Shown in pieces: positions 1 to 64,000 of a stretch of 64,000 nucleotides of DNA. Position numbers and translations under genes: made by a program. Source of the DNA: Fusobacterium perfoetens ATCC 29250. GTDB taxonomy: Bacteria > Fusobacteriota > Fusobacteriia > Fusobacteriales > Fusobacteriaceae. The notes below the pieces were generated by a model, which was not told the DNA's origin, did no database searches, and saw nothing but the letters and a program-made list of their open reading frames with translations. Position 1 is the stretch's first letter. Each line of letters starts with the position of its first letter. Where the stretch lies: the NCBI RefSeq assembly GCF_000622245.1, contig NZ_JHXW01000003.1, positions 62,001 to 126,000 of the forward strand, read 5' to 3'.

Positions 1-924
1 ATTTCTCCAATTGAAGAAAAAGAGGGATATGATAAAAAATTCAGTGCTGCAGTAAATATATCCTCAGCTCCAACAGGAATGCTGATACCACCAAGTAACA
101 CCTTAATTGTATACTCAACAGTTGCTGGAAGTGTCTCTGTATCAGCTTTATTTATTGCAGGTTATTTACCTGGAATATTATGGGGAATTGGTATAATGAT
201 AGTAGCAGCTATTATGGCTAAAAAATTAAATTATAAATCTGAATCTGATATAAATAAAAAAATAATAATAAAAACAATATTAGATGCAATTCCAAGTTTA
301 TTATTGATTATAATAGTAATAGGTGGAATATTAAAAGGAATATTTACAGCTACAGAGGGTTCAGCGATAGCAGTTGTTTATTCACTATTTTTATCTTTTA
401 TTTATAAAGAAATGAAAATGAGTGATTTACCAAAAATATTTTTAAGTTCAGCTCAAATGACAGCAATAGTTATTTTTATGATAGGAGTTTCTTCTATAAT
501 GTCTTGGGTAATGGCATTTGCTCATATACCACAAAAAATAGCTGAAATACTTTTAGGTATTACAGATAGTAAAATAATTATATTAATAATAATGAATATA
601 TTATTATTAATAGTTGGTACTTTTATGGACCCAACACCAGCAGTATTAATATTTACACCTATATTTTTACCAATAGTACAAAGTTTTGGAATGACACCTG
701 TTCATTTTGGTATAATGTTGGTATTTAACTTATGCATAGGAACTATAACACCACCAGTAGGACCAATATTATTTACAGGATGTAAAGTTGGGGGAGTGAC
801 CATTGAAGATGTATTTAAGTGGTTATTACCATTCTATGGAATAACAATAATAATTTTATTTATAGTAACATTTGTACCAGCATTTTCACTATTCTTACCT
901 CAAGTTTTAGGTTTGATAAAATAA
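1..924 (+). CDS. TRAP transporter large permease DctM, C-terminal part
   Basis: The reading frame is open from base 1, so the gene begins before the window; 307 residues are visible. It is the large membrane subunit of a tripartite ATP-independent periplasmic transporter, which imports carboxylates or sugar acids using an ion gradient and a periplasmic binding protein. Seen: the family motif PTGMLIPPSN near the window start, FTATEGSAIAVVYSL in the middle, and a C-terminal FNLCIGTITPPVG segment, spread over about seven hydrophobic helices. It sits 51 bases before kduI, so the cargo is probably an unsaturated uronic acid from pectin or glycosaminoglycans. The substrate is inferred from the neighbours only. 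Confidence 0.93.
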   Translation: MSPIEEKEGYDKKFSAAVNISSAPTGMLIPPSNTLIVYSTVAGSVSVSALFIAGYLPGILWGIGIMIVAAIMAKKLNYKSESDINKKIIIKTILDAIPSLLLIIIVIGGILKGIFTATEGSAIAVVYSLFLSFIYKEMKMSDLPKIFLSSAQMTAIVIFMIGVSSIMSWVMAFAHIPQKIAEILLGITDSKIIILIIMNILLLIVGTFMDPTPAVLIFTPIFLPIVQSFGMTPVHFGIMLVFNLCIGTITPPVGPILFTGCKVGGVTIEDVFKWLLPFYGITIIILFIVTFVPAFSLFLPQVLGLIK

Positions 925-975
925 TAAAGATTTGATAAAATATATATAATAGAAACAGATTATTAGGAGGATTAT

Positions 976-1806
976 ATGGAAATTCGTTATGCTTCAAGTA
1001 ATAAAGATGCTAAGGCATATGATACAACAAGACTTAGAGAAGAGTATTTAATACAAGATTTATTTACACCAAATAATATAAAATTAGTTTATTCACATTA
1101 TGATAGAATAATTGTTGGAGGGGTTTGTCCAACAACAGAAGAAATAAAATTAGAGGGAAGTAAAGAACTAGGTTCTAATTTCTTTTTAGAGAGAAGAGAA
1201 ATGGGAATTATAAATGTTGGAGAAGCAGGTGTAGTTACATTAGATGGGGAAGAATATACTTTAAATAATAAAGATGCTATTTATATAGGAATGGGAATAG
1301 AAAAAGTAACATTTAAATCTTTGAATCCAGAAAAACCAGCTAAATTTTATCTAAATTCAGCACCAGCTCATCATAAATATCCAACAGTAAAAATTGGATT
1401 AGAGGATGCTAGAAAAGTAAAATTAGGAAGTATTGAAACATCAAATAAAAGAACAATAAACCAATATATACATCCAGATGTTTGTCAATCATGTCAACTA
1501 GTTATGGGAATGACTATGTTAGAAGATGGATCTGTATGGAATAGTATGCCTTGTCATACACATGATAGAAGAATGGAAGTTTATTTCTATTTTGATATGG
1601 AAGAAGACACAAGAATATTCCATTTAATGGGAGAACCAACAGAAACAAGACATATAGTGATGAAAAAAGAAGAAGCAGTGATTTCACCTTCATGGTCAAT
1701 TCATAGTGGAGTAGGAACAGCAAGTTATACATTTATTTGGGGAATGGTTGGGGAAAATCAAACATTCACAGATATGGACCATATAGCAATGAAAGATTTA
1801 AGATAG
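976..1806 (+). CDS. kduI: 5-dehydro-4-deoxy-D-glucuronate isomerase
   Basis: This 276-residue cytoplasmic isomerase converts 5-keto-4-deoxyuronate (DKI) to 2,5-diketo-3-deoxygluconate in the breakdown of pectin and glycosaminoglycan disaccharides. The length matches the family. The cupin zinc site is visible as H194 and H196 in CHTHDRRMEVY, with E201, and H243 in the SWSIHSG segment. An AGGAGG at 965-970 lies five bases before the ATG. It lies between a TRAP permease and kduD, the usual order of an uptake-plus-catabolism unit, and the next gene catalyses the next step. Confidence 0.95.
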   Translation: MEIRYASSNKDAKAYDTTRLREEYLIQDLFTPNNIKLVYSHYDRIIVGGVCPTTEEIKLEGSKELGSNFFLERREMGIINVGEAGVVTLDGEEYTLNNKDAIYIGMGIEKVTFKSLNPEKPAKFYLNSAPAHHKYPTVKIGLEDARKVKLGSIETSNKRTINQYIHPDVCQSCQLVMGMTMLEDGSVWNSMPCHTHDRRMEVYFYFDMEEDTRIFHLMGEPTETRHIVMKKEEAVISPSWSIHSGVGTASYTFIWGMVGENQTFTDMDHIAMKDLR

Positions 1807-1825
1807 TATTATTTAGGAGGAAATT

Positions 1826-2599
1826 ATGTTAAACGAATTCTCAATGGATTTCTTTTCTTTAAAAGGAAAAGTTGCAATAGTAACAGGAGGAAATACTGGA
1901 CTAGGGCAAGGATATGTAGTAGCTTTTGCTAAAGCTGGAGCAGATTTATTTGTAGTTACTTATGATAGAGAGTGGGAAGAAACAAGAAAATTAGTAGAAG
2001 CAGAAGGAAGAAAAGTTCACTTTTATCAAGCTGATTTAACAGATAGAAAACAAGTTACAGCTTCAGTAGAAGAGTGTATGAAAGTTTATGGAAAAATAGA
2101 TATTTTAGTAAATAATGCTGGAACAATAAGAAGAGCTCCATTATTAGAGTATAAAGACGAAGATTGGGAAGCAGTAATAAATATAAATTTAAATGCTGTA
2201 TATTACATGAGTCAAGATGTAGCAAAAGTTATGGCAAAACAAGGAAGTGGAAAAATAATTAATATAGCTTCAATGTTATCATTCCAAGGAGGAAAATTTG
2301 TACCGCCATATACTGCAAGTAAACATGGAGTAGCAGGAATAACAAAAGCTTTTGCTAATGAGTTAGCTTGTAAAAATATTCAAGTTAATGCAATAGCTCC
2401 AGGATATATAAAAACAGCTAACACAGCACCTATTAGAGCTGATGAAAAAAGAAATGCTGAAATATTAAGTAGAATACCAGCAGATAGATGGGCTGAACCA
2501 TTTGATTTGATGGGAACAGTAGTATTTTTAGCAAGTAGAGCATCAGACTATGTAAATGGACATATATTAGCTGTAGATGGTGGTTGGTTAGTTAGATAA
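1826..2599 (+). CDS. kduD: 2-dehydro-3-deoxy-D-gluconate 5-dehydrogenase
   Basis: A 257-residue short-chain dehydrogenase/reductase. KduD reduces 2,5-diketo-3-deoxygluconate to 2-keto-3-deoxygluconate (KDG) with NAD(P)H. Seen: the nucleotide-binding motif TGGNTGLGQG at residues 20-29, NNAG at 96-99, catalytic S149 and the Y162-x3-K166 pair. The GGNTGLGQG sequence is typical of KduD rather than generic SDRs. AGGAGG at 1815-1820 precedes the ATG, and the gene follows kduI by 19 bases. A strong terminator follows. No KDG kinase or aldolase (kdgK, kdgA) is present here, so the pathway must be completed elsewhere. Confidence 0.93.
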   Translation: MLNEFSMDFFSLKGKVAIVTGGNTGLGQGYVVAFAKAGADLFVVTYDREWEETRKLVEAEGRKVHFYQADLTDRKQVTASVEECMKVYGKIDILVNNAGTIRRAPLLEYKDEDWEAVININLNAVYYMSQDVAKVMAKQGSGKIINIASMLSFQGGKFVPPYTASKHGVAGITKAFANELACKNIQVNAIAPGYIKTANTAPIRADEKRNAEILSRIPADRWAEPFDLMGTVVFLASRASDYVNGHILAVDGGWLVR

Positions 2600-2614
2600 T
2601 TATAATTTAAGGAT

Positions 2615-2650
2615 AAAAGGTGTAATAGGAAGGTTATTACACCTTTTTTT
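2615..2650 (+). terminator. Intrinsic terminator after kduD
   Basis: A 13-bp stem (AAAAGGTGTAATA paired with TATTACACCTTTT) with a 7-base loop runs into a T tract. It closes the TRAP-kduI-kduD transcript and separates kdgF. Confidence 0.9.
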
Positions 2651-2791
2651 ATAAATAAAAAATAATATTTAAATTATTTTGTTGGTTTTTATTAGAAAAT
2701 TATATATAAGGAATTATTCTAAATATAGAAAATAAATAATGATTTGGAAATTAATTTTAATATTAGTTAAATTGAATTGGAGTGTGAAGAA

Positions 2792-3127
2792 ATGATACAA
2801 AATTTTTTTATAAATGATGAAATAAAATTTGAAGATTTAGGAGATGGAGTAAAAAGAAAAATATTAGCTCATAATAACCCTTTAATGATAGTTGAAGTTC
2901 ATTTTAACAAAGGGGCTAAAGGATATCAACATAAACATAAGCATTCACAAGTTACATATATATTAGAGGGAAAATTTCAATTTATAGTAAATGGAAAAGA
3001 AAGAATAGTACAGAAAGGAGATAGCATTTATATAGAAAGTGAGACATTACATGGAACTACTTGTTTAGAGCAAGGAATATTATTAGATATATTTACTCCA
3101 GAAAGAGAAGATTTTCTAAAAATATAA
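2792..3127 (+). CDS. kdgF: KdgF-like cupin, unsaturated uronate linearisation
   Basis: A single-domain cupin of 111 residues. KdgF enzymes turn 4,5-unsaturated monouronates into linear ketonised forms, the step before KduI. Seen: metal ligands in the KdgF pattern H47, H49, Q53 and H87 (QHKHKHSQ, then ETLHG), and the family ending DIFTPEREDFL. I chose the ATG at 2792 because GGAG at 2779-2782 lies nine bases before it; an in-frame TTG at 2777 overlaps that ribosome site. The gene stands alone after the kduD terminator but fits the neighbouring uronate genes. A generic sugar-binding cupin is the alternative. Confidence 0.8.
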   Translation: MIQNFFINDEIKFEDLGDGVKRKILAHNNPLMIVEVHFNKGAKGYQHKHKHSQVTYILEGKFQFIVNGKERIVQKGDSIYIESETLHGTTCLEQGILLDIFTPEREDFLKI

Positions 3128-3201
3128 AATATAATTAAAATTTACATATAATATTTTAAGAAGTTATATTATAATTTTAACTATTTTAGTTAAAATTAAG
3201 T

Positions 3202-3238
3202 AAAAACCTACTATATTAATCATATAGTAGGTTTTTAT
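3202..3238. terminator. Bidirectional terminator between kdgF and the AEC permease
   Basis: A perfect 14-bp stem, AAAAACCTACTATA with TATAGTAGGTTTTT, has T runs on both strands and lies between two convergent genes. Confidence 0.9.
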
Positions 3239-3241
3239 TTA

Positions 3242-4150
3242 TCATATTATAAAAACTAGAGAAATCATAATAATTACACTAATAACAATAGAAATAGAGC
3301 TAATAAATCCAGCTAATCCTATATTACCATTACATTTATCTACAAATACAGGACTAAGCCCTGAAATAGGAGCAAACATTATAATTGTAATTATTTTCCT
3401 AATATCTAGGGGAAAAGGTAAAAAATTATAAAAAATTAAAGACATAATGGAAGCAAATAAATATCGTATTCCTAAAATACTTAAAGATTGAGTAAGATAT
3501 TCTTTTTTAAATTCTATTTCAAACATCATTCCTATCATTAACATAGACAAAAAAGTATTAGATATTCCAATTGGTGTTATAAAATTTATAAAAGAAATAG
3601 GAATTTTAATATCATTAAATGATAAAATTACTAAAATAATGTATACTAAAAATGCTGGTGAAAAAAATAATTTTAATAAAATTTCTTTTAAATTTTGAGC
3701 AGAAGAGTTTTTTATATATAAATTGGCTATAGCATAAGCTCCTCCTATACAAAAAGGAGCATTACCAGTATCAAACATACAAGCTCCTATAACTCCAATA
3801 GGTCCTAAAATATTAGATAAAAAAGGAATTGTAAAAGAACCCATATTATATCCTGTACTAGATATTATATATAATGCTCTAGTTTTATTATCTTTATTCC
3901 TTGAAATAAAGGCCCCAATTTGTAAAAGTATAAGGTTACAAAAAACTCCCAAAAAGATAAAGATGATAAGAGAATTATTTTTATCAAAATTTTGAAAACT
4001 AATTATAGTTGCAGCAGGTAATGTAATATTTATAGCTATTTTGGATATTAATTTATAATCCTCTTTTTTAAAGAAAGAAATTTTTTTTAAAAAATATCCG
4101 AAAAAGATTATAAAAACAAGAGAAATTACTTTTAATAGAATTTTTTCCAT
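3242..4150 (-). CDS. AEC-family (auxin efflux carrier type) transporter
   Basis: A hydrophobic 302-residue protein with about ten predicted helices, including the helix-breaking segments GYNMGSFTIPFLSN and MFAPISGLSPVFVDKCNG near the C-terminus that mark the AEC superfamily. Members carry malate, malonate or other organic acids across the inner membrane. The start is ATG at 4150, preceded by GGAGGG at 4154-4159; an upstream in-frame ATG at 4162 would place the ribosome site inside the gene. It is divergent from the tct operon and shares a regulatory gap with it, so an organic-acid substrate is plausible. The exact substrate cannot be read from the sequence. Confidence 0.85.
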   Translation of the reverse strand: MEKILLKVISLVFIIFFGYFLKKISFFKKEDYKLISKIAINITLPAATIISFQNFDKNNSLIIFIFLGVFCNLILLQIGAFISRNKDNKTRALYIISSTGYNMGSFTIPFLSNILGPIGVIGACMFDTGNAPFCIGGAYAIANLYIKNSSAQNLKEILLKLFFSPAFLVYIILVILSFNDIKIPISFINFITPIGISNTFLSMLMIGMMFEIEFKKEYLTQSLSILGIRYLFASIMSLIFYNFLPFPLDIRKIITIIMFAPISGLSPVFVDKCNGNIGLAGFISSISIVISVIIMISLVFII

Positions 4151-4241
4151 AAATCCCTCCATAAAATAAAAAATATAATTTAAACTTAATTATATATTAT
4201 CTATAAAAATATAAAAAGAAAAGTAAAAAAAAAATATTTAT

Positions 4242-4255
4242 TTTCATATATGAAA
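4242..4255. promoter_or_regulatory. Candidate operator, copy 1
   Basis: Perfect 14-bp palindrome TTTCATATATGAAA (16 bp if the flanking T and A are counted). The same 14 bases recur at 4343-4356. It lies 92 bases upstream of the AEC permease start on the other strand. Confidence 0.5.
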
Positions 4256-4293
4256 ATTTGATTACGAAATAAAATTTATAAAATATAGATTAT

Positions 4294-4333
4294 AAAAAAA
4301 TAGAATTAAAAAAATAGAATTAAAAAAATAGAA
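4294..4333 (+). repeat. 14-bp tandem repeat, about 2.9 copies
   Basis: The unit AAAAAAATAGAATT occurs twice exactly and a third time for 11-12 bases. It lies between the two candidate operators and is likely a slippage-derived repeat. Confidence 0.8.
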
Positions 4334-4342
4334 ACGTTGTAT

Positions 4343-4356
4343 TTTCATATATGAAA
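4343..4356. promoter_or_regulatory. Candidate operator, copy 2
   Basis: Second exact copy of TTTCATATATGAAA, 101 bases from the first copy and 19 bases before the tctC -35 element. Confidence 0.5.
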
Positions 4357-4375
4357 TTTTTTTTAGAAAAAATAA

Positions 4376-4404
4376 TTGATAAAAAATAAAAAATAATGTA
4401 TAAC
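4376..4404 (+). promoter_or_regulatory. Promoter of tctC-tctB-tctA
   Basis: TTGATA at 4376-4381, a 17-base spacer and TATAAC at 4399-4404. It is the best sigma-70 match in the gap. Confidence 0.55.
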
Positions 4405-4494
4405 TATATTAATTAATGATTAGAGATTATAAAAAATACTTAAATCTCTAAAAAAAAACAAAATGTATTGTATTTAAAACAAGGAGGAGTTGTT

Positions 4495-5421
4495 ATGAGA
4501 AAAAAATTGGTAGCACTATTATTTATGATTTTAGGTATTTTTACCTTTGGAAAAGATTATCCAAGTAAAAATATCAACTTAATTGTTCCATTTGCAGCAG
4601 GAGGAGGAACTGATGCTGTAGCAAGAAAATTAGGAAGTTTATTAGAGAGAGAGTTAGGGCAACCAGTTATAATAGTAAATAGAACAGGAGGAGCAGGAGC
4701 TGTTGGAATGACAGCAGGTTCTACATCAAAGAAAGATGGTTATACAATTACAATGATAACAAGAGAAATTGTATCTTTACCATTAATGAAATTATCACCA
4801 ATAACATATAAAAATTTTGATTTAGTTTCACTTGTTAATATGGACCCAGCAGTAGTTTTAGTAGGAAAAGATTCTAAATATAAAACTTTCCAAGATATTT
4901 TAGATGATGCAAAAGCTAGACCAGAAAAAGTTAAATTTGCAAGTACAGCTAAACCTAATTTCTATGCTTTAGCAATAGAAAATAAAGTTGGGGTCAAATT
5001 TAATCACATTCCTTACAATGGAGCAGGAGAAGTTGTTCCAGCTTTATTAGGAAATCATGCTGACTTTACTTTAATGGGACCAGGAGAAGCAATAGGACAA
5101 ATTAAATCAGGACAATTTAGAGCATTAGGATTAATGGCTACAGAAAGATCTGCGACTTTACCAGAAATACCTACATTAGGAGAATTAGGATATAATATAG
5201 TTTCTGGAACTTGGAGAGGAATAGCTGTACCAAAAGGAACAGACCCTGAAATAGTAGCTACACTAAACAAAGCAATAGAAAAAGTTACAAAATCAGAAGA
5301 CTTTAACAACTTTATGAATAATGCAAACTTTGGTGTAAAATATTTAGGACCTAAAGATTTTGAAAAATTCATAGAAGAAGATACAGCAGTAATAAAAGAA
5401 ATTGTAGATAATTTAAAATAA
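4495..5421 (+). CDS. tctC: Tripartite tricarboxylate transporter substrate-binding protein
   Basis: A 308-residue periplasmic binding protein of the Bug/TctC family that delivers a carboxylate to the TctAB membrane complex. An N-terminal signal peptide (MRKKLVALLFMILGIFTFG) precedes the mature domain, which opens with the family motif INLIVPFAAGGGTDAVAR; HIPYNGAGEVVPALLG and the IPTLGELGY segment are also typical. The ATG at 4495 is chosen because AAGGAGGAG at 4481-4489 precedes it; an in-frame TTG at 4468 has no ribosome site. The ligand is unknown. An intrinsic terminator follows, so this subunit is probably made in excess of the membrane subunits. Confidence 0.93.
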   Translation: MRKKLVALLFMILGIFTFGKDYPSKNINLIVPFAAGGGTDAVARKLGSLLERELGQPVIIVNRTGGAGAVGMTAGSTSKKDGYTITMITREIVSLPLMKLSPITYKNFDLVSLVNMDPAVVLVGKDSKYKTFQDILDDAKARPEKVKFASTAKPNFYALAIENKVGVKFNHIPYNGAGEVVPALLGNHADFTLMGPGEAIGQIKSGQFRALGLMATERSATLPEIPTLGELGYNIVSGTWRGIAVPKGTDPEIVATLNKAIEKVTKSEDFNNFMNNANFGVKYLGPKDFEKFIEEDTAVIKEIVDNLK

Positions 5422-5441
5422 GTAATTAATGTGTGTTAAAG

Positions 5442-5467
5442 AAGGGATTTTTATTAATCCCTTTTTT
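5442..5467 (+). terminator. Intra-operon terminator between tctC and tctB
   Basis: AAGGGATT (5442-5449) pairs with AATCCCTT (5456-5463) and ends in six T. Partial read-through would lower tctB-tctA expression relative to tctC. Confidence 0.8.
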
Positions 5468-5487
5468 AAATGAAAAAGGAGGAAGTT

Positions 5488-5937
5488 TTGTTAGAAAAAG
5501 TATTTTCTATTTTATTATGTATTATTAGTGCAGTGGTATATTATTCTGCTAGTAATTTTGATATGAGTTATATTGGAGATAGTGGGTTAGGACCCGACTT
5601 TTTTCCAAAAGTGATTTCTGTTATATTATTTATATTAAGTACTCTAATTTTTGCTTTTAAAGTGATGGAAGAGAAAAAAGAAAGAAATAAAGAAAAAGCT
5701 AATCAAAGTCCTAAGTCGACTTTATTAACTATTGGTTTTTTTGCTGTTTATATTTTTTTAATAGGAAGATTAGGATATTTAACATCAACAATGTTATTTT
5801 CTTTTGCAGTAATTTCTATTTTAAAGAAAAACTCATTAATGTTAAAAATAATATATTCAGTAGTTTTTCCAGTAGGACTATATCTTTTATTCACATATGC
5901 GTTTAAAGTATCTTTACCAGTGGGAATATTAATATAG
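5488..5937 (+). CDS. tctB: Tripartite tricarboxylate transporter small membrane subunit
   Basis: A 149-residue protein with four predicted transmembrane helices and the TctB feature GDSGLGPDFFPKVI after helix 1. It forms the membrane complex with TctA. The start is likely TTG at 5488: AAGGAGG at 5476-5482 is five bases upstream, whereas the in-frame ATG at 5470 follows the T tract of a terminator and has no ribosome site. It is followed by tctA 12 bases downstream. Confidence 0.85.
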   Translation: MLEKVFSILLCIISAVVYYSASNFDMSYIGDSGLGPDFFPKVISVILFILSTLIFAFKVMEEKKERNKEKANQSPKSTLLTIGFFAVYIFLIGRLGYLTSTMLFSFAVISILKKNSLMLKIIYSVVFPVGLYLLFTYAFKVSLPVGILI

Positions 5938-5949
5938 GAGGAAAAAATT

Positions 5950-7419
5950 ATGTTAGGAAATTTATTAACAGGTTTAGGAACAGCTTTACAAATAGGAAAC
6001 TTTATATATTTAGTTTTAGGTGTAGGTGGAGGGATAGTAATAGGGGCATTACCAGGTCTTACAGCAACAATGGGAGTTGCTATACTATTACCTTTTACTT
6101 TTGGAATGGATGCAGTTACAGGTCTTATAATGCTAGTTGGTATATATGTAGGGGCTATTTATGGTGGTTCTATATCAGCAATACTTTTAAATACTCCTGG
6201 AACTCCAGCATCAGCAGCTACATGTTTTGATGGATATCCATTAGTAAAACAAGGACATCCTGCTAAAGCTTTAAGTGCTTCAACTATAGCTTCAGCTTGT
6301 GGAGGATTAATAAGTTGTGTGGCTCTTGTAACAATTTCACCAGTTTTAGCGAAATTTGCTTTAAGGTTTTCAGCTCCAGAATATTTTGCTTTGGCTTTGT
6401 TTGGATTAACAATAATAGCAAGTATATCAGCTGAAAATTTCTTAAAAGGAATAACAGCTGGAGTTGTGGGATTATTAATCTCTACAGCAGGAATGGATTA
6501 TATTACAAGTTATCCAAGATTTACTTTTGGGATAGTAGATTTATTAAATGGATTTTCAGTTATTCCAGTTTTAATAGGATTATTTGCTGTATCAGAAGTT
6601 TTTAACCAAATAGAAGCTTTAATAAATGAAAAAGAAATAAAAACAAATATTAAGATGGATAGATCTTACATGAATTTATCTGAGATTAAGTATTGTGCAC
6701 CTACAATTTTAAAATCAGGAATAATTGGAACATTTATAGGAGCTATTCCAGGAGCAGGGGCAGATATAGCAGCTTTTGTTTGTTATAATGAAGTAAAAAG
6801 AAGTAATAAAAATGAAAAATTTGGAGAAGGAAATCTTAAAGGAATTTGTGCACCAGAAGCAGGAAATAATGGTGTAACAGGTGGAGCATTAGTACCATTG
6901 TTAACTCTTGGAGTACCAGGGGATGCAGTAGCAGCTGTACTTTTAGGAGCTTTAATAATTCAAGGATTAACACCAGGACCATTATTATTTGAACAAAATC
7001 CAGAAATTGTTTATGGATTATTTAGTTCAATGATTTTAGGTAATATACTTTTATTAGTTATTGGATTAGCAGGAATAAAATTCTATAGTAGAATAGTTGA
7101 AATTCCAAAAATAATGATGATTCCTAGTATTTTAATGTTATCATCAATAGGTTCTTATTCAATGAATAATAGTATATTTGATGTAGGAGTAACATTTGCT
7201 TTTGGAATAATGGGATATATTATGGGAAAAATAAAAATGCCTAGTTCACCTATTGTTTTATCTGTAATATTAGGACCTATGTTAGAAACAAATTTAAGAA
7301 AAGCAGTTCTTATGTATGAAGGGTCATATGCTTTTCTATGGACTAGACCAATAACTATAGTATTTTTATTGTTATCTGTGTTATCAGCATATTCAGCAAT
7401 AAAAAAACAAAAAAAATAA
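5950..7419 (+). CDS. tctA: Tripartite tricarboxylate transporter large membrane subunit
   Basis: A 489-residue protein with about twelve helices, the transport subunit of the TctCBA system. Signature motifs are GALPGLTATMGVAILLPFTF near residues 32-51, LLNTPGTPASAATCFDGYP around 79-97, and the second-half repeat IPGAGADIAAF plus LTLGVPGDAVAAVLLGAL. A GGAGG overlaps the tctB stop codon, so the two genes are translationally close. The length is normal for the family. The transported acid is unknown; the linked RraA-like gene suggests a hydroxy- or oxo-acid. Confidence 0.95.
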   Translation: MLGNLLTGLGTALQIGNFIYLVLGVGGGIVIGALPGLTATMGVAILLPFTFGMDAVTGLIMLVGIYVGAIYGGSISAILLNTPGTPASAATCFDGYPLVKQGHPAKALSASTIASACGGLISCVALVTISPVLAKFALRFSAPEYFALALFGLTIIASISAENFLKGITAGVVGLLISTAGMDYITSYPRFTFGIVDLLNGFSVIPVLIGLFAVSEVFNQIEALINEKEIKTNIKMDRSYMNLSEIKYCAPTILKSGIIGTFIGAIPGAGADIAAFVCYNEVKRSNKNEKFGEGNLKGICAPEAGNNGVTGGALVPLLTLGVPGDAVAAVLLGALIIQGLTPGPLLFEQNPEIVYGLFSSMILGNILLLVIGLAGIKFYSRIVEIPKIMMIPSILMLSSIGSYSMNNSIFDVGVTFAFGIMGYIMGKIKMPSSPIVLSVILGPMLETNLRKAVLMYEGSYAFLWTRPITIVFLLLSVLSAYSAIKKQKK

Positions 7420-7447
7420 AAATATAGTTTAGAGAGGGGAATCGATT

Positions 7448-8110
7448 ATGGTAAATATAAATGAAAAAGAATTATTAGAAGTAATAAAAGAAAAATTAAA
7501 TACTTCTGTTATTGGAGATATATTAGATTCTTATGGATATTATCATCAAATTTTACCTCCACAAATAAAAGCTATGAAAAAAGGACAAAGAATAGTTGGT
7601 TATGCAATGCCTGTATTAATGATAGATGTTTTTGGTCCTCAGGAAAAACCTTTTGGAAGATTAACAGAAGCACTAGACCAAATAGAAGAAAATGAAATTT
7701 ATATTTGTACTGGTGGAACTCAAAGATGTGCTTATTGGGGAGAATTATTAACAACTACTGCTAAATATAGAGGAGGAGTAGGAGCAATAATAAATGGATA
7801 TCATAGAGATACAAGACAAATTGAAAAAATAGATTGGCCTGTATTTAGTATGGGAAGTTATGCTCAAGATTCAGGAGTAAGAACTCAAGTTGTAGATTTT
7901 CGTTGTACTATTGAGATTGGAGGAGTTACTATTCATAATAGAGATTTGATAGTAGCAGACGAAGATGGAGTTGTAGTGGTTCCAAAAGAAGTAGAAGAAA
8001 AAGTTATAGAAGAAGCTTTAGAAAAGATAAAGGGTGAAAATAAATTTGTAGAAGCCATAAAAAACGGAATGAGTTCAACAGAAGCATTTAAGAAATTTGG
8101 GGTTTTATAG
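7448..8110 (+). CDS. RraA/HMG-aldolase family protein
   Basis: A 220-residue member of the RraA superfamily, which includes 4-hydroxy-4-methyl-2-oxoglutarate aldolases (metal-dependent pyruvate-releasing enzymes) and the RNase E inhibitor RraA. Seen: the central block GGVGAIINGYHRDTRQI, which carries the Arg-Asp pair used by the aldolases, and the C-terminal VADEDGVVVVPKE. The usual DG before the RD pair is NG here. It is the last gene of the tct operon, 28 bases after tctA, so an enzymatic role in cleaving the imported acid is more likely than RNA-decay control. The exact substrate is not known. Confidence 0.8.
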   Translation: MVNINEKELLEVIKEKLNTSVIGDILDSYGYYHQILPPQIKAMKKGQRIVGYAMPVLMIDVFGPQEKPFGRLTEALDQIEENEIYICTGGTQRCAYWGELLTTTAKYRGGVGAIINGYHRDTRQIEKIDWPVFSMGSYAQDSGVRTQVVDFRCTIEIGGVTIHNRDLIVADEDGVVVVPKEVEEKVIEEALEKIKGENKFVEAIKNGMSSTEAFKKFGVL

Positions 8111-8157
8111 AATTTATTTTTATTAAAAAATTATTTCTAAAAATATATATTAATAAG

Positions 8158-8197
8158 GATTAACTTTTATATTTTTTATAGAAGTTAATCTTTTTTT
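8158..8197 (+). terminator. Terminator of the tct operon
   Basis: GATTAACTT (8158-8166) pairs with AAGTTAATC (8182-8190), followed by seven T. Confidence 0.85.
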
Positions 8198-8232
8198 ATT
8201 TTGATATATTTCTTAGAAACTATAAATTAAAA

Positions 8233-8278
8233 TAAAAAACTACATCTTTTTACTTATATTAAGTTATAAGATGTAGTA
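8233..8278 (-). terminator. Terminator of the IclR regulator gene
   Basis: ACTACATCTT (8239-8248) and AAGATGTAGT (8269-8278) form a 10-bp stem. On the minus strand it runs into TTTTTTATT. Confidence 0.8.
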
Positions 8279-8285
8279 ATTGTAA

Positions 8286-9053
8286 TTATTTAAAATATTT
8301 TAATCTTTTTGAAATTTCAGAAGAAGATTTTTTCATTTCAGAAATTAAAAAATTAGTTTTTTCTTGAGTTAAATCATCAGAAAAACAAGGACAACTGATA
8401 GCAGCAATAATTTTATTTGTTTCAGTTAAAATTGGGACAGCAACAGCTTTAATTTCTTCTGAATGTTCCATATTGTCAAAAGAAAGTTTATTAATATTAA
8501 TTTTAAAAAGTTCTTTTTTCAATTCTTCTCTATCAGTAATTGTATTCTCTGTATATTTTGGTAAAATAGGTGGAAGTAATTTATTTAATCTACTTTCACT
8601 AAGTTGACAAATTAAAATTTTACTAGCAGCACCTGCATGTAAAGGATAAATAGAATTTTCGTTTACTGAAACTTTAATTAAATCACCACTGACAATTTTT
8701 GCTATGCACCTAATTACATTATCATCTAATACACTTAATTTAAAAGTTTCTTTAAATTTTAAAGAAAGCTCTTCTAAATATGGGTGAGCTATATTTTTTA
8801 TTAAGGTATATTTATCATTTTTATTTGAAAAAATAGAAAATTTTTCTCCAAGAGAATATAGATGGTCTTCAAAATTTAAATAATTTAATTCTGTTAATAC
8901 AGATAATAATCTATGAGTAGTAGCTTTAGGTATATTTAATTCTTTTGAAATAGTAGCTTGATTTGCTTTTTCCTTATTATATAAAAAATCAAAAATTTTA
9001 TCAGCCTTTTCAATGGCAGGAACTTTTTTTTCTGTAATAACTCTCTCTTTCAA
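8286..9053 (-). CDS. IclR-family transcriptional regulator
   Basis: A 255-residue regulator with an N-terminal winged helix-turn-helix (QATISKELNIPKATTHRLLSVL segment, residues about 37-58) and a C-terminal IclR effector domain ending in AISCPCFSDDLTQEK. The start is TTG at 9053, with GAGGTGAT just upstream; no better in-frame start exists. Its gene converges on the tct-rraA operon. Neighbouring IclR proteins often control transport and catabolic genes, so it may bind the TTTCATATATGAAA palindromes at 4242 and 4343. The effector is unknown. Confidence 0.9.
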   Translation of the reverse strand: MKERVITEKKVPAIEKADKIFDFLYNKEKANQATISKELNIPKATTHRLLSVLTELNYLNFEDHLYSLGEKFSIFSNKNDKYTLIKNIAHPYLEELSLKFKETFKLSVLDDNVIRCIAKIVSGDLIKVSVNENSIYPLHAGAASKILICQLSESRLNKLLPPILPKYTENTITDREELKKELFKININKLSFDNMEHSEEIKAVAVPILTETNKIIAAISCPCFSDDLTQEKTNFLISEMKKSSSEISKRLKYFK

Positions 9054-9183
9054 TTATATCACCTCTTATTTTTTTATATTATACAATATAATTTTTAAAT
9101 ATAAAACTTATTTTTATCTTTCTTTATTAAATAGAAAAATAAAATATGATATAATAAAAAATAAAAAAATATTGGAGAAACTT

Positions 9184-11238
9184 ATGGAAAATAATTATGA
9201 AATAATTTTTGAAAAAGTAGAAAATTTAGAGAATTTAACTCCTAAAGAAAAGAAGAATCTTCTATCTTTAGGAATTTTAACATTAAAAGATTTGATTTAT
9301 TATTTTCCTAGAGCCTATGATGATAGAACAAATATAAAAAAAATAGAAGAGTTAAGAGGAAATGAATATGTGGTATTAAAAGTACAATTTTTAACTATAA
9401 CAAATCCATATCTTCCCTCAAGAGTAAAAATGACTAAAGCAAGAGCTACAGATGGAACTGGAGTTATAGATGTAGTTTGGTTTCAAATGCCTTATCTAGC
9501 AAAAACTTTAAAAGTTGGAGAAGAGTATATACTGATAGGTCAAGTAAAACCTGGATATAATTTTCAAATGACAAATCCAGAATATAAAAAAGTATCCAAT
9601 CAACAGGAAGTTTCAAAGGGAGAAATATTACCTATATATAGTACAACAAAAGCATTTACTCAAAATTCTTTAAGAAAAATTTTAAAAAAAATATTAAATA
9701 ATTATTCAAAATATTTTTATGAAAATATTCCAAATGAAATTGTAGAAAAATATAAAATTTTAGATAGAAAATCTGCTTTGAAAGAAATTCATTTTCCAGA
9801 AAATAAAAAATTATTAGAAGAAGGAAAAAGAAGATTTGCTATAGAAGAATTATTAGTATTAGAAATGGGAATTTTACAGAATAAATATGTATCTGGAAAT
9901 TTACATGAAAGAAATTATAAGTTAAAAGATAATAGAAATTTAGTAAAAAATTATCTTGAAAATTTAGGTTTTCAATTGACAAAAGCTCAGAAAAAAGTTA
10001 TTACAGAAATATATAAAGAATTAAATGAGGGAATATATATAAATAGGCTTATACAAGGTGATGTTGGAAGTGGAAAAACTATAGTAGCAATGGTTTTATT
10101 ATTATATATAATAGAAAATAATTATCAAGGTGTAATAATGGCTCCAACAGAAATATTAGCTACACAACATTATCTTTCTGTAAAAGAAGAATTTGAAAAT
10201 TTAGGAGTGAGGGTAGATTTATTAACTGGTAGTGTAAAAGGCAAGAAAAAAGAAAAATTACTTGAAGATATAAAAAATGGAGAAGCTCAACTTTTAATAG
10301 GAACTCATGCTTTAATTGAAGATAATGTAGAATTTAAAAATTTAGGATTAATAGTAATAGATGAACAACATAGATTTGGAGTTGTACAAAGAAAAAAATT
10401 AAGAGATAAAGGAATTTTGTCTAATTTATTAGTAATGAGTGCTACTCCAATTCCAAGGTCTTTAGCTTTAAGTATATATGGAGATTTAGATGTATCCATA
10501 ATAGATGAATTACCACCAGGAAGAAAACCTATAAAAACTAAATGGATAAATAATGATAGTGATTTACAAAAAGTTTATGAGTTTATTGAAAAAAAATTAA
10601 AAGAGGGAAGACAAAGTTATTTTATAGTACCATTAATAGAAGACAGTGATAAAATTTCAGCAAAATCTGTTGAAGAATATAGAGTAGAAATAGAAAATAT
10701 ATTTTTTAATAGAAAAATAGGAATTCTTCATGGAAAAATGAAAAATCAAGAAAAAGATGAAATAATGAAACAATTTAAAAATAAAGAGATAGATATTTTA
10801 CTTTCTACAACAGTAGTAGAAGTTGGGGTAAATGTGCCTAATGCAAGTATTATTACAATTATTAATGCAGAAAGATTTGGATTATCTTCATTGCATCAAT
10901 TGAGAGGAAGGGTTGGAAGAGGAGAGTATCAATCTTATTGTTTCTTAATTTCTAATAGTGATAATGATAATACTAAAGCTAGAATGAGAATAATGGAAAA
11001 AACAAATGATGGTTTTGAAATAGCTGAAGAAGATTTAAGGCTTAGAAAAGCTGGAGAAATATTTGGTGTAAAACAATCTGGTTTTAGTGATTTAAAATTT
11101 ATAGATATAACTCAAGATGTTAAAACTATAAAACTTGTAAAAGAAATTTGTTTAGATTATTTAAATAAAAATAATGGAAAAATAAATAACGAATATTTAT
11201 CAAGAGATATTTTAGATAAATTTAAAGAAAGTATTTAA
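9184..11238 (+). CDS. recG: ATP-dependent DNA helicase RecG
   Basis: A 684-residue branch-migration helicase that remodels stalled replication forks and Holliday junctions. Domain order is an N-terminal wedge (OB-fold) region, then a superfamily 2 motor: Walker A GDVGSGKT near residue 295, DEQHRFGV (DExH box), the SATPIPRSLA motif, and QLRGRVGRG in the C-terminal lobe. The start is ATG at 9184, preceded by GGAGA at 9174-9178; the frame is open upstream but has no ribosome site there and would overlap iclR. The length matches the usual 680-695 residues. TATAAT at 9150-9155 is a likely -10. Confidence 0.96.
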   Translation: MENNYEIIFEKVENLENLTPKEKKNLLSLGILTLKDLIYYFPRAYDDRTNIKKIEELRGNEYVVLKVQFLTITNPYLPSRVKMTKARATDGTGVIDVVWFQMPYLAKTLKVGEEYILIGQVKPGYNFQMTNPEYKKVSNQQEVSKGEILPIYSTTKAFTQNSLRKILKKILNNYSKYFYENIPNEIVEKYKILDRKSALKEIHFPENKKLLEEGKRRFAIEELLVLEMGILQNKYVSGNLHERNYKLKDNRNLVKNYLENLGFQLTKAQKKVITEIYKELNEGIYINRLIQGDVGSGKTIVAMVLLLYIIENNYQGVIMAPTEILATQHYLSVKEEFENLGVRVDLLTGSVKGKKKEKLLEDIKNGEAQLLIGTHALIEDNVEFKNLGLIVIDEQHRFGVVQRKKLRDKGILSNLLVMSATPIPRSLALSIYGDLDVSIIDELPPGRKPIKTKWINNDSDLQKVYEFIEKKLKEGRQSYFIVPLIEDSDKISAKSVEEYRVEIENIFFNRKIGILHGKMKNQEKDEIMKQFKNKEIDILLSTTVVEVGVNVPNASIITIINAERFGLSSLHQLRGRVGRGEYQSYCFLISNSDNDNTKARMRIMEKTNDGFEIAEEDLRLRKAGEIFGVKQSGFSDLKFIDITQDVKTIKLVKEICLDYLNKNNGKINNEYLSRDILDKFKESI

Positions 11239-11316
11239 AAAACTTTTAAAAAATAAAAAAGTATGATAGAATGAAGAGTACAATTTGAAGAAATTTTAAG
11301 GAGGAAAGAGGGAATA

Positions 11317-13032
11317 ATGAGATTTAGTAAATATTATATAAAAACTCTAAAAGAAACCCCAAAAGAAGCAGAAATAGTAAGTCACAAACTATTACTTAGA
11401 GCAGGAATGATAAAAAAATTGGCTAGTGGAGTTTATACTTATTTACCAATGGGATATAGAACTCTTAGAAAAGTAGAAAATATTGTAAGAGAAGAGATGA
11501 ATAAAGCAGGGGCTGTAGAGTTATTTATGCCTGTATTACAACCAGCTGAAATATGGCAAGAGTCAGGAAGATGGGATGTAATGGGTGCTGAAATGATTAG
11601 ACTTAAAGATAGACATGAAAGAGATTTTGTGTTAGGACCTACTCATGAAGAAGTAATAACTGATATTGTTAGAAGTGATATCTTTTCATATAAAGCATTA
11701 CCAATAAATTTATATCAAATACAAACTAAATTTAGAGATGAAAGAAGACCTAGATTTGGACTTATGAGAGGAAGAGAATTCCTTATGAAAGATGGATATT
11801 CTTTTTCAGTAGATAGAGAAGGACTTGATAAAGAATTTGATAATATGCAACAAGCTTATTCAAAAATATTCTCAAGATGTGGATTAGATTTTAGAATAGT
11901 TGATGCTGATTCAGGGGCAATTGGTGGTAGTGGTTCAAAAGAATTCCATGTTATGGCAAACTCAGGAGAAGATGAATTAATTTTCTGTGATTCTTGTCAT
12001 TATGGAGCAAATGTAGAAAAAGCTACAAATGTAATAACAAATCTTCCTAAAGAAGAATTAAAAGAACCAGTATTAGTTCCAACTCCAAATATTGCAAAGA
12101 TAGAAGATGTTGTAAAAAGTTTAGAAGTAGAAATAGAAAGAACAGTTAAAGCTATAATGTATAAAGATGTAGTTAATGATAAACCTTATATGGTATTAAT
12201 AAGAGGGGATATAGAAGTTAACGAAGTTAAAGTAAAAAATCTTATAGATACAATAGATATAGTTATGTTAACTGATGAAGAAATTCAAAAATTAGGATTA
12301 TTTAAAGGATTCATAGGACCATATGGATTAGATTTAAAATCAAAAGGAATAACAGTTATAGCTGATGAGTCTGTAATAAATATTCCTAACCACACAGCTG
12401 GAGGAAATCAAAAAGATACTCACTATTTAAATGTAAATTATGGAAGAGATTATACAGCTGATATAGTAGCTGATGTAAGAAAAGTTAAAGAAGGAGATAT
12501 CTGTTCAATCTGTGGAAAACCTTTAAGAGTAGCAAGAGGAATAGAATGTGGACATATATTTAAATTAGGTAAAAAATACTCTACTCCAATGCATGCAGTT
12601 GTATTAGATGAAAATGGAAAAGAAGTTGTTATGGAAATGGGATGTTATGGAATAGGAATTTCTAGAACAATGTCAGCTGCTATTGAGCAAAATAATGATG
12701 AAAATGGTATTATTTGGTCAACAGCAATTGCTCCATTTATAGTAGATGTAATAGCAACTAATATGAAAGATGAAGCTCAAGTTTCTTTAGCTGAAGAGTT
12801 ACATAATTTATTAGAAGAAAATGGAATAGAAACTATTTATGATGATAGAAATGAAAGAGCTGGTTTCAAATTTAAAGATGCTGACTTAATTGGATTCCCA
12901 TTTAAAGTAGTTTGTGGTAAAAAATCTTCTGAAGGAATTGTTGAATTAAAAATAAGAAGAACAAACGAGACTATTGAAATTGAAAAATCAAAAGTAGTTG
13001 AAACTGTAAAAGAATTAATGAAAAAATACTAA
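11317..13032 (+). CDS. proS: Prolyl-tRNA synthetase
   Basis: A 571-residue class II synthetase of the bacterial type with an editing insertion. Motif 1 is near LMPVLQPAEIWQESGRW, motif 2 includes TKFRDERRPRFGLMRGREF, and motif 3 is GCYGIGISRTMSAAIEQ. The YbaK-like insertion (about residues 240-390), which removes Ala-tRNA(Pro), is present. AAGGAGG lies 14 bases before the ATG, and a GA-rich stretch (AGAGGGA) lies nearer. No T-box leader was seen in the 78 bases after recG. Confidence 0.97.
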   Translation: MRFSKYYIKTLKETPKEAEIVSHKLLLRAGMIKKLASGVYTYLPMGYRTLRKVENIVREEMNKAGAVELFMPVLQPAEIWQESGRWDVMGAEMIRLKDRHERDFVLGPTHEEVITDIVRSDIFSYKALPINLYQIQTKFRDERRPRFGLMRGREFLMKDGYSFSVDREGLDKEFDNMQQAYSKIFSRCGLDFRIVDADSGAIGGSGSKEFHVMANSGEDELIFCDSCHYGANVEKATNVITNLPKEELKEPVLVPTPNIAKIEDVVKSLEVEIERTVKAIMYKDVVNDKPYMVLIRGDIEVNEVKVKNLIDTIDIVMLTDEEIQKLGLFKGFIGPYGLDLKSKGITVIADESVINIPNHTAGGNQKDTHYLNVNYGRDYTADIVADVRKVKEGDICSICGKPLRVARGIECGHIFKLGKKYSTPMHAVVLDENGKEVVMEMGCYGIGISRTMSAAIEQNNDENGIIWSTAIAPFIVDVIATNMKDEAQVSLAEELHNLLEENGIETIYDDRNERAGFKFKDADLIGFPFKVVCGKKSSEGIVELKIRRTNETIEIEKSKVVETVKELMKKY

Positions 13033-13035
13033 TTA

Positions 13036-13064
13036 AAGAGAACGACTTTTTAGTCGTTCTTTTT
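13036..13064 (+). terminator. Terminator of proS
   Basis: AGAACGACT (13039-13047) pairs with AGTCGTTCT (13052-13060), followed by a T run. Confidence 0.85.
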
Positions 13065-13103
13065 AGAAAATAGAAAAATAAGTAATCAATATAGGAGGAT
13101 AAA

Positions 13104-14891
13104 ATGATAGGTGGAAATATCCAAGGAGTTAAAGATTATTTATTAAAAGAACTTGAAAATTTATTTGAAGAAAAAATAGAAAAAGGAAAATTTTTAAGAG
13201 AAGATATTATTTTAAAAATTGTAGAAATTAGTACTTTAATAAATAAAGAAATTAGTATAGCAATAGATAGAAATGGAAAAATTTTAGATATCAATATAGG
13301 GGATAGTGGAAGTGCTACTTTACCAAAAGTAGAGTATAAAGAAAGAAAACTTTGTGGAATAAGAATTATTCATACTCACCCAAATGGAAATCCAAAACTT
13401 TCAGATGTAGATATCTCAGCACTTATAGAATTAAAATTAGATGCTATTTCAGCTGTTGGAATTAATAAAGATGGAAAGATAAATGGAATTTCAATGGGAT
13501 TTTGTAAAGTTCAAGACAATAATATTTTACATGAAGAGTATTTATCTAAAAATCTTTCTACTGTAGAAGATTATAATTATTTAGCTAAAGTTCAAGAAAT
13601 TGAAAAAGAGTTAAGAGCTAGAAATATAGATGAAGATTATAAAGAATATGCTATTTTAGTTGGAAGAGAGAGTCAAGAAAGTTTAGATGAGTTAAAAGAA
13701 CTTGCTAGTGCTTGTGATATAGAAACAGTACATATGATATTACAAAAAGGAAGTAAAATAGATAAAAGTTTTTATATTGGAAGTGGAAAAGTAATAGAAC
13801 TTGCTAGAGCTAAACAAATTAGGGCAGCTAATTTAATAATATTTGATGAAGAGTTATCAGGAATACAAATAAGAAACTTAGAAGATAATATAGGGTGTAG
13901 AGTAATTGATAGAACATCTTTGATATTAGAAATTTTTGCAAGAAGAGCTAGAACAAAAGAAGCAAAAATTCAAGTGAAATTAGCTGAATTAAAATATAAA
14001 GGAACAAGATTAATAGGTTTTGGAACTGAGTTATCTAGAATTGGTGGAGGTTTAGGAAATAGAGGGCTTGGAGAAACAAAACTAGAGTTAGATAGAAGAA
14101 AAATAAAAGATGAAATATCTAATTTGAAAACAGAATTAGAAAAAATAAAAAAAATTAGAGGAACTCAAAGAGAAAAAAGAGAAAAATCTAATATGGGAAA
14201 AATTTCTTTAGTAGGTTATACAAATGTTGGAAAATCTACTCTTAGAAACTTAATTGTAAAAAATTATTGTAAAGACAATAGTAATAAAACAGAAGATGTT
14301 TTTGCTGAAAATATGTTATTTGCTACTTTAGATACTACAGTTAGAGTTGTAGAATTAAAAGATAAAAAAGAGGTTGCTGTGATAGATACAGTTGGTTTTA
14401 TTAGAAAACTTCCACATGACTTAGTAGAAGCTTTTAAATCTACATTAGAAGAAGTAATTTTTTCTGATATATTAATACATGTAGTAGACTCATCAAGTGA
14501 AAATTTATTTAAAGAAATTTCTGTTGTAGAGGGAGTTCTTAAAGAACTTGGTTGTGAGGATAAGCCAACAATATTGGCTCTTAATAAAACAGATAAAATA
14601 AGTGAAGAAAAATTGTTGGAGATAGAGGAAAAATTATCAGCTTATGAAACAGTGAGAATAAGTGCAAAAGAGAATATAAATGTAGATTTATTATTAGAAA
14701 AAGCAATAGAAAAATTACCAGAAGATTTAAGAAAAATAGAATATATAATTCCTTATACAGATACTTCTGTATCAGCATATATTCATAATAATAGTTCTGT
14801 TTTATCAGAAGAATATCAAAATGAAGGAATATATATAGTTGCTATGGTAGATGAAAAAGTGTATAATAAATGTAGAAAGTATGAAAAATAA
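13104..14891 (+). CDS. hflX: GTPase HflX with an N-terminal JAMM/RadC-like domain
   Basis: A 595-residue ribosome-associated GTPase; HflX splits stalled or heat-damaged 70S ribosomes. The G domain begins with GYTNVGKSTLRNL (residues 371-383), then DTVGFIRKLPHDLVEAF and ALNKTD; the HflX nucleotide-binding domain and a charged linker with GGGLGNRGLGETKLELDRR precede it. The first 170 or so residues are extra relative to E. coli HflX (about 426 residues). They contain HTHPNGNPKLSDVD (H90, H92, S100, D103), which has the spacing of the RadC/JAMM metal motif. The same extension occurs, as I recall, in clostridial HflX; its function is not established. Confidence 0.95.
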   Translation: MIGGNIQGVKDYLLKELENLFEEKIEKGKFLREDIILKIVEISTLINKEISIAIDRNGKILDINIGDSGSATLPKVEYKERKLCGIRIIHTHPNGNPKLSDVDISALIELKLDAISAVGINKDGKINGISMGFCKVQDNNILHEEYLSKNLSTVEDYNYLAKVQEIEKELRARNIDEDYKEYAILVGRESQESLDELKELASACDIETVHMILQKGSKIDKSFYIGSGKVIELARAKQIRAANLIIFDEELSGIQIRNLEDNIGCRVIDRTSLILEIFARRARTKEAKIQVKLAELKYKGTRLIGFGTELSRIGGGLGNRGLGETKLELDRRKIKDEISNLKTELEKIKKIRGTQREKREKSNMGKISLVGYTNVGKSTLRNLIVKNYCKDNSNKTEDVFAENMLFATLDTTVRVVELKDKKEVAVIDTVGFIRKLPHDLVEAFKSTLEEVIFSDILIHVVDSSSENLFKEISVVEGVLKELGCEDKPTILALNKTDKISEEKLLEIEEKLSAYETVRISAKENINVDLLLEKAIEKLPEDLRKIEYIIPYTDTSVSAYIHNNSSVLSEEYQNEGIYIVAMVDEKVYNKCRKYEK

Positions 14892-14929
14892 AGAATAATA
14901 AAATTTTTAGTAATAGTCCAAAAATATTC

Positions 14930-14958
14930 TTGAATAAAAAAGAAAAATGTGATATAAT
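14930..14958 (+). promoter_or_regulatory. Promoter of the pyr operon
   Basis: TTGAAT (14930-14935), a 17-base spacer and TATAAT (14953-14958) predict a start near 14965, giving a leader of about 200 bases before pyrB. Confidence 0.75.
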
Positions 14959-15001
14959 CTCTAAAATTGTGAAAAAACAAAAGGAGGGTATTGAAAACAT
15001 A

Positions 15002-15121
15002 ATGAAAGGACTTATAAAAAATTTTTCAAAATTTTTTTATAAAGAAAATCTTTTAAATCTTTTTATTTTTCAATACACCATTTATAATTATTTTAATATT
15101 TCAAGGAATAGGAATTACTAA
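15002..15121 (+). CDS. Putative pyr leader peptide
   Basis: A 39-codon ORF starting MKGLIKNFSKFFYKENLLNL, with AAGGAGGG at 14981-14988 (13 bases before the ATG, rather far). It has no recognisable protein family and is rich in Phe, Asn and Tyr because its RNA is full of U runs. Its stop codon TAA (15119-15121) falls in the loop of the terminator hairpin that precedes pyrB. The arrangement resembles pyrL of E. coli, where a ribosome following RNA polymerase through a U-rich leader prevents terminator folding when UTP is low. The role is inferred from layout; the peptide itself probably has no function. Confidence 0.5.
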   Translation: MKGLIKNFSKFFYKENLLNLFIFQYTIYNYFNISRNRNY

Positions 15122-15147
15122 AATTGTAATTTTTATTCCTTTTTTTA
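15103..15147 (+). terminator. Pyrimidine-operon attenuator
   Basis: A 16-bp stem, including two G-U pairs, is formed by 15103-15118 and 15126-15141, with a 7-base loop and a T run to 15147. It lies inside the leader, only 16 bases before the pyrB start, and overlaps the end of the leader ORF. U-rich stretches between about 15020 and 15070 could act as UTP-sensitive pause sites. Confidence 0.75.
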
Positions 15148-15162
15148 TGAAAGGGGATAGCT

Positions 15163-16233
15163 GTGAGAAACTTTATTTCAATGAAAGAATTTGACAGAGA
15201 GGAAATTTTAGAAATCTTAAAAAGAGCTGAAGAATTAGAGAAAGACCCAAAACAGGAGTTAATTCATAATAAAATAGCTGCGACTCTTTTCTTTGAGCCT
15301 TCTACAAGAACAAGATTATCTTTTACATCAGCTTGTTTTAGAATAGGAGCGAAAGTTTTAGGGTTTGATAGTCCAGATGCTACTTCTTTAAAAAAAGGAG
15401 AAAGTTTAAGAGACACTATAAAAATGATAAATGGATATTCTGATATTGTAATAATGAGACATTTAAGAGATGGGGCAGCAAAATTTGCTGGAGATGTATC
15501 TGATATACCTATTATAAATGCTGGAGATGGGGCTAATGAACATCCTAGTCAAACTCTTTTAGATTTATATACAATAAAAAAAGAATTTGGAACTCTTGAT
15601 GGATTAGTTACAGCTTTCGTAGGAGATTTAAAATATGGAAGAACAGTACACTCACTAGCAAAGGCTCTTTCAAAATTTCAATGTAAAAAATTCTATTTTG
15701 TAGCACCAGATGAGTTACAAATTACAAAAGAAATAATAGATGAGCTAGAAGAAAAAGGAATAGAATATGAATTAGTTGATGATTATAAAGAAATATTAAA
15801 AGAAGTAGATGTTCTTTATATGACTAGAATTCAAAGAGAAAGATTTGAGAAACCTGAATTATACGAAAAATTAAAAGATGTATATATTATTTCAAAAGAT
15901 ACAATTCTTGGAAAATGTAAAGAAAATATGATAATTTTACATCCATTACCAAGAGTAAATGAAATAAATATAGATTTAGATGATACAAAACATGCTTTAT
16001 ATTTCAAGCAAGCTAAAAATGGAGTTCCTATTAGAGAAGCAATGATAGGAATAGCTCTTGATAAATTAAATATAAATTACAAAGAAAAAGAAAAAAATGA
16101 AATAATTTTTTCAAAAGAACAAGTTTGTGAAAATCATAATTGTATAACAAAATTTGAGCAAACAGATAATAAGATAGAAATAATAAATGGTAAAAAATTC
16201 TGTTATTATTGTGGAAGAGAGATAAAAAAATAG
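15163..16233 (+). CDS. pyrB: Aspartate carbamoyltransferase with C-terminal PyrI zinc domain
   Basis: A 356-residue protein. Residues 1-310 are the catalytic chain that condenses carbamoyl phosphate and aspartate, with the carbamoyl-phosphate loop FFEPSTRTRLSF and HPSQTLLDLYTI. Residues about 320-356 match only the zinc-binding part of regulatory chain PyrI: C322-x4-C327 (CENHNC) and C347-x2-C350 (CYYC). The nucleotide-binding allosteric domain of PyrI is absent and no separate pyrI follows. The start is GTG at 15163 with AAAGGGGA a few bases upstream. It is the first structural gene of the pyr operon, ten bases before pyrK. Confidence 0.95.
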   Translation: MRNFISMKEFDREEILEILKRAEELEKDPKQELIHNKIAATLFFEPSTRTRLSFTSACFRIGAKVLGFDSPDATSLKKGESLRDTIKMINGYSDIVIMRHLRDGAAKFAGDVSDIPIINAGDGANEHPSQTLLDLYTIKKEFGTLDGLVTAFVGDLKYGRTVHSLAKALSKFQCKKFYFVAPDELQITKEIIDELEEKGIEYELVDDYKEILKEVDVLYMTRIQRERFEKPELYEKLKDVYIISKDTILGKCKENMIILHPLPRVNEINIDLDDTKHALYFKQAKNGVPIREAMIGIALDKLNINYKEKEKNEIIFSKEQVCENHNCITKFEQTDNKIEIINGKKFCYYCGREIKK

Positions 16234-16242
16234 GAGGAGAAT

Positions 16243-17046
16243 ATGTTTTTAGAAGATTGCAAAGTTTTAGAAAATAAGCAAGTTTTTGGTACTTATTATC
16301 TAATGAAATTAAAAGGAGAGAAGTCTATCAATGTAGCAAAAGCTGGACAGTTTTATATGTTACAATGTAAAGGGCAAGGAACAATCCTTAGAAGACCTAT
16401 AAGTTTACACTACATTAATAAATCAGAAAATATTTTAGAATTTTATTATGAAGTAAAAGGATTAGGAACAAAAGAGTTTGCAAATTTAAAAGAAGGAGAT
16501 ACTTTAAATATCCAAGGACCATTAGGAAATGGATTTACAACTGATATTGAAAACAAAACAATAGTAGTTGTTGGTGGTGGAATGGGAATAGCTCCTACAA
16601 AACTTCTAGTAGAAAGATTAAAAGAAAATGGAAATAAAGTAATCTATATTTGTGGTGGAAGAAATAAAGGTGCTTTAGAAATAATAAAAAATATAAATCT
16701 TGAAGGAATAGAAACATATATAACTACAGATGATGGTTCTTTAGGAATTAAAGGAAATGTAACTATGCCACTAAGAACTTTATTAGAAAAAGGTGGAATA
16801 GATGGAGTTTATACTTGTGGACCTCATAAAATGTTAGAATTTGTAGGAAAAACTGCTCAAGAATTTGGAGTTTATTGTGAAGTTTCATTAGAAGAGAGAA
16901 TGGCTTGTGGAGTAAAAGCTTGTGTAGGATGTTCAATCTTAACTAATGAAGGAATGAAAAAAGTTTGTCATGATGGACCTGTTTTTGATAGCAGAGTGAT
17001 AATAGATATTAATCCAAAAAATCTAGAACCATGTGGATGTAAATAA
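16243..17046 (+). CDS. pyrK: Dihydroorotate dehydrogenase B, electron-transfer subunit
   Basis: A 267-residue iron-sulfur flavoprotein that passes electrons from dihydroorotate (via PyrD) to NAD+. Seen: the FAD-binding RRPISLH segment, the NAD-binding VVGGGMGIAPTKLL, and the [2Fe-2S] cysteines C222, C227, C230 and C242 (CGVKACVGC then VCHDGP). Normal family length. It partners with PyrD encoded 13 bases downstream, so this organism uses the NAD-linked class 1B enzyme, compatible with anaerobic growth. Confidence 0.95.
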   Translation: MFLEDCKVLENKQVFGTYYLMKLKGEKSINVAKAGQFYMLQCKGQGTILRRPISLHYINKSENILEFYYEVKGLGTKEFANLKEGDTLNIQGPLGNGFTTDIENKTIVVVGGGMGIAPTKLLVERLKENGNKVIYICGGRNKGALEIIKNINLEGIETYITTDDGSLGIKGNVTMPLRTLLEKGGIDGVYTCGPHKMLEFVGKTAQEFGVYCEVSLEERMACGVKACVGCSILTNEGMKKVCHDGPVFDSRVIIDINPKNLEPCGCK

Positions 17047-17059
17047 GGGAGGAAATAGA

Positions 17060-17986
17060 ATGAGTAATAAGTTAAAAGTTAACTTTTTAGGAGTTGAATT
17101 TGATAATCCAATTCTTACATCTTCTGGATGTTTTGGTTTTGGATTAGAATATAAAGATTATTTTAATCCTAATGAATTAGGTGGAATTGTATTAAAAGGT
17201 CTTACTTTAGAACCAAGAACAGGAAATATGGGACCAAGAATAGCTGAAACACCTAGTGGAATTTTAAACTGTGTTGGACTTGAAAATCCTGGAATAGATG
17301 TATTTGAAAAAGAGATAATTCCAAAATTAAAAAAAGAAGGAGTTACAACAAATTTAATTGCTAATATAAACGGAAGTACAGTAGAACAATATGTTGAAAT
17401 AGCAAAAAGAGTAAATGAGATAGAAGAAATAGCTTTAGTTGAATTAAATATTTCTTGTCCAAATGTAAAAGATGGAGGAATGGCTTTTGGAGCTAATCCA
17501 GAAGTAGCAGGAAGAACAACTAGAGAAGTTAAAAAAGTTTTAACAAAAAAACCATTAATAGTAAAACTTTCTCCAAATGTAACTAATATAGTAGAAATTG
17601 CTAAAATAGTAGAAGCTAACGGAGCTGATGCTATATCAATGATAAATACTCTTTTAGGTATGAGAATAGATATAAAAACAGGAAAACCAATTTTAGGAAA
17701 TATTATGGGTGGAATGTCTGGACCAGCAGTAAGACCAATAGCTGTAAGAATGGTATATCAAGTGGCTCAAAATGTAAATATTCCTATAGTTGGAATGGGA
17801 GGAATAAATTCTTGGGAAGATGCTATAGAATTTATTATGGCTGGAGCAACTATGGTATCTATAGGAACAGGAATATTCCCTAATCCAATGTTACCTGTTG
17901 AGGTAAAAGAAGGATTAGAAAAATATGTAGAAGAAAATAATTTAGAAAATTTACAAGATATAAGAGGAATAGCTTTTAGAAAATAA
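17060..17986 (+). CDS. pyrD: Dihydroorotate dehydrogenase B, catalytic subunit
   Basis: A 308-residue FMN enzyme oxidising dihydroorotate to orotate. The FMN-barrel motifs are NPILTSSGCFGFG, the active-site cysteine region LNISCPNVKDGG (class 1B uses Cys), and the phosphate-binding GMGGINSWEDAIEFIMAGA. The start is ATG at 17060, after GGGAGG at 17048-17053; an in-frame GTG at 17033 lies inside pyrK, upstream of that ribosome site. Immediately follows pyrK. Confidence 0.96.
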   Translation: MSNKLKVNFLGVEFDNPILTSSGCFGFGLEYKDYFNPNELGGIVLKGLTLEPRTGNMGPRIAETPSGILNCVGLENPGIDVFEKEIIPKLKKEGVTTNLIANINGSTVEQYVEIAKRVNEIEEIALVELNISCPNVKDGGMAFGANPEVAGRTTREVKKVLTKKPLIVKLSPNVTNIVEIAKIVEANGADAISMINTLLGMRIDIKTGKPILGNIMGGMSGPAVRPIAVRMVYQVAQNVNIPIVGMGGINSWEDAIEFIMAGATMVSIGTGIFPNPMLPVEVKEGLEKYVEENNLENLQDIRGIAFRK

Positions 17987-18019
17987 TAAAATTAAAATAA
18001 AGTTTAAGGAGAGATAAAA

Positions 18020-18748
18020 ATGATAAATGCAAAAGATAGATTAATAATAGCTTTAGATTTTCCTACAATGGATAAAGCAGTTGAATTAGTAGAAAAATTA
18101 GGAGATACAGCTTCTTTCTATAAAGTTGGTCTTGAATTATTTTTAAATTCTAAAGGAAAAATGGTAGAGTATTTAGCTGAAAAAGGTAAAAAAATATTTT
18201 TAGATTTAAAATTCCACGATATTCCTAATACTACAGCTATGGCTTCTGTATTTGCTGCTAAAGAAAATGTATTTATGTTTAATGTACATGCTTCAGGTGG
18301 TAAAAAAATGATGGCTAAAGTAGTTGAAGAAGCTAAAAAAATAAATGATAAATCTTTATTAATAGCTGTAACTATTCTTACAAGTTTATCAGAAGAAGAA
18401 GTAAAAGAAACATTTATGACTGAAGTAAGTATAAAAGAATTAGCTATGAATTTAGCAAGACTTACAAAAGAAGCTGGAATGGACGGAGTAGTTTGTTCTC
18501 CATGGGAAGCTAAATATATAAAAGAAGCTTTAGGAAAAGAATTTAAAACTGTATGTCCAGGAGTAAGACCAGCTTGGTCAGCTACTAACGACCAAACAAG
18601 AATAATGACTCCAAAAGATGCTATGTTAAATGGTTGTGATTTCTTAGTAGTTGGAAGACCTATAACAAAAAATGAAGACCCAGTAAATGCTACAAAAATG
18701 GTAATAGCTGAAATAGAAGAAGGATTAAAAGAGGGAAATCTATGCTAA
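18020..18748 (+). CDS. pyrF: Orotidine 5'-phosphate decarboxylase
   Basis: A 242-residue TIM-barrel enzyme that makes UMP from OMP. The active-site segment FLDLKFHDIPNT (the D-x-K-x2-D catalytic array), ALDFPTMDKAVEL at the N-terminus and the phosphate-binding VVGRPITKNEDP near the C-terminus are present. Normal length. Its stop overlaps the pyrC start (ATGCTAA), indicating translational coupling. pyrF precedes pyrC and pyrE here, so gene order does not follow reaction order. Confidence 0.96.
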   Translation: MINAKDRLIIALDFPTMDKAVELVEKLGDTASFYKVGLELFLNSKGKMVEYLAEKGKKIFLDLKFHDIPNTTAMASVFAAKENVFMFNVHASGGKKMMAKVVEEAKKINDKSLLIAVTILTSLSEEEVKETFMTEVSIKELAMNLARLTKEAGMDGVVCSPWEAKYIKEALGKEFKTVCPGVRPAWSATNDQTRIMTPKDAMLNGCDFLVVGRPITKNEDPVNATKMVIAEIEEGLKEGNLC

Positions 18749-19938
18749 TAAAAAATGGATTAGTAGTTGTTGATGGAGAAATAAAATTTAAAGATATATT
18801 AATAGAAAATGAAAAAATTGTTGAAATTTCTGATGAAATTATAAAAGATGGAGAAGAAATTTTAGATGCAAAAGGTCATTATATAATCCCAGGAATAATA
18901 GATCCTCATGTACATATGAGAGACCCAGGACTTACTCATAAAGAAGATTTTGAAACAGGAAGTAAAGCTTGTGCTAAAGGTGGAGTTACAACTTTCTTTG
19001 ATATGCCAAATACAATTCCTAATACAATAACAGAAGAAGAACTTTTGAAAAAGAAAAAAGATGCTATTGGAAGAAGTTATGTTGATTATGGATTTTATTT
19101 TGGTGGAAGTAAACTAGATAATAGTACAGAAGTAGAAAAAGTTAAAGATTTAGTGGTAGCTACAAAAGTTTTTATGAATGTTTCAACAGGAAATATGTTA
19201 GTAGAGGATGAAAAAATATTAGAAAATATTTTTAGAGCTTCTAAATTAGTGGGAGTACACGCAGAAGGTGAAATGGTACAAAAAGCTATAGAACTTTCTG
19301 AAAAAACAGGAACTCCTGTATATCTTTGTCATTTATCTACAAAAGAAGAAGTAGAAATGGTAAGAGAAGGAAAGAAAAAAGGATTAAAAATATATGGAGA
19401 AGTTACACCACACCATTTATTTTTAAATGAAAAAGATGTTTTAAAAAATTCTCTTTTAAGAATGAAACCTGAATTAAAAACAAAAGAAGACAATGAGGCT
19501 TTATGGGAAGGAATAATAGATGGAACTATTGATACAATAGGAACAGACCATGCTCCTCATAGATTAGAAGAAAAATTAGAAAAATTAACTTTTGGAATAC
19601 CAGGAGTTGAGCATTCTTTAGAAATGATGTTAAAAGGTGTAGCTGGTGGAAGAATTACTTTAAATGATTTAACTAAAATAATGAGTGAAAATACTGCAAA
19701 AATATTTGGTATAAAAAATAAAGGAAAATTAGAAATTGGATATGATGCAGATTTAGTAATTATTAATTTAGAAACAACAGAAAGAATAAAAAAAGAAGAA
19801 GTTGTATCTAAATGTGGATGGACACCTTATGATGGATTCTTAAAAGGTGGAGAAGTTCTTACTACAATTGTAAGAGGAAATGTAGTGTATAATAATAAAA
19901 AATTTATTAATAAAAAAATTGGTAAGGAAGTGATGTAA
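18742..19938 (+). CDS. pyrC: Dihydroorotase
   Basis: A 398-residue type I dihydroorotase of the amidohydrolase family that cyclises carbamoyl aspartate. The binuclear zinc site is visible as DPHVHMRDPG, LCHLSTKE and GTDHAPHRLEEK. GAGGGA at 18731-18736 serves the ATG, which overlaps the pyrF stop by seven bases. The length is usual for the bacterial class I enzyme. pyrE starts three bases after its stop codon. Confidence 0.95.
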   Translation: MLIKNGLVVVDGEIKFKDILIENEKIVEISDEIIKDGEEILDAKGHYIIPGIIDPHVHMRDPGLTHKEDFETGSKACAKGGVTTFFDMPNTIPNTITEEELLKKKKDAIGRSYVDYGFYFGGSKLDNSTEVEKVKDLVVATKVFMNVSTGNMLVEDEKILENIFRASKLVGVHAEGEMVQKAIELSEKTGTPVYLCHLSTKEEVEMVREGKKKGLKIYGEVTPHHLFLNEKDVLKNSLLRMKPELKTKEDNEALWEGIIDGTIDTIGTDHAPHRLEEKLEKLTFGIPGVEHSLEMMLKGVAGGRITLNDLTKIMSENTAKIFGIKNKGKLEIGYDADLVIINLETTERIKKEEVVSKCGWTPYDGFLKGGEVLTTIVRGNVVYNNKKFINKKIGKEVM

Positions 19939-19941
19939 AAG

Positions 19942-20565
19942 ATGGATAGAGCAAGAGGAGTAGCACATTCATTATTATCTGTAGGAGCTGTAAAATTAAA
20001 TGTAGGACAACCATTTACATTTGTATCTGGAATAAAAAGTCCAATATATTGTGACAATAGAAAAATGATAGGTTATCCAGAAGAAAGAAAAGTTGTAGTT
20101 GATGGATTTATAGAAGTTTTAAAAGAAAAAGAATTTGATGTAATAGCTGGTACAGCAACAGCTGGAATTCCTTGGGCTGCTTTTATAGCTGAAAGATTAA
20201 ATGTTCCAATGGCATATATTCGTTCTGAGAAAAAAGACCACGGAGCTGGAAGACAAATTGAAGGAGCAGACTTTGAAGGAAAAAAAGTAATCGTTATAGA
20301 AGACTTAATTTCTACAGGAGGAAGCTCTATAAAAGCTGTTCAAGCTGCTAAAGAAGCTGGAGCTACAGAAGTTGAAGTTGTAGCAATATTCTCATATCAA
20401 TTTACAAAAGCTGAAGAAAACTTTGCTAATGCTGGAGTAAAATTAACAAACATATCAGATTTTACAACTTTAATAGGATTAGCAACAGAACAAAAATACT
20501 TAACAGAAGAAGAAAAAGAAATAGCTTTAAAATGGAATAAATCACCTAATACTTGGGGTGTATAA
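19942..20565 (+). CDS. pyrE: Orotate phosphoribosyltransferase
   Basis: A 207-residue transferase joining orotate and PRPP to give OMP. The PRPP motif VIVIEDLISTGGSSIKAVQ and the catalytic-loop region RSEKKDHGAGRQIEG are clear. It is the last gene of the pyr operon, tightly following pyrC, with a ribosome site AAGGAAG inside the end of pyrC. A strong terminator follows. carA and carB are not in the window. Confidence 0.96.
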   Translation: MDRARGVAHSLLSVGAVKLNVGQPFTFVSGIKSPIYCDNRKMIGYPEERKVVVDGFIEVLKEKEFDVIAGTATAGIPWAAFIAERLNVPMAYIRSEKKDHGAGRQIEGADFEGKKVIVIEDLISTGGSSIKAVQAAKEAGATEVEVVAIFSYQFTKAEENFANAGVKLTNISDFTTLIGLATEQKYLTEEEKEIALKWNKSPNTWGV

Positions 20566-20578
20566 AAAATTATTAGTT

Positions 20579-20608
20579 AATAGGTCAGATTATCTGACCT
20601 ATTTTTTT
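20579..20608 (+). terminator. Terminator of the pyr operon
   Basis: TAGGTCAGA (20581-20589) pairs with TCTGACCTA (20593-20601), followed by seven T. Confidence 0.9.
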
Positions 20609-20656
20609 ATGAAAAAATTTATGATATAATTTATAAAAATTATTATGGAGAAAAAA

Positions 20657-21414
20657 ATGTTTTATATTGTTAAAATAGTATCACTTTTAATATTTTCACC
20701 TTTAATATTTATTTTAGGATTTATAATATTTGGAATTTTATTTTTAAAAAATAAAAAAATAAAATTAGGAATATTTTCTTTTTTATTGGGAACTGTTTTA
20801 TATTTATTTTCTTGTGATTTCTTCATATCTAAACCTATAATTTATCTTGAAAAACAAAATGTAAATTTGGAATATAAAATTGAAGATATGGATAGTTATA
20901 TACTTCTTTGTGGTGGAATAAGAAGTAATACTTTAATGGGAATAATACCAGGACAAGAAGCAGTAGAAAGAATTATTACAGTAGCTAAACTTTATAACAA
21001 AAATCCTAAACCAATATATATTACAGGTGGGAAAGTATTAGAAAAAGCAGTGAGTGAAAGTTCTATATATAAAAAAGAATTAATTGATTTAGGAATACCA
21101 GAAAAGGATATTATATTAGAAGAAGATAGCAGAAATACTAAAGAAAATGGAATTTATACTAAAAAACTTATGAAAAAAATGAACATAAAAGAGGAATACT
21201 TGTAACTTCAGCTATTCATATGAAAAGAAGTATGGAAGTTTTTAAAGATAAGGAGATTGAATTTTATCCATATCCTTGTAATTTTTATGGAATTACTAAG
21301 AATAGAGGGATTCAAAGTTATATACCAAATTATCTAAATTTAAAAAATTTTAATTCTACTTTATGGGAATATTTTGGAATTATTTATTATAGATTGAGAT
21401 ATAAAGGAGAATAA
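20657..21414 (+). pseudogene. YdcF/SanA-type DUF218 membrane protein, frameshifted
   Basis: Two N-terminal hydrophobic helices are followed by a DUF218 domain: YILLCGGIRSN, YITGGK, then EEDSRNTKENG in one frame, stopping at 21205. The missing continuation, RGILVTSAIHMKRSMEVF, runs in the -1 frame from about 21163 to the stop at 21414. Seven A at 21173-21179 mark the break: eight would join the halves as KLMKKNEHKRGILVTS. The start is ATG at 20657 (GGAG at 20647-20650); an ATG at 20645 has no ribosome site. The second half still overlaps the next gene's start (TAATG), so the unit may be recently broken, rescued by slippage, or a sequencing error. YdcF-like proteins act in the envelope; the role is not defined. 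Confidence 0.75.
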
Positions 21415-21839
21415 TGATAAGAGAATTTAGAAAAATTGACTTAGATGAGATTATGCAAATTTGGTTAGAAACAAATATAAAAACACATAATTTTATAAGT
21501 AAAAAATATTGGGAAAATAATTATTCTTTAGTGAAAGAAATAATTCCTAAGAGCAAAGTATATGTTTTTGAAGAAAATAATAAAATAAAGGGATTTCTTG
21601 GAATAGTTGAAGAGAATTATATTGCTGGAATTTTTGTAAAAGAGGAATTTCAAAATCAAGGAATAGAAAAAAAATTAATTGATTTTATAAAAAGTAAAAA
21701 AGAAAATTTGTTTTTAAATGTTTATGACAAAAATATTAGAGCTAAGAAATTTTATTTTTCTAATGATTTTAAAATATTGAAAGAGATAAAAGATAATGAA
21801 TTTAAAGAAAAAGAATTTTTATTAGAATGGAAAAAATAA
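21414..21839 (+). CDS. GNAT family N-acetyltransferase
   Basis: A 141-residue acetyltransferase resembling the YjaB/PhnO-like group. The acetyl-CoA-binding region is visible as AGIFVKEEFQNQGIEKKLIDF, and the C-terminal NVYDKNIRAKKFYFSNDF is the usual final strand-helix. Its ATG overlaps the stop of the preceding DUF218 gene, and AAAGGAGA at 21403-21410 is the ribosome site. The substrate cannot be predicted. Confidence 0.85.
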   Translation: MIREFRKIDLDEIMQIWLETNIKTHNFISKKYWENNYSLVKEIIPKSKVYVFEENNKIKGFLGIVEENYIAGIFVKEEFQNQGIEKKLIDFIKSKKENLFLNVYDKNIRAKKFYFSNDFKILKEIKDNEFKEKEFLLEWKK

Positions 21840-21840
21840 A

Positions 21841-21880
21841 AAATACAGGACTTTTTATTTTTAAAAAGGCCTGTATTTTA
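21841..21880. terminator. Bidirectional terminator between acetyltransferase and nfn genes
   Basis: AAATACAGG (21841-21849) pairs with CCTGTATTT (21870-21878), with an inner CTTTTT/AAAAAG extension. It lies between convergent genes. Confidence 0.8.
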
Positions 21881-21889
21881 AATTATAAA

Positions 21890-24187
21890 TTAATTATTTT
21901 TAAATTTTATATATTCATCAATAGCTTTGGCAGCTTTTTTTCCAGCTCCCATAGCAAGAATTACAGTAGCAGCTCCAGATACAGCATCTCCACCAGCAAA
22001 TACTCCTTCTCTACTAGTTTGTCCATTATCATCAGCTACAATACATTTCCATTTATTAATATCAAGATTTTTTGTAGTAGATGAGATTAATGGATTAGGA
22101 GAAGTTCCAAGAGCCATTATAACAGTATCAACATCCATTATAAAATCAGAATTTTCTAACTCAATAAAAGAAGCTCTACCTGATGAATCTTTTTCACCAA
22201 GAGTAGTTTTGATACATCTCATACCAATGACTTCTCCTTTTTCATTTCCTAAAATTTCTTTTGGAAGAGTAAGAGCATCAATTATAATTCCCTCTTCTTT
22301 GGCATGATGTACTTCTTCTAATCTAGCTGGAAAATCTTTTTCACTTCTTCTATAAACAATATGAGCTTCAGCTCCTAATCTTTTGGCTGTTCTAACGGCG
22401 TCCATAGCTACATTTCCTCCACCAATAACAGCAACTTTTTTTCCTACTTTAATAGGAGTTTCATATTCATCAAGATATCCTTTCATAAGATTTACTCTTG
22501 TTAAAAATTCATTGGCTGAAAGAACACCATTTAAATTTTCTCCAGGAATATTCATAAATTTAGGAAGTCCAGCTCCACTTCCAATAAATACAGCTTCAAA
22601 TCCCTCTTCATCTAATAATTTATCAATAAGTTTAGTTTTTCCTATAATTTCATTTGTTTTAAAAGTAACACCTAATTTTTTGATATTATCTATTTCTTTT
22701 TGAACAACTTCATCTTTAGGTAATCTAAATTCTGGGATACCATAAGTTAAAACTCCTCCAGTTTTATGCAAAGCTTCAAAAATAGTTACATCATATCCCA
22801 TTTTTGCTAAATCTCCAGCTACAGTAAGTCCAGCTGGACCACTTCCAATAACAGCTACTTTATGGTTATTTTTTTTAGAAATTTGAATTTCAAAACTATT
22901 TTTTAATAAGTAATCTCCAACAAATTTTTCAAGTTTTCCAATAGCTACAGCTTCACCTTTTATACCTAAAATACATTTTCCTTCACATTGAGTTTCCTGA
23001 GGACAAACTCTACCACAAACAGCAGGAAGAGAGGTATATTTCATTAAAATTTTTCCAGCTTCATCAATATTTCCTTTTTTAATCTCTTGAATAAAAGCAG
23101 GAATATCTATACTAACAGGACATCCTTGCATACAAAGAGGATTTTTACAATTTAAACATCTACTAGCTTCTTTTTGAGCCTCTTCTAAAGTGTACCCAAA
23201 AGTAACTTCTTTAAAATTTGTAGCCCTTATTATAGGATTTTGTTCTCTTACGGGAACTCTTTTATTTTTTGGAAGATTTTCAAGAGAAGTATACTCTTCT
23301 TCATGATTATCAATTGGACAATCTTTAGCTGAATGAGTATCTCCATCATTTTCTTTAAGTAAAGCTCTTCCTTCTTCTGTTTTATACATCATTTGTCTTC
23401 TCATTGCTTCATCAAAATCAACTAAATGTCCATCAAATTCAGGTCCATCTACACAAGCAAACTTTATTTTATCTCCAATTCTTACACGACAAGCTCCACA
23501 CATTCCTGTTCCGTCAACCATTAGAGGATTAAGACTTACAGTAGTTTTTATATTATATTCTTTTGTTTTTAAACAAACAAACTTCATCATAATCATAGGA
23601 CCAATAGCAACAACACAATCATATTTTTTACCCTGATTTTTTATTAAATCATCAATAACATCAGTTACTAAACCATGATATCCATAACTTCCATCATCAG
23701 TAGTAATATAAAGATTTTCTGCTACAGCTTTCATTTCTTTTTCAAGAATTAAAAGATTTTTAGTTTTTGCTCCAATTATAACATCAGCTTTAAGTCCATT
23801 TTCATGGAACCATTTAACTTGAGGATAAACAGGAGCAGTTCCAACTCCGCCAGCTACAAAAAGAACTTTTTTATTTTTTAAATTTTCTAAATTCTCATGA
23901 AGAAATTCACTTTCTACTCCTAATGGTCCAACTACATCTTGGAAGAAATCTCCTTCATCTAAAGTTCCAATATCTTTTGTGCTTTTTCCTAAAACAAAAA
24001 ATACAATAGTGACAGTTCCATTTTTTCTATCGTAGTCACATATAGTAAGAGGAATTCTTTCTCCAAACTCATCTTTTTTAACAATTAAAAACTGCCCTGG
24101 TTTAGCTGCTAAGGCTAAATCTTTAGCTTCTATATTCATAAGACAAATTTTTTCACTAAGCCACTCTTTTTTTAATATTTTATACAT
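21890..24187 (-). CDS. Fused NfnA-NfnB type NAD(P)H-ferredoxin transhydrogenase / glutamate synthase-like protein
   Basis: A 765-residue fusion. Residues 1-280 resemble PyrK/NfnA: a flavin domain, the VAGGVGTAPVYPQ NAD motif and [2Fe-2S] cysteines C230, C233 and C245. Residues 320-765 resemble NfnB/GltD: two [4Fe-4S] cysteine sets (C344, C347, C352, C356; C391, C395, C401, C405), an FAD site VIGSGPAGL (447-455) and an NADPH site VIGGGNVAMDA. In Thermotoga and Clostridium, separate NfnA and NfnB bifurcate electrons between NADH, ferredoxin and NADPH; fused forms are often annotated as a DHOD electron subunit/glutamate synthase. No glutamate synthase large subunit lies nearby. The LysR gene is 23 bases upstream on the same strand. 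Confidence 0.9.
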   Translation of the reverse strand: MYKILKKEWLSEKICLMNIEAKDLALAAKPGQFLIVKKDEFGERIPLTICDYDRKNGTVTIVFFVLGKSTKDIGTLDEGDFFQDVVGPLGVESEFLHENLENLKNKKVLFVAGGVGTAPVYPQVKWFHENGLKADVIIGAKTKNLLILEKEMKAVAENLYITTDDGSYGYHGLVTDVIDDLIKNQGKKYDCVVAIGPMIMMKFVCLKTKEYNIKTTVSLNPLMVDGTGMCGACRVRIGDKIKFACVDGPEFDGHLVDFDEAMRRQMMYKTEEGRALLKENDGDTHSAKDCPIDNHEEEYTSLENLPKNKRVPVREQNPIIRATNFKEVTFGYTLEEAQKEASRCLNCKNPLCMQGCPVSIDIPAFIQEIKKGNIDEAGKILMKYTSLPAVCGRVCPQETQCEGKCILGIKGEAVAIGKLEKFVGDYLLKNSFEIQISKKNNHKVAVIGSGPAGLTVAGDLAKMGYDVTIFEALHKTGGVLTYGIPEFRLPKDEVVQKEIDNIKKLGVTFKTNEIIGKTKLIDKLLDEEGFEAVFIGSGAGLPKFMNIPGENLNGVLSANEFLTRVNLMKGYLDEYETPIKVGKKVAVIGGGNVAMDAVRTAKRLGAEAHIVYRRSEKDFPARLEEVHHAKEEGIIIDALTLPKEILGNEKGEVIGMRCIKTTLGEKDSSGRASFIELENSDFIMDVDTVIMALGTSPNPLISSTTKNLDINKWKCIVADDNGQTSREGVFAGGDAVSGAATVILAMGAGKKAAKAIDEYIKFKNN

Positions 24188-24210
24188 AGATTTTCACCTC
24201 TTTATGGAAA

Positions 24211-25110
24211 TTAAATTTGTTTATTTTCTTTATTTATAGATAATAAAGCTAATTTTGTAAATTCAGAAATAATATAAGGTTTCTGAGTATTTTTTTTGTA
24301 AGCAATAAAAAATTCTCTTTGGCTATAAGAATTTCTTATTTTATAATATACAACTCCTTCTAATTTTTCTACAGAACCAGGAACAAAGCCAACACCTAAA
24401 TTTTTAGAAACTAATGAGTTTACAGTTTCAAAATCTTTTGTTTCTAAAATACAATTTAGATTAAAATTTAAAGATTCACAAATTTTATCTATATTTTTTC
24501 TAGCTTTTATTCCTTTCATAAGTAAGATAAAGTTTTCATCTTTAAAAGAAGATAAGTCTATAAATTCATCTTTTATATTTGATGTAATAGGATTTGTTTT
24601 AGGAACTGCTAATAAAATATCTTCAGTAACAATCTTTTTATAAATAAGTTTTGGATTAAAATCCACAAAAGCAGATATTACTAAATCAACTTCATCTTCT
24701 AATAATATTTTCTCAAGATTATAAGGAGAATCTTCTATTATTTTTATTTGAACATCTGGAAATAGTTTTCTAAATTCAGGAATAATTTTTGGTAAAAAAT
24801 ATCTTCCATAAAACTGAAAAACTCCTATACCTAAAGTTCTTTTTTTACAACTGGATAAGCCTTCTAATTTTTCTTTTAAAATTTTGACCTCTGATATGAT
24901 TTTTTCACTTTCTTTTAAAAAAAATTCTCCAGCATATGTAAGGGAGACTCCTTTACTAGTTCTTCTAAAAAGTTGAAGTCCTAATTCATCTTCTAGTTTA
25001 TTAATGGATTGACTTAATGCTGATTGACTAATAAAAAGATGTTCTGCTGCTTTAGAAAAATTTTTAAATTGTGCTATATAAAAAACATATTCCATATCTT
25101 TTAAAGTCAT
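24211..25110 (-). CDS. LysR-family transcriptional regulator
   Basis: A 299-residue regulator. The N-terminal helix-turn-helix is FSKAAEHLFISQSALSQSIN, followed by the LysR linker and a type 2 periplasmic-binding-like effector domain. The ATG at 25110 has AAGGAG just upstream. It lies on the same strand and 23 bases before the nfn fusion gene, so the two are probably co-transcribed and the regulator may control its own operon; the effector is unknown. Confidence 0.92.
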   Translation of the reverse strand: MTLKDMEYVFYIAQFKNFSKAAEHLFISQSALSQSINKLEDELGLQLFRRTSKGVSLTYAGEFFLKESEKIISEVKILKEKLEGLSSCKKRTLGIGVFQFYGRYFLPKIIPEFRKLFPDVQIKIIEDSPYNLEKILLEDEVDLVISAFVDFNPKLIYKKIVTEDILLAVPKTNPITSNIKDEFIDLSSFKDENFILLMKGIKARKNIDKICESLNFNLNCILETKDFETVNSLVSKNLGVGFVPGSVEKLEGVVYYKIRNSYSQREFFIAYKKNTQKPYIISEFTKLALLSINKENKQI

Positions 25111-25202
25111 AAATACTCCTTAAAATTTATTATAAGTTTTTCTAATAGTAGTATTATAAATTAATATTTCAAAAAAAGCAAATTTATTGTTATAATTATT
25201 TT

Positions 25203-25309
25203 ATCAAAAGATAGGTATTAAAAGTATTAAGTATTTACCATCTTGTTTCCTTAAACTTATATTATAAAAAATAAAACAGATTGTTAGCCCCTCTCTGTTT
25301 TATTTTTTT
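25203..25309 (+). ncRNA. Candidate small RNA with C-rich terminator loop
   Basis: A possible promoter, TTTCAA (25167-25172)-18 bp-TATAAT (25191-25196), predicts a start near 25203. The RNA would contain a hairpin AAGATaGGTA/TACCATCTT (25208-25217 with 25236-25244, one bulge), a single-stranded TTGTTTCCTT, and a perfect 13-bp terminator stem (25268-25280 with 25294-25306) with a T tract. The terminator loop TTGTTAGCCCCTC can pair with GAGGGG-type ribosome sites, including that of the adjacent alcohol dehydrogenase (near 25518-25527). No plus-strand gene lies between 21839 and this terminator. Its existence as an RNA is inferred. Confidence 0.5.
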
Positions 25310-25455
25310 ATATTAAATAATGAATGAGATTAAAAATCAAGTTTTATATTAAAAAAAGTTTTTATATATGGAATTTTTTTTAAACAGTAATAAATATTAT
25401 TGTAGAAATAAAATATAAAAATTTTCATATAAGGAAAAAAGAAAAAGAATAAATC

Positions 25456-25484
25456 TTGACGAAAGTTTTTAAGAAATATATACT
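25456..25484 (+). promoter_or_regulatory. Promoter of the iron alcohol dehydrogenase gene
   Basis: TTGACG (25456-25461), a 17-base spacer and TATACT (25479-25484), followed about 50 bases later by the ATG with a GGAGGGG ribosome site. Confidence 0.75.
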
Positions 25485-25532
25485 ATTTAATAAGAAAGAT
25501 TTCATAATAAAAAATTTGAGGAGGGGTAAATA

Positions 25533-26717
25533 ATGATGAATTTTAATTATTACACACCAACTAAAGTTATTTTTGGAAAAAATGAAGAAAATAATGTAGG
25601 AAAATTTGTTTCAGATTTTGGAGGAAAAAAAGTTTTAATTCACTATGGGGGAGGAAGTGCTGTTAGAAGTGGATTAATAGATAAAGTAAAGAAATCTTTA
25701 GAAGAATCAGGAATAGAATATGTTGAATTAGGAGGAGTAAAACCAAATCCAAGATTATCATTAATATATGAAGGAATAAAATTGTCAAAAGAAAATGGAG
25801 TAGATTTTATATTAGCAGTTGGAGGAGGAAGTGTAATTGACTCTGCCAAAGGTATAGGATATGGAATATCTAATCCTGAAATAAAAGATGTATGGGATTT
25901 ATATCTAGGAAAAGAAAAGGCTAATACTTGTGCTCCTATTGGAGTTGTTTTAACAATAGCAGCTGCTGGAAGTGAAATGAGTGGAGGAAGTGTTGTAACA
26001 AATGAAGATGGACAAGTAAAAAGGTCATATAATACAGACTATTCAAGACCTAAATTTGCTATAATGAATCCAGAAATTACTTATACATTACCAGAATATC
26101 AAATTTCAAGTGGCTCAGTAGATATAATGATGCATATTCTAGAAAGATATTTTACTCCAGAACCAAACTTAGAAGTTACTGATGAAATTTCTGAAGGAAT
26201 TTTAAGAACAATGATAAAAAATTCAAGACTTTCATTAGAAAATCCTAAAAATTATGATGCTAGAGCTGAAATAATGTGGTGTGGTTCATTGGCTCATAAT
26301 GGACTTACAGGTTGTGGTGGAATTGGTGATTGGGCAAGTCATCAATTAGAACATGAGTTAAGTGGAGTTTATGATGTGGCTCACGGAGCTGGATTAGCAG
26401 CTGTTTGGGGTTCATGGGCTAGATATGTTTATAAAGAAAATCCTAATAAATTTGCAAGACTTGGAGAAAAAGTTTTTGGAATAGAGAAAATTGAAAATGT
26501 TGATAATATGGCTATAAAAACTATAGAAGCTATGGAAAATTTCTTTAGAAGTATAAAAATGCCGATTTCAATAAAAGAATTATTGGATAGAGAAATAACA
26601 AATGAAGAGGTTTTAATCTTAGCTGAAAAATGTAGTAATAATGGTCAAAGAACAATAGGAAGTTTTAAAAAATTAGATAAAGAAGATATGAAAAATATTT
26701 ATTTAATGGCTAGATAA
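25533..26717 (+). CDS. Iron-containing (BdhA/YqhD-like) alcohol dehydrogenase
   Basis: A 394-residue group III metal-dependent alcohol dehydrogenase of the butanol dehydrogenase type, reducing aldehydes with NAD(P)H during fermentation. Seen: the NAD(P) motif VGGGSVIDSAKG (GGGS at 97-100) and metal ligands D197, H201, H270 and H284 (SVDIMMH, SHQLEHE, VAHGAG). It is a single-gene unit with its own promoter and terminator. GGAGGGG precedes the double ATG. An aldehyde such as butanal is likely but not shown. Confidence 0.92.
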   Translation: MMNFNYYTPTKVIFGKNEENNVGKFVSDFGGKKVLIHYGGGSAVRSGLIDKVKKSLEESGIEYVELGGVKPNPRLSLIYEGIKLSKENGVDFILAVGGGSVIDSAKGIGYGISNPEIKDVWDLYLGKEKANTCAPIGVVLTIAAAGSEMSGGSVVTNEDGQVKRSYNTDYSRPKFAIMNPEITYTLPEYQISSGSVDIMMHILERYFTPEPNLEVTDEISEGILRTMIKNSRLSLENPKNYDARAEIMWCGSLAHNGLTGCGGIGDWASHQLEHELSGVYDVAHGAGLAAVWGSWARYVYKENPNKFARLGEKVFGIEKIENVDNMAIKTIEAMENFFRSIKMPISIKELLDREITNEEVLILAEKCSNNGQRTIGSFKKLDKEDMKNIYLMAR

Positions 26718-26723
26718 AAATAA

Positions 26724-26766
26724 AAAATAGTCTTTTCTTTGAATTTAAGGAGAAGACTATTTTTAT
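26724..26766 (+). terminator. Terminator of the alcohol dehydrogenase gene
   Basis: AAAATAGTCTT (26724-26734) pairs with AAGACTATTTT (26753-26763), then T-rich sequence. Confidence 0.85.
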
Positions 26767-26840
26767 TTATTGCAAAATATTTTTTTACATGATAAACTAA
26801 GTAGAAACCAAAAAATATTACTTGATTAAAGGTGATGAAG

Positions 26841-27716
26841 ATGAATCCAATATTTTTAACAATAGGAAAAATAAAAATAACTTATTATGGACTTATGTAT
26901 GCTATATCTTTTTTATTAGGAATTGAATTAGGAAAAAGAGCAGCGAAAGAAAAAGGATTTAATCCAGAACTTATAGAAAATTATGCTTTTGTAGCTATGA
27001 TTTCAGGATTACTTGGTGGAAGAATTTATTATGTACTTTTTAATTTAGATTATTATTTACAATATCCAGAAGATATAGTAGCTGTTTGGAAAGGTGGAAT
27101 GGCTATTCATGGTGGAATAATAGGTGGAATAATAGGAACTTGTATATATGGATATATAAAAAAAATAAATCCTTTACAATTAGGAGATTTTGCAGCAGGA
27201 CCATTATTATTAGGACAAGGAATTGGAAGGATAGGAAATCTTATGAATGGAGAAATTTATGGGGTACCTACTTTTACTCCATTAAAATATATTTTTTCTT
27301 TAAAACCTAATTTTTATGAATGGTTTAATCAATATAATAGTTTATCAATTTTTGAAAAAGCACAATTTCAAGAAAAAGTTCCATGGGGATTAGTTTTTCC
27401 TCTTTCAAGTCCCGCTGGACAAGAATTTCCAAATTTACCATTACATCCAGCAATGTTGTATGAACTTGTTCTTAATTTTTTAGGCTTTATATTTATATGG
27501 TTTTTCTTAAGAAAAAAAGACTATCCTGTTGGAGTAGTTTGGTGTTCGTATATTATAATTTATAGTATTATAAGAATATTTGTAAGTTTCTTTAGAGCAG
27601 AAGATTTAATGCTTTTAGGTTTTAGAGCTCCTCATGTAGTAAGTTTAATAATGATAATAATAGCAAGTATTTTTATTGTTTTTTTAAACAAAAATAACCA
27701 AAGTTTAAAAAAATAA
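26841..27716 (+). CDS. lgt: Prolipoprotein diacylglyceryl transferase
   Basis: A 291-residue inner-membrane enzyme that attaches diacylglycerol to the lipobox cysteine of prolipoproteins. The Lgt signature GQGIGRIGNLMNGEIYG and the flanking AIHGGIIGG and HPAMLYE motifs are present, with about seven helices. The start is ATG at 26841 with AAAGGTG at 26828-26834; in-frame GTG 26832 and ATG 26835 overlap that ribosome site. It is followed 44 bases later by a lipoprotein gene, which would be a substrate. Confidence 0.95.
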   Translation: MNPIFLTIGKIKITYYGLMYAISFLLGIELGKRAAKEKGFNPELIENYAFVAMISGLLGGRIYYVLFNLDYYLQYPEDIVAVWKGGMAIHGGIIGGIIGTCIYGYIKKINPLQLGDFAAGPLLLGQGIGRIGNLMNGEIYGVPTFTPLKYIFSLKPNFYEWFNQYNSLSIFEKAQFQEKVPWGLVFPLSSPAGQEFPNLPLHPAMLYELVLNFLGFIFIWFFLRKKDYPVGVVWCSYIIIYSIIRIFVSFFRAEDLMLLGFRAPHVVSLIMIIIASIFIVFLNKNNQSLKK

Positions 27717-27760
27717 GTCAAAAGAATTGAAGTAATAAATAAAAACTTTTAGGAGGAAAA

Positions 27761-28162
27761 ATGAAAAAAATATTTTTAGGATTATTATTTTTATTATCTT
27801 TAATGGGATGTACAAATTCAATGATAAGCAAAAATGAGAATCTTGTAGGGAAACAATATGTATTAGTTCAACAAGCAAAGGATTACCAAATAACTCTTAA
27901 TTTTGCTGAGAATAATTTCTTTGGTTTTGCAGGGGTAAATAATTATTTTGGTAAATATGAAGTTCAAAATAAGAAAATAACTTTTGGTGCAATAGGAAGA
28001 ACAATGATGGCAGGACCTCAAGAAATAATGAAAGTAGAAGATGAGTTTTTATCTAAAGTAGAGAAATCTACTTCTTATGAAATTACTAAAGATGAACTTA
28101 TATTAATGACAGATAAAGGAGAAAAACTTATATTTAAGTTAGTAGAAACTCCTAAAAAATAA
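27761..28162 (+). CDS. META-domain (HslJ-like) lipoprotein
   Basis: A 133-residue protein with a lipoprotein signal peptide ending in LSLMGC (Cys 17). The rest is a META domain, with the hallmark FAGVNNYFGKYEV and a later AIGRTMMAGP. Such domains occur in the heat-inducible HslJ and in secreted proteins; the biochemical role is unclear. AGGAGG precedes the ATG. It lies between lgt and an ACT-domain gene. Confidence 0.85.
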   Translation: MKKIFLGLLFLLSLMGCTNSMISKNENLVGKQYVLVQQAKDYQITLNFAENNFFGFAGVNNYFGKYEVQNKKITFGAIGRTMMAGPQEIMKVEDEFLSKVEKSTSYEITKDELILMTDKGEKLIFKLVETPKK

Positions 28163-28184
28163 TAGGCTTTGGAGATGAGAATAA

Positions 28185-28622
28185 ATGAAGAATAAATATT
28201 TGATAGTTAGTAAAGAAATATTACCAGATTATTTTGATAAAGTTATAGAAGCAAGAGAATTATTAGAACAGGAAAAAGTTAAAAATATTAGTGAAGCTGT
28301 AAAAATAGTAGGAATAAGTAGAAGTACTTATTATAAATATAAAGATTTTGTTTTTCTACCTTCTGATAAGTCACATGGAAGAAAAGCTCTTATTTCAATA
28401 ACCTTAGAACATACACAAGGGAGTTTATCAAATGTTTTAAATTATATTAGCTCAGTAAATGGAAATATTCTTACAATAAATCAAAATATGCCAATGAATG
28501 ATGCAGCGACTGTAATTATTTTAATGGAAGTTCTTCATTTAACAATATCAATTGAAGAAACTATAGAAGGAATAAAAAGGCTTTCTAATGTAATAAATTG
28601 TAAATTAATGTCAATTGAATAA
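28185..28622 (+). CDS. UPF0735 ACT domain-containing protein (PheB-like)
   Basis: A 145-residue protein with an N-terminal helix-turn-helix-like segment (ISEAVKIVGISRSTYYKYKD) and a C-terminal ACT domain starting LISITLEHTQGSLSNVLNYI. It matches the UPF0735/PheB family found next to homoserine dehydrogenase or in isolation in Firmicutes and Fusobacteria. ACT domains bind amino acids, so a sensor or regulatory role is probable but unproved. GGAGATGAG precedes the ATG. Confidence 0.88.
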   Translation: MKNKYLIVSKEILPDYFDKVIEARELLEQEKVKNISEAVKIVGISRSTYYKYKDFVFLPSDKSHGRKALISITLEHTQGSLSNVLNYISSVNGNILTINQNMPMNDAATVIILMEVLHLTISIEETIEGIKRLSNVINCKLMSIE

Positions 28623-28631
28623 AAATTTAAA

Positions 28632-28662
28632 AAAACTGCCAATTTTAATTGGCAGTTTTAAA
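28632..28662. terminator. Bidirectional terminator
   Basis: AAAACTGCCAATT (28632-28644) pairs with AATTGGCAGTTTT (28647-28659). It separates convergent genes and works for either strand. Confidence 0.85.
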
Positions 28663-28666
28663 TTTA

Positions 28667-29773
28667 TTATTTTCTAATTAATTCAATAAGTAATTTTGTA
28701 GTATTTATTAAGTTATCAATAGTAATTTGTTCAGAAGTTGTATGAACTTTATCCATTCCACAACCTAAATTAACAGCTTTAATTCCTTTTTCTACCATGT
28801 TGTTAACATCACTTCCTCCACCACTAACAGCAAGTTCGGGAGTAAGTCCAGCTTTTTCACAAGCTTCTTTAATTTCTTTTATGAAACTATCATCTTCTGT
28901 ATATTTATATCCAGAATAAGAATGAGTTAATCCTCCTTCAAAAGTTCCACCAAATTTTTCACAAGCTTCTTGGATACATTTCATCATGTGTTCTCCTTGA
29001 GCCTTTAATTTATCATTGTCTCTACTACGAGCTTCTCCTAAAATTTTAACTTTTTCAGGAACAATATTAGTAGCATAAGAAGCTTCTATTGTACCAATGT
29101 TAGCTGTAGTTTCTTCATCTATACGAAGAAGTTTCATATTAGAAATAGCATGAGCAGCCATTTGAATAGCACTTATTCCCTTCTCAGGAGCAACTCCAGC
29201 GTGAGCACTCTTACCTATAAATTCTCCAGTTAATTTTAATTGACCAGGAGCAGCTGTTATTATTTTTCCAGCATCTCCACCACTATCAAGAACAATTCCT
29301 TTTTTTGCAGTTATTTTAGAATAGTCTAAATTTTTAGAGCCTTTAAGTCCAATTTCTTCACAAATAGTAAATACAGCTTCTATAGTAGGATATTTTAAAT
29401 TATTTTCTTTAGCGAAACGAACAGCTTCTAAAATACAAGTAATTCCAGCTTTGTCATCAGAACCTAGTATAGTAGTTCCATCAGATTTTATAATATTTCC
29501 TTCAATAATAGGAACAATTCCTTTTCCAGGTTTAACTGTATCCATATGAGCTGACATCAAAATAGGTTCTAAAGATTTATCTCCTTCTATTTTACAGTAA
29601 AGGTTTCCAACACTTCCTCCAACTATTTTATATGCCTCATCAAAAGAAACTTCTGCTCCAATTTCTCTAAAATCAGAAGCTACTTTTTCAGCAAAAACTT
29701 TTTCTTCTAAACTCTCACTATCTATTTTTACATAATTTATAAAAGTATTAATTAGTCTTTCTTGATTAATCAT
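28667..29773 (-). CDS. M20-family peptidase, peptidase T-like
   Basis: A 368-residue zinc exopeptidase of the M20 family, PepT-like subgroup. The metal and catalytic motifs are in order: SAHMDTV (His, with the catalytic Asp), LGSDDKAG (bridging Asp), TICEEIGL (catalytic and ligand Glu), VLDSGG (Asp) and KVHTTSE (His). The dimerisation domain begins near AHAGVAPEKG. AAAGGAGTGA is the ribosome site. Probably a cytoplasmic di- or tripeptidase feeding amino-acid fermentation; the exact cleavage preference is unknown. Confidence 0.9.
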   Translation of the reverse strand: MINQERLINTFINYVKIDSESLEEKVFAEKVASDFREIGAEVSFDEAYKIVGGSVGNLYCKIEGDKSLEPILMSAHMDTVKPGKGIVPIIEGNIIKSDGTTILGSDDKAGITCILEAVRFAKENNLKYPTIEAVFTICEEIGLKGSKNLDYSKITAKKGIVLDSGGDAGKIITAAPGQLKLTGEFIGKSAHAGVAPEKGISAIQMAAHAISNMKLLRIDEETTANIGTIEASYATNIVPEKVKILGEARSRDNDKLKAQGEHMMKCIQEACEKFGGTFEGGLTHSYSGYKYTEDDSFIKEIKEACEKAGLTPELAVSGGGSDVNNMVEKGIKAVNLGCGMDKVHTTSEQITIDNLINTTKLLIELIRK

Positions 29774-29873
29774 TAAATCACTCCTTTATAAAAAATTTCT
29801 ATAAATATTATACTATAAACAAATAATAAAATAAAGCTTTTTTTGAAAATAATGTATTGTTATTAATCAAAAA

Positions 29874-30380
29874 TTATTGAGCTGTAGAAGAAAAATTATT
29901 TACAATATTTTTCCATAAATTTTGTTCTTTTAGAATTTTTTCTAAAATTTCTCTAACAGCTCCATCTCCACCATTTTTAGAAGAAATAAAATGAGAAATT
30001 TCTATTATTTCAGAAGCAGAATTTTTAGGACAAGCAGAAAATTTACAAAGAGACATAACTTCTAAATCATTTAAATCATCACCAATATAAGCAGTTTCCT
30101 CTAAAGTTAAATTATATTTATTTAAAAGTTCTTTTAAAGCCATAATTTTATTGTGACATCCTTGAATAATATCAGTAATTCCTAATTCTTTTCCCCTTCT
30201 TTCAACTAAAATAGAAGTTCTTCCAGTAATAATAGCAATTTTTAAACCTTGTTTTATACTTTGAGAAATAGCAAGTCCATCTTTAGCATTGAAAGCTTTC
30301 ATTTCATTTCCCATATTATCAAGATATATTTTTCCATCAGTTAAAGTTCCATCAACATCAAGAACAATTAATTTTATCAT
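29874..30380 (-). CDS. kdsC: 3-deoxy-D-manno-octulosonate 8-phosphate phosphatase
   Basis: A 168-residue HAD-family phosphatase with the short KdsC architecture (no cap). The HAD motifs are VLDVDGTLTDG, ITGRTS, K in the middle, and IGDDLNDLEVM. KDGLAI and SKNGGDGAVREILE are typical of KdsC. It releases Kdo from Kdo-8-phosphate for lipopolysaccharide core synthesis. The ATG at 30380 is preceded directly by an in-frame stop, so it is the only start; GGGAGG lies about 15 bases upstream. kdsD is encoded at 57165, not in the same operon. Confidence 0.9.
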   Translation of the reverse strand: MIKLIVLDVDGTLTDGKIYLDNMGNEMKAFNAKDGLAISQSIKQGLKIAIITGRTSILVERRGKELGITDIIQGCHNKIMALKELLNKYNLTLEETAYIGDDLNDLEVMSLCKFSACPKNSASEIIEISHFISSKNGGDGAVREILEKILKEQNLWKNIVNNFSSTAQ

Positions 30381-30514
30381 TTAGATAAATCATCTCCTCC
30401 CTTAAATTTTATTTTATTATATCATAGAACAATACAAAGTAAAAAAAATTAAATAATTATTATAAAAAATATATTCTTTATGATATAATTTAAAGAAAAA
30501 AATAGGTGGAAACT

Positions 30515-31738
30515 GTGAAAATAGAAAATAAAAGTATTTATTTTGAAAAAAATCAAATTGAAAAAAAAATAAAAAAAGATAGAATTTCAATCGAAACTAA
30601 GAGAAAAAGAAGAACAATTTTTACGATAATTTTTTTATTATTGATTATTTCAACTCTTAATTTATATAGTGTAGCTTATTATGAGGAAAATAGTTTTACA
30701 TTAGGAAAATATTTATTTTTTGTATTTATTGGTGCTTTTAGTTTGATGTTTTTTAATATATTTAATTATAAAATATTTAAAAAAGAAAAAATGATAAAAT
30801 TTATATATTCAGCATCAATTCTTTTATTGATATTTGTATTTATTGGTGGAAAAGTATTACCAGGAGTAGTAAAAACTATTAATGGGGCAACAGGATGGAT
30901 TCGTTTAGGACCAATAAATATACAACCAGCGGAGATATTAAAAGTTCCTTTTATAATAATTGAAGCTTATATCTTTTATAAAAAAGAAAATGATTCTATA
31001 TTTAAATTAATAGGGATAAGTTTTGGGATATTTTTAAGTTTTGCAGGATTTATTATTTTACAAAACGATATGGGAACTGTTATTCATTATTTTGCTATAT
31101 ATTTAGTTATGTTATTTATGAGTGGAATAGATAAAAAAGTTATAATAAAGGTTGTTAGTGGATTTGGAATTTTAGGAATAGTAGGATTAGTTGGACTTTA
31201 TAAATATGGAAATATTTTTTTTGATGGATATAAAGTAAGAAGAATAACTATGTATATAGATGGATTATTTAACGATGGATATATAGGAAATATTGATATT
31301 GGTTATCAAGTAGCTCAATCACTTTTGGCTTTTGGAAATGGAGGTGTATTAGGAGTAGGTTATGGAAATGGAGTTCAAAAATATAGTTATTTACCAGAAA
31401 TACACACAGATTTTATAATGGCTTTATTAGGTGAAGAAATGGGATTTTTAGGTGTATGTATTATTGTTTTATTTTTCTTTTTATTGTATAATATTATGAT
31501 AGATATTGGGATAAATTCAAAAGACTTTTTTGGAAAATATTTGGCTATAGGAATTGGTGGTATGATAATGAGTCAAGTATTGATTAATCTTTTTGTAGCA
31601 GTAGGGTTACTTCCTGTATTTGGAATTCCAATGCCTTTATTTAGTTATGGAGGAAGTTCAATTTTAACTGTAATGACTTCTATAGGAATAGTTTTAAGTA
31701 TAAATAATTATACTTCTATTACGTTTGACAAAATATAA
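30515..31738 (+). CDS. FtsW/RodA-family peptidoglycan polymerase
   Basis: A 407-residue SEDS-family glycosyltransferase with about ten helices after a basic cytoplasmic N-terminus. The polymerase motifs are LGPINIQPAEILKVPFI, QNDMGTVIHYF (catalytic Asp region), QKYSYLPEIHTDFIMALLGEE and the C-terminal PLFSYGGSS. The QKYSYLPEIHTDFI loop resembles FtsW more than RodA. Start GTG at 30515, five bases after AGGTGG; an in-frame GTG at 30506 lies inside that ribosome site. No mur or division genes adjoin it, so FtsW versus RodA is not settled. Confidence 0.88.
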   Translation: MKIENKSIYFEKNQIEKKIKKDRISIETKRKRRTIFTIIFLLLIISTLNLYSVAYYEENSFTLGKYLFFVFIGAFSLMFFNIFNYKIFKKEKMIKFIYSASILLLIFVFIGGKVLPGVVKTINGATGWIRLGPINIQPAEILKVPFIIIEAYIFYKKENDSIFKLIGISFGIFLSFAGFIILQNDMGTVIHYFAIYLVMLFMSGIDKKVIIKVVSGFGILGIVGLVGLYKYGNIFFDGYKVRRITMYIDGLFNDGYIGNIDIGYQVAQSLLAFGNGGVLGVGYGNGVQKYSYLPEIHTDFIMALLGEEMGFLGVCIIVLFFFLLYNIMIDIGINSKDFFGKYLAIGIGGMIMSQVLINLFVAVGLLPVFGIPMPLFSYGGSSILTVMTSIGIVLSINNYTSITFDKI

Positions 31739-31786
31739 AATAAACTGTATAATTATTTCATTGAGTATATGGAGGATTAAAATATA

Positions 31787-31975
31787 ATGGAAATGAAAGA
31801 TATAATAACTAAAGTAAATTATTTTTCAAAACTTTCAAAAGAAAGAGAACTTACTCCTGATGAAAAAGAAGAAAGAGAAAAATATAGAAAACTTTATTTG
31901 GAAAAATTTAGAGCTCAAGTAAGAGGGCACTTAGAAAATATAAAAATAGTAGATGCTAATGAAAAATTAAATTAG
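31787..31975 (+). CDS. DUF896 (YnzC-like) small protein
   Basis: A 62-residue, highly charged helical protein matching DUF896/UPF0291: an N-terminal INYFSKLSK-like segment ([17 protein letters not shown]) and [21 protein letters not shown]. subtilis YnzC is a member; a link to ribosomes or stress has been suggested, but the function is not settled. GGAGG precedes the ATG. asnS follows nine bases later, implying co-transcription. Confidence 0.85.
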
Positions 31976-31983
31976 GGGGAGCA

Positions 31984-33375
31984 ATGAGTAAAGTAACAGT
32001 TAGAGAGCTTTATAGAAGCGAAAAAGAATTATTAGGAAAAGAAGTAGAAATTTCAGGATGGGTCAGAAAATTAAGAGACCAAAAAAACTTTGGATTTATA
32101 GAAGTTAATGATGGTTCTTTTTTCAAAGGAATTCAAGTTGTATATGGAGCTGAATTAGAAAACTTTGAAGAAATATCTCACTTATCTATATCTTCAACAA
32201 TAACAGTAAAAGGAATATTTAAAGAATCAGAAGGAAAAGGACAATCTTCTGAAATAGTTGCAAATTCTGTAGAGATAATTCAGAAAGCAAGTTTAGATTA
32301 TCCTTTACAAAATAAAAGACAAACATTTGAATATTTAAGAGATATTGCTCATTTAAGACCAAGAACAAATACATTCTCAGCTGTTTTTAGAGTAAGGTCA
32401 GTATTAGCTTATGCTATACATAAATTCTTTCAAGAACAAAATTTCGTATATGTTCATACTCCAATAATTACATCTTCAGACTGTGAAGGAGCTGGAGAAA
32501 TGTTTAGAGTAACAACTCTAGACTTAAATAATCTTCCTAAAAAAGAAGATGGAACAGTTGATGAAACAAAAGACTTTTTTGGAAAAACTACTAGTTTAAC
32601 AGTTAGTGGACAATTAAATGTAGAAACTTATTGTTCAGCATTTAGAAATGTTTATACATTTGGACCAACTTTTAGAGCTGAAAATTCTAATACTTCAAGA
32701 CATGCTGCTGAATTCTGGATGATAGAACCAGAAATTGCTTTTGGAGATTTAACAGCTAATATGGATTTAGCAGAAGCAATGGTAAAATATGTAATAAAAT
32801 ATGTAATGGATAATTGTCCTGAAGAAATAGAATTCTTTAATAAATTTATAGAAAAAGGATTAGTTGATAAATTAAATAATGTATTAGATAATGAATTTGC
32901 AAGAGTAACTTATACAGAAGCTATAGATATTTTACTTGCTTCTGGAGAAAAATTTGCTTATCCAGTTAAATGGGGAATAGATTTACAAAGTGAACATGAA
33001 AGATTTTTAGCAGAAAAACACTTTGGAAAACCTGTTTTCTTAGTAGATTATCCAAAAGAAATAAAAGCATTCTATATGAAACTAAATGCAGATGGAAAAA
33101 CAGTTAGAGCTATGGATTTATTAGCACCAGGAATTGGAGAGATTATTGGTGGTTCTCAAAGAGAGGATAATTTAGAAGTTTTAGAAAAGAAAATGGATGA
33201 ATGTGGATTAAATAAAGAAGATTATAAATTCTATCTTGATTTAAGAAGATATGGAAGTTTCCCTCACTCAGGATATGGATTAGGATTTGAAAGAATGTTA
33301 ATGTATATTACAGGGATGACAAATATCCGTGATGTATTACCATTCCCAAGAACACCAGGAAATGCAGAATTTTAA
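31984..33375 (+). CDS. asnS: Asparaginyl-tRNA synthetase
   Basis: A 463-residue class IIb synthetase. The N-terminal OB-fold anticodon-binding domain ([21 protein letters not shown]) is followed by the catalytic core with [21 protein letters not shown] (motif 2 region) and the motif 3 block [14 protein letters not shown]. Asn specificity follows from overall similarity and the NTSRHAAEF segment. Normal length. GGGGGAG is the ribosome site. Confidence 0.96.
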
Positions 33376-33411
33376 TAAAAACTAAAAATAATTGTGAAAG
33401 GAGATAAAATT

Positions 33412-34452
33412 ATGATTAAACTTTTAGTAGTTATAATAGTGATTTTTCTCCTTTTTTATTTAGATAAAATGGATAAGAAAAAAGAAAAAACTTTAAAAAG
33501 AAAATTAGAAAGAGTAAAATCTTATAAAGAAGTTGTAAGTTTGGATGATTATGAAAAAATAATAAAAAAATATTCTTTAGAAGAAATTGATGAAAGAGTT
33601 AATATTCAAGAAAAATTTATAACTTCAAAACATGTAAATGAAAAGATGAGATATCTTTTAATTACTCCTAAAAATCAAGAGATAAAAAATTTACCTCTAG
33701 TATTTTTATTTCATGGAATAAGAGATTATCCAGAAGATTGGATAACTAGAGGAATGTTATTAGAAAATTATTTTGAATTATTAGAAAAAAAACTTATTAA
33801 GCCAATGGTATTTATAATTCCAGCAGCAGGATTTAATGGAGAAAGTTGGTATAGTAATTTTTATAAAGATGAGAAACATAAATATGAAAATTATATAATG
33901 GATGAATTATATAAAGAAGCTAAAAAAATATCTAATGGAAAAATAGGAATAGCTGGTTTTTCTATGGGAGGGTATGCAGCTTTAAAAATTGGATTAAAAC
34001 ATATTGAAGATTTTCAAATTATTGGAAGCTTTTCAGGAGCAGTAAGTATAATAAGAATGAGCTTAAATAGAAGAGTTATAAGACTTATGAAATATTTATA
34101 CATACCAAAGATATTTTTTAAAAAAAGTCAAGATAAAATAAACTTTTTAAGAATATTTAGTCCTTGGGGATGGAGAATTTTAAAACAAGACCCATACACA
34201 ATTATAAAAAAAATGGAACCTGAAAAATTTAAAGGAAAAAGTATCTATATAAGTGTTGGAGAAGAAGATAAAGAACCTTATTTAATGTTGCAACAATGGA
34301 CAGATATAGTTGGAAGATTAAAAAAATATAATGTGGATTTTCAAGGATATATTTATAAAAATCAATATCATACTTGGAGTTTTATTTCAAAAGATATAGA
34401 AAATTTTCTTAAATATTTTAGTAAAAAAATAGATAAAGAGGTGGAAGAATAA
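33412..34452 (+). CDS. Membrane-anchored alpha/beta-hydrolase, esterase D/feruloyl esterase-like
   Basis: A 346-residue protein with an N-terminal hydrophobic anchor (LLVVIIVIFLLFYL), a charged linker and an alpha/beta-hydrolase domain. The nucleophile elbow is GFSMGG (S184); PLVFLFHGIRDYPEDW is the oxyanion region, and a late HTWSF supplies a candidate catalytic His. Similar proteins remove acyl groups from carbohydrates. The start is ATG at 33412 after AAAGGAG; a GTG at 33394 lies upstream of that site. It overlaps the next lipoprotein gene by one base and precedes a glycosyltransferase-deacetylase gene, suggesting a surface-glycan function. Confidence 0.82.
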   Translation: MIKLLVVIIVIFLLFYLDKMDKKKEKTLKRKLERVKSYKEVVSLDDYEKIIKKYSLEEIDERVNIQEKFITSKHVNEKMRYLLITPKNQEIKNLPLVFLFHGIRDYPEDWITRGMLLENYFELLEKKLIKPMVFIIPAAGFNGESWYSNFYKDEKHKYENYIMDELYKEAKKISNGKIGIAGFSMGGYAALKIGLKHIEDFQIIGSFSGAVSIIRMSLNRRVIRLMKYLYIPKIFFKKSQDKINFLRIFSPWGWRILKQDPYTIIKKMEPEKFKGKSIYISVGEEDKEPYLMLQQWTDIVGRLKKYNVDFQGYIYKNQYHTWSFISKDIENFLKYFSKKIDKEVEE

Positions 34453-34754
34453 TGAAAAAAAATTATATAATATTATTACCTATAATTTTTTTATGTTCTT
34501 GTACTTCTATAAAATATTATGAACAATATGAATTTTTAATAAAATACGACCAATTAGTGATGAATTTTGATGAAACTTTGGAAAATCCAATAAAGAAATC
34601 CCAGTTAAAAAAATTAAATAAAGAATTTAGGTTAATGGAAAGACAATTATATGAAAAAAATGAAAACTTTATAAGAATAAATGAAAATATAGTTAAAGAA
34701 TATAGTAAAAGTATAGAATATTATAAAAATATAATAAAAGATTTAGAAGATTAA
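34452..34754 (+). CDS. Small lipoprotein of unknown function
   Basis: A 100-residue protein with a lipoprotein signal peptide ending in IFLCSC (lipobox Cys 17). The mature part is charged and predicted helical, probably a short coiled coil. No family is recognised. Its ATG overlaps the stop of the esterase gene, and the glycosyltransferase fusion gene follows 12 bases later, so it belongs to that envelope operon. Confidence 0.75.
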   Translation: MKKNYIILLPIIFLCSCTSIKYYEQYEFLIKYDQLVMNFDETLENPIKKSQLKKLNKEFRLMERQLYEKNENFIRINENIVKEYSKSIEYYKNIIKDLED

Positions 34755-34766
34755 GGAGAGTATTGT

Positions 34767-36551
34767 ATGAATATATTAATGGCTCTTTCTCAATTAGAGG
34801 TTACAGGGGCTGAAGTTTATGGAGTAACTTTGGCTGATGAACTTATAAAAAGAGGAAATAATGTTTATATAGTTTCTGATACTTTAACAAAACCTACTAA
34901 GGCTGAATATTTTAAAATTGAATTTAATAAAAGAAGTTTATCTCAAAGAATTTCTCATGTAAAAGAGCTTCTAAGAATTATAAAAGAAAAAGATATTCAG
35001 GTGGTTCATGCTCATTCAAGAGCATCTTCTTGGAGTTCGGCAATAGCTTGTAAAATAGCAGGAATTCCTTTAATAACAACAACTCATGGAAGACAACCAA
35101 TACACTTTAGTAGAAAACTAATAAAAGGTTTTGGAGACTATGGAATTACAGTATGTGAAAATATTTATAGACAACTTATAGATAAATTAGGAGTAAAAGA
35201 AAATAAAATTTGTGTTTTAAGAAATCCTGTAAGTTGTGAAGAATATGATTTTTCTGAAAATAGTATAAAAGAAAAAATAATTATTTCGATAATAGGAAGA
35301 TTATCAGGTCCTAAAGGAGAAATTTGTTATGATTTATTAGAAAGATTATATAAAAATGAAAAATATCAAATCCAAGTAATAGGTGGAAAAGAAATTCCAG
35401 AAAGATTTAAAAAATTTCAAGAGAAAGTAAAATTTTTAGGATATGTAAATGATGTTCCTCAAAAAATAAAAGATTCTAGTATAATTATAGGAGCTGGAAG
35501 AGTTGCTATAGAGGGAATACTTTCTGGAAGACCTGTAATAGCAGTAGGAGAACAAGAATATATAGGGCTTGTATCAGAAAAAAATATTGAAAAAGCTCTT
35601 AGTGGAAATTTTGGAGATGTAGTAATTGAATATAATGGAGTAGATATTTCTAATATAGAAAAAGATATTGAAGAGGGAATAAATTTAAAAAAAGATGAAC
35701 TTTTAAGATTAAGAGATATTATCAAAGAAAATTTTTCTATAAAAACTATTGTTGATAATATAGAAAAAATTTATTCAAAACAATATGTTTTAAAGAAAAA
35801 ATATGAAATTCCAGTTATTATGTACCACAGAATAATAAGAGAAACTGATGAAAAAGGTGTTCATGGAATATATGTTTTAGATAAAGTTTTTGATGAACAA
35901 ATGAAGTATCTAAAAGAAAATGGATATCAAACAATCACTTTTGAAGATATAAAGTCTGGAAAGTATAGAGAAAGATTTAATCGTGGAAATAAATGGATTA
36001 TGATTACTTTTGATGACGGATATAAAGATAACTATGAAGTTGCTTTTCCAATTTTAAAAAAATATGGATTTAAGGGAACTATATACCTTTTAGGTGAAGC
36101 AAAATATAATAGTTGGGATGTAAATAATCCTAAAAATCCAGAGAAAAAATTTATTCTTATGGATGATGAAGAAATTTTAGAAATGCAAGAGTATGGAATA
36201 GAATTTGGAGGTCATACTTTAAATCATCCAATGTTGGCGAGATTAGATTTAGAAAAAGTTAAAAAAGAAATTTTAGAATCTAAAAAAATAACAGAAAAAA
36301 TGCTTGGTAAAAAAATGAATTGTTTCGCTTATCCATATGGAAATTTAAGTGAAGAGGTAAAAGATATTGTAAAAGAAGCTGGTTATGAATTTGCTGTAGC
36401 TACTGATAGTGGAGATATAACTTTTGATAAAGATTTATTTCAAATAAGAAGAATAGCAATATTCCCTAAAAATAATATGTTTAATTTTAAAAGAAAAGTT
36501 AGTGGAAAATATAATTTTGTAAAAATTAAAAGAGAACAAAGAAAAAAATAA
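34767..36551 (+). CDS. Glycosyltransferase (GT4) - polysaccharide deacetylase (NodB) fusion
   Basis: A 594-residue cytoplasmic or peripheral protein made of two enzymes. Residues 1-335 form a GT-B glycosyltransferase of the family 4 type ([52 protein letters not shown]-like [11 protein letters not shown]). Residues 345-594 form a NodB deacetylase ([15 protein letters not shown] with D416, D417; HTLNHP with H483, H487; FAYPYGN). One protein could add and deacetylate a sugar of a surface polysaccharide. GGAGAG precedes the ATG. The acceptor is unknown. Confidence 0.85.
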
Positions 36552-36570
36552 AATTAATAAGGAGAATATT

Positions 36571-36963
36571 ATGGAGATAGAAAAAGAAATCAAAGAGCTT
36601 ATAAAAAAAGCAGATTTAGCTATAAAAGAAGAAAGGTTTGATGATTTAGTTGAATTTTATTCAAAAGATGCTATCTTAGTTATAAAACCAGGAACTTATG
36701 CTAGAGGAAAAAAAGAAATTAAAGAAGCTTTTATAAGAATTGCTAAATATTTTAAAAATAGTATAGTTCCAACTCAAGGAAAAATGATATTTTTAGAAGC
36801 TGGAGATACAGTTCTTGTTCTATCACAAACTTTTTTAGATTCTAAAAATAAATTAGAATCTGAATACTCAATGGAAAGAAAAGCAACATATATTTATAAA
36901 AAAATAAATGGAAAATGGCTTTGCTCAATAGATAATTCATATGGAACAACTTTATTAGATTAA
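36571..36963 (+). CDS. SnoaL/DUF4440-like NTF2-fold protein
   Basis: A 130-residue protein with an NTF2-like fold: [20 protein letters not shown] near residues 14-33, [15 protein letters not shown], and a C-terminal [20 protein letters not shown]. Similar small proteins (YybH, SnoaL_3) include isomerases, hydratases and ligand-binding proteins; catalytic residues cannot be assigned. It is 19 bases after the glycosyltransferase fusion and is the last gene before a terminator. Confidence 0.72.
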
Positions 36964-36994
36964 AAAATAGCACGATTATTTCGTGCTATTTTAA
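36964..36994. terminator. Bidirectional terminator
   Basis: AAAATAGCACGA (36964-36975) pairs with TCGTGCTATTTT (36981-36992). It overlaps the 3' end of the converging yhcH-like gene. Confidence 0.85.
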
Positions 36995-37444
36995 TATTTT
37001 ATAAACAACTTTTTTTATAGATTTTTTTTCATTTACTTTTAAGCAAGGCATATGAGGTTCATCAGTAAAGAAAATTATAAAATCTTCAGGAGAAAGAGTA
37101 AAAATTGTTTCTGGAGATTTTTTAAATAATTCAAAATCATTTTCAGTATTAAATGGTTCTGCTATTTCTAGTCCTTCATCAGATAATAGAACACCATAAT
37201 TTTCTATACCATCTATAACAATTTGAATATCTATATATTTTTTATGAGTTTCAAAAAGAGCTTCTTCTATATCTTTAGTTGATTCAATTTCTTGAATATT
37301 AAAAAACACTTTTTCTCCATCAATTATATTTTTTCCAACAGTTCTTTTTTTATATTCCTCTTTTAGGATACTATCAATAGCTTTATCAAGATTTTCTGAT
37401 AATCCTTTATATAGTCCTATATTTTTTAGTTTTCCTACTATCAT
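36986..37444 (-). CDS. YhcH/YjgK/YiaL family protein
   Basis: A 152-residue cupin-like protein of the DUF386 family, which includes E. coli YhcH of the sialic acid operon and EbgC. Seen: KYIDIQIVIDGIENYGV, DFIIFFTDEPHMPCL and the final KKVVYKI strand. Roles in handling sugar anomers or N-glycolylneuraminate have been proposed. The start is ATG at 37444, six bases after AGGAGG; a TTG at 37450 abuts that site. The sialate-related nanM is encoded 10 kb away. Confidence 0.85.
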   Translation of the reverse strand: MIVGKLKNIGLYKGLSENLDKAIDSILKEEYKKRTVGKNIIDGEKVFFNIQEIESTKDIEEALFETHKKYIDIQIVIDGIENYGVLLSDEGLEIAEPFNTENDFELFKKSPETIFTLSPEDFIIFFTDEPHMPCLKVNEKKSIKKVVYKILK

Positions 37445-37518
37445 TTGCAACCTCCTAAAGAAAATTTAATCTAATTTAATTATATTATATAAAATAAATA
37501 TAGTAAAAGAAAAATCAA

Positions 37519-37542
37519 GAAAAAAATTCCATTAATGAAATT
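37519..37542 (-). terminator. Weak terminator of the OLD-like gene
   Basis: On the minus strand AATTTCA pairs with TGGAATT (one U-G pair, 4-base loop) followed by seven T. It overlaps the stop codon region. Confidence 0.5.
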
Positions 37543-38842
37543 ACTCATAAATTTTTCTTATTTTTCTTTCTAAAGAATCAGACATTTTGTAATTTTCTTC
37601 AGAAATATATTTAAGAGCATTAAAAGGTTTATTTTTATAAGAAGTTCTATCTTTTTTTTCATTATAAATTTCTTCTTCAATATCATTATCGAATGCAAGA
37701 GAAATTCCTAAATCTCCGTCAACAAGTGATTGAATTTGTTTATTTTTTTTATTTGAATTTTCTATTTCTTCTTCTGTTCTCCATGAATGATTGTCTTTAT
37801 CATAAACAGCAACATAAGGAATTCTAAAATTATTTAATAAAGTAATAAATTGAGGAATTGTACTTTTACTACCACATTCAATAATAGAATAATCATATTT
37901 GAATATATTTAAAAGTTTTCCAAGAAAAGCAATAACAATTTTATCTGTTTGTCCTTCTACTAAAATTACTTTTTTAGCAAAAAATAATTCAGCACGGTCA
38001 GGATTAATCCAATAGTTCATATTAAAGGCTTTAATATCATCATCTTGAAAAATATCTTTATTAGTTTGCCAGAAAGAAATTTTATTTTTTAAATTTTTTA
38101 TAATACAGATAGATTTATATTGTTTTAAACCTACAAAACAACTTGAAAAAGTTTTTAAATAAATATTTACACCTCTATTAGAAAGTTTTATAAAATAATT
38201 ATATAACTCTCTTTGTTTTTGAGGATTAAGATATAGTTCAGGTTCTTCAAATAAGATAATGGCATTTCCTAAAAGAGTAGTTTCTTTATCTAAAGACTCT
38301 AATGTAATTTGTTTTATAAATTCAAAGAATAAATATCTATAAATTTCTCCGTTTTTATGTCCTAATTTAATTTCTTTGTATAAATTTTTTAAGTCATTCT
38401 CAATTTTTTGAGATTTTTCAGGATTTTTTATTAAAAGTTTGTAGAAAAAATTACCAACTTCTTTAAAATCTTCTTCTATTTTTCCATGAATATGAATAAA
38501 AGGAATTTTTTCAATAAATTCTAAGTATTCTTCAAAACTTATTTCTTTCCAGATATCTCCTGTTTTTAAATAAAAAGTTTTTTCTAAATTAGGTTTTATA
38601 ACAATTTTTAACTTATAAACTTTAGAATTTTCTAATAATATAAGCTTTATTTGCGAATAATCTACTTTAGGTGGTATATCAGTCTTTTCAATTTTTGCCT
38701 TATTAAAAGCAAATGAAATAGCAGAAATAATATTATTTGTTCCCTCAATACTTTGACCTAAGAAAAGCATAAGTTCTCTAAAGTGTATATCTATTTTTTT
38801 TATCTTTTGCCAATTTCTTATTGAAATTAATTTTAATCTCAT
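37541..38842 (-). CDS. OLD-like ATPase/TOPRIM protein with degenerate Walker A
   Basis: A 433-residue protein with the layout of class 1 OLD nucleases: an N-terminal ABC-type ATPase half and a C-terminal TOPRIM domain. Walker B and the D-loop region are intact (ILFEEPELYLNP, 196-207), and the TOPRIM acidic residues are present (VEGQTDK with E296; VYDKD with D348 and D350). The P-loop position reads GQSIEGTNN (29-37), so the invariant Lys and Ser/Thr of GxxxxGK[ST] are replaced by Thr and Asn. OLD proteins act in phage defence or DNA repair. No UvrD-like GajB partner or other defence gene adjoins. ATP hydrolysis is doubtful. Confidence 0.75.
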   Translation of the reverse strand: MRLKLISIRNWQKIKKIDIHFRELMLFLGQSIEGTNNIISAISFAFNKAKIEKTDIPPKVDYSQIKLILLENSKVYKLKIVIKPNLEKTFYLKTGDIWKEISFEEYLEFIEKIPFIHIHGKIEEDFKEVGNFFYKLLIKNPEKSQKIENDLKNLYKEIKLGHKNGEIYRYLFFEFIKQITLESLDKETTLLGNAIILFEEPELYLNPQKQRELYNYFIKLSNRGVNIYLKTFSSCFVGLKQYKSICIIKNLKNKISFWQTNKDIFQDDDIKAFNMNYWINPDRAELFFAKKVILVEGQTDKIVIAFLGKLLNIFKYDYSIIECGSKSTIPQFITLLNNFRIPYVAVYDKDNHSWRTEEEIENSNKKNKQIQSLVDGDLGISLAFDNDIEEEIYNEKKDRTSYKNKPFNALKYISEENYKMSDSLERKIRKIYE

Positions 38843-38946
38843 ATGTCCTCCTAAAATAATTAATAAATTTTGATTTATTTTCTACTATATGATAATATTA
38901 CAATATAAATAAAAAAAATTCAAAGGAAATTTAGAAAAGAGGTACA

Positions 38947-39651
38947 ATGAAAAAGATTTTTTTTATATTTAGTTTTCTTACTATAAATTTTATTAGTTTT
39001 TCTCAAGAAGAAATTTGTAAAAATTTTCAAGAAAAAGAAATTATTAAACAAGAAAAAAACTTGTTAGAAAAAATTTCAATAAAGGAATTTTATAAAAAAA
39101 GTAAATTAAATGAAAAAATAGATTTTAAAATTTTTAAAATGTCTGTAGATGGTTATAATAAAATAAAAAATAAAAATGAGGATTATTTGATAATTATAGA
39201 TTTTTCAAAAGAATCTTCTAAAAAAAGATTTTATCTCATAAATCTTTTTGAAGGGAAGATAGAGGCTGAAACTTATGTGGCACATGGAAAAAATAGTGGT
39301 ATAGAAAAAGCAATTAGTTTTTCAGACCAAACTAATTCTTATAAAAGTTCTATGGGATTTTTTTTAACAAGAAATCACTATAATGGAAGATATGGATATT
39401 CAATTAGATTAAAAGGATTAGAAAAAGGAATAAATTCTAATGCTTTTGTAAGAGGAATAGTACTTCATGGAGCAAAAGAGTCGGAAGAAAGTTATTTAAA
39501 GCAATATGGTTTTTTGGGAAGAACAGAAGGATGTCCAGCAATTCCATTAAGTTTAGTAAAAAATATATTAGGAAGGATTCCAGAAAATACAGTTTTATTT
39601 ATTTATGGAGAAGATGAAAAATATTTTGAAAAAAGTTGTTTAATAAAATAA
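38947..39651 (+). CDS. Secreted murein L,D-transpeptidase catalytic-domain protein (YkuD_2 type)
   Basis: A 234-residue protein with an N-terminal signal peptide (MKKIFFIFSFLTINFISFS). The catalytic domain covers residues 75-225: LIIIDFSKESSKKRFYLIN, the His motif VLHGAKE (H174) and the cysteine motif EGCPAIP (C196). It belongs to the YkuD_2 subgroup that cross-links or modifies peptidoglycan; the usual SxGC is TEGC here. A single gene with a weak GAGGT ribosome site. A periplasmic location is expected. Confidence 0.85.
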   Translation: MKKIFFIFSFLTINFISFSQEEICKNFQEKEIIKQEKNLLEKISIKEFYKKSKLNEKIDFKIFKMSVDGYNKIKNKNEDYLIIIDFSKESSKKRFYLINLFEGKIEAETYVAHGKNSGIEKAISFSDQTNSYKSSMGFFLTRNHYNGRYGYSIRLKGLEKGINSNAFVRGIVLHGAKESEESYLKQYGFLGRTEGCPAIPLSLVKNILGRIPENTVLFIYGEDEKYFEKSCLIK

Positions 39652-39671
39652 AAAATAACTATTCTATGATA

Positions 39672-39700
39672 TTGTCAAAAAAAAACTGCTGTGATATAAT
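39672..39700 (+). promoter_or_regulatory. Promoter of the acyl-ACP synthetase/acyltransferase gene
   Basis: TTGTCA (39672-39677), a 17-base spacer ending TGTGA and TATAAT (39695-39700). Confidence 0.7.
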
Positions 39701-39744
39701 AATAGAAGATTTCTTACAACTGTTATATAAAAAGGAGAATTATT

Positions 39745-42228
39745 GTGATATTTTTAAAAGAAAGTGAAAAAGTTGCACTTATATATGATGATAGAAAAAT
39801 AACTTATAGTGAAACAGCAAAAGGAGCAAAAAGTTTCTCAGAAAAATTAGATATTCAGAGAGATGATAGGGTAGTTATTTTTATGGAAAATAGACCAGAG
39901 ATTTTATATGGTTTATTAGGAATTTTTGACAAAAGAGGAATATCTGTTAATCTAGATGGAAGTTTTACTGGAGAAGAATTAGTTTATTATTTAAAGGATT
40001 GTACACCTAAATATATAATTTGTTCTCATAAAACTTATGAAGAAGCTAAAAAAGGAGTAGAATTATCAGGGCTTGATATAGAAATTGTTATAGGAGAAGA
40101 AGTTCCTCTTGATTATAAAGGAACTGATTTAAAAATAGAAATTGACGAAAAAGAAGAAAAAGATAAAGTAATGTTTATACTTTATACTTCTGGAACTACA
40201 GGAAATCCTAAAGGAGTTATGCTTACTTTTGATAATTTATTAGTTAACTTAGAAGGATTAATGAAATATAAAATGTTTAATTCAGATGATAGAGTTTTAG
40301 GAATATTACCAATGCATCATATTTTACCTTTATTAGGTTCTGGGTTATTACCAATAGTTTACGGAGCAACATTAGTATTTTTAAAAGAAGTATCTTCTCA
40401 AGCTTTGGTAGATGCTTTAAAAAAATATAAAATTACAATTATTATTGGAGTTCCTAAATTATGGGAAATGTTGCATAAAAAAATAATGGGAAAAATAAAT
40501 GAAAAAGCTATACCAAAAGGAATATTTGCTCTTGCAAAAAAAATAAATAATAAATCTTTTAGTAAAAAAATATTTAAAAAAGTTCATGAAGGATTTGGTG
40601 GTGCTGTTCGTTTCTTTGTTTCAGGTGGTTCTAAATTAGATAAACAAATATCAGAAGATTTTTTAACTTTAGGATTTGATATTTGTGAAGGATATGGACT
40701 TACAGAAACAGCTCCTATGATAAGTTTTACTCCTATTAATAAAGTAATTCCAGGTTGTGCTGGAGAAATAATAAATGATGTAGAAGTAAAAATTACTGAT
40801 GAAGGAGAAATTTTAGTTAAGGGTAGAAATGTAATGAAAGGTTATTATAATAAGCCTGAAGCTACTGCAGAAGCTATAAAAGATGGATGGTTTTATACAG
40901 GAGATTTAGGACATGTAATTGGAAAAAATCTTTATGTTACAGGTAGAAAAAAAGAAATGATAGTTTTATCTAATGGAAAAAATATAAATCCTATTGAGAT
41001 TGAACAGTGGTTAATTAGTAAAAGTGATTTAATAAAAGAAGTTGCTATAATTGATTATGAAAATAAATTAACAGCTTTAATATATCCTGATTTTTATAAA
41101 TTACATGATGATGGAGTAACTAATATTTTAGAAACATTTAAATTAGGAGTAATAGATGAGTATAATAAACAAGCTCCAAGTTATAAAAAAGTATTAGATG
41201 TAAAAATAGTTCAAGAAGAATTTCCTAAAACAAAAATAGGAAAACTTAGAAGATTTATGCTTAAAGATTTATTAGAAGAAAAAAAAGTAGAAAAAAAAGA
41301 AATTGAAGAACCTAATACAAAAGAATATAAAGAAATTTCTAAATATATAAAATCATTAAAAAATAAAGTTATATCACCAAAAGACCATTTAGAATTAGAT
41401 TTAGGTTTAGATTCCTTAGAAATAGTTGAGTTATTAACATTTATAGAAAGTAGTTTTGGAATAAAAATAGATGAAAAAACTTTAGTAGAAAATGCTACAG
41501 TTGAAAAATTAGCAGAATATGTAGAAAAAATATCAAAAGAAGAAGTTAATCATACTAATGTAAAATGGAAAGATTTGCTTACTGCAGAGGTCAATATTAC
41601 AAGCTTCCCTAAATCTAATTTAGTTGGAAAACTTGTAAAATTACTTTTAAAAATATTTGTATTTACTTTTTATATAAAAATTGATAAAAAAGGTCTAGAA
41701 AATACAAAGACAAATGAACCTGTTATTTTTGCTGGGAATCATCAAAGCTTTTTAGATGGATTTATGTTAAATCAAACTTTTTCTAATGATGTATTAGATA
41801 AAACTTGTTATTTTGCGAAATCTAAATATTTTGTAAAACCTCACATGAAATTTATGGGAGAAAATTCAAATATAATTTTAGTTGATATTAATAAAAATTT
41901 GATTAATTCTTTACAACTTTTAGGAAAAGCTATAAAGTCAGGGTATAACATAGTGATTTTCCCTGAAGGAACAAGAACAAGAGATGGAAAATTAGGTAAA
42001 TTTAAAAAATTCTTTGCCATATTAGCTCAAGAATTAAATATTCCAATAGTTCCATTTGTAATAAAAGGAGCTTATGATTTATATCCACCAAGTGCGAAGT
42101 ATCCTCGTTCAGGAAAAGTAAGTATAGAATTTTTAGATAAAGTTTATCCAGATAAAAATCTTTCTCATGAAGAATTTGCTGAAAAAATAAAAGAAATAAT
42201 AGCTAAAGAATTAAAAGAGGATAAATAA
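39745..42228 (+). CDS. Acyl-ACP synthetase - ACP - PlsC acyltransferase fusion (Aas-like)
   Basis: An 827-residue three-domain protein. Residues 1-515 form an AMP-forming acyl ligase (YTSGTTGNPKG near 147-157; YGLTETAP; TGDLG). Residues 525-605 form an acyl carrier protein with the phosphopantetheine site LGLDSLE (S557). Residues 635-827 form a PlsC-type acyltransferase (NHQSFLD with H666 and D671; FPEGTR at 739-744). It probably activates free fatty acids, loads them on its own ACP and acylates a lysophospholipid, as Aas does with free ACP. Start GTG at 39745 with AAAGGAGA six bases upstream. A single-gene unit. Confidence 0.9.
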   Translation: MIFLKESEKVALIYDDRKITYSETAKGAKSFSEKLDIQRDDRVVIFMENRPEILYGLLGIFDKRGISVNLDGSFTGEELVYYLKDCTPKYIICSHKTYEEAKKGVELSGLDIEIVIGEEVPLDYKGTDLKIEIDEKEEKDKVMFILYTSGTTGNPKGVMLTFDNLLVNLEGLMKYKMFNSDDRVLGILPMHHILPLLGSGLLPIVYGATLVFLKEVSSQALVDALKKYKITIIIGVPKLWEMLHKKIMGKINEKAIPKGIFALAKKINNKSFSKKIFKKVHEGFGGAVRFFVSGGSKLDKQISEDFLTLGFDICEGYGLTETAPMISFTPINKVIPGCAGEIINDVEVKITDEGEILVKGRNVMKGYYNKPEATAEAIKDGWFYTGDLGHVIGKNLYVTGRKKEMIVLSNGKNINPIEIEQWLISKSDLIKEVAIIDYENKLTALIYPDFYKLHDDGVTNILETFKLGVIDEYNKQAPSYKKVLDVKIVQEEFPKTKIGKLRRFMLKDLLEEKKVEKKEIEEPNTKEYKEISKYIKSLKNKVISPKDHLELDLGLDSLEIVELLTFIESSFGIKIDEKTLVENATVEKLAEYVEKISKEEVNHTNVKWKDLLTAEVNITSFPKSNLVGKLVKLLLKIFVFTFYIKIDKKGLENTKTNEPVIFAGNHQSFLDGFMLNQTFSNDVLDKTCYFAKSKYFVKPHMKFMGENSNIILVDINKNLINSLQLLGKAIKSGYNIVIFPEGTRTRDGKLGKFKKFFAILAQELNIPIVPFVIKGAYDLYPPSAKYPRSGKVSIEFLDKVYPDKNLSHEEFAEKIKEIIAKELKEDK

Positions 42229-42242
42229 AATAATTTTGAAAT

Positions 42243-42290
42243 AAAAAGTTCTCAAATATTAAAAAAATATTTAGAGAGCTTTTTTTTTAT
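42243..42290 (+). terminator. Terminator before obgE
   Basis: AAAGTTCTCAAATATT pairs with AATATTTAGAGAGCTTT (one U-G pair and one bulge), followed by a T run. Confidence 0.85.
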
Positions 42291-42347
42291 AATAAAAAAT
42301 GATATAATAAAATAGAGATAATCTGTAAAAAAATAAAAATGAAATAA

Positions 42348-43643
<1,296 letters not shown>

Positions 43644-43654
43644 TAGAGGTTTTT

Positions 43655-44560
43655 ATGAAAGGAATAGTTATAGCTGGACCTACAGGTGTTGGAAAAACAG
43701 ATTTATCTTTAAAATTAGCAAAAGAATTAGATTGTTATATTATTTCTTCTGACTCAGCACAGGTTTATAAAGATATGAATATAGGAACTGCAAAAATTTT
43801 AGAAGAAGAAATGAAAGGAATAAAACATTTTATGTTAGATATTGTAGAACCTATTTCAAAATATAGTGTTGGTGACTATCAAAAAGAAGTAGATAAGATA
43901 TTACAAGAGACAGAAAAAGAAAATAAAAATATCATTCTGACAGGAGGAACAGGTCTTTATATAGGAGCCATAACAGAGGGACTTTCTGATTTGCCTTCAG
44001 GAGATGAAAATTTAAGAAAAGAATTATCAAAACTTTCTACAAATGAATTATATGAAAAATTAAAAGTTTTAGATTGTGAAAGTATTAAAAATATCCATAT
44101 TAACAATAGAAAAAGATTAGAAAGAGCATTAGAAGTTTGTCTTTTAACAGGAAAAAAATTTTCAGAACTATCTAAACAAAATATTAAAAATAACAATTAC
44201 TCATTTTTAAAAGTTTGTTTAACAAGAAATAGAGAAAATCTATATAAAAGAATAGATAAAAGAGTAGATATAATGGTTGAAAATGGTCTTGTTGAAGAGG
44301 TTAAAAATATTTGTGAAAAATACGGTAAAGAAATAATAAAAAAAATAAATATAATAGGTTATAGTGAAATTATAGATTATTTTAATGGAGAAATATCATT
44401 AGAGGAAGCTATTTCTAATATAAAAAGAAATTCTAGAAGATATGCTAAAAGACAACTTACTTGGTTTAGAAATCAAGATAATTATATTTGGTTTAATTTA
44501 GATGAGGAATCGGAAGAAAGTATATTAATTCAGATAAAAAACTTATTTTACAGATTATAA
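43655..44560 (+). CDS. miaA: tRNA dimethylallyltransferase
   Basis: A 301-residue enzyme adding the dimethylallyl group to A37 of tRNAs reading UNN codons. The P-loop AGPTGVGKTDLSLKL, SSDSAQVYKDMNIGTAK, LTGGTGLYIGAI and the C-terminal RRYAKRQLTWFR are typical. Normal length. Its ribosome site (GAGG) is modest. No hfq follows, unlike in E. coli. A new promoter lies downstream at 44574. Confidence 0.96.
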   Translation: MKGIVIAGPTGVGKTDLSLKLAKELDCYIISSDSAQVYKDMNIGTAKILEEEMKGIKHFMLDIVEPISKYSVGDYQKEVDKILQETEKENKNIILTGGTGLYIGAITEGLSDLPSGDENLRKELSKLSTNELYEKLKVLDCESIKNIHINNRKRLERALEVCLLTGKKFSELSKQNIKNNNYSFLKVCLTRNRENLYKRIDKRVDIMVENGLVEEVKNICEKYGKEIIKKINIIGYSEIIDYFNGEISLEEAISNIKRNSRRYAKRQLTWFRNQDNYIWFNLDEESEESILIQIKNLFYRL

Positions 44561-44573
44561 ACTAACAATTAGC

Positions 44574-44602
44574 TTGATAAAATCAAATACTTATGATATT
44601 AT
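44574..44602 (+). promoter_or_regulatory. Promoter of the lipoprotein-rsbW-rsbV-rny group
   Basis: TTGATA (44574-44579), a 17-base spacer and TATTAT (44597-44602). Confidence 0.6.
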
Positions 44603-44627
44603 AGAATAAGATTTCTAGGAGAAAAAG

Positions 44628-45137
44628 ATGAAAAAAATATTATTCTTAATTATGTTTTTATTGTTTATAGGTTGTAGTAATATTCAAAATAGAGATACTG
44701 AAAATATAAATAATTTAAGAATATGCGAAAAATATTGTGATAATTGGGAATTAGATAAATTAGAGTCAGAACTCCAAAAAATTCAAAATAAAGATTTAGT
44801 AAAAAAATTTGAGAAATGTTTAGAAGAAAAAATACTTTATAAAAAAGAATTAGATAATTTTTTACAAAAAATAATAATTTCTATAAAAAATAATCAAATT
44901 TCAGAGATAGAAGATAAATTTCAAAATAGTATTTCAAATAAAAAAATTATAAAAATATTAAAAAATTCTGATTTTTCAGAAGTAAATATAATATTTAGTA
45001 AACCAGAATTTTATAAAAAAACTGCAAAAAATAAAGTAGCTTTTATATTTTTGGAAGAAGTTATTTATCTCTCTATAGATTATAAGATTATTAATGGAGA
45101 ATGGAGGATAATAAGAGTAAAGGATGGAAGAGAATAG
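44628..45137 (+). CDS. Lipoprotein of unknown function
   Basis: A 169-residue protein with a lipoprotein signal peptide ending LFIGC (Cys 16). The mature part is lysine- and glutamate-rich and mainly helical, with a C-terminal YKIINGEWRIIRV segment that may form a beta-hairpin like those ending NTF2-fold domains. No family is recognised. It is the first gene of an operon and overlaps the RsbW-like gene by 14 bases. Confidence 0.75.
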   Translation: MKKILFLIMFLLFIGCSNIQNRDTENINNLRICEKYCDNWELDKLESELQKIQNKDLVKKFEKCLEEKILYKKELDNFLQKIIISIKNNQISEIEDKFQNSISNKKIIKILKNSDFSEVNIIFSKPEFYKKTAKNKVAFIFLEEVIYLSIDYKIINGEWRIIRVKDGRE

Positions 45138-45537
45138 TAATTCAAAAAAAAATGAAATAAAAATTTCAATATCATCAACTTTAGAAAATTTATCTGTTAT
45201 AAGAGCTCTTATAAGAACTTATTTAAATAGTTATAAAATAGATGAAAGAACTATTATGGAAATATTAACTATAACTGATGAATTAACTACTAATGTTGTA
45301 GAACATGGATATCAATATAAACCTGGAGAACTTATTATTTGTATAGAAAAAGATGAAAATCTGATAAAATTAGTTGTAGAAGATAATGGAGTAGGTTTCG
45401 ATGACTCAAAAATGAGTAAAGAAGAAGGCGGAATGGGTTTAATGATAGCAAAAAAAATGTCAGATAATTTTAAAATTGAAAAAAAGATAAATGGAACTAA
45501 ATTTAAAGTAGAAAAGAGATTAAAGGAGGAAAAATAA
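45124..45537 (+). CDS. RsbW/SpoIIAB-like anti-sigma factor kinase
   Basis: A 137-residue HATPase_c_2 domain protein. The N box is DELTTNVVEHGY (E53, N57, H61), the G1 box DNGVGFDD, and a G2-like GGMGLMIAKKMSD follows. Such kinases bind a sigma factor and phosphorylate an STAS antagonist, which is encoded immediately downstream. No sigma gene is linked here. Similar switch kinases in Gram-negative bacteria can also serve other partners, so the target is unknown. Confidence 0.85.
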   Translation: MEENSNSKKNEIKISISSTLENLSVIRALIRTYLNSYKIDERTIMEILTITDELTTNVVEHGYQYKPGELIICIEKDENLIKLVVEDNGVGFDDSKMSKEEGGMGLMIAKKMSDNFKIEKKINGTKFKVEKRLKEEK

Positions 45538-45538
45538 T

Positions 45539-45889
45539 ATGAATACAGAATTTAGTATTGTAGAAAAAAGAGAAGGAGAGGTTATTATATATAGTATAAC
45601 TGGTGAGTTAGATGCTTTAGTGGCTCCTCAATTAAAAGATAAAATTTCTCATGAAATTGAAGAAGGAGAGAAAAATTTTATTATTAATTTTGAAGAGGTT
45701 GTTCATATTAATAGCTTAGCTTTAGGAATATTAAGAGGAAAATTAAAATCAGCTAGAGAAGCTGGTGGAGATATAAAATTGGCAAAATTAAATGAACATA
45801 TAAAATCAATATTTGAAATGATAGGATTAGATGAATTATTTGAGATATATGAAACAGAAAAGGAAGCATTAGAAAATTTTAATAAATAA
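45539..45889 (+). CDS. STAS-domain anti-sigma factor antagonist (RsbV-like)
   Basis: A 116-residue STAS protein: YSITGELDALVAPQLKDKI at the N-terminus and the phosphorylation-loop region VVHINSLALGILRG, with S59 at the place equivalent to Ser58 of SpoIIAA. The usual DSSGLG loop is NSLALG. It starts two bases after the kinase gene, with AAAGGAGG inside the kinase's end; the pair forms a partner-switch module. rny follows 25 bases later. Confidence 0.87.
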   Translation: MNTEFSIVEKREGEVIIYSITGELDALVAPQLKDKISHEIEEGEKNFIINFEEVVHINSLALGILRGKLKSAREAGGDIKLAKLNEHIKSIFEMIGLDELFEIYETEKEALENFNK

Positions 45890-45914
45890 TAAATTATTAT
45901 AGAAAGGATTGAAT

Positions 45915-47480
45915 ATGAATTATATATTAGGAGTAGGATTAGGAATAATCGGACTTAGTATAATTTTTGCTTTATTATACAAAAAGTCTGTTATAGATAA
46001 AAAGATAGAAGAATTAAAAAATATGGAAGATGAACAATTAAAAGGGCAAATTAAAGCTAAAGAAATAATAAAAAATGCTGAATCAGAAGCATTAATAGTA
46101 AAGAAAGATATAGAATTAAAGGCTAAAGAAATAGCTTATCAAATAAAAGAGGAAGCTGAGAAAGAAATAAAAGCTTCTAAAAATGAAATATTACAAAAAG
46201 AATTAAGAATAACAAGAAAAGAAGAAAATATTGATAATAAATTAGAAAAAATAGAACAAAAAACATTAGAACTTGAAAAGCAAGAAGAAGTTTTAGAAGA
46301 AAAATTACAAGAAATAGAGAATTTAAAATTAAAAGAAGAAGAAGAACTTGAAAAAATATCAGGACTTTCTAAAAATGAGGCTAAAGAACTTCTTATTTCT
46401 AAATTAAAAGATAGTTTAACACATGAAACAGCAATGGTTATAAAAGATTATGAAGCTAGATTAGAAGAGACAAAAGAAGATATGGCTAAGAGAATAATTT
46501 CAACAGCAATAGGAAAAGCTGCTTCTGAATATGTTGTCGACTCAACAGTGTCAGTTGTAAATCTTCCAAATGACGAAATGAAAGGAAGAATTATTGGAAG
46601 AGAGGGAAGAAATATACGGACTATAGAATCTTTAACAGGAGTAGATGTAATTATAGATGATACTCCAGAAGCCGTAGTTCTTTCAAGTTATGATGGAGTT
46701 AAAAGAGAAGTAGCAAGAAGAGCTATTGATAAATTAATTTCTGATGGAAGAATACATCCAGGAAAAATAGAAGAATTAGTTAATAAAGCAAGAAAAGAAA
46801 TAGAAAAAGATATTATAGATACTGGAGAACAAGCTATCTTAGAAGTTGGAGTACAAGGACTTCATCCAGAAATTGTAAAAACTTTAGGAAAATTAAAATA
46901 TAGAACAAGTTATGGACAAAATGTGTTAGTGCATTCAATAGAAGTTGCAAAACTTTGTGGAGTATTAGCTGCTGAATTAGGATGTAATGTAAAATTAGCT
47001 AAAAGAGCTGGGCTTTTACATGATATAGGAAAAGTTTTAGACCATGAAACTGAATCTTCTCATGCAATAATTGGAGGAGAATTTTTAAGAAAATTTGGAG
47101 AAAAAGAGGAAGTTATCAATGCTGTAATGGCTCATCATAATGAAGTTGAAAAGAAAACGGTTGAAGCTGTATTGGTTCAGGCAGCAGATGCTGTATCTGC
47201 TTCTAGACCTGGTTCGAGAAGAGAAACTTTATCTGCTTACTTAAAGAGATTAGCTTCTCTAGAAGAAATAGCAAACTCATTTAAAGGAGTTGAATCTTCT
47301 TATGCTATTCAAGCTGGAAGAGAAATGAGAATAATTGTAAATCCTGAGACAATTTCGGATGATGAAGCTATAATTATGGCTAGAGAAATGGCTAAAAAAA
47401 TTGAGGATACAATGCAATATCCAGGTCAAATAAAAGTTACTATTTTAAGAGAAACAAGAGCTACAGAATATGCAAGATAA
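45915..47480 (+). CDS. rny: Ribonuclease Y
   Basis: A 521-residue membrane-anchored endoribonuclease that starts mRNA decay. An N-terminal helix ([19 protein letters not shown]) is followed by a long coiled coil (residues about 30-200), a KH domain with [16 protein letters not shown] and an HD domain with [12 protein letters not shown]. The start is ATG at 45915, six bases after AAAGGA; an in-frame TTG at 45909 abuts that site. Being in the same operon as the RsbW/RsbV-like pair is noteworthy but may only reflect shared transcription. Confidence 0.96.
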
Positions 47481-47495
47481 ATAAAAATTAATTTT

Positions 47496-47540
47496 AAATA
47501 GCTGAGTTAAAATAAAATTTTACTCAGTTATTTTTTTTAA
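47496..47540 (+). terminator. Terminator of rny
   Basis: AAATAGCTGAGT (47496-47507) pairs with ACTCAGTTATTT (47522-47533) with one G-U pair, then T-rich sequence. Confidence 0.8.
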
Positions 47541-47627
47541 AATTATTATATAAAAATTAATTTTCAATAAAATTAATGTACTAAAAAAGTTTAAAATATT
47601 TTTTTTTAATAAAAAAAGAAAAAAGTG

Positions 47628-47656
47628 TTGACTTTTTTTTAAAAAAAAGGTATATT
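47628..47656 (+). promoter_or_regulatory. Promoter of nanM
   Basis: TTGACT (47628-47633), a 17-base spacer and TATATT (47651-47656). Confidence 0.75.
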
Positions 47657-47663
47657 TTAAATA

Positions 47664-47677
47664 TGAACGCGAGAACA
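47664..47677. promoter_or_regulatory. Candidate LacI-type operator at the nanM start point
   Basis: TGAACGCGAGAACA is an imperfect palindrome around a central CG and begins seven bases after the -10 element. It is a G+C-rich patch in otherwise A/T-only sequence. The LacI regulator encoded two genes on is the likely binder (inference). Confidence 0.4.
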
Positions 47678-47712
47678 GTTTTTATAAAAATTATAAATTA
47701 TGGAGGGATTGT

Positions 47713-48843
47713 ATGAAAAAATTTGCTTTAGTTTCACTTATTTCTATTTTAGCTTTAACAGGATGTACAAATGTAAAAGCTCCTAATGTTGAGAAAAAAA
47801 TAACTTGGGAACATGCAGGAAATTTACCAGCGCAAAAAGGATTTGAGAAAAATATTGGAGTAGCTGGAGTTTTATCAGGAACACTTGAAAATAAATATGT
47901 TGTTGTAGGTGGAGGAGCAAATTTCCCATTTGAACCAGTTGCTGTAGGTGGAGCAAAAAAAACATATTCAGATATTTATTTATTAGAAGCTGATGGAAGT
48001 AAATTAAATACAGTTGATCATATTAATTGGATAAATGAAATAGGATATGGAGCTTCTGTAACAACAAAAGACGGAGTATATTATTTAGGAGGATCTACTA
48101 ATCCAGAAGGAGATAATGATATCTTATTAGTGAAAGTTGTAGAAGGAAAATTAAAAGTTGAAAAAATAGGAGATTTACCTTTTACACTACAAAATGGTGG
48201 AGCAGTTGAAAAAGATGGAAAATTATATGTATTTGCTGGAAAACAAGATGGTCAAGCTACAAATAAATTATGGTCTTATGATTTAGCAACAAAAGAAGTT
48301 AAAGAATTAGCTCCAATACCAGGAGCATCTGGAAGAACTCAAGCAGTAGGACAAATATTAAATGGAGAATTATATGTATTTGGTGGAGGAACTTCAGTAG
48401 CTTATACAGATGGATATAAATACAATTTTTTAACTAATGAATGGACAAAAGTTGCTTCTGTAGAATTAGATGGAAAAGGAATATCAGTATTAGGAGCAAA
48501 CTCAGTTAAATTAAATGATTCTGAAATGTTAGTTATTGGAGGATTTGATAAAGCTATTTGGGATGATGCAAATTATAATTTAGGAACTTTAAAAGGTAAA
48601 AAATTAGAACAATATAAAGCTGGATATTTTGGAGCAGATCCTAAAGATTTCAATTGGAATAAAAATATATTAGTATATAATGCTACTAAAAATGAATGGA
48701 GAACTTTAGGAGAAATACCATTTGATGCTCCATGTGGAGAAGGATTAGCTATAATTAATAATAAAATTTATTCAATAAATGGAGAAATAAAACCAGGTGT
48801 AAGAACAGATAGAATGTTTGCTGGAACAATTTTAAGAAAATAA
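47713..48843 (+). CDS. nanM: N-acetylneuraminate epimerase (mutarotase), lipoprotein form
   Basis: A 376-residue Kelch-type beta-propeller. NanM speeds conversion of alpha- to beta-sialic acid in the periplasm, aiding uptake. Kelch motifs recur (VVGGGANFPFEPVAVGGAKKT; GGAVEKDGKLYVFAG; GELYVFGGGTSVAYTDG; the ending IYSINGEIKPGVRTDRMF). It has a lipobox, LALTGC (Cys 18), so it should be membrane-tethered. GGAGGG precedes the ATG. A LacI-type regulator follows. Sialate transporter and lyase genes are not in the window. Confidence 0.9.
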   Translation: MKKFALVSLISILALTGCTNVKAPNVEKKITWEHAGNLPAQKGFEKNIGVAGVLSGTLENKYVVVGGGANFPFEPVAVGGAKKTYSDIYLLEADGSKLNTVDHINWINEIGYGASVTTKDGVYYLGGSTNPEGDNDILLVKVVEGKLKVEKIGDLPFTLQNGGAVEKDGKLYVFAGKQDGQATNKLWSYDLATKEVKELAPIPGASGRTQAVGQILNGELYVFGGGTSVAYTDGYKYNFLTNEWTKVASVELDGKGISVLGANSVKLNDSEMLVIGGFDKAIWDDANYNLGTLKGKKLEQYKAGYFGADPKDFNWNKNILVYNATKNEWRTLGEIPFDAPCGEGLAIINNKIYSINGEIKPGVRTDRMFAGTILRK

Positions 48844-48870
48844 TAAAATATAAAAAAGAAGGAGCTTACT

Positions 48871-49872
48871 ATGATTACTCAAAAAGAAATAGCAGAAAAA
48901 TTAGGAATTAGTAGAACAACTGTTGCAAGAGCTATTAATGGAAGCCCTTCTATAAAAAAAGAAACAAAAGAAAAAATAATGGAGCTAGTGAGACAATATA
49001 ATTATGAAAAAAATTATATAGGTAGCTCACTAGCTATAAAAAATAAAAAAATTATTTATGCACTTGTTGTAAAATCTAAAAATGAATATTATACAACTGA
49101 AATAAATAGAGGTCTTCAAGAAGCAAAAGATGAATTTAAAGCTTATAATATAAAATTTAAAATAATACAAACAGATATAAATGATGAAAAGGCCCAGTTA
49201 ATTAAATTAGAAGAAATATTAAAAGAGAAAATAGATGGATTAATAATAACACCATTAGCTAAAGAAAAAGTCTATAAAATGTTAAAACCATATATTCCAG
49301 AATTGAAAATAGTATCTATTGGAATAAGGTTGAATAGAAATATATCTCATGTAGGACCTAACCATAAAAAAATGGGTAGAATAGCAGGAGAAATAATGAA
49401 AAATATTCTACGAGATGATGAAAAGATTTTAATTATAGATAATGGTAATGATAAAATTTCTTCTAAAGATTATTTAGAAGGATTCTTAAGTAAGATTAAA
49501 GAAACTAAATTAACTATATTAGGTCCTATAAAAGGAGAAGGAATAGACAATACAGTTTCAATATTAAAAAAATATGCTAAAGATGGAGAATTGAAAGGAA
49601 TATATATAAATAGATATTCTCATGATTCTTTAGAAAAAGTTCCAAAAGAATTATTAATGAATAAGAAAATAGTTACTAATGGAATGGAAGATAAGATAAT
49701 AAAACTTATCAAAAATAAAATTGTTACAGCTACTATAATGGAGGAAGTTTTTTTAGAAGGTTATACTGCAGGTAAAAAGATATTTGAATTGTTAATTAAA
49801 AATAAAATAGTTGATAATAATTGGGAAATATTAAAGCCTAGAATAATTTTTTTAGAAAACTTAACAGATTAA
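48871..49872 (+). CDS. LacI-family transcriptional regulator
   Basis: A 333-residue regulator: the N-terminal LacI helix-turn-helix (ITQKEIAEKLGISRTTVARA, with the hinge NYEKNYIGSSLAIKN) and a periplasmic-binding-like effector domain ending KPRIIFLENL. It starts 27 bases after nanM with AAGGAG upstream, so it probably controls its own operon through a sialic-acid-related ligand. It resembles the sugar-binding sensors with a type 1 fold (INRGLQEAKDEFKAYNI). The ligand is not proven. Confidence 0.9.
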   Translation: MITQKEIAEKLGISRTTVARAINGSPSIKKETKEKIMELVRQYNYEKNYIGSSLAIKNKKIIYALVVKSKNEYYTTEINRGLQEAKDEFKAYNIKFKIIQTDINDEKAQLIKLEEILKEKIDGLIITPLAKEKVYKMLKPYIPELKIVSIGIRLNRNISHVGPNHKKMGRIAGEIMKNILRDDEKILIIDNGNDKISSKDYLEGFLSKIKETKLTILGPIKGEGIDNTVSILKKYAKDGELKGIYINRYSHDSLEKVPKELLMNKKIVTNGMEDKIIKLIKNKIVTATIMEEVFLEGYTAGKKIFELLIKNKIVDNNWEILKPRIIFLENLTD

Positions 49873-50013
49873 TAAAGTTAAAAGAAACAAATATGTTTCG
49901 ATTCTTATATTTTTAAATTTAATATTCATAATAATTTTTTTAAACAATGATATTTTTACTTAATTTAATAATGGAAATTTGAAGTTTATAAATTGTTATA
50001 AAAACTAAAATAT

Positions 50014-50050
50014 AAAAAGCTGGAGAAATTTTAATTTCTTCAGCTTTTTT
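50014..50050. terminator. Bidirectional terminator between lacI-type gene and uraA
   Basis: AAAAAGCTGGAGAAAT (50014-50029) pairs with ATTTCTTCAGCTTTTT (50034-50049) with one G-U pair. It serves both converging genes. Confidence 0.85.
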
Positions 50051-50078
50051 CATTTAAATTTATAACTAAAATTAAAAA

Positions 50079-51302
50079 TTAATCAACATCAGGAAAAATT
50101 TTATTTAAAATAATTCCAACAATAGCAGCAATAGCAAGTCCAGAAAGAGAAACTGTTTTCCAAATAACAATGTTATCAATTCCAATTCCTAAAACTAAGA
50201 TAAGAGAAGAAATAAGTAAATTTCTTGATAATGAAAAATCTAATTTAGATTCAATAAGAGTTCTCATACCAATCGATGCAATCATTCCAAATAATATTAC
50301 AGAGATTCCACCCATGACAGGAGAAGGAATTGTTTGTAAAATTACTCCAAATTTTCCAATAAAAGATAGAATTATAGCATAACAAGCCGCAATTCTTAAA
50401 ATAAAAGGGTCATAAACTTTTGTTACTGCTAAAACTCCAGTATTTTCTCCATAAGTTGTATTAGCAGGACCTCCTAAAAAACCAGCAGCAATAGTAGCCA
50501 ATCCATCACCTAAAAGTGTTCTACTTATTCCAGGATTTTTAAAGAAATCTTTTCCAACTACAGCTCCATTAGTAGTAATATCTCCAATGTGTTCTATGAA
50601 TACTACAAGAGCTATAGGAGCAATTGCAAGAACACTAGTTAAAGAAAATTTAGGAAGAGTTGTAATTGAAGTTATAGCATCATTAGAGAATCCAATCCAA
50701 TTAGCTTGTAAAATAGGTGTAAAATCAACTAATCCCATAAATATAGAAATAATATATCCAATTGTTACAGAGATTAAAATAGGTATTAATCTAAAAAATG
50801 ATTTTCCAACAGATGAAAAGAAAACCATACTTATAACTACAACAAGAGCAACTATAAAACTTTTTATATCAAAATGTCCATTAGAATATCCAGACATAGA
50901 AATAGCAGTAGGACTAAGTCTTAATCCAATGACTACTATAATAGGTCCAACTATGATTGGTGGAAAGAAAGATTTAATTTTTTCTATTCCATATATTTTA
51001 ACAAGATAACTCATTATAACATAAATTAAACCAGCACTAATAATACCACCTTTTACTGATGCAATTCCTTCTTCTTTTAAAACTAAAGATATAGCCCCTA
51101 TAAAAGCAAAGGAAGAGCCTAAAAAAACTGGAACAATTTTTTTAGTACAAAAATGAAAAATGAGAGTTCCTATACCTGCACAAAGTAAAGCAACAGAAGG
51201 ATTTAATCCAGTTAAAAAGGGAACTAATACAGTTGCTCCAAACATAGCTAAAACATGTTGAAGACCTAATATTAATTTTCCTTTAGTAGAAATTTCATTC
51301 AT
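50079..51302 (-). CDS. uraA: Uracil permease (NCS2 family)
   Basis: A 407-residue membrane protein with about fourteen helices, a uracil-proton symporter of the UraA/PyrP type. Motifs: LGLQHVLAMFGATVLVP near the N-terminus, the substrate-binding VFIEHIGDITT, and NTTYGENTGVLAVT. The start is ATG at 51302 with GGAGG at 51310-51314 (minus strand); in-frame codons further upstream lie beyond that site. The short leader can fold so that the ribosome site is paired (see the hairpin entry). Salvage partner to the pyr operon of this window. Confidence 0.94.
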   Translation of the reverse strand: MNEISTKGKLILGLQHVLAMFGATVLVPFLTGLNPSVALLCAGIGTLIFHFCTKKIVPVFLGSSFAFIGAISLVLKEEGIASVKGGIISAGLIYVIMSYLVKIYGIEKIKSFFPPIIVGPIIVVIGLRLSPTAISMSGYSNGHFDIKSFIVALVVVISMVFFSSVGKSFFRLIPILISVTIGYIISIFMGLVDFTPILQANWIGFSNDAITSITTLPKFSLTSVLAIAPIALVVFIEHIGDITTNGAVVGKDFFKNPGISRTLLGDGLATIAAGFLGGPANTTYGENTGVLAVTKVYDPFILRIAACYAIILSFIGKFGVILQTIPSPVMGGISVILFGMIASIGMRTLIESKLDFSLSRNLLISSLILVLGIGIDNIVIWKTVSLSGLAIAAIVGIILNKIFPDVD

Positions 51303-51308
51303 AAAAAA

Positions 51309-51336
51309 ACCTCCAAATAAAATAATTTTCGGAGGT
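51309..51336 (-). promoter_or_regulatory. Hairpin masking the uraA ribosome site
   Basis: On the minus strand ACCTCC (51336-51331) can pair with GGAGGT (51314-51309), the Shine-Dalgarno of uraA, with a 16-base loop. The stem is followed by seven T and the ATG. It lies just after the -10 element, so whether the first C residues are in the RNA depends on the exact start point. Confidence 0.5.
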
Positions 51337-51337
51337 A

Positions 51338-51366
51338 ATTTTATCATAAATAACATAAAATATCAA
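51338..51366 (-). promoter_or_regulatory. Promoter of uraA
   Basis: Minus strand: TTGATA (51366-51361), a 17-base spacer, TAAAAT (51343-51338). It lies between thiN-like and uraA genes, so uraA has its own transcript. Confidence 0.55.
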
Positions 51367-51375
51367 ATAAAAAAA

Positions 51376-52008
51376 TTAAATATTTTCTATAATTCCAATT
51401 AATTTACCAGAAGAAAAACTAATATTAGCTGAATTAGAAATAATAATATTACTATTACAAAGACTTTCTCCTCTTTTTAAATTATAATTAGAGAGAGGAT
51501 ACTTGAAACCTGAAAGAGAAAGATTAGTAACTTCATCACTCATAGGAATAAAAGAAATAATAAAATTTACTTTATTATAAATTGTATGTTCATTTTCAAC
51601 TTTGAAAATGAATTCTTTTTCATCAATATAAAAAATATTTTTATATTTGAAAAGGAAATTAAGATTAGTAAGAAAATGGTCAGTTCTTCCTCCTAATCCA
51701 CCTAAGATATAAATTTCATCAAAATTTAAATCAGTGACATATTTTATGATAAGCTCACCATCAGTAAAATCTTTATCTTTATTAAATTTTACAACTTTAC
51801 AATTTGATTTTTTTAAATTTTCTAATTGATAATTTCCTAAAGAATCAAAATCTCCCCATATTTCTAGTGGGGTAATACCTAAATCTAAAGCATATTTTAA
51901 TCCACCATCAGCACAATAAATATATTTTTCATTTTTTAAAAGTTCTTTATAAAATTTATTTTTAGAATCCATTATTCCATTTAGAAAAATAAAAGCTTTT
52001 TTTTTCAT
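51376..52008 (-). CDS. Thiamine pyrophosphokinase
   Basis: A 210-residue enzyme that pyrophosphorylates thiamine to thiamine diphosphate. The motif set is complete: YCADGGLKYALDLGI, WGDFDSLG, KDKDFTDGELII and LGGLGGRTDHFLTNL (ATP and metal binding), then a beta-rich C-terminal thiamine-binding domain. AAGGAGAATT precedes the ATG. It sits between a terminator and uraA. No TPP riboswitch is evident at its 5' side. Confidence 0.92.
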   Translation of the reverse strand: MKKKAFIFLNGIMDSKNKFYKELLKNEKYIYCADGGLKYALDLGITPLEIWGDFDSLGNYQLENLKKSNCKVVKFNKDKDFTDGELIIKYVTDLNFDEIYILGGLGGRTDHFLTNLNFLFKYKNIFYIDEKEFIFKVENEHTIYNKVNFIISFIPMSDEVTNLSLSGFKYPLSNYNLKRGESLCNSNIIISNSANISFSSGKLIGIIENI

Positions 52009-52030
52009 AATTCTCCTTAAAAATTAAGAA

Positions 52031-52052
52031 AGGTTGACTTAGTTGTCAACCT
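52031..52052 (-). terminator. Terminator after the nuclease-like gene
   Basis: AGGTTGAC (52031-52038) pairs with GTCAACCT (52045-52052). The minus strand continues TTTCTTAATTTTT. Confidence 0.7.
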
Positions 52053-52053
52053 C

Positions 52054-52890
52054 TTAATCATCATCAATTAAAATATTAACTTGAATAAAAATAGGAAGAT
52101 GATCAGAAACTTCTTTTCTAGCTTTTAAATAATTTCCATTAGTAAAATCCAAAGCTCCACTAATTCCTGTGAATTCAGTAGTATATTTAGTAGAAATAAA
52201 AATATTATCATATTGATTAGCTAGACCTTTAGTTCCAATAGTAGTTTTAATATTAGGAGATATAGTATAAATAATTTTATCTTTATGAGAAAGTAATTTT
52301 TTAAATCCGCTATTTCTAACAGATAAATTAAAATCTCCACCTATTATTATGTCATTTTCTTTAGGATCTAAATTTTGAAAATAATTATATACTTTGTCTA
52401 AAGCTAAAGCTTCGGCTACTCTTTGACTTGTTTTACTTCCATAAATAGAATGAAGTAAAACAAAAGTGAAATCCATATTTCCTATTTTAAAGTCTGCACC
52501 ATAAGGTTCACGAATGAAATTATTATCATTATCTTTAAAGTATTTTCTTGATTTTAAAAATTTAACATTTTTAGTTTTATATACAAAAGCATAATATTCT
52601 TTATATTTATTAGTTCCGACAGGATAGGGAGAAATATGATAATCCCAATCCTCATTACTATATTTTTCAAGATTATCAATAACTTTTAAAACACCATTTT
52701 TAGAAAATACTTCAATAAAACCAATTATATCAAATGAATTTAAAATTTTACCAATTTCTTCATAGTCTTTTTTATTACTTCCTAATCTTAAAATATTAAA
52801 TGAAGCAATATATCCAGTTTCATTTTTTAATTGAGAAAAAGATAATAAAGCATTAAGAATAAAGAAGATTAAAATAAATATTTTTTTCAT
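52054..52890 (-). CDS. Secreted endonuclease/exonuclease/phosphatase (DNase I-like) protein
   Basis: A 278-residue protein with a signal peptide (MKKIFILIFFILNALLSFS). The domain shows the family residues: ASFNILRLG, DIIGFIEVF (metal Glu), LLHSIYG, IIGGDFNLS and SDHLPIFI (catalytic Asp-His). Members cleave DNA, RNA or phosphoesters. Start ATG at 52890, with the GTG at 52899 as a weaker alternative; no clear ribosome site, so coupling to gmhA, whose stop is 13 bases away, is likely. A secreted nuclease could supply phosphate or nucleosides. Confidence 0.85.
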   Translation of the reverse strand: MKKIFILIFFILNALLSFSQLKNETGYIASFNILRLGSNKKDYEEIGKILNSFDIIGFIEVFSKNGVLKVIDNLEKYSNEDWDYHISPYPVGTNKYKEYYAFVYKTKNVKFLKSRKYFKDNDNNFIREPYGADFKIGNMDFTFVLLHSIYGSKTSQRVAEALALDKVYNYFQNLDPKENDIIIGGDFNLSVRNSGFKKLLSHKDKIIYTISPNIKTTIGTKGLANQYDNIFISTKYTTEFTGISGALDFTNGNYLKARKEVSDHLPIFIQVNILIDDD

Positions 52891-52902
52891 ATTTATCACA
52901 TT

Positions 52903-53481
52903 TTAGTAATTTTCAGGGAACATAATTCTTTCAACACCTTCAATTATGATATGAAGTATCATCATATGAATTTCTTGGATTCTATCAGAAGTATTTCCAG
53001 GAATAATAAATTCATAATCACATGTTCCTTTAATTTTACCTCCATCTTTACCTAATAAAGCTACAGTTTTTAATCCTTGTTTTTTGGCTATATCAATAGC
53101 TTTTATTATGTTTTCAGAATTTCCACTAGTAGAAATTCCTATAAACATATCTCCTTCTTTTCCAAAAGCTTCAACACCCTTAGAAAAAATATAATCAAAG
53201 CCATAATCATTTCCAACACAAGTGATATGAGAAGATTCAGATAAAGCTATAACAGGAAGAGCTTTTCTTTCTTTTCTAAATTTTCCTGTAAATTCTTCAG
53301 CAAAATGCAAAGCATCACAGTTACTTCCACCATTTCCACAAATAAGTGCTTTATTTCCATTTTTAAATATTTTAGCTAATTCATGGGATATTTTTTCAGT
53401 AACTTTTTCTTTTTCTTCTTTTTCAATAAAATTTTTTAGTAATTCAAATTCTTCTTTATAAGATTCAATTAAATTAATCAT
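52903..53481 (-). CDS. gmhA: Sedoheptulose 7-phosphate isomerase
   Basis: A 192-residue SIS-domain isomerase, the first enzyme of ADP-heptose synthesis for lipopolysaccharide core. Seen: CGNGGSNCDALHFAEEFTGKF, then IGISTSGNSENIIKAI and the C-terminal SDRIQEIHMMILHIIIEGVE, all typical of GmhA. GGAGGG precedes the ATG. Other heptose genes (gmhB, hldE, hldD) are not in the window. Encoded between a LysR gene and the secreted nuclease-like gene. Confidence 0.9.
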   Translation of the reverse strand: MINLIESYKEEFELLKNFIEKEEKEKVTEKISHELAKIFKNGNKALICGNGGSNCDALHFAEEFTGKFRKERKALPVIALSESSHITCVGNDYGFDYIFSKGVEAFGKEGDMFIGISTSGNSENIIKAIDIAKKQGLKTVALLGKDGGKIKGTCDYEFIIPGNTSDRIQEIHMMILHIIIEGVERIMFPENY

Positions 53482-53494
53482 TATCCCTCCATAA

Positions 53495-54367
53495 TTATTT
53501 AAGCAATTTGTAATTAGAAATAAAATTCAAAAACTTAATAATAGGGACTAAAGAATTTTTATCTTTAGTAACAATAACTTGATATCCATCTTTTACTTCA
53601 CTAATTTCTTCAATAACTCTGAATTCACCATTAATGATTTCCTTATGAATAGCATAATAAGGTAGAATTACATTAGCTAATTTATTTTTTACCATTCCTT
53701 TAATAATTTGTAAACTTCCTTGAACTATAATTCTATTATCAAAATTAATTTGATATTTTTCTTCTAAAAAATTAATAGCTTTTAAATTGTTAGGAACATT
53801 ATTTCTACTTATAAGTGGATGTTCAGTAACATTATTTATATTTACATTTTCATCAGCAGTAATTAAATAATAAGGTACTTTTTCTACAGTTAATATATCC
53901 AGATTAGGGTCTACAATATGTTCTTCATCAACTAGAGCTATATCAATACTACCTTCTTTTAAAATTTTTAAAAGAGTTGGTTTATCAGCAATTTGAATTT
54001 CATACTCTATTTCAGGATATTCCTCACTAAACTCTTTCATTAATTTAGGTAATAAAGGGTCTCCAATTATAGAAGTAGAACCTATGATTATTTTAGCTTT
54101 TCCAAGTTTTATAATTCTATTAATTTCTTTTTCAGCTCTTTGAACTTTGTTAAAAATATCTTCAGCCATTCTATAAAGAGCTTCTCCAGCATAAGTAAGT
54201 CTTATTTTTTTTGAACTTCTATCAAATAATTTCGCATTTAAAAGTTCTTCAAATTTTTTTATTTGAATAGAAACGGCAGATTGATTAATATATAATTTAG
54301 TTGCAGCTTTTGTAAAACTCTTTTCTTTAGCAACTTCATAAAAGATTTTTAAATAATGCAAATCCAT
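53495..54367 (-). CDS. LysR-family transcriptional regulator
   Basis: A 290-residue regulator with the N-terminal helix-turn-helix FTKAATKLYINQSAVSIQIK and an effector domain beginning IIIGSTSIIGDPLLPKLM. The CysB/CbbR-like arrangement is typical. GGGGGAAG precedes the ATG. gmhA starts 14 bases downstream on the same strand, so it may be co-transcribed; targets are unknown. Confidence 0.92.
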   Translation of the reverse strand: MDLHYLKIFYEVAKEKSFTKAATKLYINQSAVSIQIKKFEELLNAKLFDRSSKKIRLTYAGEALYRMAEDIFNKVQRAEKEINRIIKLGKAKIIIGSTSIIGDPLLPKLMKEFSEEYPEIEYEIQIADKPTLLKILKEGSIDIALVDEEHIVDPNLDILTVEKVPYYLITADENVNINNVTEHPLISRNNVPNNLKAINFLEEKYQINFDNRIIVQGSLQIIKGMVKNKLANVILPYYAIHKEIINGEFRVIEEISEVKDGYQVIVTKDKNSLVPIIKFLNFISNYKLLK

Positions 54368-54459
54368 TGTTTCTTCCCCCTATATTAATAATAAAATAAT
54401 TTACTAATATATTTTATCATATAAATAATATATAGTACATATATTTTTAAGAAATTTTA

Positions 54460-55092
54460 TTATTTTTTTAAACAAAGTTCTTTAAATTTAGGTAAAGTAA
54501 GACACCAATCACAAAATGTTCCCCAGTCTTCTTTAAGTTTATGATGTCTTCTTTGCTTATAAATAGTTTTTAATTGCAAATAGTTTGTAGTGACTCTCAT
54601 AGTTTGTTCAAGTCCTAATGGAGCATTAGAAATAATTTTCATAAATATTTCATATTTTGAATAAGTTTTTCCATCAATATTTTTATCTTCTTCATTTTCT
54701 TCAAATGAATTATAAATATCTACCCATTTTTGAAGATTTTCAATTACAATATCATCAACATATTTATTACAAGTTTCTTTAAGATTCATTTTAGTAATTC
54801 TGTGCATTTTAGAAGTTGAACTTACTATATCAGCAAAGTGATATCTTTGAAATTGTGGAGTCCAATAGTTAGGATATGTAATATCAAATTGCACAGTAAT
54901 TCCTTTTAGAAAACAATCATGACCACTAGCTGGAATAGCATTTCCAAGATGTTCTATTCTTTTTAAATCTTTTTCAGAAAGCTCACAAATATCATCTTCA
55001 TAAGGTAAAATATTTCCACTAATCATAGGATATCCACTAGCTTTGGCACTTTCTTCAAGTCCGTATACTCTTACATTAAATATATTTAACAT
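54460..55092 (-). CDS. Unknown protein, possibly a divergent ThyX-like fold
   Basis: A 210-residue protein I do not recognise with certainty. The order of features recalls flavin-dependent thymidylate synthase ThyX: an N-terminal strand with an SA segment, a GHDCFLKGITVQFDI strand, then QRYHFADIVSSTSKMHRI where ThyX has RHRxxSxNExSxR, and a final R-rich helix (TIYKQRRHHKLKEDWGTFCDWC). The RHR motif itself is not conserved, so ThyX activity is unlikely or altered. GGAGG lies ten bases before the ATG at 55092; an in-frame upstream start at 55125 lies beyond it. Similar proteins may occur in phages; no other phage gene is here. Confidence 0.55.
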   Translation of the reverse strand: MLNIFNVRVYGLEESAKASGYPMISGNILPYEDDICELSEKDLKRIEHLGNAIPASGHDCFLKGITVQFDITYPNYWTPQFQRYHFADIVSSTSKMHRITKMNLKETCNKYVDDIVIENLQKWVDIYNSFEENEEDKNIDGKTYSKYEIFMKIISNAPLGLEQTMRVTTNYLQLKTIYKQRRHHKLKEDWGTFCDWCLTLPKFKELCLKK

Positions 55093-55237
55093 TAAATTAT
55101 AACCTCCAAATAAAAAATTATACAATATATTATATCATTCTATATATAAAAAAAAAAGAAAAAATTAAAATGATAAATAAAATTTGTGATATAATAAGTA
55201 ATATGTAAAATTTATAGTAAGGAGGCCAATAAAAATT

Positions 55238-56008
55238 ATGAACTATAAAATAGATTTACATGTACATAGTAATACTAATCCACATGCATTTAGTACAATA
55301 GAAGAAAATGTAAATTTTGCTTGTGAAAATGGAATGGAAGTTATAGCTATTACAAACCATGGACCAGCACTTTTAGATACACCTCATTGGTGGCAATTAT
55401 TAAATATAAAAATATTACCAGAATATATAAAAGGTGTAAGAGTTTTAAAAGGTGTAGAAGCTAATATTATAGGAGAAAATGGAGAAATAGATATAAATCA
55501 GGCAATTTATAAAAATTTAGATATAGTATTATGTGGATTTCATGGATGTCCAGAATATCATAAAAATCAATCAATTGAAAAAAATACTAAAGCAGCAATA
55601 AATATTATAAAAAGTCAAAAAATAGATATTTTAGTTCATCCAGGGAATAAAGAGTTTCCTATAGATTTTGAAAAAGTTATAAAAATTGCAAAAGAAAATA
55701 ATGTAGCCATTGAAATAAATAATAGTTCATTAAGTGGAACTAGAGAAGGTTCTGAAATAAGATGTAGAGAAGTAGCTAAAATAGCTAAAAAATATGGTTG
55801 TTATTTAACTGTTAATACAGATTCTCATTATTGTAGATTAATAGGAAAAACAGATTTAGCAATGAAAATAGTAGAAGAAATAGAATATCCAGAAGAGTTA
55901 ATAATAAATAGTTCAGTTGAAAGATTAAATAACTTTTTAGAATTAAGAAAAAAATTAAGAGTTAAAGAAATATTTGATGATTATATTGAAAAAAGATTTA
56001 AATATTAA
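55238..56008 (+). CDS. PHP-domain phosphatase (YcdX-like)
   Basis: A 256-residue protein of the polymerase-and-histidinol-phosphatase family, YcdX type with a trinuclear metal site. Metal ligands are visible in IDLHVHSNTNPHAFST, AITNHGPALLD, LKGVEANI, CGFHGCPEYH, LVHPGN and NTDSHY. It is probably a phosphoesterase; the natural substrate is unknown. AAGGAGG precedes the ATG, and TATAAT at 55190-55195 is a likely -10. Confidence 0.88.
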   Translation: MNYKIDLHVHSNTNPHAFSTIEENVNFACENGMEVIAITNHGPALLDTPHWWQLLNIKILPEYIKGVRVLKGVEANIIGENGEIDINQAIYKNLDIVLCGFHGCPEYHKNQSIEKNTKAAINIIKSQKIDILVHPGNKEFPIDFEKVIKIAKENNVAIEINNSSLSGTREGSEIRCREVAKIAKKYGCYLTVNTDSHYCRLIGKTDLAMKIVEEIEYPEELIINSSVERLNNFLELRKKLRVKEIFDDYIEKRFKY

Positions 56009-56019
56009 AAATAATTAAA

Positions 56020-56048
56020 TTGAAGAAATAAAAAAAAGATGGTATAAT
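56020..56048 (+). promoter_or_regulatory. Promoter of fabK
   Basis: TTGAAG (56020-56025), a 17-base spacer and TATAAT (56043-56048). No inverted repeat resembling a FapR or FabT site was seen. Confidence 0.65.
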
Positions 56049-56083
56049 TTTTTTGGGAAAGATAAATAGTGTTAGGAGGAAGA

Positions 56084-57037
56084 ATGAAAAAAAATAGAAT
56101 ATGTCAATTATTAGGAATAAAATATCCTATCTTTCAAGGAGCTATGGCTTGGTTAGCTGATGGAAACTTAGCAGGACATGTTTCAAAAGCTGGTGGATTA
56201 GGAATAATAGCTGGTGGAGGAATGCCAATAGAGGTTTTACGTCAAGAAATAAAAAAGGCTAAAATGATAACTGATAATCCATTTGGAGTAAATTTAATGT
56301 TAATGATGCCAAATGTAGCTGAACAAATAGATGTATGTATAGAAGAAGGAGTAAAAGTAGTAACAACAGGTGCTGGGAATCCTGGGGTTTATATGGAAAA
56401 ATTAAAAGGAGCAGGGATAAAAGTTATACCAGTTGTTTCTTCTGTAGCTTTAGCTAAGAGAATGGAAAAAATAGGAGCAGATGCTTTAGTAGCAGAAGGA
56501 TTAGAAGCAGGAGGACATATAGGAGAGATAACAACAATGGCTCTTACTCCACAGATTGTAGAGGCTGTTTCTATACCAGTTATTTTAGCAGGAGGAGTTG
56601 GAGGAGGAAAACAATTCTTAGCAGCTTTTGCTTTAGGAGCAGAGGGAGTACAAGTAGGAACTAAATTTATAGTAGCAAATGAATGTAATGTACATGATAA
56701 TTATAAAGAAGCAATAATTAAGGCTAAAGATAGATCTACTGTTGCAACAGGAAATTATACTGGACATCCAGTAAGAGTTATTGAAAATAAATTTGCAAAA
56801 GAACTTTTAGAAATGGAAAAACAAGGAGCTTCTATAGAAGAATTGGAAGCAAAAGGAACAGGAAGATTAAGATTAGCTGCTATTGATGGAGATGTAAAAG
56901 AAGGAAGTGTAATGGCTGGTCAAGTAGCTTCTATGGTTACAAAAAGAGAGAGTGTTATAGAAATAATAGAAGGACTTATGAAAGATTTAGAAATAGAAAA
57001 AGAAAGATTAAATAAATACTTTGAAGAAATAAAATAA
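56084..57037 (+). CDS. fabK: Enoyl-ACP reductase II (FMN-dependent)
   Basis: A 317-residue flavoprotein with the nitronate-monooxygenase/FabK barrel: [32 protein letters not shown], the FMN phosphate-binding [26 protein letters not shown] and [10 protein letters not shown]. FabK reduces enoyl-ACP in fatty acid synthesis and replaces FabI in several anaerobes. The start is ATG at 56084 after AGGAGGA; an in-frame GTG at 56069 is upstream of that site. It stands as a single gene, away from other fab genes. Confidence 0.92.
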
Positions 57038-57044
57038 AAAATTT

Positions 57045-57083
57045 AAACTATCTTTAATAAAAAAATTAAAGATAGTTTTTTTT
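57045..57083 (+). terminator. Terminator of fabK
   Basis: A perfect 14-bp stem, AAACTATCTTTAAT (57045-57058) with ATTAAAGATAGTTT (57065-57078), then T tract. Confidence 0.9.
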
Positions 57084-57120
57084 ATATTAATAAAATGTTA
57101 TAATGTATTATATTAAAAAT

Positions 57121-57167
57121 AAAGGAGGATATATAAATATTAATTATTTATATAAAATAAAATTATG
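57121..57167 (+). promoter_or_regulatory. Shine-Dalgarno bridged to the kdsD start by a hairpin
   Basis: AAAGGAGG (57121-57128) lies 36 bases before the kdsD ATG. Between them a perfect 10-bp A-U hairpin, TATATAAATA (57130-57139) with TATTTATATA (57145-57154), would bring the site to an effective 11-base spacing. An in-frame stop (57153-57155) excludes any upstream start. Confidence 0.6.
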
Positions 57168-58130
57168 AATTCAATAGAAATGGCAAAAAAATTATTTGAT
57201 TCAGAAATAGAAGAACTTATAAAAGTAAGAAATAAAATAGATGATAATATAGAAAAAATTGTTGAATTAATTTTAAATTCAAAAGGAAAAGTTGTTATAA
57301 CAGGAATAGGAAAGTCAGGACTTATAGGAAAAAAAATAGCAGCTACTTTAGCTTCTACTGGGACTCATGCAATATTTATGAATTCAGCAGAGGGACTTCA
57401 TGGTGATTTAGGAATGATATGTGAAGAAGATGTAGTTATAGCAATTTCTAACAGTGGAAATAGTGAAGAAGTATTATCTTTAATACCATCAATAAAGAGA
57501 ATAGGAGCCACTTTAGTTGCAATGACAGGAAATAAGAAATCACCTCTAGGTAGAGAAGCAAAATATATATTAAATATAGGAATAGAAAAAGAAGGGTGTC
57601 CTTTAAATTTAGCTCCTATGTCTTCAGCTACTTCTACTCTTGTTATGGGAGATGCTTTAGCTTCTATTTTAATAGAAAAAAGAAAATTTAAACCTGAAAA
57701 TTTTGCAATTTATCATCCAGGAGGAACATTAGGAAGAAGATTATTAATGAAAGTAAGAGATGTTATGCATACAGGAGACAATCTTCCATTAGTAAATGAT
57801 ATTTCATCAGTTGATGAAGTTATTTTAAGAATGACTAAAAAAAGATTAGGAGCAGTTTGTGTTATGAATTCAGAAAATAAAATGGTAGGAATAATAACAG
57901 AAGGAGATTTAAGGAGAGCTTTAAGTAAGAAAGAAGAATTCTTTAAAATGAAAGCTGAAAATATCATGACGAAGAACTTTACTTATGCAGATGAGGGAAT
58001 AATGGCTATTGAAGCCTTGGATTTAATGGAAAATAGAGAAAATCAAATATCAGTTTTACCTGTTATGAAAAATGGAGAGTTAGTTGGAATAGTAAGAGTA
58101 CATGATTTATTAAATGTAGTAGGAAGATAA
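57165..58130 (+). CDS. kdsD: Arabinose-5-phosphate isomerase (KdsD/KpsF/GutQ)
   Basis: A 321-residue enzyme making arabinose 5-phosphate, the precursor of Kdo. The SIS domain covers residues 30-170 (VVITGIGKSGLIGKKIAATL; SAEGLHGDLGMI; AISNSGNSEEVL), then HPGGTLGRRLL and a CBS pair to the C-terminus (RDVMHTGDNLPLV; ENIMTKNFTYADEG). The three SIS-CBS paralogs KdsD, KpsF and GutQ cannot be told apart by sequence. The start is unusual: the ribosome site is 36 bases upstream with a hairpin between. KdsC of the same pathway is encoded at 29874. Confidence 0.92.
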   Translation: MNSIEMAKKLFDSEIEELIKVRNKIDDNIEKIVELILNSKGKVVITGIGKSGLIGKKIAATLASTGTHAIFMNSAEGLHGDLGMICEEDVVIAISNSGNSEEVLSLIPSIKRIGATLVAMTGNKKSPLGREAKYILNIGIEKEGCPLNLAPMSSATSTLVMGDALASILIEKRKFKPENFAIYHPGGTLGRRLLMKVRDVMHTGDNLPLVNDISSVDEVILRMTKKRLGAVCVMNSENKMVGIITEGDLRRALSKKEEFFKMKAENIMTKNFTYADEGIMAIEALDLMENRENQISVLPVMKNGELVGIVRVHDLLNVVGR

Positions 58131-58203
58131 AAAATATTTTGATTTTAAAAATATGAAGTATAAAAAATAATTTTATAAACTAAAGTATTTAATTTCATAT
58201 TTA

Positions 58204-58232
58204 TTGACAAAACAAAAAATATTTAGTATAAT
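58204..58232 (+). promoter_or_regulatory. Consensus promoter of the DUF1858 gene
   Basis: Exact TTGACA (58204-58209), 17-base spacer, exact TATAAT (58227-58232). It is the only full-consensus promoter I noticed, so strong expression is expected. Confidence 0.85.
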
Positions 58233-58281
58233 ATTTTTTGGAAAGAAATGTAATAATATAAAAATTAAGGAGTGAATTTAT

Positions 58282-58485
58282 ATGGTAACAAGAGATAGTA
58301 ATATATTAGAAGTAGCAAGAAAATATCCAGTAGTAGGAATGGTATTTAGAAAATATGGATTAGGTTGCATAGGATGTATGGTTGCAGCAGGAGAAACTTT
58401 AGGAGAAGGAATTGAATCTCACGGATTAAATGCTGATATCATAATTGATGAAATCAACAGACTAATAGAAGAAGAATCTAAATAA
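58282..58485 (+). CDS. DUF1858 small protein
   Basis: A 67-residue protein of the DUF1858 family (also related to the N-terminal domain of ScdA/RIC iron-sulfur repair proteins). Seen: the start IVEVARKYP-like ILEVARKYPVVGMVFRKYG and the redox pair GCIGCMVA (C-x2-C). The two cysteines suggest redox or iron-sulfur chemistry. It has its own consensus promoter, AAGGAG ribosome site and terminator. The function is not established. Confidence 0.88.
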   Translation: MVTRDSNILEVARKYPVVGMVFRKYGLGCIGCMVAAGETLGEGIESHGLNADIIIDEINRLIEEESK

Positions 58486-58498
58486 AAAATTGAATTAT

Positions 58499-58527
58499 AA
58501 CACCTTAATTTTTTAAGGTGTTTTTTT
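58499..58527 (+). terminator. Terminator of the DUF1858 gene
   Basis: AACACCTTAA (58499-58508) pairs with TTAAGGTGTT (58513-58522), then seven T. Confidence 0.9.
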
Positions 58528-58565
58528 ATTTTTAATAAAATACTAATGTAATGTTTTTATTTTTC

Positions 58566-58594
58566 TTGACAAAAAAAATAAAATATATTATTAT
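58566..58594 (+). promoter_or_regulatory. Promoter of the purine permease transcript
   Basis: TTGACA (58566-58571), 17-base spacer, TATTAT (58589-58594). The riboswitch follows within 30 bases. Confidence 0.7.
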
Positions 58595-58617
58595 GTGATA
58601 TAAAAATAATAACAAGG

Positions 58618-58683
58618 ATTTCATATAAGCCTATAATATGGTTAGGCGTTTCTACATACAACTGTAAATTGTATACTATGGCC
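58618..58683 (+). ncRNA. Purine riboswitch aptamer, guanine class
   Basis: The aptamer shows the conserved core: CATATAA entry (P1 5' strand), P2 GCCTA/TAGGC with loop AATATGG, the TTTCTAC junction, P3 ATACAA/TTGTAT with loop CTGTAAA, and ACTATG exit. The base that selects ligand is C (58676), so guanine or hypoxanthine rather than adenine is expected. P1 is short (CATA/TATG plus one U-G). An intrinsic terminator follows 30 bases later, implying repression by terminating transcription before the permease gene. Confidence 0.92.
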
Positions 58684-58711
58684 AGCTCATATTTTATTAT
58701 TTTCTGTTAAT

Positions 58712-58738
58712 AAAAGGCCTTTTAAAAAGGCCTTTTTA
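58712..58738 (+). terminator. Riboswitch expression-platform terminator
   Basis: AAAAGGCCTT (58712-58721) pairs with AAGGCCTTTT (58727-58736), ending in T. The self-complementary GGCC just after the aptamer (58680-58683) could compete for the stem. Confidence 0.85.
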
Positions 58739-58768
58739 TAATTTTATTAATTTTTATGGAGGATTTTT

Positions 58769-60082
58769 ATGGAAAAGTTTTTTAAACTTAAAGAAAAAAA
58801 CACAACAGTAAAACAAGAAATCATTGCTGGTATCACAACATTTCTAACTATGGCTTATATTGTATTTGTAAATCCAGCTATTCTTTCAGCTACTAAGATG
58901 GATCAAGGAGCTTTAATAACAGCTACTTGCTTATCAGCAATTATTGGTACAGGACTTACAGGAATTTGGGTAAATGCACCTTTTGCTATGGCTCCAGGAA
59001 TGGGATTAAATGCTTTCTTTGCTTTTACACTTGTTTTTGGACAAGGAGCAACATGGCAAGAAGCTTTAGGGGTTGTATTTTTATCAGGAGTAATATTTGT
59101 TATATTAACAGTGACTGGAGTTAGAAAAGCTTTAATAGAAGCAATTCCTATAGAATTAAGATTGGCAACAGGAGCTGGAATTGGATTATTTATAGCTTTT
59201 TTAGGAATGCAAACAATGGGATTAATCGTAGATAATCCAGCTACTTTAGTTGGACTTGGAAAATTTACAAAGCCTTTAACATTATCTGTAATTGGTTTAA
59301 TTATAATGGGATTTTTAGAAGTTAGAAAGAAAAAAGGTGGAATTCTTTTAGGGATATTAATAACAACTATTTTAGGAATTATGGTTGGAGAAATAGAAAT
59401 GCCAAAACAATTTGTATCAATGCCACCTAGTATAGCTCCAATAGCTTTTAAATTAGATATAATAGGAGCTTTGAAACCAGCTTTAATAGGTTCTATTTTT
59501 TCATTCTTATTTGTAGATTTATTTGATTCATTAGGAACTATATTAGCTTGTGCTAATGAAGCTGGACTTATAGACAAAGATGGAAAAGTAGATAAAATTG
59601 ATAAAATATTAGAAGTTGATGCAGCTTCTACAATAATAGGTTCTTTATTAGGGACTTCAACAGTAACAACTTTTGTTGAATCAGCTTCAGGAATAGCTGC
59701 TGGAGGAAGAACAGGATTGACATCATTAACTACAGCCTTTTGTTTCTTTTTAACACTATTCTTATCACCAGTAATAGGAATAGTTCCAGGGTATGCTACA
59801 GCACCAGCTTTAATAATAGTTGGAGTATTTATGTTTAAAAACTTACTTGATATAAATTTAAAAGATTTAGAAACAGCTATACCTTGTTTCTTAACAATAG
59901 CTATGATGCCATTATCATATAGTATTTCAATAGGATTAGCTTTTGGATTTGTATCATATGTTTTAATAAAAATATTTGTTGGAAAAATAAAAGAAGTCAA
60001 TTTAATTCTTTGGATTGTAGCATTCTTTTCATTTTTAGAAGTTTCAGGATTAATGAGTAGTTTTGTAGCTAAATTTTTCTAG
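58769..60082 (+). CDS. NCS2/AzgA-type guanine-hypoxanthine permease
   Basis: A 437-residue membrane transporter with about thirteen helices. Motifs: AGITTFLTMAYIVFVNP, PGMGLNAFFAF, the FLFVDLFDSLGTILAC helix and TTFVESASGIAAGGRTG, all as in PbuG/AzgA/GhxP proteins. It imports guanine and/or hypoxanthine by proton symport, in agreement with the guanine riboswitch in its leader. A long open frame on the opposite strand (58903-60000) is a codon-bias mirror, not a gene. Confidence 0.93.
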   Translation: MEKFFKLKEKNTTVKQEIIAGITTFLTMAYIVFVNPAILSATKMDQGALITATCLSAIIGTGLTGIWVNAPFAMAPGMGLNAFFAFTLVFGQGATWQEALGVVFLSGVIFVILTVTGVRKALIEAIPIELRLATGAGIGLFIAFLGMQTMGLIVDNPATLVGLGKFTKPLTLSVIGLIIMGFLEVRKKKGGILLGILITTILGIMVGEIEMPKQFVSMPPSIAPIAFKLDIIGALKPALIGSIFSFLFVDLFDSLGTILACANEAGLIDKDGKVDKIDKILEVDAASTIIGSLLGTSTVTTFVESASGIAAGGRTGLTSLTTAFCFFLTLFLSPVIGIVPGYATAPALIIVGVFMFKNLLDINLKDLETAIPCFLTIAMMPLSYSISIGLAFGFVSYVLIKIFVGKIKEVNLILWIVAFFSFLEVSGLMSSFVAKFF

Positions 60083-60108
60083 CATAAATTTAAGAAATAT
60101 TATATAAT

Positions 60109-60144
60109 AGATAGTGTAATTAATTCATTACACTATCTTTTTTT
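60109..60144 (+). terminator. Terminator of the purine permease gene
   Basis: GATAGTGTAAT (60110-60120) pairs with ATTACACTATC (60127-60137), then seven T. Confidence 0.9.
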
Positions 60145-60146
60145 AT

Positions 60147-60182
60147 AAGGAGGAAGGTAATAAATACCTGATAAAAACTATG
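60147..60182 (+). promoter_or_regulatory. Shine-Dalgarno bridged to the AEC start by a hairpin
   Basis: AAGGAGG (60147-60153) is 26 bases before the ATG at 60180. A hairpin AGGTA (60155-60159)/TACCT (60165-60169) lies between, leaving one base before and ten after it, the same arrangement as at kdsD. Confidence 0.55.
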
Positions 60183-61133
60183 ATGATTGAAAATTTATTA
60201 GTATCTTTAAATGTTGTCTTTCCTATTTTTGTGATGTTAACTATTGGAGTATATGTGAGAAAGAAAAAAATGGTGACAGACGAGTCTTTAGGGATTATGA
60301 ATAAATTAGTTTTTAGGATATTTATGAGTTCTTTACTTTTTATAAATATATCAAATATGGATGTGAAAGCTGTATTAGATGTAAAAAATCTAAAGTTAGT
60401 AGGAATTATATGGGGGTCATTATTTTTTATAACAGTATGTTGTTATTTTTTATTTGAGAGAACAATGACAGATAGAAATAAAATTCCTGTAATGATACAA
60501 GGGGCTTATAGAGCAAATTTAGCTTTATTTGGAATTCCTATGGCAATGTCACTATATGGAGAAAAAGGTTTAGGAGTAATGTCATTAGTTAGTGCTGCTG
60601 CTATACCACTTACTAATATGATGGCAGTAAGTTTATTAGAAGGTTATGCAACTAAAAAAGTAAATTTTAAGAAAGTAGTTGTTTCAATAGCTAAAAATCC
60701 TTTGATAATTTGTAGTACATTAGCATTAATGGTTGTATTTTTAGATATAAAATTACCAAAACTTATAAAAAATCCTATAGTCAGTTTAGGCCAAGTTGCT
60801 ACTCCATTATCATTTGTTGTATTAGGAGCTACTTTAAAATTTGATAGTTTGGTAAAAAATTTAAAATTAAGTATGGTGGCCAATACAATAAAATTAGTAA
60901 TTCTACCTTTAATAGCTATGACAATAGGAATAAAAGCAGGGTTTACAAATGAACATTTATTAGGAATATTAGGGGCTACAGGAGCTCCTGGAGCTGTGTC
61001 TTCATTTATAATGGTAAAAGAAATTGGAGGAGATGAAGATTTGGCTGCTGAATTAGTAGTATCTTCAACATTAATATCTATATTAACATTATTTTTATGG
61101 ATATTTATTTTAAAAACTTTTAATTATTTATAA
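60180..61133 (+). CDS. AEC-family (auxin efflux carrier type) transporter
   Basis: A 317-residue membrane protein with about ten helices and AEC features: GAYRANLALFGIPMAMSLYGEKG in the middle and LGATGAPGAVSSFIMVKEIGGDED at the C-terminus. It is only distantly like the AEC protein encoded at 3242. Likely an organic-acid carrier; substrate unknown. ATG at 60180 or 60183; the nearest ribosome site is separated by a hairpin. Two small genes follow on the same strand. Confidence 0.87.
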   Translation: MMIENLLVSLNVVFPIFVMLTIGVYVRKKKMVTDESLGIMNKLVFRIFMSSLLFINISNMDVKAVLDVKNLKLVGIIWGSLFFITVCCYFLFERTMTDRNKIPVMIQGAYRANLALFGIPMAMSLYGEKGLGVMSLVSAAAIPLTNMMAVSLLEGYATKKVNFKKVVVSIAKNPLIICSTLALMVVFLDIKLPKLIKNPIVSLGQVATPLSFVVLGATLKFDSLVKNLKLSMVANTIKLVILPLIAMTIGIKAGFTNEHLLGILGATGAPGAVSSFIMVKEIGGDEDLAAELVVSSTLISILTLFLWIFILKTFNYL

Positions 61134-61157
61134 AAAAATTTAATTAAGGAAAAAGAA

Positions 61158-61295
61158 ATGAATAAAAATTTTGATAGAGAAATAGAATTACAAATGGAAA
61201 AATCATTGAAAAAAATTCCTTGGGAAATAAAAAAAATAAAATTTATTTTGACAGTTATAAAAAAATGGAAAAAATTTATAAGTTTATTTAGATAA
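61158..61295 (+). CDS. Small protein of 45 residues, unknown
   Basis: A short ORF starting MNKNFDREIELQMEKS and ending KKWKKFISLFR. AAGGAA lies about six bases upstream of the ATG. It is very basic with an amphipathic, possibly membrane-active C-terminal helix (IKFILTVIKKWKKFISL). No family recognised. It is placed between the AEC gene and the acidic small gene at 61307, with spacings of 24 and 11 bases, consistent with an operon. Without homologues the call is uncertain. Confidence 0.4.
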   Translation: MNKNFDREIELQMEKSLKKIPWEIKKIKFILTVIKKWKKFISLFR

Positions 61296-61306
61296 GAGGA
61301 GAAAAG

Positions 61307-61588
61307 ATGGATAAAAAAATAGAAAAAATTGTAAAAAAAATAGATGAAGAATTTAAAAATAGAGGTTTTGAGATAACAGAGGATTTAATTGAGTTGGTAG
61401 AAACAACAGAAAGTGTTTCAAAAGCTTTAGCTAATACTAATTTCAATAATATAGAGATATTTCAAGTGGATGAAGAAAATGCTATAGGATTTACTTTAGA
61501 TGAAATGCAGGTAAATTTTTTTATAGAGTATGGTGAAGATGAAGAGGGACCTTGGTATGAAGCATCAGTTGAGATTATAAATTTCTAA
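61307..61588 (+). CDS. Small acidic protein, unknown
   Basis: A 93-residue, strongly acidic protein with no recognised family. The first half is helical (IEKIVKKIDEEFKNRGFEI; LIELVETTESVSKALAN); the second half looks like beta strands (IGFTLDEMQVNFFIEYG). No signal peptide. GAGGAG precedes the ATG. A strong terminator follows. Coding is supported by codon use, the ribosome site and the terminator. Confidence 0.7.
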   Translation: MDKKIEKIVKKIDEEFKNRGFEITEDLIELVETTESVSKALANTNFNNIEIFQVDEENAIGFTLDEMQVNFFIEYGEDEEGPWYEASVEIINF

Positions 61589-61591
61589 AAT

Positions 61592-61628
61592 AAAAAGAGA
61601 TATTATAATATATAATATCTCTTTTTTA
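61592..61628. terminator. Bidirectional terminator
   Basis: AGAGATATTATA (61596-61607) pairs with TATAATATCTCT (61611-61622), flanked by A and T runs, between converging genes. Confidence 0.9.
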
Positions 61629-61666
61629 TATAATTTCAATAAATTTATTTATTAAAAATTAATAAA

Positions 61667-62320
61667 TTAAAAAGTTTCTAATAATTTTTCTAGTTCTTTT
61701 GAAGTTTTAGCAAAAATTTTACCACCTTTTTTTATTAAAAATTCTTTATCTCTAAATCCCCATAAGACAGCTATAGTTTTTACATCAGCATTTTTTCCTG
61801 TAAGTAAATCTACTTCGGAATCTCCAATATAAATAGTTTCCTCTTTTGAAATATTAAAATATTTAATAGCTTCATTAATAGTATCTGGATTTGGTTTTAA
61901 AGGAAATTTCTTATTATCTCCAATAACTAAATCTATAGAATTTTTAAAAAATTTATTAACAATTATATCAGCAGAATTTTGAACTTTATTAGTTATAATT
62001 CCTATTTTTATTCCCTTAGAATGTAAATTTTTTATTAAATCAGTAACTCCAGGATAAGGAGAAGTTTTAATTAAAGAGTGGTCTTTATAGTATAATATCA
62101 TTTCTTTATAACATTTTTCTATAATAAGTTCAGAGGTATTTTCTGGAACAGCTCTTTCTATTAATTTTCTTATTCCATTTCCAACAAAATTTCTGATTTC
62201 TTCAATAGTTCTTGTAGGAAAATTATTTATTGTTAAGATATGATTTGTACTATCTGTTAAATCTTCCAGTGTATTCATAAGAGTTCCATCTAAATCAAAT
62301 AAAATTAGTTTTATAGCCAT
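61667..62320 (-). CDS. HAD-family phosphatase, phosphoglycolate phosphatase-like
   Basis: A 217-residue HAD hydrolase with an alpha-helical cap (Gph/PGP subfamily). The motifs are LFDLDGTLMNTLED (I), ITNK (II), KPNPDTI (Lys, III) and IGDSEVDLLTGKNAD (IV). It probably dephosphorylates phosphoglycolate or another small phosphate ester. AAAGGAG is the ribosome site. A single gene. Confidence 0.87.
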   Translation of the reverse strand: MAIKLILFDLDGTLMNTLEDLTDSTNHILTINNFPTRTIEEIRNFVGNGIRKLIERAVPENTSELIIEKCYKEMILYYKDHSLIKTSPYPGVTDLIKNLHSKGIKIGIITNKVQNSADIIVNKFFKNSIDLVIGDNKKFPLKPNPDTINEAIKYFNISKEETIYIGDSEVDLLTGKNADVKTIAVLWGFRDKEFLIKKGGKIFAKTSKELEKLLETF

Positions 62321-62488
62321 ATTATCTCCTTTAATATTTAGTGTACAATAATATTATATCATATTTTTTGTTTTAAAATAAAAGTTAGATAGTTTTTCTT
62401 TACTCAAAAGTTATTTTATGATACAATAAAAAGTGTTGAAAATTATTGTAATTATTTTATATATAGATAAGTAAGGTTAGGAGGAATT

Positions 62489-63469
62489 ATGTTTATTTTT
62501 AAAAATGGAGCTGTTTTAAATCCAGAAACAGAAGAACAAATTAATGAAGAGAAAGGATTTATTAGTGCAACTGAAATTAGTTTTACTACAGTAGATGATG
62601 TAATTGAAAATATAATAAATAAAATAAAAATTTTTACAGAAGTAGAAAATCAAAAATTAATTTCAAAATACTCAGCAGAATTTGCTTCTAAAAAGGAAGA
62701 ATTATCAAAAACTGAAAATGAATTTAATTCTTCTTCAAATATTAATATAGAAGAATTAGATAAAATTTCTCAGATAAAAGCAAAGTTGAAAATGGCTTCT
62801 TATGAAACAAAAATGAAAAGATTAACAATGGATATAAATGAATTACAAAAAAAAGAAGAAGAAGAATTAAGAGAAAGAGATTTTGAATTAAAGAAAAAAA
62901 TTAGTTTATACAGAGAATCATTATTAGAGCTTGTAAAAACAAGTGAACTTTTAATTGAAAATAACTTAAAAGGAGAAAAAATAGAAATAATAAAAGGAAA
63001 TGGAATAAATATTTCAACTTTACCTAATATTCCTTTAAGAAATCTAGCTCCTATTTCAGTAGAGTTATCTCTTGATAAAAATTATGATAAAAAAATAAAA
63101 GTATTAACAGAAGATAAATATACTTTATCAAGAAATTTAGACATGATAAGAAATAAAATTGAAATTATAGAAGGACCATGGCTTGAAATAAAAACTTATG
63201 CTGAAGTTTATGCAGAAGAATATTCAATATTTGAAAAATTAACTAATGATATAGTTGAAATTTTAATGGAAAGAAAAGAATATAGTGATGTTACTAGAAG
63301 AAAAAATGAAGAAGATGGAATATATATTGAAAGAGATGAATCTAAGAAAAGATTATTAGATTTAGATGAGATGTTGAATTCTCTTATAAAAGAAACTATA
63401 AAAGAAAGAATTATAGCACAAAATATAGAAATTCCAGGATTTTTAATGGAGTCTAAATATTTTAATTAA
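62489..63469 (+). CDS. Coiled-coil protein of unknown function
   Basis: A 326-residue charged protein without a signal peptide or membrane helix. Residues 35-155 are predicted coiled coil (KEELSKTENEFN; KRLTMDINELQKKEEEEL). A short proline-containing segment (INISTLPNIPLRNLAPISVEL, residues about 173-193) precedes a second helical region. The ATG is preceded by AGGAGG. I know no family for it. It may be a lineage-specific structural or scaffold protein. Confidence 0.75.
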   Translation: MFIFKNGAVLNPETEEQINEEKGFISATEISFTTVDDVIENIINKIKIFTEVENQKLISKYSAEFASKKEELSKTENEFNSSSNINIEELDKISQIKAKLKMASYETKMKRLTMDINELQKKEEEELRERDFELKKKISLYRESLLELVKTSELLIENNLKGEKIEIIKGNGINISTLPNIPLRNLAPISVELSLDKNYDKKIKVLTEDKYTLSRNLDMIRNKIEIIEGPWLEIKTYAEVYAEEYSIFEKLTNDIVEILMERKEYSDVTRRKNEEDGIYIERDESKKRLLDLDEMLNSLIKETIKERIIAQNIEIPGFLMESKYFN

Positions 63470-63482
63470 TAAAATGATTTAT

Positions 63483-63517
63483 AAAAGCTTAGAAGAAAAA
63501 TCTTTTAAGCTTTTTTT
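63483..63517 (+). terminator. Terminator of the coiled-coil gene
   Basis: AAAAGCTTAGAAGA (63483-63496) pairs with TCTTTTAAGCTTTT (63501-63514) with one G-U pair, then T run. Confidence 0.85.
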
Positions 63518-63520
63518 ATA

Positions 63521-63555
63521 AAAAAAGTCCAAGAGAAACACTCAAGGACTTTTTT
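63521..63555 (-). terminator. Terminator of the FAH-family gene
   Basis: AAAAAAGTCC (63521-63530) pairs with GGACTTTTTT (63546-63555); an inner GAG/CTC extends the stem. T run on the minus strand. Confidence 0.85.
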
Positions 63556-63565
63556 CAAAGAAACT

Positions 63566-64000
63566 TTATTTTATTTTATTTCTTAAAGTTCCAATTTTTT
63601 CTATTTGACATTCAATAATATCTCCAGATTTCATATATTTAGGTGGGTCAAATCCAACTCCCACTCCAGAACAAGTACCTGTTGCTATAATATCTCCAGG
63701 CTCTAAAGTTATACCTTGAGAAATTTCATTAATTAATTCAGCGACTCCTCTAATCATTAAATTAGTATTAGAATGTTGTCTAACTTCACCATTTAAAATA
63801 CTTTTAATTTCTAGATTAAGTGGCATAGGCAATTCATCTTTTGTGACAATAACAGGGCCTAAACATGTAAAAGTATCTAAACTTTTTCCTATATACCATT
63901 GACGATGTTTACCTTGTAAAGTTCTTGCTGAGACATCATTTATAATCGTGTAACCAAAAATATAATTTTCTACATCTTCTTTTTTTATTTTTTTACCTGT
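63566..64000 (-). CDS. Fumarylacetoacetate hydrolase family protein, C-terminal part
   Basis: The frame is open to the window edge (145 codons), so the gene begins beyond base 64000. The visible part matches the FAH fold: GYTIINDVSARTLQG, QWYIGKSLDTFTCLGPVIVT, and GDIIATGTCSGVGVG near the end. Family members hydrolyse or decarboxylate oxo-acids such as acylpyruvates or 2-hydroxyhepta-diene-dioates. The metal-binding residues are upstream of the window. Substrate unknown. Confidence 0.88.
   Translation of the reverse strand, partial: TGKKIKKEDVENYIFGYTIINDVSARTLQGKHRQWYIGKSLDTFTCLGPVIVTKDELPMPLNLEIKSILNGEVRQHSNTNLMIRGVAELINEISQGITLEPGDIIATGTCSGVGVGFDPPKYMKSGDIIECQIEKIGTLRNKIK

What the first reader, a model, noticed from the sequence alone, without database searches (positions are those of the whole stretch)
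25191..25309. Orphan terminator marks a likely small RNA with a C-rich loop
A perfect 13-bp terminator stands on the plus strand with no upstream plus-strand gene for over 3 kb. It is preceded by a promoter-like pair and one more hairpin, giving an RNA of about 105 bases. Its terminator loop contains GCCCCTC, complementary to G-rich ribosome sites such as GAGGAGGGG before the adjacent alcohol dehydrogenase. Small RNAs with C-rich seeds often block such sites. The location, between a LysR-nfn redox operon and an alcohol dehydrogenase, suggests a redox or fermentation role.
Basis: partly seen in the sequence, partly recalled or inferred. Interest (0 to 1): 0.62.

Follow-up and report, generated by a model that had tools for sequence, protein, structure and literature searches.

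The report
LysR-controlled small RNA aimed at Rnf
A short RNA gene in a Fusobacterium sits back-to-back with its probable switch protein and carries a stretch that base-pairs almost perfectly with the start of the messenger for Rnf, the cell's redox-driven energy pump, so it probably tunes energy metabolism.

Summary
The orphan terminator is real and belongs to a genuine small-RNA gene of about 107 nt (about 25203-25309, +), divergent from a LysR regulator (24211-25110, -). Eight homologous copies were found in 6 of 7 held genomes of the same genus. They share a covarying first hairpin, an unpaired linker TTTCCTTAANCTTATA (one copy has one extra A), a covarying terminator with GCCCCT in its loop, and a TATAAG-N5-CTTATA box exactly 43 bases before the -10. 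Copies without an adjacent lysR have the box too. The LysR orthologue is found in those six genomes only (of 98 in the phylum). The better target is rnfC, first gene of rnfCDGEAB. In all six carriers its leader contains TATAAGTTTAAGGAA, complementary to the linker and touching the Shine-Dalgarno site. Exact matches to this motif occur nowhere else in those genomes except the sRNA genes themselves. The seventh genome lacks LysR and sRNA, and its rnfC site is broken by one deleted base. Repression of rnfC is most likely; activation is possible because the site also locks the start codon in a hairpin. No Rfam match. Functionally it resembles GcvA-GcvB and OxyR-OxyS. All evidence is computational.

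The parts
25203..25309 (+). Small RNA gene, about 107 nt; 5' end inferred from the -10 box
   Evidence: Conserved in 6 genomes (8 copies); covariation 23 double-changed cells vs 7.2 in shuffles
25131..25147 (.). LysR-type box TATAAGTTTTTCTAATA (T-N11-A type), centred about 64 bases before the inferred start of the RNA; one mismatch to the consensus TATAAG-N5-CTTATA
   Evidence: Present at all 8 copies, always 43 bases before the -10; genome-wide counts
25168..25196 (+). Promoter of the small RNA: weak -35 region, extended -10 TGTTATAAT
25208..25244 (+). Hairpin 1 (arms 25208-25217 and 25236-25244, variable loop)
   Evidence: Covarying pairs
25246..25261 (+). Unpaired linker TTTCCTTAAACTTATA, the proposed main seed, complementary to the rnfC leader
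   Evidence: Kept in 7 of 8 copies apart from one free position; one copy (G003) has an extra A; predicted 69-83% unpaired; rnfC pairing
25266..25308 (+). Intrinsic terminator, 15-bp stem; also works in principle on the other strand
   Evidence: stem changes in compensated fashion
25287..25293 (+). C-rich terminator loop GCCCCTC, probable second seed (GCCCCT kept in all 8 copies)
24211..25110 (-). LysR-type regulator, proposed activator of the small RNA
   Evidence: Pfam HTH_1 and LysR_substrate; present only in the 6 carriers out of 98 genomes
21890..24187 (-). Fused NADPH-dependent glutamate synthase / DHODB-like NAD-binding protein (Nfn-like), downstream of lysR in G000, G005 and G001
   Evidence: NF009414 above cut-off; synteny
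25515..25532 (+). Ribosome-binding region of the alcohol dehydrogenase, possible species-specific target of the C-rich loop
   Evidence: -18.7 kcal/mol, rank 2 of 61 window ORFs; the neighbour is not conserved
25533..26717 (+). Iron-containing alcohol dehydrogenase, neighbour in two of six genomes only
   Evidence: PF00465

Best explanation
It is a trans-acting regulatory RNA whose gene is switched on by the divergently encoded LysR protein, bound to TATAAG-N5-CTTATA at about -64. The unpaired linker 5'-UUUCCUUAANCUUAUA-3' starts pairing at the AAGGAA of the Shine-Dalgarno loop of rnfC mRNA and invades the upstream stem, covering positions -27 to -12. This most likely blocks ribosome binding and lowers synthesis of the whole rnfCDGEAB (ferredoxin:NAD+ oxidoreductase) operon when LysR senses its unknown signal. 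The C-rich terminator loop is a second anti-Shine-Dalgarno seed with more variable targets. Shown by sequence: the gene, its structure, the box with fixed spacing, co-occurrence with lysR, and the complementarity. Inferred: transcription, LysR binding, the direction of regulation, and the signal.
For: Eight copies in six genomes, with 10 of 25 pairs changed on both sides, cells paired 95.9% vs 83.4% shuffled, 0 of 500 shuffles reaching the covariation score. The LysR box lies exactly 43 bases before the -10 in all copies, including two not next to lysR. In G006 the only two exact boxes of the genome are the two sRNA promoters. LysR orthologue in 6 of 98 genomes, the same six. rnfC leader TATAAGTTTAAGGAA in all six carriers. 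Exact genome-wide matches to TATAAGNTTAAGGAA are only rnfC and the sRNA genes, none in G002. Hybrid energies with the cognate leader are -16.4 to -22.4 kcal/mol; 0 of 2000 shuffled leaders reach the G000 value. The rnfC leader shares a 31-nt identical run between G000 and G006, against 5-15 for the other genes compared in the G004 and G006 stretches, the lysR leader with its box included. The rnfCDGEAB operon is confirmed.
Against: No expression data. An exact 15-mer match is expected 0.34 times per genome by chance, so the weight rests on its position at a ribosome site and its conservation. In G004 and G006 both sRNA copies mismatch rnfC at the free position N, with no compensating change. 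G003's sRNA has one extra A. Part of the rnfC leader is also kept in G002, which lacks the sRNA, so the leader has some other constraint too. The leader's own hairpin alone might explain part of the conservation. AAGNTTAAGGA before ATG is not enriched over the reversed control.
Confidence: 0.62

Rival explanations
1. Same sRNA and same rnfC site, but it activates: the rnfC leader hides its start codon in a 15-bp hairpin, and sRNA pairing to the upstream arm frees it (anti-antisense, as DsrA-rpoS).
For: In all six carriers the rnfC AUG is predicted fully paired (unpaired 0.00); blocking the sRNA site raises this to 0.40-0.96. In the 23 genomes of other genera it is 0.18-0.79. G002, without the sRNA, lacks this hairpin, although its AUG is also predicted paired (0.02).
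Against: The pairing reaches -12, immediately next to the GGAG Shine-Dalgarno core at -11 to -8, where a duplex would be expected to hinder the ribosome. The hairpin is A-U and G-U rich and only predicted.
Confidence: 0.25
2. One reading: the C-rich loop represses the neighbouring alcohol dehydrogenase.
For: 7-8 bp to GAGGAGGGG, -18.7 kcal/mol, rank 2 of 61. The G005 ADH leader carries AAGTTTAAGGAGGGG, matching both seeds.
Against: The dehydrogenase is next to the sRNA in only two of six genomes. GGGG occurs in 6 of 61 window ribosome sites, and another gene (7448) scores better.
Confidence: 0.2
3. A cis-acting leader or attenuator of the downstream gene rather than a free sRNA.
For: In G000, G005, G001 and G003, and at the second copies, the next gene lies on the same strand.
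Against: The next gene differs (adh, lgt, kdsC), and in the lysR-linked copies of G004 and G006 it points the other way (pyrE), so nothing downstream could be controlled in cis.
Confidence: 0.05
4. Only a bidirectional terminator plus lysR promoter; no functional RNA.
For: The terminator has T runs on both strands; in G004 and G006 it also follows convergent pyrE.
Against: Hairpin 1, linker, terminator loop, promoter and box spacing are all conserved, also at second copies away from lysR.
Confidence: 0.04

Closest known systems
GcvA-GcvB (E. coli, Yersinia; PMC1557403)
   Same: LysR-family activator divergently transcribed from the sRNA it activates; intrinsic terminators.
   Different: No Rfam similarity to GcvB; no amino-acid transporter targets seen; the seed here is U/C- and A-rich, whereas GcvB's is G/U-rich (from memory); no enterobacterial relatives.
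OxyR-OxyS
   Same: LysR regulator with a divergent sRNA of about 100 nt, redox theme (from memory); OxyR is among the regulator's nearest solved relatives.
   Different: Regulator scores far below the OxyR equivalog cut-off (137 vs 329 bits); the OxyR cysteine pair is not evident; no OxyS match.
FoxI and FoxJ of Fusobacterium nucleatum (PMC11005410)
   Same: Fusobacterial sRNAs with a cytosine-stretch seed, FoxJ's in a hairpin loop; act on mRNAs.
   Different: Those are sigmaE-dependent; FoxJ lies upstream of ylmH. Here there is a sigma70-like promoter with a LysR box at a different locus, and the proposed target is rnfC, not fomA.
RoxS/RsaE of Firmicutes (PMC8216469, PMC5419742)
   Same: From memory: redox-linked sRNA with C-rich anti-Shine-Dalgarno motifs, control of central energy metabolism.
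   Different: No Rfam match; from memory, RoxS/RsaE is controlled by other regulators (Rex, ResD/SrrA), not a LysR protein; different structure.

Membership tests
LysR-activated divergent sRNA (GcvB/OxyS type of circuit) | sRNA gene divergent from a lysR-type gene | tested here: met
   Six of six carriers
LysR-activated divergent sRNA (GcvB/OxyS type of circuit) | LysR binding site near -65 of the sRNA promoter | tested here: met
   T-N11-A palindrome at about -64, spacing fixed in 8 of 8 copies; binding itself not tested
LysR-activated divergent sRNA (GcvB/OxyS type of circuit) | Expression depends on the LysR protein | not testable with these tools
   Needs a lysR deletion and northern blot
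GcvB or OxyS RNA family proper (Rfam) | Covariance-model match | tested here: not met
   No Rfam match to the sRNA at gathering score or at E up to 5 apart from one chance miRNA
OxyR (regulator) | Equivalog score; two redox cysteines | tested here: not met
   137 bits against a cut-off of 329; one cysteine conserved near the C208 position, none at the C199 position by eye
FoxI/FoxJ sigmaE sRNAs | sigmaE promoter; FoxJ next to ylmH, der and ffs | tested here: not met
   sigma70-like extended -10; different neighbours
One of the catalogued F. nucleatum FunR sRNAs | Identity to a listed transcript | not testable with these tools
   The 2021 catalogue paper is not held; the named-genome scan found the pattern in only one Fusobacterium record
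Trans-acting base-pairing sRNA | Conserved unpaired seed complementary to a conserved ribosome site | tested here: met
   Linker against rnfC leader

The most novel reading that the evidence does not exclude
A lineage-specific LysR-sRNA switch sets the output of the Rnf energy-conserving complex by opening a start-codon-locking hairpin in the rnfC leader, so that the redox pump is switched on, not off, by a small RNA. It is duplicated in some species under the same regulator and would be the first sRNA known to control Rnf.
Probability: 0.22. Interest if true: 0.75.

Novelty: new member of a known kind. Interest (0 to 1): 0.58.

Why it matters
Rnf is central to energy conservation and virulence in Fusobacterium nucleatum (PMC10790702, PMC12153266). 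One search of the held library for an sRNA pairing with rnfC returned a single paper and no such report. If true, this gives a compact, testable circuit (regulator, box, sRNA, one conserved target) and a new sRNA family in a phylum where, in the papers found here, only the sigmaE sRNAs FoxI and FoxJ have been followed to their targets.

Tried and rejected
Leptotrichiaceae-like matches to 25196-25235 look like coincidental coding sequence, with no lysR nearby. Rfam gave nothing but a chance miRNA match. AAGNTTAAGGA before ATG is not enriched over the reversed control, so general target enrichment could not be shown. pyrF carries an 11-nt match in G000, G005 and G001 but not in G004 or G006, so it was not promoted to a main target. 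Other exact boxes: ligA coding sequence in G003 and G005 and another coding site in G004. Non-genus hits of the two-seed pattern do not show the conserved linker and look like chance. A small ORF in the RNA was excluded: the longest is 9 codons. The published F. nucleatum sRNA catalogue was not available.

Full report
The observation. The plus strand at 25266-25308 holds a perfect 15-bp terminator with a 13-nt loop TTGTTAGCCCCTC and a T run. No plus-strand gene lies upstream for more than 3 kb. A sigma70-like pair with extended -10 stands at 25168-25196, but such pairs are as common in shuffled sequence, and GCCCCTC is expected about once in this window by chance. The fold of the finding has z = -2.7. 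Single-sequence evidence was therefore suggestive only.

Conservation. A DNA search found the region with its lysR neighbour in three more genomes of the genus at 99, 86 and 84% identity. A covariance model from these four found four more copies: one beside the lysR orthologue in each of G004 and G006 (57-60% protein identity) and a second copy in each, between an Orn/Lys/Arg-decarboxylase-like gene and kdsC. A second model rescored the eight copies and found no other convincing one among 40 related genomes. In the eight-row alignment 10 of 25 pairs changed on both sides and none of 500 shuffles reached the covariation score; sliding the partners by one to three columns destroyed it. The alignment was fitted to the model, so this leans somewhat towards the structure, but the same changes are visible by eye in the raw sequences.

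Anatomy. Every copy has a -10 box, a first hairpin, an unpaired linker TTTCCTTAANCTTATA (one extra A in G003), an A-rich stretch that enters the terminator stem, and GCCCCT in the terminator loop. Lengths are 100-115 nt from the inferred start. The linker and loop are predicted largely unpaired. There is no open reading frame longer than nine codons in the window copy.

Control. A palindrome TATAAG-N5-CTTATA (T-N11-A, the general LysR-type pattern, from established knowledge) lies exactly 43 bases before the -10 in all eight copies, centred near -64; the window copy has one mismatch. It is rare: none to four exact sites per genome. In G006 both sites are the two sRNA promoters; in G004 two of four are. 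The rest are coding sequence, a site upstream of an FMN-dependent lactate-dehydrogenase-like gene in G004, and a site about 410 bases upstream of a D-lactate-dehydrogenase-like gene in G001. Chance alone would give about 1.4 per genome, so the argument rests on position and fixed spacing. The lysR orthologue occurs in exactly the six carriers out of 98 genomes of the phylum; G002, the seventh genus member, lacks both. The gene on the far side of the sRNA changes: alcohol dehydrogenase, lgt, or convergent pyrE. The convergent case excludes a cis leader.

Target. A search for linker complements before start codons found rnfC in all six carriers. Genome-wide, TATAAGNTTAAGGAA with no mismatch occurs only at the sRNA genes and at rnfC in the carriers, and nowhere in G002. 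In G002 the site reads TATAGTTTAAGGAAGG, one base deleted. rnfC leaders of other genera that were read do not carry it. RnfC identities place G002 nearer to G000, G001 and G003 than G004 and G006 are, so loss of lysR and sRNA in G002 is the simpler history (inference). Predicted hybrids reach -16.4 to -22.4 kcal/mol, against a mean of -9.0 for 2000 shuffled leaders, none as strong as the G000 value. The rnfC leader shares 31 identical bases between G000 and G006; the other genes compared share 5-15 in the G004 and G006 stretches, the lysR leader with its box included, and one kdsC comparison with G003 shares 18. The operon is rnfCDGEAB.

Direction. The pairing covers -27 to -12 and touches the Shine-Dalgarno sequence AAGGAAGGAG, which favours repression. 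But in all six carriers the start codon is predicted to be locked in a 15-bp hairpin whose upstream arm and loop are the sRNA site, and blocking that site frees the AUG in silico. So activation cannot be excluded. I give repression about 0.6 and activation about 0.25 of the total.

Limits. No expression data exist here. An exact match of this degenerate 15-mer is expected 0.34 times per genome by chance. The free position N mismatches rnfC in G004 and G006. Part of the rnfC leader is conserved in G002 as well. Only seven genomes of the genus are held; one matching record is named, Fusobacterium sp. cluster1_bin.39, whose contig has the same length as that of G003. Whether the RNA is among the catalogued F. 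nucleatum sRNAs could not be checked.

Comparison. It works like GcvA-GcvB (PMC1557403) and OxyR-OxyS: a LysR protein with a divergent sRNA. It is not a member of those RNA families (no Rfam match), and the regulator is far below the OxyR cut-off. Cytosine-stretch seeds are described for FoxI and FoxJ (PMC11005410), which are sigmaE-dependent; FoxJ lies elsewhere, and FoxI's seed is described as lying in a linear stretch. I therefore file it as a new member of a known kind, with an unusual target.

Noticed in passing
58601-58698 (+): Purine riboswitch aptamer, Rfam RF00167, 59.6 bits, the only Rfam match in the window.
   Followed up: no
G004:C19:6571-6676 (L036) and G006:C4:59295-59400 (L037): Second sRNA copy with its own LysR box, between an amino-acid-decarboxylase-like gene and kdsC; sibling sRNAs under one regulator.
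   Followed up: yes
rnfC leader, G000:C2 about 192943-192990 (minus strand; L141): Start codon of rnfC locked in a 15-bp A-U/G-U hairpin with the Shine-Dalgarno site in the loop, in all six carriers; looks like a translational switch of its own.
   Followed up: partly
G004:C4:8681-8697 (L108) and G001:C32:17548-17564 (L107): Further exact LysR boxes upstream of an FMN-dependent lactate-dehydrogenase-like gene and a D-lactate-dehydrogenase-like gene; may hint at a lactate or redox signal for the regulator.
   Followed up: partly
7430-7447 (+), before gene 7448-8110: Ribosome site AGAGAGGGGAATCG of an RraA/aldolase-like gene has the best complementarity in the window to the sRNA's terminator loop (-19.7 kcal/mol).
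   Followed up: no
18000-18010 (+), pyrF leader: 11-nt perfect match to the sRNA linker complement (AAGTTTAAGGA), also in G005 and G001 but not in G004 or G006.
   Followed up: partly
G003:C95:11948-11972 (L179): ThiC-like gene (named from memory of its N-terminus) whose ribosome site carries TATAAGTTTAAGGAG, one mismatch to the rnfC-type site.
   Followed up: no
28632-28659: Perfect 12-bp bidirectional terminator between convergent genes.
   Followed up: no
25246-25261 and 25131-25147: The sRNA linker ends in CTTATA, the same six bases as a half-site of the LysR box; coincidence or shared origin unclear.
   Followed up: no
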